Assembly (NCBI GenBank): GCA_002717835.1
Contig: PBBV01000026.1
Coordinates: 1 to 33,784, forward strand
Direction of reading: 5' to 3'
Length of the DNA stretch: 33,784 bases
Origin: Methanobacteriota archaeon
GTDB lineage: Archaea > Thermoplasmatota > Poseidoniia > Poseidoniales > Thalassarchaeaceae
Shown: piece by piece, positions 1 through 33,784 of the stretch
How positions within the stretch are numbered: the first letter of the stretch is position 1
Layout of the letters: each line of letters starts with the position of its first letter
Translations under genes and position numbers: made by a program
Notes under the pieces: generated by a model
Seen by the model: only the letters and a program-made list of their open reading frames with translations
What the model was told of the DNA's origin: nothing
Databases searched by the model: none

Positions 1-1
1 A

Positions 2-181
2 GATCTAGTCGACACTGACGATGACAACGATGGATTGTCTGACTGGTTCGAGATGTATGATGGGAACGACCTAACGGGTCAGTTCGATCACGACAACGAT
101 GGGATCGATGACCATTTGGATGATGATGATGATGGCGACGGTATTCTCGATGAGTTAGAGAATGACACCGACGTAGTTTGA
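2..181 (+). CDS. 3' end of a secreted Ca2+-binding protein with thrombospondin type 3-like repeats (partial, 5' end outside window)
   Basis: Frame from position 2 translates DLVDTDDDNDGLSDWFEMYDGNDLTGQFDHDNDGIDDHLDDDDDGDGILDELENDTDVV*, with typical DxDxDGxxD repeats. Confidence 0.8.
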   Translation, partial: DLVDTDDDNDGLSDWFEMYDGNDLTGQFDHDNDGIDDHLDDDDDGDGILDELENDTDVV

Positions 182-202
182 TCGGAACCGCAACTGAATG
201 CT

Positions 203-235
203 CTTCGTGAGGCTCTTTCTATGAGCCTCACGAAG
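203..235. terminator. Perfect 13-bp inverted repeat (hairpin) between convergent genes; candidate bidirectional terminator
   Basis: CTTCGTGAGGCTC-tttctat-GAGCCTCACGAAG lies between the stop at 181 and the stop of the minus-strand gene at 321. Confidence 0.5.
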
Positions 236-320
236 AAGCTCTCATCGCTTTTAGATTCACCCAGGGAGACGGGAGAATAATCCAGAAGATTCCTAGAGCA
301 GCCTTCGCTAAATTCCCATC

Positions 321-1238
321 TTATCTGGTCGAAGGGTCTCGAAAGCGCACTGAGAATGACAAGAAAAGAAGTATTGCAAATGCAGCTAATAACGGATAAT
401 CTTCCCTTATCTCAGATATAGCAAGGCCAATACAGAATGAGATCAAACAGACCCCCAACAAGCCCGACAGGAATAGAGGTGCAAATTTAGGCCTTGGGTC
501 TATGAACTCATAGACGTAGTAACCTGCTCCTTTTATCGCCCAGAATTCGGCGAAGATAAGGTACAATGCTCCAACTATGAGGCTTAAACTGATTAATTCC
601 CAAAGAATTACCATGCCACCCAATAATAAATCAATTGAGAGTAGTACAAGTGCTAAATTATGCATTACATGCTCGTGTGGCTTGAACATATGATCTAGAT
701 CCTCGCCATTGTCAACCATTGATGGAATTATGACGTGACGAACAACAAGTGCGGTCAGTGCAGCAGAAGCGAATCCAGTCGCGAAAATTGATACTCCACT
801 CATAATTAACCAAGGCGGGATCTCAATGCCAACTCCAACCCCAATGGATATTAGACCATTCAGCAGCATAGATGCCCCGAACAGGATCAATGTCCACGAA
901 CTAAAGGTCCCCAACTTCTCAAGGCCCTGTGAGGGATGCTCCCGGACTTCCAGGCTCTCCCTGAAGAGAACGACCATGACCCCCGGAACAGGATTAAACA
1001 CCATCCAGAACAAGGTTGTGTGAATGGCTAGATACGCACAAGAAAGGCGGAAAACGACTCTTAACCAAGTATCTACACCTCCATTACCATGAAGATTTTT
1101 TATGTTTAATGGACCAATTCTATCATAATTTAGAATGTAAAATAAAATTGAGGAAATTAGTACCAATGCGATAAGAACACGAGATATCAAACTTCTATCG
1201 TATCCCTCCAGACTCAATTTCCTGACCATGTTAAACAC
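321..1238 (-). CDS. Polytopic membrane protein of unknown function
   Basis: 305-aa ORF with many hydrophobic segments; family not recognised. Confidence 0.75.
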   Translation of the reverse strand: MFNMVRKLSLEGYDRSLISRVLIALVLISSILFYILNYDRIGPLNIKNLHGNGGVDTWLRVVFRLSCAYLAIHTTLFWMVFNPVPGVMVVLFRESLEVREHPSQGLEKLGTFSSWTLILFGASMLLNGLISIGVGVGIEIPPWLIMSGVSIFATGFASAALTALVVRHVIIPSMVDNGEDLDHMFKPHEHVMHNLALVLLSIDLLLGGMVILWELISLSLIVGALYLIFAEFWAIKGAGYYVYEFIDPRPKFAPLFLSGLLGVCLISFCIGLAISEIREDYPLLAAFAILLFLSFSVRFRDPSTR

Positions 1239-2246
1239 TCAAAAGTCGAAAAGAGTAGGTTTACTGGAAGATCTAAGTCGATTCGAGGATGAGAGCCTCT
1301 CTATTGCCTTCACGATTCGACTTTCACCAAAACCGAGCTCATCTCTGAGCATCTGCATAATACCTTCTTCATGGCCGGAGGTGTAATCTGGAGGATCCTC
1401 CTCAACGGTTGGATGATTGTGGAAAAGGTTGCGAATAACATCGATATTTTCAGGAATCACCACCCCTCGATGTTCAGCCACTCCCTCCAAAGTTCCGAAT
1501 TTCCGAATTAATTTCATTCCTGTTTTCGGACCGACACCCTTGAAACCTGGATGAAAATCAGTTCCAATCATTATTCCAAGATCCACAAATTGTTCCTTCG
1601 AGATCTCAAGATTAAGCAAAGTCTCTTCAAGCTCTATGCGTTCAGCTTTCAGAACTCTTCCAAACCTCTTTGTCCCATGTGCGGTTAGATTTCTAATCAT
1701 TACCGGAGCTCCGTAGAGTAGGGTGTCCCAATCTTGACTGGCAACAGCCGAAACCCCTCCGCGTTTACAAATCATCGCTGCAGCACCCTCAGCCTCCATG
1801 GGAGCGTCAATCCACACGATACCCATCAAGTCAAACAGACGCTTCGTATCCTGAACCATTGATGGGGTATACTCTGCAATTTGTGGCCCCAACTTCTTTG
1901 CAACGTCCAAATCCCCAGCTTCGACAGCCTCTTCCCACCGCCGCCGAGCCTCCTCCTTCCTTTTTTTACGCTCATCAAGCGTATCACGCTTCAAATCAGG
2001 TGCCTTGCCATCGAAAACAAAAACAGGATCGATTCCATGAGCCACAAGCGACGAGGCCCGATCAAGGAAACCGTATAGATGCGCAGTAACACGGCCTTCA
2101 TGAGAAAGAGGTCTTCCATCCGGACCAGTGAGGCTGGTTATGAATTGATACGCATTCAAGAAAACATCCACTGCAACCCGCTGACCTCGTAACTCTGCGA
2201 GATCCATTGAATACGGGGTTACTAGGTCTCTGAGGTTGCATCCCAT
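1239..2246 (-). CDS. fen: Flap endonuclease 1 (FEN-1/XPG family) with C-terminal PIP-box-like tail
   Basis: N-terminus MGCNLRDLVTPYSMDLAELRGQRVAVDVFLNAYQF, FVFDGKAPDLK, SQDWDTLLYG, GIMIGTDFHPGFKGVGPKTGMKLI (H3TH); ends TLFDF. Confidence 0.95.
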   Translation of the reverse strand: MGCNLRDLVTPYSMDLAELRGQRVAVDVFLNAYQFITSLTGPDGRPLSHEGRVTAHLYGFLDRASSLVAHGIDPVFVFDGKAPDLKRDTLDERKKRKEEARRRWEEAVEAGDLDVAKKLGPQIAEYTPSMVQDTKRLFDLMGIVWIDAPMEAEGAAAMICKRGGVSAVASQDWDTLLYGAPVMIRNLTAHGTKRFGRVLKAERIELEETLLNLEISKEQFVDLGIMIGTDFHPGFKGVGPKTGMKLIRKFGTLEGVAEHRGVVIPENIDVIRNLFHNHPTVEEDPPDYTSGHEEGIMQMLRDELGFGESRIVKAIERLSSSNRLRSSSKPTLFDF

Positions 2247-2315
2247 GGTTACGACTACCCTTTGCCAGCACCTTATGGGCTTTAGGGTTGAAGGACTGTT
2301 GCACTAGCGCACAAC

Positions 2316-3428
2316 ATGGTCAGGATGATCCTTGGCTCCGGATGGCATCCACGCTTATTCAGAGAAGAGGTGCTCAGAATACACGGCTCAAATCAGGCAA
2401 TACATCCGAGAATTGTAATTATAGACCAAAAAAAAGACTTCGACGTCACATGCTCTTATTCTACCATGATCATCGATAATGCTACCATCCTCCCAATGCG
2501 GATGGAGGAGATTTCAGATTCAATACGTCGATGGCTATCTGATTACCCGATAGCGGGTACCTTTGCGGTCAGAACCACTATTCTTGGAGACGGCGTTCCT
2601 GGCTTCAAGAAACGGGAAATCGAGGCCGTCATCGGCAAGGTAATCTCCGGTGACGGTGCAGTCGTTGACCTTAATGACCCCGAAATCACAGTTCGCATCA
2701 TCCTAGCAGGCTCAGCAGATAAGCCCCAGCATCCTGATCCCATGATATCGAACCCCATCGCAGTAATTGGCATTGAAAAATCAGTCAACCATCCTTTTCT
2801 GAATCTGCCAATGACATCCATGCCATACTTCAAACCCGTGACTCTTGATCCTCGTCTTGCAAGTTTCCTGATTTCCATGGCTTACTCGGAAGGCCTGCCA
2901 CCTTCTGTCGTAATCGACCCATTTAGTGGAACTGGATGCATTCCCATTCAGGCATTCCACCGTGGAATATCTGTTTTAGCCAGTGATTTGGACTCCGAGA
3001 TGATTCAAGGCTCCAAATTAAATTTCGAGAATGTATTTGGCAAAATCCCCACTAAATCCGCCTTCCGTGAATTTGACGCTAGTAAGATAGATGATTTGTG
3101 GGGCGTAAGAGAAAATACGGCTTTCATATTCGATCCGCCTTACGCCAGAAATTCCAAAACATCCTCTGATGCGTTCGAATTGTTCATCTCAGCATGCAAT
3201 GCTGCTTCAAGAATAGATCCTAAAGGACGCATAGTTACCATTCTTCCCACATCTTCTGAATTTCAAGTCAACGACATTGAGATACCTGGTAATGCAGAAG
3301 TATTGGGGTATAAATGGAGTGAATTGACGAATAAAATGGAACAAATCGGATGGCATATTGAATTGGCCATCATGACCAGAGTGCACAGGAGCTTGTCCAG
3401 GATAATAGTTAGAGCAGTGGGCCACTGA
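2316..3428 (+). CDS. Trm11-like tRNA (guanine-N2) methyltransferase / RNA methylase (UPF0020 type)
   Basis: SAM-binding region VVIDPFSGTGCIPIQAF, catalytic FIFDPPYARNSK; N-terminus MILGSGWHPRLFREEVLRIHG resembles Trm11 relatives. Exact start uncertain. Confidence 0.8.
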   Translation: MVRMILGSGWHPRLFREEVLRIHGSNQAIHPRIVIIDQKKDFDVTCSYSTMIIDNATILPMRMEEISDSIRRWLSDYPIAGTFAVRTTILGDGVPGFKKREIEAVIGKVISGDGAVVDLNDPEITVRIILAGSADKPQHPDPMISNPIAVIGIEKSVNHPFLNLPMTSMPYFKPVTLDPRLASFLISMAYSEGLPPSVVIDPFSGTGCIPIQAFHRGISVLASDLDSEMIQGSKLNFENVFGKIPTKSAFREFDASKIDDLWGVRENTAFIFDPPYARNSKTSSDAFELFISACNAASRIDPKGRIVTILPTSSEFQVNDIEIPGNAEVLGYKWSELTNKMEQIGWHIELAIMTRVHRSLSRIIVRAVGH

Positions 3429-3561
3429 ACTCAATAATAGCCGACGAACCAAAGATACTGAACACAATTCGAACATGTTTGCAACACAAGCCACCAAAGA
3501 CATGCTCAATCGAAACCGACCACCCGTCGCATTCAAGACTGGGGGACCGTCGCAACCAGAT

Positions 3562-3638
3562 GGGCGATTGGTGTAGTCTGGATATCATCTGGCGCTTCGG
3601 ACGCTAGGACACGGGTTCGAATCCTGTATCGCCCACCA
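3562..3638 (+). tRNA. tRNA-Arg(TCG), CCA encoded
   Basis: Hand-folded cloverleaf: acceptor GGGCGAT/ATCGCCC, anticodon stem TGGCG/CGCTA with loop CTTCGGA (anticodon TCG), T arm ACGGG-TTCGAAT-CCTGT, then A-CCA. Confidence 0.9.
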
Positions 3639-3692
3639 TTAAGTGACATCCGAACGGCATTCAGGAGTCTTGAAGAAAGACGATCACGAGCA

Positions 3693-6158
3693 ATGTCCAT
3701 GCGCCGGGTTTCACTATTGCTGGTCGCATTGATGTTCGGGACATCAATTTCCTTCGCAGTTACCGCTGACCCTTCCGCTCCCGACCACTCAAAAATGACA
3801 TCAGAACTAATCGACGAGCTCTCCAGCTCTGACAGAATAGAGACGATTATCCAATTTGATCAAGAGGCTAAAAACGACCTTTGGAGGGCCATAGAATCAA
3901 CAGGGGCAGAGTTAATCGGTGAAATGGAGATTCTTGATGGCGGGTTAATATCTGCAAGCCCTGAATCCATCGCAAAGATATCTAGATTCAGCTTCGTAAA
4001 ACACATGGAAGCAAACCTGCTCCTTCAGCACTTTTTCTTACCCGGCGATCAGAATAACGTCGAGTCAATGATGCACGAGACAGTCAATGTCGTCAATGCT
4101 AGCCTCGCCTGGCATAGGGCGATAATAGGGACTGATGGAATTTTGAAGACTGAATCAGATTTGTCTTTCACCGAATATGATGGTGAAGGAGCAACAGCAG
4201 TGGATCTGGATACAGGAATAGACGGCGAGCATCCAGATTTCGATTGTGGGGAACCTTGGTCCGGAGAAAAGCTGATTTGGTCGGCCAAATGGACTGGTGT
4301 GGCATGGGTTGACGCTCCAAACTGCAACTCTGATACTTCATCGGGTCACGGAACGCACGTAGGTGGAACAATTGCAGGAAACGGTGACGCATCTGCAGGA
4401 AGGCGATTAGGCACAGCCAAGGGGGCAACTATTGTGGCTCTTGGCACAGGAGATGGAGCATCCATCTTCGCAGCAGTGGAAGGATTGGAATGGACCTATC
4501 AGCATAGTAGGCCGGGGTTGAATGAATACAATATCCGGGTCGTATCAAATTCATGGGGCACCAATGGAGACTATAACCCCAGCAACGCAGTTACCCTACT
4601 CACTGACATGCTCACATATGACAACGATGTAGCTGTAATATTTGCTGCTTCAAATTCAGGTGGTAGCGGTGAAGAATCAGAAGATGACCTAAGGACCAAT
4701 GTCTATGCAAACACTCCGAGTGCTATTTCAATCGCTGCCCTTACTCATGATGGCTCTGCAGTAACCTCCTTCTCAAGTCGCGGTTGGTCAACCCAGCAAC
4801 ATACATGGCCTGATTTGGGAGCCCCGGGGAGGGATATCTGGGCCACTTCTCCCAGAGGTACTGCTATCGATGCGTCTACAACCGCACAGGGAGACATGTA
4901 CTACATGTCGATTTCAGGAACAAGCATGGCGACCCCCCACATCGGGGGGATAGCTACATTGTTACTTGCTGCTGCACCATCATTAGGGGCTGCAGACTAT
5001 CAGATCGAAGATCACGATGAAGGGGAAAGCCTCTATTTCGATGACACTGCAAAAGGCATTCAATTTGAGAATTGGAGGGAAAGAAATGAGTCAAGGGTCC
5101 ATGAAGTTGAACTCATTCTGGAGTTGACATCAAACTATGATTTACTTCGAAACTCTTGTGAAGAAGGAAATGACGACGATGCATGCAGCAATATCCCTGA
5201 GGATTGCCATGTCTCTGAAAACACCAGAAGATGCCATGATTGGAGAGTGGGCCATGGTCTTGTAGATACAGACAAGGCACTTGCTCTCGCAAGGACGCTT
5301 CAGGTGATGAGGGACCCTGATGAGGATGGCTTCGTCAACCACCCCAGTGCCACGGTATGGGATGCATTAGATCACTACGAGGATGTAATGGACATCCGTA
5401 ACATACCATTGAAGACTGACCAGCTCAGACATGCGTGGAAAGGTGAGTGGAGCCACTTTAACAACGGTCCTACCAGTACATTCGGTACATTCTCCACCGA
5501 CGATCGACATTACGTGTGGGTTCCAAATGGAACTTTTGAGATGCAGATATCATTCAGCTCCTTGGGCTGGGATATCAATACAGCTCAAGCAGCACAGATC
5601 AGGCCCAATGTAGATCTTGGTTCAGATGGGAATGACGATGCACAGGGCCAAGGAACAGCAGTCGGAGACACGATATACATCCAACTCGATGTAGATACTG
5701 AACATTGGAGTAAATGGGCTGAGTTCGATGTCACTGGGACTGCAGTCTCTCTACCATTCAACTCGATATTATCCGGTTCTGAATTCTTGGAGCCCCGGGT
5801 CCCGTACACTGTCGATGTACTGCTAACTATCGATGTGACCTCTGAAGTCATCGTAGAAGTCCCGATTAGAACTGACGGCTATTCAGATCTCGATCCTGCA
5901 CAACCATCTGATTTGTATGATCCATCCTCAGCTTTCGATTTGATCATGAGTCGTCCTGTGTACGATGAGAGCACCATACCGGCCTTCGAGGAAGAGACCA
6001 CATTCCTTTCAAAGTCAGGCATTTCCTTGTTATTCGTAATGGTGATTTCAACAATTCTACTATCAGCGATCGCTGTAGGCATATTCTTGTGGACACGGAG
6101 AGAGGAAAGCGAATTCGAAGCGGAAATTGTCAATGACGGCGATTCCACACAGTCATGA
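3693..6158 (+). CDS. Subtilisin-like (S8) serine protease, secreted and anchored by a C-terminal TM helix
   Basis: Signal peptide; Asp motif VDLDTGIDGEHPDF, His motif SSGHGTHVGG, Ser motif SGTSMATPHIGG; C-terminal helix GISLLFVMVISTILLSAIAVGIFLWTRR. Confidence 0.93.
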   Translation: MSMRRVSLLLVALMFGTSISFAVTADPSAPDHSKMTSELIDELSSSDRIETIIQFDQEAKNDLWRAIESTGAELIGEMEILDGGLISASPESIAKISRFSFVKHMEANLLLQHFFLPGDQNNVESMMHETVNVVNASLAWHRAIIGTDGILKTESDLSFTEYDGEGATAVDLDTGIDGEHPDFDCGEPWSGEKLIWSAKWTGVAWVDAPNCNSDTSSGHGTHVGGTIAGNGDASAGRRLGTAKGATIVALGTGDGASIFAAVEGLEWTYQHSRPGLNEYNIRVVSNSWGTNGDYNPSNAVTLLTDMLTYDNDVAVIFAASNSGGSGEESEDDLRTNVYANTPSAISIAALTHDGSAVTSFSSRGWSTQQHTWPDLGAPGRDIWATSPRGTAIDASTTAQGDMYYMSISGTSMATPHIGGIATLLLAAAPSLGAADYQIEDHDEGESLYFDDTAKGIQFENWRERNESRVHEVELILELTSNYDLLRNSCEEGNDDDACSNIPEDCHVSENTRRCHDWRVGHGLVDTDKALALARTLQVMRDPDEDGFVNHPSATVWDALDHYEDVMDIRNIPLKTDQLRHAWKGEWSHFNNGPTSTFGTFSTDDRHYVWVPNGTFEMQISFSSLGWDINTAQAAQIRPNVDLGSDGNDDAQGQGTAVGDTIYIQLDVDTEHWSKWAEFDVTGTAVSLPFNSILSGSEFLEPRVPYTVDVLLTIDVTSEVIVEVPIRTDGYSDLDPAQPSDLYDPSSAFDLIMSRPVYDESTIPAFEEETTFLSKSGISLLFVMVISTILLSAIAVGIFLWTRREESEFEAEIVNDGDSTQS

Positions 6159-7242
6159 TGTCTCCTCCACAGTCCTCCTGTGAAATCTGTTCCATGCCAG
6201 CTTCGATGAGAAATGACTCTCCGAAAGTATCAGTATCACCGCTTGAGAGCTTGATTTGACTCTGTATCAGAACAGCATCATCAACAACGTCTGCCTTCAA
6301 GAATCTCTTCCAGGTGGAAGGCCCGCCTTCGACAATTAGCGATTGAATTCGTAGATCACCAAGTAAATCTAGAATCTTATCAACTTCGATCTCTTGATTT
6401 TCTGATGGTAATACATATCTTGTAACATGCGGACTGTCATTAGATAGTACGGGTTTTGAGTGAATAAGTATGGTAGGAGATAAACCATCACAAAGCACCT
6501 TACTATTTTCTGGAATTCTAGCATTTGGGTCTATAACAACTCTGATTGGCTGAATTCTTGCATCAACCCCCCTTGCTGTCAATTCCGGGTCATCTCGAAC
6601 CACCGTCTCGACCCCGACTAGTATTGCCATGTGTTCAGACCTTGCTTTGTGAGCCCATCTCAGGGAGGAATCAGAAGTAAATCGTCCTGAAGGGGAGGAT
6701 TCATCCACATCGACTCTACCATCAGAATCTATTGCCGCTTTCAGGAGGACAAGCGGGCGTCTCTTCATGCACCAATGCATGAAAGGACGCATCTGGAGGA
6801 CACATTCGTTTTCCATCAGCCCCGATTCAACAAAAATACCCTGTTCACTGAGTGCCTTCATTCCGCCACCCCTCACTGTTGGATTTGGATCAAGGGCACC
6901 TATCACCACCCTCTCAACCCCAGCCCAGAGGAGAGCTTCAGTACAGGGGGGAGTCCTTCCATGATGATTGCAAGGTTCCAGCGTGACATACGCAGTACAT
7001 CCGCTTGTCGAAACCCCCCTCTCCTCTGCATCGGCTATGGCAGCTTGCTCTGCATGGAGACCACCAAGATGACCATGCCATCCTTCTGCTATGATTTCGC
7101 CATCTCTGACAAGAACGCACCCAACTAATGGGTTAGGATGTACGCTGCCCCTGCCACGATAAGCGATTTCAATCGCTCTTCGCATACAATCGGATGCATC
7201 CATGCCCCTCCGTCCGTATGTCTTCCACATCATATCTCGCAT
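6130..7242 (-). CDS. ribD: Bifunctional diaminohydroxyphosphoribosylaminopyrimidine deaminase / 5-amino-6-(5-phosphoribosylamino)uracil reductase
   Basis: Deaminase motifs HPNPLVGCVLVRDG, HAEQAA, LEPCNHHGRTPPC; reductase half RPLVLLKAAIDSDGR, VGVETVVRDDPELTAR, SLIVEGGPSTW. Confidence 0.94.
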   Translation of the reverse strand: MRDMMWKTYGRRGMDASDCMRRAIEIAYRGRGSVHPNPLVGCVLVRDGEIIAEGWHGHLGGLHAEQAAIADAEERGVSTSGCTAYVTLEPCNHHGRTPPCTEALLWAGVERVVIGALDPNPTVRGGGMKALSEQGIFVESGLMENECVLQMRPFMHWCMKRRPLVLLKAAIDSDGRVDVDESSPSGRFTSDSSLRWAHKARSEHMAILVGVETVVRDDPELTARGVDARIQPIRVVIDPNARIPENSKVLCDGLSPTILIHSKPVLSNDSPHVTRYVLPSENQEIEVDKILDLLGDLRIQSLIVEGGPSTWKRFLKADVVDDAVLIQSQIKLSSGDTDTFGESFLIEAGMEQISQEDCGGDIMTVWNRRH

Positions 7243-7277
7243 CGCGCCCTTGAAGTCTTCACCCCTACGTCGTTAAC

Positions 7278-8309
7278 ATGATGCGAGTCGCATGCATAGT
7301 GAATCCGAATGCCAGAGACGGCAAGGTGGGGAAGAATTTCCATAAGATTGAGAATGCACTAAAGCAGTCGGGAATAGAGTTTGATGCTTACATGACGGAA
7401 CATACTGGCCATGCAATTGAAATCGCTAGCAGCCTGAGAGATAGCGACTTCGATTTGGTGGTCGCTGTTGGTGGCGATGGGACAGTTCACGAGGTCGCGA
7501 ATGGAATAAGAGACTCATCGAAACGACTTGGGATCATACCGATGGGTAATGGCGACGACTTTGCAAGAGCAATTGGGATTCCGTTGAACGACATTCAAGG
7601 AGCAATATCCATTCTGAAGGACGGGAATGACTACTCTGTCGGGGCGATCAGGGTAGAAGGTCTCAGAGCGCCTGACCATCCAGGGATAACCCCTGCAAAG
7701 CATCACCCCGTCACAGGAAACCCCTCCCGCGAAGAGAACTTAGTCAGATGGGCATTCCTAGAATGCGACGGAGGCGTCACATCTTCCATCAATCGAATGA
7801 AAGAAGAGGGCCATTTCTCATGGATCAGCGGCCAGAAGAAGTATACATTCCTCGCAATTAAGGCTATTCTCGCATGGAAGAGTCAGATGGCATGGATCAA
7901 AGTGGATGGTAAACCAGGATCTGAAGTGGACCTAACGGGGCTCTTCGCCATGATGCAAGCAGAGACGTTCGGGGGAGGATACAGGGTCGCTCCCGGTATG
8001 CACCCATTTGGCGATAGTGCGTCAATCGTGCTCGGTTTCGGACTTTCAAAGGGCCAAATGCTCAGAGTCATGGGCCCCTTAGAGAAGGGTAAACACATTG
8101 GTAGGTGGGGCAAGATTAGCATGGAAGCGTGTAAAAAATTCGAAATAAAAGCATTAGACTCACAAGGTAAACCCACAGAGGAGCATGGTCACAATCCACC
8201 TCTGTACATTAGTCTGGATGGTGAGATATCCATGACAACTCCTGTAAAATTCGAGTTTCATAAAAATCAGTTAAATGTCCGTGGTGGACCTGAAATTCCG
8301 AATTATTAG
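7278..8309 (+). CDS. Diacylglycerol/lipid kinase family protein (DagK catalytic domain)
   Basis: NPNARDGKVGKNF...DLVVAVGGDGTVHEVANGI...LGIIPMGNGDDFARA. Confidence 0.9.
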   Translation: MMRVACIVNPNARDGKVGKNFHKIENALKQSGIEFDAYMTEHTGHAIEIASSLRDSDFDLVVAVGGDGTVHEVANGIRDSSKRLGIIPMGNGDDFARAIGIPLNDIQGAISILKDGNDYSVGAIRVEGLRAPDHPGITPAKHHPVTGNPSREENLVRWAFLECDGGVTSSINRMKEEGHFSWISGQKKYTFLAIKAILAWKSQMAWIKVDGKPGSEVDLTGLFAMMQAETFGGGYRVAPGMHPFGDSASIVLGFGLSKGQMLRVMGPLEKGKHIGRWGKISMEACKKFEIKALDSQGKPTEEHGHNPPLYISLDGEISMTTPVKFEFHKNQLNVRGGPEIPNY

Positions 8310-8395
8310 TGGCGCAGACGGAGAGATTCGAACTCCCGAGTCCGAGGGACACCGGATTTCAAATCCGGCGCAATACCAGGCTATGCGACGTCTGC
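8310..8395 (-). tRNA. tRNA-Ser(TGA), class II with long variable arm, CCA encoded
   Basis: Reverse complement GCAGACGTCGCATAGCCTGGTATTGCGCCGGATTTGAAATCCGGTGTCCCTCGGACTCGGGAGTTCGAATCTCTCCGTCTGCGCCA; anticodon stem CCGGA/TCCGG with loop TTTGAAA. Confidence 0.93.
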
Positions 8396-8438
8396 AGTGT
8401 ATCGGCCAGTAGCAAGCGCCGAATGAACCTTGCAGGTG

Positions 8439-8801
8439 TCAGAGTCCCCATGCACCCGGCCTGCACCATGCAGGGAGGCCACTCGCAGCATCTGGGTGGG
8501 TAAGGCCAATGAACAGAACCATGATGATTATGAAAAACGCAGGAAACAATGCGGTCATGGTTAGAATACCCGAGTCCGGGTCTCCGTAGAGGTGCATGAA
8601 TATCCCTGCTATCATGAAGAATTTTGGAATAGCGATAATCGTCAAGATCCAGAGAGTGATTCCGTTCTCAGTCATTCCAAGAGAATCGGCGGCAGACTCC
8701 AGATTCGCACCTACAGCGCCGACCTCTATCGCAGTCAACAGCATAAGGCCGTAGAAGTTCATCCAGTATGGGTCTCTTCCAAGAATTGTGTAATGTGCCA
8801 A
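8439..8801 (-). CDS. Cytochrome c oxidase subunit IV-like membrane protein
   Basis: 120 aa with three hydrophobic helices, including IPKFFMIAGIFMHLYGDP; directly follows coxIII in the same operon. Confidence 0.8.
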   Translation of the reverse strand: MAHYTILGRDPYWMNFYGLMLLTAIEVGAVGANLESAADSLGMTENGITLWILTIIAIPKFFMIAGIFMHLYGDPDSGILTMTALFPAFFIIIMVLFIGLTHPDAASGLPAWCRPGAWGL

Positions 8802-8811
8802 GTCAATCGCC

Positions 8812-9885
8812 TCAATATAGGTAGAAGAAGGGGAACACTAGGACCCAGACCAAGTCCACGAAGTGCCAATAGAGTCCGAAATACTCTATAGAAACGGCGT
8901 TCAAAGGAGTGTAACCTCCCCTCCATGCCTTGAATGTCATGTATGTTAGACCTATTATGCCGCCAGCTACGTGAGCTCCATGCGTGCCTGTAGTAACGTA
9001 GAAGGTTGATGCAGATACTCTGATGTTGGCAGTCATATGAGCTCCTGTGGCCTCGTCAACGTAGCTGTGGTGTTGATAGTGATCATTTCCGATGGTGTAA
9101 CCTTCTGCAACTAGGGACTTGATGTCATGCTCGTGTATGAATCCCAAATCAGGAATGTAGAATCCAACGAACCACTCGACCATTTTCAAGGTCAGGAATA
9201 TTATTGCCAAGACCCAAGTCGTTCCAAGAAACATCGTGATTCTTTTTCTTCGCAGCTCTTCATCGATGTCTGTCTTTTTCGCATAGCGCAGGGCCTGAAC
9301 TATAGTGAACGATGAAATGATTAGTGCAAAAGTATTGATCGCACCGGGTGCCAAATGCCACCAACTTGAGGCTATCAAATGACTGGCGGGCTCAAAGCAA
9401 GTGACTGGGACCGCTTCTTGCCATCCCGCAGGATTCGTTACCGGGTCAAAAAGACCGTCTGCGAAAACATCGTCACATCTCCTGAGGCCCAGCCTGTATC
9501 TCATGTAGGTGCTGAACAATGCGGTGAAAACCATCATCTCCGACATCAAAAACACAAACATTCCGACTTTTCGAATCTGTATATTTCTGAATGGAGCACC
9601 CGTGGCTAGAGGTTCGTAAGACCCATCGAATGAAAGATCCTGCCTCCACCAAATCAAAATGCCCATTCCGGTTATGATTATGGCAACGAATAGCCAGAGA
9701 AGACCACGACCTGTGTATTCATGTTCTGACAACTCGAGATTGTAATCGAACATTCCAGCGAATACAAACAAAAACAGGCCTATTCCGATACTCATTACTA
9801 TGGGTGCATAGGAATTATGCGGTGCTCCATGACTCCAATCATGAGGCCCAAGCGGACTTGGGTGGTGATCGTGATCACCGCTCAA
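8812..9885 (-). CDS. Cytochrome c oxidase subunit III
   Basis: RKVGMFVFLMSEMMVFTALFSTYMRYR, GTHGAHVAGGIIGLTYM, EYFGLYWHFVDLVWVLVFPFFYLY. Confidence 0.95.
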   Translation of the reverse strand: MSGDHDHHPSPLGPHDWSHGAPHNSYAPIVMSIGIGLFLFVFAGMFDYNLELSEHEYTGRGLLWLFVAIIITGMGILIWWRQDLSFDGSYEPLATGAPFRNIQIRKVGMFVFLMSEMMVFTALFSTYMRYRLGLRRCDDVFADGLFDPVTNPAGWQEAVPVTCFEPASHLIASSWWHLAPGAINTFALIISSFTIVQALRYAKKTDIDEELRRKRITMFLGTTWVLAIIFLTLKMVEWFVGFYIPDLGFIHEHDIKSLVAEGYTIGNDHYQHHSYVDEATGAHMTANIRVSASTFYVTTGTHGAHVAGGIIGLTYMTFKAWRGGYTPLNAVSIEYFGLYWHFVDLVWVLVFPFFYLY

Positions 9886-12242
9886 TGCGCCACCTCCTCA
9901 TTTCCATCATCGGGAACCATGAGACGATTGAACCACTTGGCGAATCGTCCGGGCTCGGCGGTAACATGTTCATTGGCATCTCGAAGTTTTGGAAGATCGT
10001 ACCACACGCCTTCTTCATAACGGCCAAATGAGGGCGTCGGTGGCGGCGAGGCTGTCATCCATTCGAATGACCACCCACCCCATGGATCTGCTGGAGCCTT
10101 GGAACCTCGGAGATAGGAAATTACCATATTGGCTACCATGATGAAGTTTGACAGGAAGAACAAGAATGCTGAAACGGATATGAAAAGATTCCAATCCGCG
10201 GCTTCAGGGGGCAGGTTGGAAAAGTCATCTGTGCTGATGAAGTAGGTGTGGTGCCGTCGTGCCATGCCCCACACACCAAGTCTGTGCATGGGCCAGAAAA
10301 CTCCGTTGTACGAAATGAATGCAGTGAGGAAATGGAGCGTACCGAGGCGTTCATCCATCATGCGACCAGTCATTTTAGGGTACCAATAGTATATCGCAGC
10401 AAAGAATCCGAACACTGTCCCTCCCACCAACACATAATGGAAGTGAGCGACTACGAAATAACTCTCGTGAAGATGCGTATCCATGGCTATGGATGGGAAG
10501 AACATCCCAGAAATACCTCCCAGGGTGAATGTAACAAGGAAGCCGAGTGACCACAGCGTGTGAGTCCTGTAAACAAGAGACCCTCCATGCATGGTCTTCA
10601 GCCAATTAAAGATCTTGATTCCGGTAGGAACTGCTACCAGCATAGTGGTAACCATTGTTACGAATCTGAGCACAGGCGACATACCCGATGTGAACATGTG
10701 GTGCCCATAGACAATGAAGGCGACCACACCTATGCCTGCCATTGCAAAGACCATTGACCTGTACCCAAAGATGGACCTCCTCGAAGAGGTTGCAAGAACT
10801 TCAGAGATAACGCCGAAAGCTGGAACGATAACAACGTAAACTTCTGGATGGCCAAAGTACCAGAATAGGTGACTCCACAGCAATGGGTCACCACCAGCAC
10901 CCACATCGTAGAACGCAGTACCAACCACACGGTCAAGATAGACTTGGATAAGCCCCACACCGAAGGCAGGTATGGAAAGGAATAGCATGAGGTTGGCTAC
11001 TAATATCGACCATGTGAATAGCGGCATTTGCATCCATCCCATGCCATCTGCGCGCATCACGGCAATGGTAGTTAGGAAGTTGATCCCAGTCAATGTGGAT
11101 GATGCTACGAGCATGATCTGGCCAGCGGCCCAGAAAGTGTTCCCGTCATGCCCGTTTACCATGTCCACGACGTAAGGAGCATATCCTGTCCATCCTGTAT
11201 CTGCCCCCTGTCCGGAGAATACTCCCGTGAAGATTAGAAGAGCACCAACAGGTTGCAACCAGAATGACATCGCATTCAGTCTAGGCATTGCGAGGTCTGG
11301 AGCACCTATCTGCAGAGGAACCATCCAATTTGCAAAGCCATTGATCAGTGGCATGGCTGCAAGGAAGATCATCGTAGTACCGTGTAGAGTGAAGAACTGG
11401 TTGTATTGGTCTTGAGTGAGGAAATCATTGCCTGGAGTAGCCAACTGCACCCTGATGAATAGGGCCATTATACCGCCAATGCCAAGGAAGAACAGCCCCG
11501 CTAGGAAATACAAGGTCCCGACTCTTTTGTGGTCTGTAGTTGTCAGCCATCCCGCTATCCACGGCGAGAATGTTTCCCAACTGAAACCGTCCGGATCAGA
11601 TCTGTAGAATCCATACAGTATCGTAATTGCAACGAGCGCCAAGGTGATCAGGATGAGCGTAGCCAAGACCACGAACGGTTCCGGTGCCTCTGGAATCACT
11701 TCACCGATTATTCCAAAGGAAGACTGCAAAGTATAATCTGCCCGATTCCATTGATCGATTTGTCCTGTTTGCACACCGTCTCCATTCACCGAATTGACGT
11801 GTAGAATGAAGTCAACGTCTTTCCCACTCTCGGGAGCGGTCCAATCCAGAACCCATGAGGTGTAGTCGTTACCCGCCTCAGTGTGGGCGACTTCAGTTAC
11901 AGAACCGCCCCATAGTTGTGTCAGGCCGTCAGTTGGCGTGAACACGCCATCTGATGCCCAGAGGTTGAAACCCCCCAGATTTGCGTTGCCCGCTTGAGCC
12001 GGCCCTCCAGTGAACGAAATACTTAGAGAATATGTCTCAGAAGCATTGTATTGTTCAGGAAAACCTTGGATATCTGCTACAACACTGCTATCGGATACGC
12101 CGTTGTGACAGTTGCACCCTGCCGTTTGAATCGAGGTGCCGCCAATCCCTGTTGGAAGAGAGGACACAAGCGGTGCCAGAAGGAGCACCCCTGCCATCAC
12201 CGCCAGCGCTGCAATCGCCCTGTTGGAATTATGGATTTTCAT
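9882..12242 (-). CDS. Cytochrome c oxidase subunit I with N-terminal secreted CxCH-containing domain fusion
   Basis: COX-I motifs TTDHKRVGTLYF, WSHLFWYFGHPEVYVVIVPAFGVISE, YGHHMFTSGM, HFHYVLVGGTVFGFFAA; preceded in frame by signal peptide plus ~165 aa domain with TAGCNCHNG. Confidence 0.95.
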   Translation of the reverse strand: MKIHNSNRAIAALAVMAGVLLLAPLVSSLPTGIGGTSIQTAGCNCHNGVSDSSVVADIQGFPEQYNASETYSLSISFTGGPAQAGNANLGGFNLWASDGVFTPTDGLTQLWGGSVTEVAHTEAGNDYTSWVLDWTAPESGKDVDFILHVNSVNGDGVQTGQIDQWNRADYTLQSSFGIIGEVIPEAPEPFVVLATLILITLALVAITILYGFYRSDPDGFSWETFSPWIAGWLTTTDHKRVGTLYFLAGLFFLGIGGIMALFIRVQLATPGNDFLTQDQYNQFFTLHGTTMIFLAAMPLINGFANWMVPLQIGAPDLAMPRLNAMSFWLQPVGALLIFTGVFSGQGADTGWTGYAPYVVDMVNGHDGNTFWAAGQIMLVASSTLTGINFLTTIAVMRADGMGWMQMPLFTWSILVANLMLFLSIPAFGVGLIQVYLDRVVGTAFYDVGAGGDPLLWSHLFWYFGHPEVYVVIVPAFGVISEVLATSSRRSIFGYRSMVFAMAGIGVVAFIVYGHHMFTSGMSPVLRFVTMVTTMLVAVPTGIKIFNWLKTMHGGSLVYRTHTLWSLGFLVTFTLGGISGMFFPSIAMDTHLHESYFVVAHFHYVLVGGTVFGFFAAIYYWYPKMTGRMMDERLGTLHFLTAFISYNGVFWPMHRLGVWGMARRHHTYFISTDDFSNLPPEAADWNLFISVSAFLFFLSNFIMVANMVISYLRGSKAPADPWGGWSFEWMTASPPPTPSFGRYEEGVWYDLPKLRDANEHVTAEPGRFAKWFNRLMVPDDGNEEVAH

Positions 12243-12253
12243 TTTTCACCAAC

Positions 12254-13123
12254 TCACGCGTTTACATTAATTTGAGCCAGCATGTAGGCATGGTTATCGC
12301 CACAATATTCGGTGCAAAGTAATAGGAAATTCTCCACATTGTCTGCAGGTAGCCAGACTGTCGTCAGACCTAATTCTCCTATCGGGCCAGATAGGGCATA
12401 TTCCCCATTTTCAGTCAGGACCATATTATCACTCAGGCCGTCACCATTCAAATCCATAGTACCTGGTGCATACAAAACATCTTCCTTCACACCCCATGAG
12501 ACAAACCACGGTGCATGAGTAACGTCAGCAGATCCCATCGCAGCTAGGTAAACTTCGCCCTGTTTCAGAGTCAAACTTGCAGCGGGCGTTCCGTCGATTA
12601 CTGCTGTACCAACCTCGCAAAGGTCCGGGACAGCCACTTCGAGGCAATCGAAGTTCCAGCCCCACTGGTAGGCTTCTATGTAGATCACATGATAACAGTC
12701 AGCAACATATCTGCCTTCTGCTTCCGACCAAGTCATATTGGACATCTCCCCAGGTGCGCATTCGGCTCCATACCCTCCATCTGCCTCCGCTGACGACCAG
12801 ATGGCATCGAGGGGGCCCCAAGAGATTAGAGCCAAGTACACTATGAGAAAGAAGGGCAACACCGTCCATGCGATTTCCAGAGTGAAGTTGTCATAGTGCT
12901 TTGGAAAAACTCCAACCTCTATGCCGTCTTTGTTATCCCAATCTTCCCCTTCCTCACTTTTGTACCACAGGGAGTGGTGATAAAGCCAGATGAATGTAAA
13001 CCCACCAACTAAAAATGACCAAATAATGTATTCATTCCACAAGTTATCGAACAGAGGGGTGATACCTGCCATCCGATCCCCAAGATACGGGAACAAACGC
13101 ACCCTCATAAGGGTAAGGACCAT
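12254..13123 (-). CDS. Cytochrome c oxidase subunit II (CuA-containing)
   Basis: CuA motif CTEYCGDNHAYM, EAYQWGWNF, N-terminal membrane hairpin; start may be the internal Met of MAGITPLFDNLW. Confidence 0.94.
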   Translation of the reverse strand: MVLTLMRVRLFPYLGDRMAGITPLFDNLWNEYIIWSFLVGGFTFIWLYHHSLWYKSEEGEDWDNKDGIEVGVFPKHYDNFTLEIAWTVLPFFLIVYLALISWGPLDAIWSSAEADGGYGAECAPGEMSNMTWSEAEGRYVADCYHVIYIEAYQWGWNFDCLEVAVPDLCEVGTAVIDGTPAASLTLKQGEVYLAAMGSADVTHAPWFVSWGVKEDVLYAPGTMDLNGDGLSDNMVLTENGEYALSGPIGELGLTTVWLPADNVENFLLLCTEYCGDNHAYMLAQINVNA

Positions 13124-13236
13124 TATCAGAAATTATCTCACTGAAGTTACCAACTTTCATCCCTTTTTTGAGGGGGGTTCACAGATATTCCAAACCAGAA
13201 AAAAATGAGGCAGTTTCTAAAGAGGAGGCAATCTAA

Positions 13237-13743
13237 GTGAATATCGAAGATTTACCGGGCGCTAATACTAGAATCACGGCATATCTACGACCAGATAGTG
13301 TCGAGCGGTATTCAAAAGTTGCGAAAGCGTTCGCCGATTCGATTAGGCGGAACAATTCACTTGAGGATGAAGGTTCCAACTGCCCAATTTTAGTTGAAGG
13401 GAAAAGAGATGAGGAAGCTTTGAGGGATATTGGTTTCAAGGGTACGATTGAATTGTTTAATCGTGGTTGGGACCAATCTAGGATTATTGCTTATCTATAC
13501 GACACATATGGCAGCAAAAATCCGATCGATGCAGGCCCGCCTGTTATCGTGCTAATGGATTGGGACCGGACAGGGGGGAGATTGCAGTCTATGATAAGAA
13601 AAAGACTCGAATCCTTGGATGTTAAAATCGATGAATCGTTGTGGTTTTCGTTGATGCGGACGATGAAGCCAGAAGGTCGTACAGTGGAGGCTCTCCATGC
13701 GCATGCAGACGCGCTGTTACCGTTTATTCAGGAACACATGTGA
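13237..13743 (+). CDS. Toprim-domain protein (small archaeal Toprim family)
   Basis: CPILVEGKRDEEALRDIGF (Toprim Glu motif) and VIVLMDWDRTGGRL (DxD motif); GTG start preceded by SD-like AGAGGAGG. Confidence 0.82.
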   Translation: MNIEDLPGANTRITAYLRPDSVERYSKVAKAFADSIRRNNSLEDEGSNCPILVEGKRDEEALRDIGFKGTIELFNRGWDQSRIIAYLYDTYGSKNPIDAGPPVIVLMDWDRTGGRLQSMIRKRLESLDVKIDESLWFSLMRTMKPEGRTVEALHAHADALLPFIQEHM

Positions 13744-13764
13744 TTTGGATTCCTATTTCTAAAC

Positions 13765-14217
13765 TCAATGTTCAGGAATGGATGATGACTTTTCTTTTAC
13801 CGTATTCAGTACGAAGTGAGTAACAGACCGAGTAATTCCGTCCAGTGAAAGGACCGTTTTTGACAGATCATCGAGATCACCTCTATCAACTGCTCTCGCC
13901 ACCACCATGGAATCAAAATCTCCAGTTACATCGTAAACTCCGAGAACACGATGATCCTCTGCGATGCGTCTTTGGAGCTCTAGCAATCTCCCCTTCTCTA
14001 TTCTAAGTCCTACGACAACAGTTAGACCCCATCCTGCCTTTTCTGCGTCTAAGCGAATAGTGTAACCCGTCACGACCCCCGAACTCTCCAAACGTCGAAG
14101 CCGATTACTGACCGTACCTAAAGAAACACCAATTTCCTCAGCGACAGATCTCAGGGACATTCGCGCATCCGACTCAAGACATTTGATGATCGCTCGGTCA
14201 GTACCGTCCAGATCCAT
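13765..14217 (-). CDS. Lrp/AsnC-family transcriptional regulator
   Basis: MDLDGTDRAIIKCLESDARMSLRSVAEEIGVSLGTVSNRLRRLESSGVVTGYTIRLD, then RAM-type ligand domain. Internal Met chosen because the longer ORF (to 14310) overlaps the next gene. Confidence 0.9.
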   Translation of the reverse strand: MDLDGTDRAIIKCLESDARMSLRSVAEEIGVSLGTVSNRLRRLESSGVVTGYTIRLDAEKAGWGLTVVVGLRIEKGRLLELQRRIAEDHRVLGVYDVTGDFDSMVVARAVDRGDLDDLSKTVLSLDGITRSVTHFVLNTVKEKSSSIPEH

Positions 14218-14263
14218 GGAGAATGTAACAGGCGGGTTATCATGAAAGTATTGTTCTTGCCGT

Positions 14264-15949
14264 TCATATCTTCGCCAATCCTTGCAACCCGACACGACAA
14301 GTTTGTTCATGCTTCGACACCATGGCTGTTATCTTGCCCCCTATCCAGACAGGAAGAGGTTCTGTATTCGAATCACTAGAAATCAGCCATCCACCTCTAA
14401 TGCCTCTCCTTTCCATAGGCAAACAGTCTAACTCAAGCGCCTCCCCAACGAGCAATTTTTCGAATTCACCATCCCCAATCTCAACAATCCTTTCACGTGC
14501 TACCTCCCTAGCTAAGTGCGCCCCGTCCTCGATAATCCTCGATGGCCTGCCAGAACGTATTTCTGAGATTTCACATCCTACGTGCACGATGTTCATCGGG
14601 CGCCATCGTCGCCCATCGACACTTGCTTTCCCACTGGATACTATCGTCCTCTCGTTCCAGACATCGAACATACGTTCAGTTCCGATAGCGATTCTTTTAC
14701 CGCGCCTCCACAGTGGTTTATCGCAATCCCCGAACTCCATCTTAAACGCAAGACGGTCACTTTCAGAAAGCGGCTGAGAGGCCTGCATAGAGTCCACAGG
14801 GGACCTTACCACTGAAATATCTGCCAAATCATTCCCTTGCGGTAGATCCTTTTTTTGCATTGCCGCAAGGAAAAAACCTCCTGCATCCATCATATGCCCT
14901 CTGACTCTAATGCACTTGGCCAATTTGTCAGATATTTCATTCGATGGGGGATGGGCCCATGGATCCTCATCAAGAGGCTGCATATTGTCATCAGTTGGGA
15001 CCCATGATTGCAAGCCTTCCTGAATAATGACACCCTCTAAATTGTCTGAGCAATCAATTATATCCACATCTTCCCGGTTTAGAAGAATCTGGGATATGAC
15101 GGCTTCGTTCTCCACAGGATCGAGTGAACAAGTTGAATACACAACTCTACCCCCTACCTTGAGGAGGTCCACAGCTCTGTTGAGAAGTCCAACCTGCATC
15201 GAATGCAACCCTAATCCGCCACTGGGCTTCCATTGCCTCCACACGTCCGGATTCTTCCTTGTTGTACCAGATCCAGTGCACGGCGCGTCAACCAATATCG
15301 CGTCATAACCCCCTTCGCCGCTGAGAGAGGGGATATGCCGCCCATCATGATTTGACACAACCGTCACCCTAGAACGATGACGTTGTATGTTTGCAACCAG
15401 GAGATTACAGCGTTTTCTTGATCGCTCATTAGCAACTAAAACCCCCACCCCATTCATGAATTCAGCTATTTGACTTGTTTTTGAGCCGGGGCTGGCGCAC
15501 ATGTCCAAAACAGCCTCACCGGCTTTCGGATTCAGGGCCATCACTGGAATCATAGATACCGCTTCTTGTCTGGTCAGACGTCCTGTTTCATGTAATGAAA
15601 TAAGCAATTTTCGAACCTCTCCTTGTGCCCCTCCACGTTCAAAGGGCATTTCCCAGGAAGATCCAGGTCCATGATACCAGCTCATCTGTTTGGCACCCAC
15701 AGATCGAAGCCAGACTTCAACTGAACCGCTATCCTTTCTCAAGGGATTGACTCTGACAGTTTCGGGAAGTCTATCGAATGATCTTTCGAACCATGCCCGG
15801 GCATCGTGCATCCACCCGACTGTCCCTTGTCTCAACAGGCTGTTGTCAGCTGAAATTCGCCAGTCAAAATCCGAGTCCATGTACAATCCCTTCCCCCTCT
15901 GAGTACCATGTGCACGGCTAGCAGTTTCAATGATCCCTCTAAATGGCAC
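14264..15949 (-). CDS. RsmB/NOP2/Sun-family RNA (cytosine-C5) methyltransferase
   Basis: VLDMCASPGSKTSQIAEFM, DAILVDAPCTGSGTTRKNPDVWRQW, VVYSTCSLDPVENEAVI. Real start may be the internal Met near 15880. Confidence 0.92.
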   Translation of the reverse strand: MPFRGIIETASRAHGTQRGKGLYMDSDFDWRISADNSLLRQGTVGWMHDARAWFERSFDRLPETVRVNPLRKDSGSVEVWLRSVGAKQMSWYHGPGSSWEMPFERGGAQGEVRKLLISLHETGRLTRQEAVSMIPVMALNPKAGEAVLDMCASPGSKTSQIAEFMNGVGVLVANERSRKRCNLLVANIQRHRSRVTVVSNHDGRHIPSLSGEGGYDAILVDAPCTGSGTTRKNPDVWRQWKPSGGLGLHSMQVGLLNRAVDLLKVGGRVVYSTCSLDPVENEAVISQILLNREDVDIIDCSDNLEGVIIQEGLQSWVPTDDNMQPLDEDPWAHPPSNEISDKLAKCIRVRGHMMDAGGFFLAAMQKKDLPQGNDLADISVVRSPVDSMQASQPLSESDRLAFKMEFGDCDKPLWRRGKRIAIGTERMFDVWNERTIVSSGKASVDGRRWRPMNIVHVGCEISEIRSGRPSRIIEDGAHLAREVARERIVEIGDGEFEKLLVGEALELDCLPMERRGIRGGWLISSDSNTEPLPVWIGGKITAMVSKHEQTCRVGLQGLAKI

Positions 15950-15991
15950 TCAAACAGCTCCTCACTCGGAGAACGGTTAAGAGTGTGAAAA

Positions 15992-16393
15992 GTGACTTCA
16001 CTTTGCGGCTTCGGTCGCAGGATGGGATGCGTGCACACAAAGAGCGGAAGCAGGAGAATACTTACGAAGGGTGGAAGAAGGGTTCGTACAACCCCCAGCA
16101 AGGGGAGGAAGAAACTCGAAGAACTGGTTCTAAGAGCAAAAAAGGCCTCAAACGCACTCGTAGATCTACTTCCTGTAGAGGCCATCATAACCGTAACCGA
16201 ACATGAGTGGATATGGCAGGTGGTGGACAGCTCAATGTTGACATCGCTGTCTCACCGCATAATTTTGGACAATCCTACCCTTGGGAGAAGAGAGTTGGTG
16301 ATGACTACAGGCATAGACGCTGCAATGGGCGTCGCTCGCACAGTCACAGAGATAGAAGGTGGTTGCGTACTCATCGAAACTTTGGAGCCTTGA
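15992..16393 (+). CDS. Hypothetical protein upstream of Sec61-beta
   Basis: 133-aa ORF with regular hydrophobic pattern in its second half (KKLEELVLRAKKASNALVDLLPVEAIITVTEHEW...); family not recognised; start uncertain. Confidence 0.5.
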   Translation: MTSLCGFGRRMGCVHTKSGSRRILTKGGRRVRTTPSKGRKKLEELVLRAKKASNALVDLLPVEAIITVTEHEWIWQVVDSSMLTSLSHRIILDNPTLGRRELVMTTGIDAAMGVARTVTEIEGGCVLIETLEP

Positions 16394-16453
16394 CACCGAG
16401 CCGTAGCCGACATTCTGGGCTTCCTTCAAATACACTGCCATGGTCCGCCGAAC

Positions 16454-16633
16454 GTGGCCAAGAAGGACAAGAACAGTGGAATTCAGCAAGCTGCTGGTCT
16501 AATTCGCTATTTCGATGAAGAGTCCGAAGATGCGATCCAGATACCAAAAAGCGCGGTATATGGAGCTTGCATAGTTTTCTCAATTGTCATTTACCTTGCT
16601 CAACACGGCGTTATACAATGGATATTCGGTTGA
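16454..16633 (+). CDS. Preprotein translocase subunit Sec61-beta (SecG homolog), 59 aa, GTG start; absent from ORF track
   Basis: Manual translation VAKKDKNSGIQQAAGLIRYFDEESEDAIQIPKSAVYGACIVFSIVIYLAQHGVIQWIFG*; matches archaeal Sec61-beta pattern (GAGLxRFFDEE...IKIxPxxV + single TM). Confidence 0.92.
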   Translation: MAKKDKNSGIQQAAGLIRYFDEESEDAIQIPKSAVYGACIVFSIVIYLAQHGVIQWIFG

Positions 16634-16638
16634 GCCAA

Positions 16639-17406
16639 TCAATCATCTGTCAGGTCTACTGTTGGAATATCCTTGGTCCCAAGCAGTATATCCCAACCAC
16701 CATGTTCGCTCTCTGATCCAAAATTTATATGCATTTTGAGAGTTGTGACGGCCCTAGAAATCGCTCGTTCGAATGCCTGACTGTTACGATCTTCCAGTGC
16801 GAGCTTTGCAGCTTCTATATCTAATGAAGTAGATGCAGGAAGCTTTCCCCTGTTAGCACTTGACAACTCAGTAATTTCATCCAGCATATCATGCATTGCC
16901 CTTTCAGCCCGTTTCTCGCAATCCCGCCACATGTTTCCATGACCTTCTAAATCCACACCACTTTTCTTCTCAAAACGGCGTATCCAAAACGGCTCCCATG
17001 GATTTCTCCCTAGGGATGCCATTGCATCAAACACTATTCTGTCAATCGACTGCCGTTTTCCAGTTATGCAAACCTCATTCAGGAAGCATTTGGTAAAAAT
17101 ACCAAATCCCCAGTAAGGTTCTGATTTGATGGATATATCTATTCCAAAGGCTCCGGCTATAATCTCCCAACGTTGCTCGTCAAATCTAAGATCACTAAGA
17201 ATCACAGGAGGGTCCGAGGGCCCCAATGCACGGATGAATGATTGAGCAACATCGCCGAGTATTATGGAACCCTTCTTGGACTTCCCTGCAGCTATTCTCA
17301 AACAATTATCTGAGTCAATTTCCATTCTAGGCATCGCAGCCTCAACCTGAGCCCAAAGGCGAATCGACTCAGTTCCACTGGTCTTCATGAATATCTCACA
17401 AAGCAT
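16639..17406 (-). CDS. Hypothetical protein (255 aa)
   Basis: Long ORF in an otherwise unoccupied interval; no domain recognised. Confidence 0.7.
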   Translation of the reverse strand: MLCEIFMKTSGTESIRLWAQVEAAMPRMEIDSDNCLRIAAGKSKKGSIILGDVAQSFIRALGPSDPPVILSDLRFDEQRWEIIAGAFGIDISIKSEPYWGFGIFTKCFLNEVCITGKRQSIDRIVFDAMASLGRNPWEPFWIRRFEKKSGVDLEGHGNMWRDCEKRAERAMHDMLDEITELSSANRGKLPASTSLDIEAAKLALEDRNSQAFERAISRAVTTLKMHINFGSESEHGGWDILLGTKDIPTVDLTDD

Positions 17407-17465
17407 AGTGAATTGAGCCTTCGCATTAGGTGAAGGCTATCTGCCGCCAATTCAGATCTTAGCTC

Positions 17466-17660
17466 GTGCCCAGACGGAAGTATGGACGACTCACCAAAAA
17501 GATCGACCATCCACCAAAGGACAATTGTAGCCGATGCAGGAGTGGGAAATATTGTCCGATAGAGGGCCATTCAGGGCAAGAAGTTAGACCTGACAGATCA
17601 TGGCAAGGAGTAGAGCAACTCAGAAAAAGAAAATCTAAGAAAAATCCCTCAGTAAAATAA
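17466..17660 (+). CDS. Small basic Cys-containing protein (64 aa), candidate gene
   Basis: MPRRKYGRLTKKIDHPPKDNCSRCRSGKYCPIEGHSGQEVRPDRSWQGVEQLRKRKSKKNPSVK; part of it recurs at ~19367-19409 with a partly codon-like substitution pattern. Confidence 0.45.
   Translation: MPRRKYGRLTKKIDHPPKDNCSRCRSGKYCPIEGHSGQEVRPDRSWQGVEQLRKRKSKKNPSVK
17568..17610 (+). repeat. Direct repeat copy A (43 bp core)
   Basis: CATTCAGGGCAAGAAGTTAGACCTGACAGATCATGGCAAGGAG; 34/43 identical to copy B by hand alignment. Confidence 0.65.
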
Positions 17661-17811
17661 TGAACACATTCCGAGGGCGTCCTGTAGTTGAGTTCCCATC
17701 AGAGGCCGATCGCTCATTGTAAGATATACTATGATAATCATAATGTTGGCTGGGACAAATAAAATCTGGCCCCCCTCAAGTCCAGCCTACTGGATTTCTA
17801 CGATCCCTCCG

Positions 17812-19296
17812 CTAGTCGCCCCATGTGCCAGACAGAGACTTTCCAAGCACAACCAGAATTACGATGGCCACAATGATGCTCACTACCCGGGAATGACCAT
17901 TTCCAACCTCGTCACCGGCTATCGGATAGTCTTCATCCTCCTCATATTCCATTTCTATCAGACTTCCGTCTGCTGAGATTTCAAGCTCGAACTCTGCTCC
18001 GTCGCGAACAACGAGAAGCTCGTAAATCAGGACGTCATCTTCGTATCCCAACTCCACCTGCGTTATCACACCGTCCTGAACTTCTGCGAGGGCGGTTTCT
18101 ACTACTCTCGGCGGGATGTTTTCGAGGGAGAGGGCTTCGCTAATCCCATCTTCACGACCTAAGTCCCCCTCAATCGAGATCAAGGGATCATTAGGATCGT
18201 AATCCGAGTTGTCGCCGACTCCGTCACCGTCCGAATCCGAGAATTCCCCAATATCCATCGGGAAGTCGTCTGAGTTGTCGCCGACACCGTCCCCGTCTGA
18301 GTCAGTCGATTCATTTCTGTCGGTTGGGAATGCATCAGAATTGTCACCCACTCCATCCATGTCTGTATCGGACCATTCATCGGGATTCTCGGGGAAGACA
18401 TCAATGCTATCGGTCACACCGTCACCGTCGCTGTCGTCCTCGTCATCTTCGATCCCGTCATTATCGTCATCTGTGTCGGCGATGTCTCCTAACCCATCGC
18501 CGTCGCTGTCTCTGAACTCTGATGGGTCGTGAGGGAAGTGGTCACTGTTGTCCCCTACTCCATCACCGTCTGAATCACTCCATTCTGTTGAGTTGTAAGG
18601 AAAGGCATCCAGTGAGTCAATATGACCGTCATTATCCGAGTCGCGATCCACTATGCGTACAGAATTCGTAGATGATACCAAGTCTCCATATTCAATTCCG
18701 TCACTTGGTATGATAGATACAGTCCAAGACTCTCCAATAGAAGTGGCAAAGAAGGGCAAAACTCTGTAGCCGTCGAATTCGGTCACCGTTGTGTTGTTTC
18801 TCGACCATCGGATGATACTCCCAAATTCAAGATCCCCGTCATAATCGTGATAGTCGTATGTACAGATCAGAACTAGATCGTAATAAGCAGTTATGACAGG
18901 AGTTGTTGAACCAGCAATGATAACCGCAACATTAGATGCCATTGGTGGCGAATTTACTGGTTCATTAGTCTGATTTCCACCCTGTCCATTGGAATCTCCG
19001 TCATCGTCTTCGTCGTCGTCATCGTCTTCGTCGTCATCGTCGTCATCGTCTTCGTCGTCATCGTCTTCGTCGTCATCGTCTTCGTCGTCATCATCATCTT
19101 CAGATGAAGAAAATAAATCGTGATTACTCGGCGTTAGAGATTCGACCAATTCATCATCAGTGATTAGTGCCTGTGTTGACATTAAGAGTATGAGTCCAAC
19201 TAAAAGTGGTTTGAGGAGGGACGTCAGGAGTTTGACGGGAGTCAGACGCCTTGGCTTTACGGGATGTTGGCAATCCTGAAAACCATGCACAGCCAC
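17812..19296 (-). CDS. Secreted or membrane-anchored Ca2+-binding protein with poly-Asp/Glu tract and thrombospondin type 3 repeats
   Basis: Acidic DDDDEDDDDEDDD tract, repeated DSDGDGVGDNSDxFPxDxxE, C-terminal hydrophobic helix VVSIIVAIVILVVLGKSL. Start may be downstream of 19296. Confidence 0.88.
   Translation of the reverse strand: MAVHGFQDCQHPVKPRRLTPVKLLTSLLKPLLVGLILLMSTQALITDDELVESLTPSNHDLFSSSEDDDDDEDDDDEDDDDEDDDDDDDEDDDDDEDDDGDSNGQGGNQTNEPVNSPPMASNVAVIIAGSTTPVITAYYDLVLICTYDYHDYDGDLEFGSIIRWSRNNTTVTEFDGYRVLPFFATSIGESWTVSIIPSDGIEYGDLVSSTNSVRIVDRDSDNDGHIDSLDAFPYNSTEWSDSDGDGVGDNSDHFPHDPSEFRDSDGDGLGDIADTDDDNDGIEDDEDDSDGDGVTDSIDVFPENPDEWSDTDMDGVGDNSDAFPTDRNESTDSDGDGVGDNSDDFPMDIGEFSDSDGDGVGDNSDYDPNDPLISIEGDLGREDGISEALSLENIPPRVVETALAEVQDGVITQVELGYEDDVLIYELLVVRDGAEFELEISADGSLIEMEYEEDEDYPIAGDEVGNGHSRVVSIIVAIVILVVLGKSLSGTWGD
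18999..19103. repeat. Low-complexity (GTC/GTCATCGTCTTC)n tract encoding poly-Asp/Glu
   Basis: gtcatcgtcttcgtcgtcgtcatcgtcttcgtcgtcatcgtcgtc... visible by eye within the TSP3 gene. Confidence 0.85.
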
Positions 19297-19366
19297 GGCC
19301 CGGAGTGTGTGTATTTGACTTGTACCTCAACTGAATAATCAATATCCAGAGTAGGTGAGTGTGGCC

Positions 19367-19409
19367 CATTCCAGACAAGAAGTCAGGTCCGACAGATTAT
19401 GGTAAGGAG
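19367..19409 (+). repeat. Direct repeat copy B, decayed (in-frame stop) relative to copy A
   Basis: CATTCCAGACAAGAAGTCAGGTCCGACAGATTATGGTAAGGAG; same frame reads HSRQEVRSDRLW* versus HSGQEVRPDRSWQ in copy A. Confidence 0.6.
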
Positions 19410-19447
19410 CCGACTTACCTCGAAACAGAGAGGTGGAAAAAAATCTA

Positions 19448-20560
19448 TCACGAAGATAGTTGGTAGTTACTATGCAAAGTTCCCTCGATATCTGCTTCTG
19501 GAGCGGGGTCTCCCAAAGGAGGCATGGGTCGCTGCGCTCTTCGATATATTTCCCTCAAGGTTTGATCGCTTATCTCAAGATAAACCCTAGTTGTTGCAAT
19601 ACTGGCATGCCCAAGAAGCCTCTGAATTGTAACCAAATCGGCCCCCCTTTCAAGAAGTCCAGAGGCGAATGTGTGGCGTAGTGTGTGAGGCGTCAATCGT
19701 GACTTGGGTATGGAAGATGCTTGAGCCAACCTATCCATCAATTTCTGTACCCATCTCGGAGAAATCCTACCTCCATTTTTGGATATGAAAAGAGGACGTC
19801 TACCACTCTTTTCTTCTACGTCACCCCGGGATTTTCGCTCAATAAGCCATGACTCGATCTCATTAGACGTCAGGGCCGTGAATAGGACTGTTCTGTCTTT
19901 CTCCCCCTTACCTCCGATAACCAAGGCTGAGAGATCATCGAGATCAATATCTTCGATGTCCATATTGCACGCTTCAGAAACTCTGAGACCTGTTTCAAGC
20001 ATCATTACTGTTAGAGGCCTTGCTATGGGATCCTTGAATTCAGAAACAGCATTCTTGAACCTTGATAATTCTCGTCTTGAGAGTGTCTTTGGGAGAGGCC
20101 TGCGTCTCGTGGGCCTTGACACCCACTCAGGTAATGAGTGTCCAATCCATCTAAGTAGATGAGTGCAGGCTGCAATCCGAGCATTGATGCTGGAGGGACT
20201 AAGCCCGTCTAGTCTAGATATCCATGCATCTATTCTACCATCATCAGGGTTCAAAAGAATGTGAGCCAGCTCCACATCGACATGAAGAAAATTACCCTCT
20301 TCGTAATCTTCCCCCGGTAGGATCGTACTTGCAATCCCCTTCGCCGCCCGTTCATAGGCTCTGATTGTGTGTTCACTTTTTCGCTCTGCTTTGAGCTGTG
20401 CTCTCCAGCAGTCAAACCAGGGCAGACCTCTGAGCCGATGAAGCCGATTTGGAAGTAATTTACTACTGCCAAAAAGAGTCTGTTGCCGATGCGAGGCTGA
20501 GCTCAGTCCAGCATGTCCGTCCACCATCTCGCCTCCTGTTACACCCAAGGGTGCGTGCAT
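19448..20560 (-). CDS. Tyrosine recombinase/integrase (XerC/D/XerA-like)
   Basis: SAM-like N-terminal core, ETGLRVSEACNMDIEDID, TPHTLRHTFASGLLERGADLVTIQRLLGHASIATTRVYLEIS (R-H-R-H-Y motifs). Start may be internal. Confidence 0.92.
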   Translation of the reverse strand: MHAPLGVTGGEMVDGHAGLSSASHRQQTLFGSSKLLPNRLHRLRGLPWFDCWRAQLKAERKSEHTIRAYERAAKGIASTILPGEDYEEGNFLHVDVELAHILLNPDDGRIDAWISRLDGLSPSSINARIAACTHLLRWIGHSLPEWVSRPTRRRPLPKTLSRRELSRFKNAVSEFKDPIARPLTVMMLETGLRVSEACNMDIEDIDLDDLSALVIGGKGEKDRTVLFTALTSNEIESWLIERKSRGDVEEKSGRRPLFISKNGGRISPRWVQKLMDRLAQASSIPKSRLTPHTLRHTFASGLLERGADLVTIQRLLGHASIATTRVYLEISDQTLREIYRRAQRPMPPLGDPAPEADIEGTLHSNYQLSS

Positions 20561-20668
20561 CCCTGTCCCTCACGGAACGATAACCAGCCCACCAATCATG
20601 ACTTGAATACTTGCCCTAATTCACCCAGAAGTAACCCAAATAGAGGCCTACATGTACAAACGCCGACC

Positions 20669-21628
20669 CTAATCAGATTCAGTAGCGAATCTGAGGTCAC
20701 TTCCACTTTCTTCGAGACCAACCTGCTTATCCTCAGCCGCTTCTGATGCTTCTCTTACTCTTGCACGCAGGCTTGATACGATCCTTGCCGCAACATTGAC
20801 ACCCGTCGCTCGTTCGATGCCCTCCAACCCAGGGCTTGAGTTCGCCTCAAGAAGTAGTGGGCCTGATGACGACTCAAGCATATCCACGCCAGCCACATCC
20901 AGCCCAAGCTCATTTGCAGCTCTGACCGCTACGTTGGCTTGATCGGAAGTCAGGGTTACGGGCTCGACGGAACCACCTAGATGGAAATTAGATCTGAACT
21001 CTGAACCGCGTGCCTTCCTTACCATGCTCGCCACAACCCGCCCTCTGACAACTATCACCCGAACGTCTCTTCCATGAGACTCTCCGATATACTCCTGAAC
21101 CAGTGGCCTCATGCCCCGTTCAAACATTTGAGAGAGTAAGGATAAAGCACGCGCTTCATCTTCTATCAAGAATACGCTCGACCCCTGAGTTCCCTCACTT
21201 GCTTTGATTACGAGGGGATAACTGCCAATTGCCCTAAGTGCATACATGCAGTCATTCAATGATGCAACTCTAATAGTCTTTGGAACAGGTAACCCGCATT
21301 CCGCCATCACTTGGGTAGCCGCAATTTTGTCCCTACTCAAAAGGATGGCATCTGCAGTGTTGTGAACAATTGAACCAAGTCGTTCAAATTGCCTAACTAT
21401 ACTAGCCCCGGGGCGTGTAATTGAGAAGCCAATCCTTGGGATTACTGCATCAGCCTCGACAGGCCAGCCCTTGTAGTAAATTCTCCCACCCTCACCATCA
21501 ACCGCGGTAGTTATGCTCATTGGATCTATTATGCGAGTACTAAATCCATATCTCTGCGACTCCTCCATGAGCCGAGTTGTTGAGTACAAACCCGGCCCCC
21601 TTGAGAGTATGACCAGCCTGGGATCCAT
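20669..21628 (-). CDS. RimK-family ATP-grasp ligase
   Basis: YPLVIKASEGTQGSSVFLIED, PLVQEYIGESHGRDVRVIVVRGRVVASMVRKA, GPLLLEANSSPGLEGIERATG. Confidence 0.92.
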   Translation of the reverse strand: MDPRLVILSRGPGLYSTTRLMEESQRYGFSTRIIDPMSITTAVDGEGGRIYYKGWPVEADAVIPRIGFSITRPGASIVRQFERLGSIVHNTADAILLSRDKIAATQVMAECGLPVPKTIRVASLNDCMYALRAIGSYPLVIKASEGTQGSSVFLIEDEARALSLLSQMFERGMRPLVQEYIGESHGRDVRVIVVRGRVVASMVRKARGSEFRSNFHLGGSVEPVTLTSDQANVAVRAANELGLDVAGVDMLESSSGPLLLEANSSPGLEGIERATGVNVAARIVSSLRARVREASEAAEDKQVGLEESGSDLRFATESD

Positions 21629-21686
21629 GTTTATGCGCTCGAACCCTCATACTTTGAGTCTGGCGTATGCCAGAGCCCTCGCATAA

Positions 21687-23936
21687 GTGATTCAATCACC
21701 TACCCAACACAGGGAGGTATTGAAAGCGGCCGCACCTCGCTTCACATCCAAAGGGAGGGCGGCCAACGTGGATTCTGAAGTTCTTGAGGGAATGAAGGTC
21801 TCCGAACTCAAGATATTGTGCAAGGAAAAGGGATTGCGAGTTACGGGCAATAAGTCCGAGCTAATCGAACGGATTCAACAGTCTAGCTCTAACTCTAAAT
21901 CCGTAAACAATGATACGACCATGGATGCAGACATTGACAATGCCATCGATAGATTACTCGATCGACATGATCGAAGAAAACCCGAGACTGTTCACAAGGA
22001 ACCACCAGAAGCCCTTGTAACGCCCATAGTCGAAGCAGAGATAATCGAAGAAGAGGAAACAGCACAAGAGGAACCAATAAAGGAGCTGATCCTCATAGAG
22101 GATGAACCCGATATCGAAATGGATAGAGAAAAGCAAGAACATCCTGTAGAAAGGCAGGATAACAAGCCCCTGAATAAGAAGGTTCAGAAGAAGACCGAGA
22201 GAGAAAGCGTTTCGTCATCACGACCATTCAGAATCACTCGACTTCAGGTGGCAGCGGGATTCGCAGCCGCTCTGATTCTCAGCGCAACTCTCTGGGTATT
22301 CTTGCAACGCGACTCGTCTTTCACAGCACAACAGGTCAGGTACGGCGATTCGATTGAATTCTCAATCCAACAAACTACGATCAACATAGAAGGCGATGAC
22401 ATGGTGGCGATTATCAGAGACGCCATCTCTCCGAGCGCCTTCGATCAGGTCTGTTCCGAGATTGATATTGATATCTCGGGAATGGGTTCTCTCTCAGTGG
22501 CAAGAGGCACTGATCTCGACACCGTATTCCCCAGCGATACAGAGCATAGGGGGGCGTACAGCGTGTATGATGCATTTGGGAGAGTAAGTTTAGCGGCTAA
22601 ACAGTCGGTGAATCATGAGTTAGATGTGGATCTTCAGGGGAAAACGTGGAGAGAAAATGGCATAGAGTGCAGCAATGCGGGTTGGTCTTATCCCGAGAAC
22701 AAATTGTCCATGACCACCGAATCATGGAGGCACATATCCGACAGAGATGTCATCAGGACAGAAACAGATCTAGAATTCACTGATTCTGACGGAGAGTCAA
22801 CACACGTCGCCGCCACGACTTTCGGCACAAGCATACTTCCAGGCCTAGGCGCCGTTGCGCCGTTGCTTTCAATCCCACTACTTCCGATGGATCTGCAAGA
22901 ATTCTTCGGAGACACCGTGCTCAAGGAAGGAGCATCATCTTCTGAGGATGATTCATGGACCTGGAACGTGAAAAAGGAACGGAATGATCCAATCCACGGA
23001 TATGTATATCCGATCTCTATCTCCAATGATGAGATAGAAGCCTGCTTCGGATATCTTAGAATGGACATTTTGGTAGATCCTGATATTCCTTGGCCGGTGC
23101 AACAGACTGCAGACGTAAGATTAGACAAATCTCTGGCAACCTCTCAATGCAGCGTCTTCGCTAGTGCGGTCAGCGATGCTGCATTGCCTGAGGGAAGATT
23201 AGACATGCGGATGGATATGACAGTTACAACATCATCCCAGGGGACGAATGAGATTGATTGGTACGATGAATACGATTCTGAGCCGTCACCAGGAGACGAT
23301 CGACCAACCAGCGCAGGCAAAAAAGAATGGGCATCGCACATGCCCGATGAGTCTGACAGTAGAGTAAGTCTAGAACAGATTACGAATTGTCTTCTAGCCT
23401 CGCACCCCCTCTCTGACGCAGCCAGAGCACTCGAAGGAGGAGGATACGTTTGGGAGGCAATCTTTCTGTTAAACAATGAGGAGTGGAATCTCTCATGGGT
23501 AGACATTGAAGATCAATCAGGGTGGATAATACTCGACTGGGAACCCAATGACGAGTCATGTCCTGTGATGGACTCAGGAGACTGGGGTAATGACAATCCA
23601 GTCTCTTGGGATAAAACCGCTATCCCTTCAACCCTAACTTTGGATTATCTAGAGAATAGGCTTCTCAATGAGAATCGTTACTCGGAAGTCAATGAAGTGA
23701 TAATTCCAGACTCACCAGAAGAGCGGCAATACCTTGGATACAGGGCAGTATCCGGGGAAATTGACGACATCTCGGATTTACTATCCTCCGAACTTTCAAC
23801 AGGAGTCGTCACTGTTGTGTTGCACAGCGAGTGGGCCAGTTCTGACAATACAAGGGACTACACGTTTGACGTTGCGATGGATGCAACAACGTCCAGAGTG
23901 ATTGGCTGGATTCAGATTTCTACCTCGTCTGAATGA
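21687..23936 (+). CDS. SAP-domain protein with central TM helix and large uncharacterised C-terminal region
   Basis: MKVSELKILCKEKGLRVTGNKSELIERIQQS (SAP motif), charged linker, TM LQVAAGFAAALILSATLWVFLQ, then ~540 aa. Confidence 0.85.
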   Translation: MIQSPTQHREVLKAAAPRFTSKGRAANVDSEVLEGMKVSELKILCKEKGLRVTGNKSELIERIQQSSSNSKSVNNDTTMDADIDNAIDRLLDRHDRRKPETVHKEPPEALVTPIVEAEIIEEEETAQEEPIKELILIEDEPDIEMDREKQEHPVERQDNKPLNKKVQKKTERESVSSSRPFRITRLQVAAGFAAALILSATLWVFLQRDSSFTAQQVRYGDSIEFSIQQTTINIEGDDMVAIIRDAISPSAFDQVCSEIDIDISGMGSLSVARGTDLDTVFPSDTEHRGAYSVYDAFGRVSLAAKQSVNHELDVDLQGKTWRENGIECSNAGWSYPENKLSMTTESWRHISDRDVIRTETDLEFTDSDGESTHVAATTFGTSILPGLGAVAPLLSIPLLPMDLQEFFGDTVLKEGASSSEDDSWTWNVKKERNDPIHGYVYPISISNDEIEACFGYLRMDILVDPDIPWPVQQTADVRLDKSLATSQCSVFASAVSDAALPEGRLDMRMDMTVTTSSQGTNEIDWYDEYDSEPSPGDDRPTSAGKKEWASHMPDESDSRVSLEQITNCLLASHPLSDAARALEGGGYVWEAIFLLNNEEWNLSWVDIEDQSGWIILDWEPNDESCPVMDSGDWGNDNPVSWDKTAIPSTLTLDYLENRLLNENRYSEVNEVIIPDSPEERQYLGYRAVSGEIDDISDLLSSELSTGVVTVVLHSEWASSDNTRDYTFDVAMDATTSRVIGWIQISTSSE

Positions 23937-24014
23937 TCGATTTCAAACAATAATTCGACAACCTTCGGATGAAACAGTCGGTATCTTGAACTGTCTCTGA
24001 GATTTCCTTGCGCT

Positions 24015-24956
24015 GTGTTTGAGGGGGGCACCCACAGTGCTAACGATGGTGCCGTGGATCCCAAAGTCATCGATGTTGAGTTTGTTGAACACGAGAGAGA
24101 TGATCCCACGAGATCTAATGTGAGGCTTCCGAACCACAATCCTCTCGCATTTCCAAGGGGCGCGTCATCGCAAAAAGGCCAAGCTAGGGTTGTTACGATT
24201 ACCAATCAGAAAGGCGGGGTTGGGAAGACTACTTCAGTCATCAATATCGCGGCGCAGCTCGGTCTTAGAGGATATCGGGTACTGGTTATTGATGCAGATG
24301 CGCAGGGTAATTGTGCAACTGGACTCGGAGTCGATAAAAGACTAGTAAAAGCCACGACTAAAGACCTCATACTTCAACCCGAGCGAGCGATAGAAGCACG
24401 TCATCAAACAGCTGTCGATGGTGTCCATATGATCGTTGGAGATAGATCTCTTGTGGGGTTAGATCAAGAACTTCTACGCCAATTAGGACGTGAGAAAAGA
24501 CTCTCAGATGCAATTGCTCCGTTGCGTCCTCATTACGATCTAATCATAATTGACACGCCCCCCTCCCTCGGCATTGTAACGGTGAATGCATTGGTTGCAA
24601 GTCATGGACTGGTTGTACCGGTCCAGACTGAGTATTTTGCACTGGAAGGACTAGCAATGTTGGCCGGAACCGTTAGGGAAGTAAGGAATCTTTTCACTGC
24701 ATCCCTAGGAGTGGATGGAATATTATTGACAATGCATAATGAAAGAACACTTCTGAACGTGCAGGTTGCAAATGAACTCCGGGACACATACGGCTCACTA
24801 ATCGTAGAACCCGCAGTGAGGAGAAATATACGGCTAGCAGAGGCACCAGCACACGGCGTCCCGATCCATCTACATGACCCATCAAGTCATGGTGGTAGCG
24901 ACTATCTTTCAGTCACATTGGAACTCGAAAGAAGGTGGGGGCTAACTCCTCCATGA
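24015..24956 (+). CDS. ParA/Soj-family ATPase
   Basis: VVTITNQKGGVGKTTSVINIAAQLGLRGYRVLVIDADAQGNCATGLG (deviant Walker A), DLIIIDTPPSLGIVTVNAL. Start uncertain (GTG 24015 or 24054). Confidence 0.93.
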   Translation: MFEGGTHSANDGAVDPKVIDVEFVEHERDDPTRSNVRLPNHNPLAFPRGASSQKGQARVVTITNQKGGVGKTTSVINIAAQLGLRGYRVLVIDADAQGNCATGLGVDKRLVKATTKDLILQPERAIEARHQTAVDGVHMIVGDRSLVGLDQELLRQLGREKRLSDAIAPLRPHYDLIIIDTPPSLGIVTVNALVASHGLVVPVQTEYFALEGLAMLAGTVREVRNLFTASLGVDGILLTMHNERTLLNVQVANELRDTYGSLIVEPAVRRNIRLAEAPAHGVPIHLHDPSSHGGSDYLSVTLELERRWGLTPP

Positions 24957-25837
24957 ATCAAAAAGACTCTCCAAGAACAGCTGTTGCTTGGATGCTTTTC
25001 GCCAGTTTCTCGTTTGGCTCGATGAATGCTCTGGTCAAATGGACCTCCTCTGAAGTAGACGTTTGGACAACTGTTTTCATTCGTTCGCTAGTCATCACGA
25101 CTGCGATTTACATCATCGCCAAAATTGGGAGAGTGGATCTTGTGGTCCACGACCGCAAGAACATGGCTTTCAGATGCTTTACTGGACTGGTTGCAATGAT
25201 ACTTTACTTCTCAGCACTAGGTCTGATCCCAATCGGACAGGCGGTAACTCTGCAATATACGAATCCACTTTTTGTAGCACTTCTATCTGGATTCTTTCTA
25301 TCGGAGCGTGTTCACCCTCAAGTGTGGATCTTGGCCTTGATATCCTTTTTAGGAATAGTACTGATCGTATCACCTAATCTAAGGACGATAGAGAAGGATG
25401 CATTACTAGCTCTCGGTTCAGGATTCTTCGCCGGGGTCGCATATCTCTACGTGAGAAGGCTAAGAGCGACCGAGGAAGCACTCAGTATTGTCTTCTGGTT
25501 CGCTGCATTCTCCGTTTTAGCTACCACGCTCCCTGCCATTCCGAGTCTTGCTAAAATCATGTCAGACCCGATTCTAATGGTAGCACTAGTTGGCATAGGA
25601 GTAGGAGCCGGTGCAGGACAAGTAGGACTAACATATGCATTTCACAAAGCAAACGCGGCATGGGTAAGCGCCTTCTCCTACCTAACAGTAATCGTCGCTA
25701 CGGCATATGGGTATCTGCTTTTCAATGAAATTCTCGATACTAAAGACATAGTCGGAGGTATGATGATCATTTGCTCTGGAATCACTCTTTCACTATTCCA
25801 AGTGGGTTCAACCGATGATGAGGCCAGACTAGAATGA
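24953..25837 (+). CDS. EamA/DMT-superfamily transporter
   Basis: About 10 TM helices with internal repeat; RCFTGLVAMILYFSALGLIPIGQAVTLQYTNPLFVALLSGFFLSERV. ATGA overlap with the ParA stop. Confidence 0.9.
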   Translation: MNQKDSPRTAVAWMLFASFSFGSMNALVKWTSSEVDVWTTVFIRSLVITTAIYIIAKIGRVDLVVHDRKNMAFRCFTGLVAMILYFSALGLIPIGQAVTLQYTNPLFVALLSGFFLSERVHPQVWILALISFLGIVLIVSPNLRTIEKDALLALGSGFFAGVAYLYVRRLRATEEALSIVFWFAAFSVLATTLPAIPSLAKIMSDPILMVALVGIGVGAGAGQVGLTYAFHKANAAWVSAFSYLTVIVATAYGYLLFNEILDTKDIVGGMMIICSGITLSLFQVGSTDDEARLE

Positions 25838-25841
25838 TTCA

Positions 25842-26522
25842 TCATTCTATGAAATTTGATATGTCTGAGAGCTCCTTACGAGAAATTTCTGGAACTTTTG
25901 CATCGCTTGCAGGATAACCCACTGGCATAACCAGCATTGCATGTTCATGATTCGGTCTGTTCAATATGTCTCTGAGAAAACCCATTGGAGATGGCGTGTG
26001 GGTCAGGGTTGTGAGGCCCATGTTGTGCACCGCAGCAATGAATAGACCAGCAGCGATTCCACACGATTCCTGAGAGTAGTAAGTTGGACTCATTTTTCCA
26101 TTTTTCCTGATTCTTTTGCTCTGTCTAAAGAGCACTACCACCCATGGCGCATCGGTCAAGTGAGCTTTGATGTGGTCAGTTCCCAACGGTCTGAGGACCT
26201 CTGACCAGGCTTCTGGCACCCGATCTTCGTAGAACCGTCGCTCCTCATCCTCAGCAGCATCGCGAATCCTCTTCTTCATCCCATTGTTGGAAATAGCCAC
26301 AAATGTCCAAGGTTGAAGATGACCACCCGATGGAGCCGTATTTGCGGTTCTTATCGCCAGTTCTATCAAATCTCGTGAGACTGCTTTCGTGGAAAAATGG
26401 CGGGTAGTCCGGCGCATGTTCATCAGCTCAAAGAAGCTTCGAGCGCGATGAGTCATCTTGTTTTCTGGTAATTCATCGAAGACAAGCTCGATGAATCTGG
26501 GCGGGTCGTTACCATCGTCCAT
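25842..26522 (-). CDS. Nitroreductase-family FMN protein
   Basis: MNMRRTTRHFSTKAVSRDLIELAIRTANTAPSGGHLQPWTFVAISN, GIAAGLFIAAVHNMGLTTLTHTP. Confidence 0.9.
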   Translation of the reverse strand: MDDGNDPPRFIELVFDELPENKMTHRARSFFELMNMRRTTRHFSTKAVSRDLIELAIRTANTAPSGGHLQPWTFVAISNNGMKKRIRDAAEDEERRFYEDRVPEAWSEVLRPLGTDHIKAHLTDAPWVVVLFRQSKRIRKNGKMSPTYYSQESCGIAAGLFIAAVHNMGLTTLTHTPSPMGFLRDILNRPNHEHAMLVMPVGYPASDAKVPEISRKELSDISNFIE

Positions 26523-26530
26523 GTCTGGGC

Positions 26531-27130
26531 TCAGGCGCGTCTTGGCATCAATGCTGCCGTCCCAAGTGAAAGAATAGCAAGCATTGCCCCGCCATATGGA
26601 ACGGATAACATTCCATCAGACGACTCAGAGTTATCATCCAATACGCCCACACAACCTTCTATTCCAATTTCTGGTGGGAAATCGTCTCCGCCCCATGAAT
26701 CCCCATCAAACCAACATGTTGACCAGATTTTCCAGCCCCACCCCAAGGACGGAATACGTTCCGTAGTTGAATTGTTATCATGTTGGATGTCAAATCTCCA
26801 GTTGACATATGATGCATCGGCCTCTATTTCCACGCCCGCAACCCATGTCCCATTCTGATCATTCATGTTGTTGTACTCTGGGGGGTAACATACCCCGCTG
26901 TTCACACAAACCTGCGTGACCCAATGGACCGAACTGACGTTTTCATTTATTCCAATTTCAAGTTCGATGGAAATGAATCCCCCTCCTTCTCTATGGGCTG
27001 TGAATGATTCGGGATAGGACAAGGATTCGATCGGAGTATCACTAAGGTCAAATTCAGAATTAATCCCTCCGCCTTCTCCTACCACTGTCGGGAGAATAAG
27101 TAAGACAACCACCACCGGTGCCAACCGCAT
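26531..27130 (-). CDS. Secreted, C-terminally anchored hypothetical protein
   Basis: Signal peptide MRLAPVVVVLLILPTVVG and C-terminal helix AMLAILSLGTAALMPRRA. Confidence 0.75.
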   Translation of the reverse strand: MRLAPVVVVLLILPTVVGEGGGINSEFDLSDTPIESLSYPESFTAHREGGGFISIELEIGINENVSSVHWVTQVCVNSGVCYPPEYNNMNDQNGTWVAGVEIEADASYVNWRFDIQHDNNSTTERIPSLGWGWKIWSTCWFDGDSWGGDDFPPEIGIEGCVGVLDDNSESSDGMLSVPYGGAMLAILSLGTAALMPRRA

Positions 27131-27184
27131 GTAGTCTTCTTGCTTGACCTATGTAAGAATGAAGCGATTCATTGTTCGATATAT

Positions 27185-27691
27185 CTAGGAATCCAAATTC
27201 CAGAGGTCATCACCGACCCAATGCACCGTTTGAATTCCTTTACCATTCTTCGCATCTTCCATTTCTTTACCATCCATTAACGCCCAACCCAACCCTAGTG
27301 GTCTTCCGTGTGATTCGTCCCTTATCCAAACAGGGTCCCCCTTTCTTATTCCGTGATCTGAATTCTGTATGCCTGCAGCCATGCAGTCAGCACCATTCAT
27401 CAGGAATGGTATTGCTCCGTGATCGACTTCTGCCCAATTCAAATCTAGATTCCAAGTAAGAAGCCCCCTCAGAGTTGGAAACCAAACGTTCTCACCACCC
27501 TCTTTTTTTAGATTCATTAACTTCGGCAACCGATCAACAACAATCAGGTCGATTCCTTCAAAGTGAGCCCTCTCAAGAAATGAGCTTGAGAGATTCAGCG
27601 CCACATTGAGACGAGACTCAATTTCAGATGACACGGCCTTGATTTGTTTGAATCGAAGAGGGGTCCTGCGCCTCAAACGTTTCTCCGTCAT
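27185..27691 (-). CDS. PUA-domain RNA-binding protein (archaeal MCT-1-like)
   Basis: IDLIVVDRLPKLM..., FPTLRGLL, GAIPFLMNGADCMAAGIQNSDHGIRKGDPVWIRDESHGRPLGLGWALMDGKEM. Confidence 0.85.
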   Translation of the reverse strand: MTEKRLRRRTPLRFKQIKAVSSEIESRLNVALNLSSSFLERAHFEGIDLIVVDRLPKLMNLKKEGGENVWFPTLRGLLTWNLDLNWAEVDHGAIPFLMNGADCMAAGIQNSDHGIRKGDPVWIRDESHGRPLGLGWALMDGKEMEDAKNGKGIQTVHWVGDDLWNLDS

Positions 27692-27789
27692 GTACTTCCG
27701 GTATCAATCAGAAGGATGAATCTCACGGATATCATAGTAGTTGTTAACCTCCAATCTATTGAAATAAGGAGGGTCGGTCGGACGGACTC

Positions 27790-28185
27790 GTGGCAAAGTG
27801 GCATGGCATGTCTAGGAGAAAGCCAACCGGCGGACGCTTGAAGCGACCCATACGCTATCGCGGTAAGCGGAAAAAGGAAATATCCAGTGAGAAACAATTT
27901 GCTTTCGTTTCCGATGAGAATCAGAACAAAATCTATCGGAAACATGCAGGCTTACAGACCGTCAGGGTCATGAGTGCCTCTCAAATTAATGTCAGCATTC
28001 CCTCTGAAGGCGTCACTAAGCGCGTTAGCATTAGTAACATCATTGAGAACGCGGCCGACCCAAACTACGTACGTCGTAACATCATAACAAAAGGAGCCAT
28101 TGCTGAGACAGAACTCGGGCAGGTCCGAATCACCAGCCGTCCGGGAATGGACGGTGTAGTCAGTGGCATTCTTCTAGATCAGTGA
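27790..28185 (+). CDS. rps8e: Ribosomal protein S8e
   Basis: GTG start; VAKWHGMSRRKPTGGRLKRPIRYRGKRKKEI... and YVRRNIITKGAIAETELGQVRITSRPGMDGVVSGILL. Confidence 0.95.
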   Translation: MAKWHGMSRRKPTGGRLKRPIRYRGKRKKEISSEKQFAFVSDENQNKIYRKHAGLQTVRVMSASQINVSIPSEGVTKRVSISNIIENAADPNYVRRNIITKGAIAETELGQVRITSRPGMDGVVSGILLDQ

Positions 28186-28230
28186 TACGCGAAGAACTCA
28201 AGTCAACCACCCTGCGAGAGCATAATATCC

Positions 28231-28674
28231 ATGACAGGCGACTCTACGCGAATGACGATTTGGACGGGCTATTTCGATTCCAGAACCTCGAGGAGAGCCG
28301 GAAGACGTGTCCCGCGCGATGCTAGTGTACCCCGACCCTCTCTCGATCAAGTCGCAATTGCTGCAAGATCCGCAGGAATATCAAAAATGAGGCGTGACCA
28401 AGACGCAAGCCACCCCCTGAGACCATCGTCCAAAGAGGGGAGGCTGGTCGTCTCAACTGATGACGCACTGACATCTACCAATTCAATGAATAAGGAAGAC
28501 GTCCTCAAGGCCATCGGTCAAAGACTCAAGATAATGGCTTCAGAAAGCGAAAACACCGCAGACAAACGTACAACCAGGCTGTCAGGTAGGGCCGGAGCTA
28601 GACAGGCAAAACAGAGGAAAGCCCCCTCTCGAAGACCTTCTGGCCAGCGTAAGAAGAAATTCGGACGCAGATAA
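28231..28674 (+). CDS. srp19: Signal recognition particle 19 kDa protein
   Basis: TIWTGYFDSRTSRRAGRRVPRDASVPRPSLDQVAIAARSAG; basic C-terminal tail. Confidence 0.88.
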   Translation: MTGDSTRMTIWTGYFDSRTSRRAGRRVPRDASVPRPSLDQVAIAARSAGISKMRRDQDASHPLRPSSKEGRLVVSTDDALTSTNSMNKEDVLKAIGQRLKIMASESENTADKRTTRLSGRAGARQAKQRKAPSRRPSGQRKKKFGRR

Positions 28675-28675
28675 C

Positions 28676-29746
28676 TCATATCTCTATGGTCCATCCAAAC
28701 GGGTCTTCGGTTGAACCATCCATTATTCCCGTAAGCCGACGATACAGTTCCAAAGTAATCTCTCCGACGTTACCGTAGTCGACAACTCTCCCCTCATGTT
28801 CAATCGAGCCTATCGGTGATATCACTGCGGCAGTACCTGCGCAGAAAGCCTCATCACATTCCAGTGCGAAATTAATATCCACTCGTTCTTCTTTCACTTC
28901 CAGACCCATTGACCGTGCAAGCTCTATGATTGATAGCCGTGTTATACCGGGAAGAATCGTGCCAGTTAACTCAGGCGTATGCAGAATTTTGTCACGTACG
29001 CAAAAGAAATTAGCTGCCCCCACCTCTTCTACATACTGATGATCGACAGCGTCAAGATAGATAATTTCGCTGTACCCTTCTGATTTGGCCTTCTTGGAGG
29101 GCATCATGCCTGGGGCATAGTTGCCGATGGCCTTCACACCCCCAGAACCACCCGGTGCAGCTCGATGATGTTCTTGAGAAACCCTGAGTGATATGGGGGT
29201 CATTCCTCCTTTGAAGTAGGGCCCAACAGGAACTGCGAAAACCACGAACATGTATTCATCTGCAGGAGCCACTCCAAGTCGCGCGCTGCTTCCGAATATT
29301 ATCGGTCGAATGTACAATTCGCCCCTTCCATTTGGAGGAACCCATCTTCGATTCTCCGAAGCAACCCTTTTGACTACGTCTATGAACATCTCCTCTGGAA
29401 CCTCTGGCATAACTAGCCTTGCAGATCCTTCCGCCGCTCTTTTAGCATTCATCTCAGGTCTGAACAGGGTTATCCTCCCATCAGGAGTCATTCTTGCTTT
29501 CATTCCTTCAAAGAGGCCCTGACCATAATTCAGTACGCAAGCAGCTGGTGTGATGGTCAGAGGTTGGAAATCCATCATGGCCCCTTCGCCCCATCCGTCT
29601 TTCCATGTGCCGTGAGCTACAAACATCCTATCAGTCTCCGTAAAAGAGAATGTCAGTGCATCCCAATCAATCGGCGGGACGGGACTGTCCGACGAGGCCA
29701 TGAGGGGTGCTCGCACAAAGAAGGCATTCAACGCTTCCGGCCACAA
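28676..29746 (-). CDS. ilvE: Branched-chain amino acid aminotransferase (PLP fold type IV)
   Basis: LNYGQGLFEGMKARMTPDGRITLFRPEMNAKR, YIRPIIFGSSARLGVAPADEY, GGSGGVKAIGNYAPGMMPSKKAKSEGYSEIIYLDA. Start likely at internal Met near 29701. Confidence 0.95.
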   Translation of the reverse strand: MWPEALNAFFVRAPLMASSDSPVPPIDWDALTFSFTETDRMFVAHGTWKDGWGEGAMMDFQPLTITPAACVLNYGQGLFEGMKARMTPDGRITLFRPEMNAKRAAEGSARLVMPEVPEEMFIDVVKRVASENRRWVPPNGRGELYIRPIIFGSSARLGVAPADEYMFVVFAVPVGPYFKGGMTPISLRVSQEHHRAAPGGSGGVKAIGNYAPGMMPSKKAKSEGYSEIIYLDAVDHQYVEEVGAANFFCVRDKILHTPELTGTILPGITRLSIIELARSMGLEVKEERVDINFALECDEAFCAGTAAVISPIGSIEHEGRVVDYGNVGEITLELYRRLTGIMDGSTEDPFGWTIEI

Positions 29747-29803
29747 GGCAGTTCAAGCGAGTTACGCTGGAAGCATTGAACCACAACCCCTCTATCCCAG
29801 AAC

Positions 29804-32410
29804 ATGGGGCATACCATGTGGGCCGACGATCTTTGTATCGTTTCAGGCGATAACCGATCATGGGGCGATTCGAATACTGTGGTAGAATTGTGGTGCAGAT
29901 CAAAACAAGGCCACTCAACCCTCTTGCTTGTCAATGGCATGAGGCCATACATTGAGATATCTCCGAAAGACAATGGGTGCAGCGGCACGGAAGAAGAGAT
30001 CAAAGAGGTCCTATCGATTTCCACAGTAACCGAAATCCATCCTCCTGTGATGAAATGGACATCCCAAGGGGAAGCGCCTCATTGGAAAGTGATGCTTCGC
30101 GACACCACAATTGTCAGCCGGTTAAGAGAACGACTTCGTGAAAATTGGAGAGTTACTAGTGCAGATATCCAATTTCATAAGAGACTCATGTTTGACTTAG
30201 ATTTGGGGCCGCATGTCCGTGCCAAAGGCCAGGTACTTCATGCAGGGGATAGGGCACCGAAAGAAGCAAAAAAAATCTCCTCAAGAAATAAGGATGCTCT
30301 CGATGAGATTCTTCGAGTGGGAGGAAGAGGACTTTATCCTGTAGATGTCGTAATGTCTTGCGAGGCAGAAGATCTTGAGACATGCGAACCATTCCAGACT
30401 CCTTTCGTGACACTTTCGATAGATCTTGAGACTAGTATAGCGACAAATGAGATTCTTTGCGCTGCTGTTGTCATAGACAGAGCTGGTAAGCGTACAGAAC
30501 ATGTATACAAGGGAGATGAAAGAACAGAAATCCTCGAGCCAATATGCCAGCTTGTAAGAGAACAAGATCCCGATATTATTACCGGATACAACATAGATAA
30601 TTTCGATTTACCCCGCATTCTAGAAAGAACTGAGGCATTAGCCAAGAAAGATGAGAGGCCAGATTTGTTTGGTTGGGGCAGAGTCCCACTTGGTGAGAAA
30701 TCGAAAAGAATCATCCCAAATAGGGGCCAGAATCGTACTTGGAACATCTCCGGAAGAGTCCCCATGGATGCGTGGTGGCAGGTTCGTCAGACTCTAAGGC
30801 CAGAACGTGAATCACTTCGTTTTGTGACTGCTTTAATTTGGCCTGAAGACGAGGACAGGAGAAAACTCGATGTCGACTCTAGCCGTATGGATGAGGAATG
30901 GGCCACGAGGCCTGAAGAGGTGATCCGATACTGCATCAGGGATACACACCTGCCGCTCGACATCCTCATGCATCTCCAATCAGTTCAACAAAAAGAAGCC
31001 CTCGCATCCGTAGCTAGGACCACTTTCTCGACTGCGGCCACAGAGACAACAAGTCAGTGGATAGATTCTCTGGTGATTCGATTAGCAGATCGAGAAAACG
31101 TCGCAGTACCCACAACACGCCAAGGGCGAAGAGGCGAACAAATAGTAGGGGGGTACGTTCACGAAGTGGAACCGGGACTTAGATCGTGGGTAGCAGTTCT
31201 TGATTTCAAATCAATGTATCCTTCGATCATGATCTCCAACAACATCTGTTCGACGACTCTGGTCGATAGCGCTTTCCACAAGGATATGGATGATGATTCG
31301 GTCTCGCCCACAACGGGAACAAGATACAGATCGCCCAACAACAGACACGGACTTGTCCCAAGGTTGCTGACTGACCTCATGGATCAGCGAGATCAATACA
31401 AGGCCGAAGCCAGAAGAGCCAGGAATGAGGGCGACGAGCAGGCTGCTTTCCTGAATGAGAGGCTTCAATTTGCAGTCAAGATACTGATGAACTCATTTTA
31501 CGGCGTCTTTGCTAGTGCATTCTACCGTTTCACTCACAAGGACATCGGTGCAAGCATCACAGAATGGGCGAGACATAACATTCGTTCTATAATATCGGAC
31601 CTTGGAAACGATGGCTACGAAGTGGTGTATTCAGACACGGATTCAATCTTTGTTCGTACCAGAGGGCTTGACAACGCACCAATAGACAAACCAGACGAGT
31701 CCGAAGACAGCTTTGGTATATGGTCGCAAGCAAGGAATGAGACAATAAATTTTGGACGCAGACTTGCGGAGAGGTACTCTAAAGAGGGCGCCGAACTTGA
31801 ATTCGAGACAGCTATGTCCGCATTTTTCTCCCATGGGGCAAAAAAGAGGTACGTTGGAAGAGTTGTATGGCCAAGAGAGGAGATGCTAATTCGGGGTTAT
31901 GAAGTCAGAAGGACTGATTCATTCAGACTCTTAACCACGACAATGACCATGCTCTTTGAGCATATCCTTCAAGGAAAGCAGGAATCTGCTGTTGATCGAA
32001 CGAGGAAGGTCATCGATAGAGTCCGAGGAGGGGACATAGATATCGCGGATCTCGTAATCAGTCGGTCATGCAAGGGAAAGTGGAACAAGAGAGAGAACAA
32101 GTGGGATTTCAGCGTATACAAAAATGAGGACGGCCTCCCTTACGTCAGGGCAGCAAAACAGAGGATACAGCGTGGACTAGGATTCACTCCAGGAATGAAA
32201 GTTGGCTACATCGTGTCAAATGCTAAGTCATCACCTATGCAGGTAAGTGCTTGGCTTACCGATGAATTAGGGGAAGAGCCGCCTGCTTATGATGCTGAAT
32301 ACTACGCAAAACGACTTGCTACAGCACTTGGCCGTATAACAGAAGCATTCGGATGGAGCGAGAAAGAATTGCTCCAAGGGTCTAGACAACAATCTCTTTT
32401 TGATTTCTAG
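29804..32410 (+). CDS. polB: Family-B DNA polymerase with 3'-5' exonuclease motifs and C-terminal PIP box
   Basis: Exo motifs LSIDLET, TGYNIDNFDLP, YCIRDTHLP; Pol motifs LDFKSMYPSIM, KILMNSFYGVF, YSDTDSIFV, KKRYVGR; ends QQSLFDF. Confidence 0.97.
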   Translation: MGHTMWADDLCIVSGDNRSWGDSNTVVELWCRSKQGHSTLLLVNGMRPYIEISPKDNGCSGTEEEIKEVLSISTVTEIHPPVMKWTSQGEAPHWKVMLRDTTIVSRLRERLRENWRVTSADIQFHKRLMFDLDLGPHVRAKGQVLHAGDRAPKEAKKISSRNKDALDEILRVGGRGLYPVDVVMSCEAEDLETCEPFQTPFVTLSIDLETSIATNEILCAAVVIDRAGKRTEHVYKGDERTEILEPICQLVREQDPDIITGYNIDNFDLPRILERTEALAKKDERPDLFGWGRVPLGEKSKRIIPNRGQNRTWNISGRVPMDAWWQVRQTLRPERESLRFVTALIWPEDEDRRKLDVDSSRMDEEWATRPEEVIRYCIRDTHLPLDILMHLQSVQQKEALASVARTTFSTAATETTSQWIDSLVIRLADRENVAVPTTRQGRRGEQIVGGYVHEVEPGLRSWVAVLDFKSMYPSIMISNNICSTTLVDSAFHKDMDDDSVSPTTGTRYRSPNNRHGLVPRLLTDLMDQRDQYKAEARRARNEGDEQAAFLNERLQFAVKILMNSFYGVFASAFYRFTHKDIGASITEWARHNIRSIISDLGNDGYEVVYSDTDSIFVRTRGLDNAPIDKPDESEDSFGIWSQARNETINFGRRLAERYSKEGAELEFETAMSAFFSHGAKKRYVGRVVWPREEMLIRGYEVRRTDSFRLLTTTMTMLFEHILQGKQESAVDRTRKVIDRVRGGDIDIADLVISRSCKGKWNKRENKWDFSVYKNEDGLPYVRAAKQRIQRGLGFTPGMKVGYIVSNAKSSPMQVSAWLTDELGEEPPAYDAEYYAKRLATALGRITEAFGWSEKELLQGSRQQSLFDF

Positions 32411-32431
32411 GCACAAATCATCGCAGGATTC

Positions 32432-33625
32432 ATGTTCAAATGCTTTCTGAATGGAGACATGGGGGTTTTCTCCAAAGCCACAACGATCGCATTTCTAATC
32501 GCGATAGCGTCTCTCAGCGGATGCCTCGCAACACTTGGGCTCAATGAAGCTCCAACAGTCCAAATGAGCATAGATCCAACTGGCTCTGTGCGGGAGGGAG
32601 ATACTGTGACTTTCAGTGCCGCTGGAAGTTCAGATCCTGATGGAGACTCTTTGACATTTTCATGGTCATTCGGCGATGGGAACCTGGGCTCTGGCTTGAC
32701 TACAAGCCATGTCTACACTAGCACGGGCACGTATGCCGTTAGACTTACCGTCGCTGATGGAAACTACGAGGCCACAATGAGCAAGAACATCACGGTGATC
32801 GACTCCGATGCCAAGAAACCTACCGCCTCAATCGACGTGGAAAAGATGGATGACTGCGATGGCGAGGAACCACCAAACGGTGATTTCATCCTAATATGGG
32901 TCTGCGACGAGAATAAAGAAGTGGGAGATAGATCAATCGGATTCACTACCGATGTACAAATTGACGGCTCTCCTTCAGACGCAGGAGGAATAGATTACAT
33001 CGACAAGTGGGAGTGGGATCTGGACACTTCGGAAGATTCAGACGGTGATGGGATAAGAGATAATGACGTCGATGCATCAAGTTCGGAGGACGGCGTTGTC
33101 ACTTTCGAAAGAAGTGGCGGAGCAGTTGAAATCAAACTTACGGTGGTATCCAGCAACGGGCTAACAGATAGTACTGAAATCACAGTTTACATCAATTATC
33201 GGGGTGCATGGTCGGACTTCGAAATCGATAGGAGCCTCGGGGACCCAGTCGAGATGATGTGGGACTTTCCAGTAGAGTATGATGATGGTAAAAATCGAAT
33301 AAGATATCTTAGGGTGAAACTTGATTATCCTCAGGAGGATGACGATCAGCCCATTGGAATAGGGGGGGCAACCACAGCAAATAGGCTCGATTTGTACATG
33401 TATAACACAACATCCCAAGATCAGGAAGTCACCAATACTACCGGCATTGAGGATGAAAATAGAGATGCAGGGGAGTGTGGTGGTGACGAATACTGTGTAT
33501 GGCAAGTTGTTTCCGGGTCTACTGTCCGAGCATTCCAGTCAGGAACCTGGTCTGTTGACTTGTCCAACGATGAGAGTCACAACACGCGCATCAATTCGTT
33601 TATCATAGAGCTGCAGTATCGCTGA
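32432..33625 (+). CDS. PKD-domain putative lipoprotein
   Basis: Lipobox-like ASLSGC; PKD repeat PTGSVREGDTVTFSAAGSSDPDGDSLTFSWSFGDGNLGSGLTTSHVYTSTGTYAVRLTVADG; TSP3-like DSDGDGIRDND. Confidence 0.85.
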   Translation: MFKCFLNGDMGVFSKATTIAFLIAIASLSGCLATLGLNEAPTVQMSIDPTGSVREGDTVTFSAAGSSDPDGDSLTFSWSFGDGNLGSGLTTSHVYTSTGTYAVRLTVADGNYEATMSKNITVIDSDAKKPTASIDVEKMDDCDGEEPPNGDFILIWVCDENKEVGDRSIGFTTDVQIDGSPSDAGGIDYIDKWEWDLDTSEDSDGDGIRDNDVDASSSEDGVVTFERSGGAVEIKLTVVSSNGLTDSTEITVYINYRGAWSDFEIDRSLGDPVEMMWDFPVEYDDGKNRIRYLRVKLDYPQEDDDQPIGIGGATTANRLDLYMYNTTSQDQEVTNTTGIEDENRDAGECGGDEYCVWQVVSGSTVRAFQSGTWSVDLSNDESHNTRINSFIIELQYR

Positions 33626-33731
33626 TTCGGCGGTGAAATGCTTCTTCCGACCAATACACACAATCCCACTCTCCGTGAGTGAGGTTCAAATACGGACCCA
33701 AAGTGGCCGGCTCACCATAGAGGTGTATAAC

Positions 33732-33784
33732 ATGGGCCCACAAGGGGAAGATAAGAGCAAGCCACACTTGAATATCGTATTCAT
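33732..33784 (+). CDS. 5' end of probable translation elongation factor 1-alpha (truncated by window edge)
   Basis: MGPQGEDKSKPHLNIVF... resembles the archaeal EF-1alpha N-terminus (xKPHLNxVxIGHVDHGKST); only ~17 codons visible. Confidence 0.6.
   Translation, partial: MGPQGEDKSKPHLNIVF

Follow-up and report, generated by a model that had tools for sequence, protein, structure and literature searches.

A conserved SAP-domain membrane protein of Poseidoniales, encoded upstream of a ParA ATPase in Thalassarchaeaceae, as a candidate nucleic-acid tether

Fungal HeH proteins of the inner nuclear membrane bear a helix-extension-helix domain that binds DNA; these proteins can contact DNA directly and keep chromatin at the envelope (PMC4810098; chromatin tethering, PMC4490570). 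For the pneumococcus, RocS is reported to link DNA to the membrane and to interact with ParB (PMC13042908, PMC11500499). Chromosome segregation in archaea is poorly understood beyond the SegAB system of the Sulfolobales (reviewed in PMC7617429). No chromosome-to-envelope tether was found in the archaeal literature searched, and a search combining SAP with Poseidoniales or with archaeal segregation returned no paper. Here we describe a protein of abundant planktonic archaea, referred to as the SAP-TM protein, which is predicted to expose a nucleic-acid-binding domain to the cytoplasm and a folded region to the exterior and which represents a concrete, testable candidate for such a tether.

The SAP-TM protein is encoded in a stretch of 33,784 nucleotides (the window), which is contig C26 of a host genome of 1.21 Mb and 79% completeness. 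Its open reading frame is real and intact and spans exactly positions 21687-23936 of the forward strand, with a GTG start and a length of 749 aa. The start codon is uncertain because residues 1-32 are conserved within the same genus only. The original prediction of an N-terminal SAP motif, a charged Glu/Lys-rich linker, one transmembrane helix and about 540 residues lacking a recognised domain was borne out in all four parts. The SAP domain (residues 33-65, 21783-21881 (+)) matched Pfam PF02037 with an E value of 2.2e-11 and a score of 43.5 bits, compared to a curated cut-off of 23.9, and was also recovered in a whole-genome scan. It is followed by the linker, which covers roughly residues 66-180 and in the alignment appears as an acidic, probably disordered cytosolic stretch at about residues 66-179 (21882-22223 (+)), and by one strong hydrophobic helix in the hydropathy scan at about residues 186-207 (22242-22307 (+)). 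The remainder, residues 212-749 (22320-23933 (+)), contained neither a Pfam nor an NCBIfam domain; for the window protein as a whole, nothing besides SAP exceeded the Pfam cut-off and the NCBIfam scan gave no match. SAP was detected in all 41 members scanned, four of which additionally matched Rho_N, and its residues L41, G54, K56 and R62 were invariant in 45 of 45 aligned members. The linker varied in length between 62 and 174 aa. The ligand of the SAP domain would be nucleic acid, presumably DNA.

Orthologues of the SAP-TM protein occurred across 19 genera of both Poseidoniales families, nearly always in single copy. Using the ectodomain alone, matches were obtained in 118 of 146 genomes of the class, all belonging to these two families, and in no genome of a third family (f3) that is probably MGIII. 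A profile of 85 ectodomains matched 46 Poseidoniales genomes; among the other Thermoplasmatota of a sample of 194 it matched none. Real and conserved, the architecture is confined to the order Poseidoniales (Marine Group II). With the families as defined in PMC6461757, the one with mostly smaller genomes (f1) appears to correspond to Thalassarchaeaceae (MGIIb) and the one with larger genomes (f2) to Poseidoniaceae (MGIIa). At one locus (L035:6001-8251) the gene was broken into two overlapping frames, probably by an assembly or sequencing error. Genome G045 harboured two divergent SAP-TM and ParA loci, L059 on contig C41 and L060 on contig C9, which resemble two genera; this genome is probably mixed.

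The cysteines of the C-terminal region had been described as regularly placed. The six ectodomain cysteines (residues 256, 328, 453, 488, 568 and 625; codons at 22452, 22668, 23043, 23148, 23388 and 23559) are in fact irregularly spaced; however, they proved invariant in 45 of 45 orthologues, which is more than chance would produce, and presumably form disulfides. Many tryptophan, glycine and proline residues of the ectodomain were likewise invariant among the 45 aligned members. The 25 residues flanking the transmembrane helix contained on average 4.0 lysines and arginines on the N-terminal side versus 1.7 on the C-terminal side; positive charge was greater on the N-terminal side in 35 members, with the reverse in 7. 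This charge bias, together with an even number of invariant cysteines that are all located C-terminal of the helix, favours the orientation originally proposed, with SAP inside and the ectodomain outside. With one transmembrane helix and a positive-inside flank, the protein is predicted to be a bitopic N-in membrane protein. Three members scored below the hydropathy threshold, and a weaker hydrophobic stretch at about residues 383-401 was not conserved across members.

In this arrangement the SAP-TM protein is similar to HeH/LEM proteins such as yeast Src1/Heh1 and MAN1, which also have an N-terminal SAP or SAP-like domain on the genome side, a long linker and a transmembrane anchor. The likeness is one of architecture and a short SAP motif, and no further sequence similarity is claimed. 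Unlike HeH/LEM proteins, in which two transmembrane helices are combined with an MSC domain at the C-terminus, facing the nucleus, the SAP-TM protein has one conserved helix and a predicted cysteine-rich ectodomain outside, and no MSC domain was detected in the Pfam scan of the window protein and 41 members; it is not assigned to this group. Similarly, RocS of Streptococcus pneumoniae combines an N-terminal DNA-binding domain (a predicted function of SAP in our case) with a membrane anchor on the C-terminal side. However, RocS binds DNA through another type of domain, contains a coiled coil and an amphipathic helix and has neither a transmembrane helix nor an ectodomain, which makes the comparison an analogy only.

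A ParA-family gene had been noted immediately downstream on the same strand. This gene, located at 24015-24956 (+), encodes a Soj-type ATPase of 313 aa that matched Pfam AAA_31 with an E value of 8.4e-50. The AAA_31 domain and a KGGVGKT P-loop are features in common with other Walker-type partition ATPases of the ParA/Soj group, and a Soj-type ParA, as in ParABS systems, is present. Unlike standard ParA/Soj proteins, it has an N-terminal extension of about 55 residues with an acidic-hydrophobic motif, and no ParB adjoins ParA in the neighbourhood of the loci examined. Of 14 genomes searched with the ParB_N profile, 10 gave no match, and the matches in the other four were all short or weak. Orc1/Cdc6 genes were located as well.

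The proposed co-conservation with ParA held for adjacency, but not for the occurrence of the SAP-TM protein itself. Across 98 genomes, the orthologous ParA (identity of at least 54%) was the next gene downstream of SAP-TM, in the same orientation, in 56 of 58 cases, with a median gap of 130 bp between the matched regions. In the two exceptions, both genes were on different contigs and the SAP-TM gene was near a contig end. In Thalassarchaeaceae, ParA followed directly in every examined locus that extended far enough. In contrast, most of the examined loci of Poseidoniaceae had no adjacent ParA, the only exceptions being L074, L084 and L085, and most Poseidoniaceae lacked the ParA orthologue but retained the SAP-TM protein including the SAP domain and the linker motif described below. 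The SAP-TM protein therefore cannot depend on ParA.

A short motif, [VIL][VILFM][ED][AVG]E[VILFM], was shared by the SAP-TM linker and the ParA N-terminal extension. It was present in 39 of 45 linkers, compared to 0.5 expected after shuffling, often in a doubled form (for example VLEAEILEAEI), and in 20 of 29 ParA N-termini, compared to 0.1 expected. The copies in the window are IVEAEIIE (22026-22048 (+)) and VIDVEFVE (24066-24088 (+)), respectively. Elsewhere, the motif occurred once among all ectodomains and never in ParA cores. Since the members share descent, these counts show conservation and not independent origins. Searched across the whole genome as a degenerate DNA pattern, the motif gave three matches, two of them in SAP-TM and ParA and the third within an ORF of 462 aa that is unrelated and located on a different contig. 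The third match was judged to be due to chance; a control pattern likewise gave one match. A dedicated ParA-binding site was dropped as an explanation because the linker motif persists in genomes without a ParA orthologue, which makes a common third partner likelier than a direct site for ParA. Linker and ParA N-terminus may bind one and the same partner through the motif, which may resemble the C-terminal DAEFEEV motif of DnaK.

From the computed architecture, conservation, linkage, shared motif and ectodomain model we infer, tentatively and at somewhat less than even probability, that the SAP-TM protein tethers nucleic acid, likely the nucleoid, to the membrane and that ParA is an optional partner. 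SAP, in the cytosol and carried by a long, flexible acidic arm, would bind nucleic acid, most likely the nucleoid, while the transmembrane helix and a disulfide-stabilised ectodomain would fix the protein in the envelope, so that the chromosome would be tethered to the envelope. Where a co-directional Soj-type ParA is present, as in Thalassarchaeaceae and part of the Poseidoniaceae, it might use or position the tether in nucleoid segregation or placement, and would do so in genomes that mostly have no recognisable ParB. Tethering is supported by the presence of SAP in all members scanned, by the invariance of G54, K56 and R62, and by the charge bias and the cysteines on the C-terminal side; further support comes from the restriction to Poseidoniales, the linkage to ParA, which outlasts that to the next gene (see below), the shared motif, the scarcity of ParB_N matches and the precedents set by the fungal HeH proteins and RocS. 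It is weakened by the acidic character of the linker, which is unhelpful for DNA binding, by the retention of both protein and linker motif in most Poseidoniaceae despite the missing ParA orthologue, and by several findings considered in the following. We consider it doubtful that the SAP-TM protein constitutes a new type of ParA partner that replaces ParB, in which a membrane-spanning SAP protein would couple the nucleoid to an extracytoplasmic complex as a functional counterpart of the chromatin tethers of the nuclear envelope.

The tether is also weakened by the conserved ectodomain, which at 540 residues exceeds the needs of an anchor. The proposed AlphaFold and Foldseek analysis of this region yielded a confident, beta-barrel-like model without a clear match in the PDB. 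The AlphaFold2 model of the whole ectodomain, based on 85 sequences, had a pLDDT of 85.3 and a pTM of 0.83. Part 1 (residues 212-523, 22320-23255 (+)), which has very long strands in a beta-barrel-like arrangement and contains four of the six cysteines, had a pLDDT of 87.2 and a pTM of 0.84 when modelled alone. Part 2 (23307-23933 (+)), with the remaining two cysteines, was modelled as two units of a helix plus an antiparallel sheet, and might in our own reading be PepSY/cystatin-like; this likeness is one of secondary structure alone, and PepSY (PF03413) matched none of 41 members. In Foldseek searches of the PDB with the whole ectodomain, the best-supported match was EipB/DUF1849 of Brucella (probability 0.97-1.00 and E about 1e-3 for the best chains), an envelope protein that has been likened to LolA/LolB (PMC10787603) and with which, as with LolA/LolB-like barrels, the model weakly shares a periplasmic beta-spiral architecture. 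However, the TM-score normalised to the target was at most 0.43, where more than 0.5 would be needed, identity was about 6-9%, and no match was obtained in Pfam or when the ectodomain was searched as a sequence profile against the PDB. EipB was also not among the top matches with part 1 alone, and the assignment to EipB/LolA was dropped. Part 1 alone matched a YceI-type polyisoprenoid-binding protein (probability 0.75) and apoB; the remaining matches of both searches were mostly porin noise. The top PDB matches included no LolA/LppX-like lipoprotein carrier with a credible probability (LmcA, 0.18). Since no fold match passes the standard for membership, with all TM-scores below 0.45, lipid binding by the ectodomain is only a hint.

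These features point to an alternative in which the ectodomain is the business end and acts on a lipid, a glycan or an envelope complex, ParA spaces this complex via the nucleoid, as in ParA-type cargo positioning by McdA, ParC or MipZ-like proteins, and SAP adds a nucleoid contact. We regard this as possible, if rather unlikely. The size of the ectodomain, its invariant cysteine, tryptophan, glycine and proline residues and the weak matches to EipB and YceI would be in line with it. So would a second membrane protein that precedes the SAP-TM gene in deep lineages: many loci of Poseidoniaceae and deep Thalassarchaeaceae contain, between RimK and the SAP-TM gene and in the same orientation, a gene for a protein with two transmembrane helices that is rich in GPSGPP (collagen-like repeats; for example L061:4723-5949, L066:5089-6111 and L085:3254-4405). 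This protein matched no Pfam family and is absent from that position in the genus of the window. On the other hand, the low TM-scores make lipid binding a guess, and most Poseidoniaceae retain the SAP-TM protein although they lack the ParA orthologue.

Tethering of the nucleoid in particular is further weakened by the abundance of SAP domains in the clade, one of them on a ribosomal protein, so that RNA may be bound instead. In six Poseidoniia genomes, 4-9 SAP domains were detected per genome, compared to none in four other Thermoplasmatota and 14 control genomes; a looser cut-off added one weak SAP in M. jannaschii. This apparent expansion deserves attention, as does the conserved ectodomain fold without a clear PDB counterpart. 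According to our reading of the translations, the other four SAP domains of the host are located in ribosomal protein L32e, a 117-aa protein with SAP, acidic linker and transmembrane helix, a coiled-coil protein and a 489-aa protein. The L32e gene (L127, contig C4, about 5292-5471), with an N-terminal SAP and an acidic linker, lies among other ribosomal protein genes. The 117-aa protein (L128, contig C7:71477-71803) has an N-terminal SAP and a C-terminal helix, representing a minimal SAP membrane protein, and has clear orthologues in the genus of the window. The fusion to L32e makes binding of RNA or ribosomes a serious rival: SAP, as a general module of the clade and in four members alongside Rho_N, might bind rRNA, mRNA or ribosomes and thereby allow the protein to retain transcripts or ribosomes at the membrane, for instance close to sites of surface-protein secretion. 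However, it is not obvious what the neighbouring ParA would do in such a scheme, the examined loci have no ribosomal or secretion genes adjoining the SAP-TM gene, and we consider this alternative unlikely overall.

For the nucleoid tether, finally, the linkage to ParA within Thalassarchaeaceae is weak functional evidence because gene order is generally conserved around the locus. In the window, an EamA transporter gene lies beyond ParA, and the SAP-TM gene is preceded by a divergent gene for a RimK-type ligase and then by one for an XerA/XerC-like recombinase. In the loci examined, the RimK and recombinase genes were conserved as well as ParA or better, and w199 and PUA about equally; the notion that linkage proves function was accordingly rejected. 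In the deep genera of Thalassarchaeaceae (L059-L065), the ParA adjacency persists whereas EamA beyond it is gone. A last alternative is that SAP mediates protein-protein contacts or binds nucleic acid weakly, and that the position of parA reflects inherited gene order in small syntenic genomes, with no functional link between the two genes. This would agree with the conservation of these other neighbours and with the missing ParA in most of family f2, but is distinctly improbable in view of the motif common to linker and ParA and of an adjacency that outlasts that of EamA and always involves co-directional genes separated by a short gap. Also in the window, a 494-aa protein encoded at 17812-19296 (-) gave a sub-threshold PepSY match (E 0.002) and no other clear domain; it is not a conserved neighbour in the loci examined. 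A second ParA-type ATPase, about 36% identical, was present in most Poseidoniales genomes at a different site, often 20-60 kb from the SAP-TM locus, and is the only ParA of the other Poseidoniaceae. It is located at C27:7105-7935 in the host genome (L147) and at C1:483605-484462 in genome G043 (L145), where it adjoins genes for NDK, an IF-2-like GTPase and MoxR.
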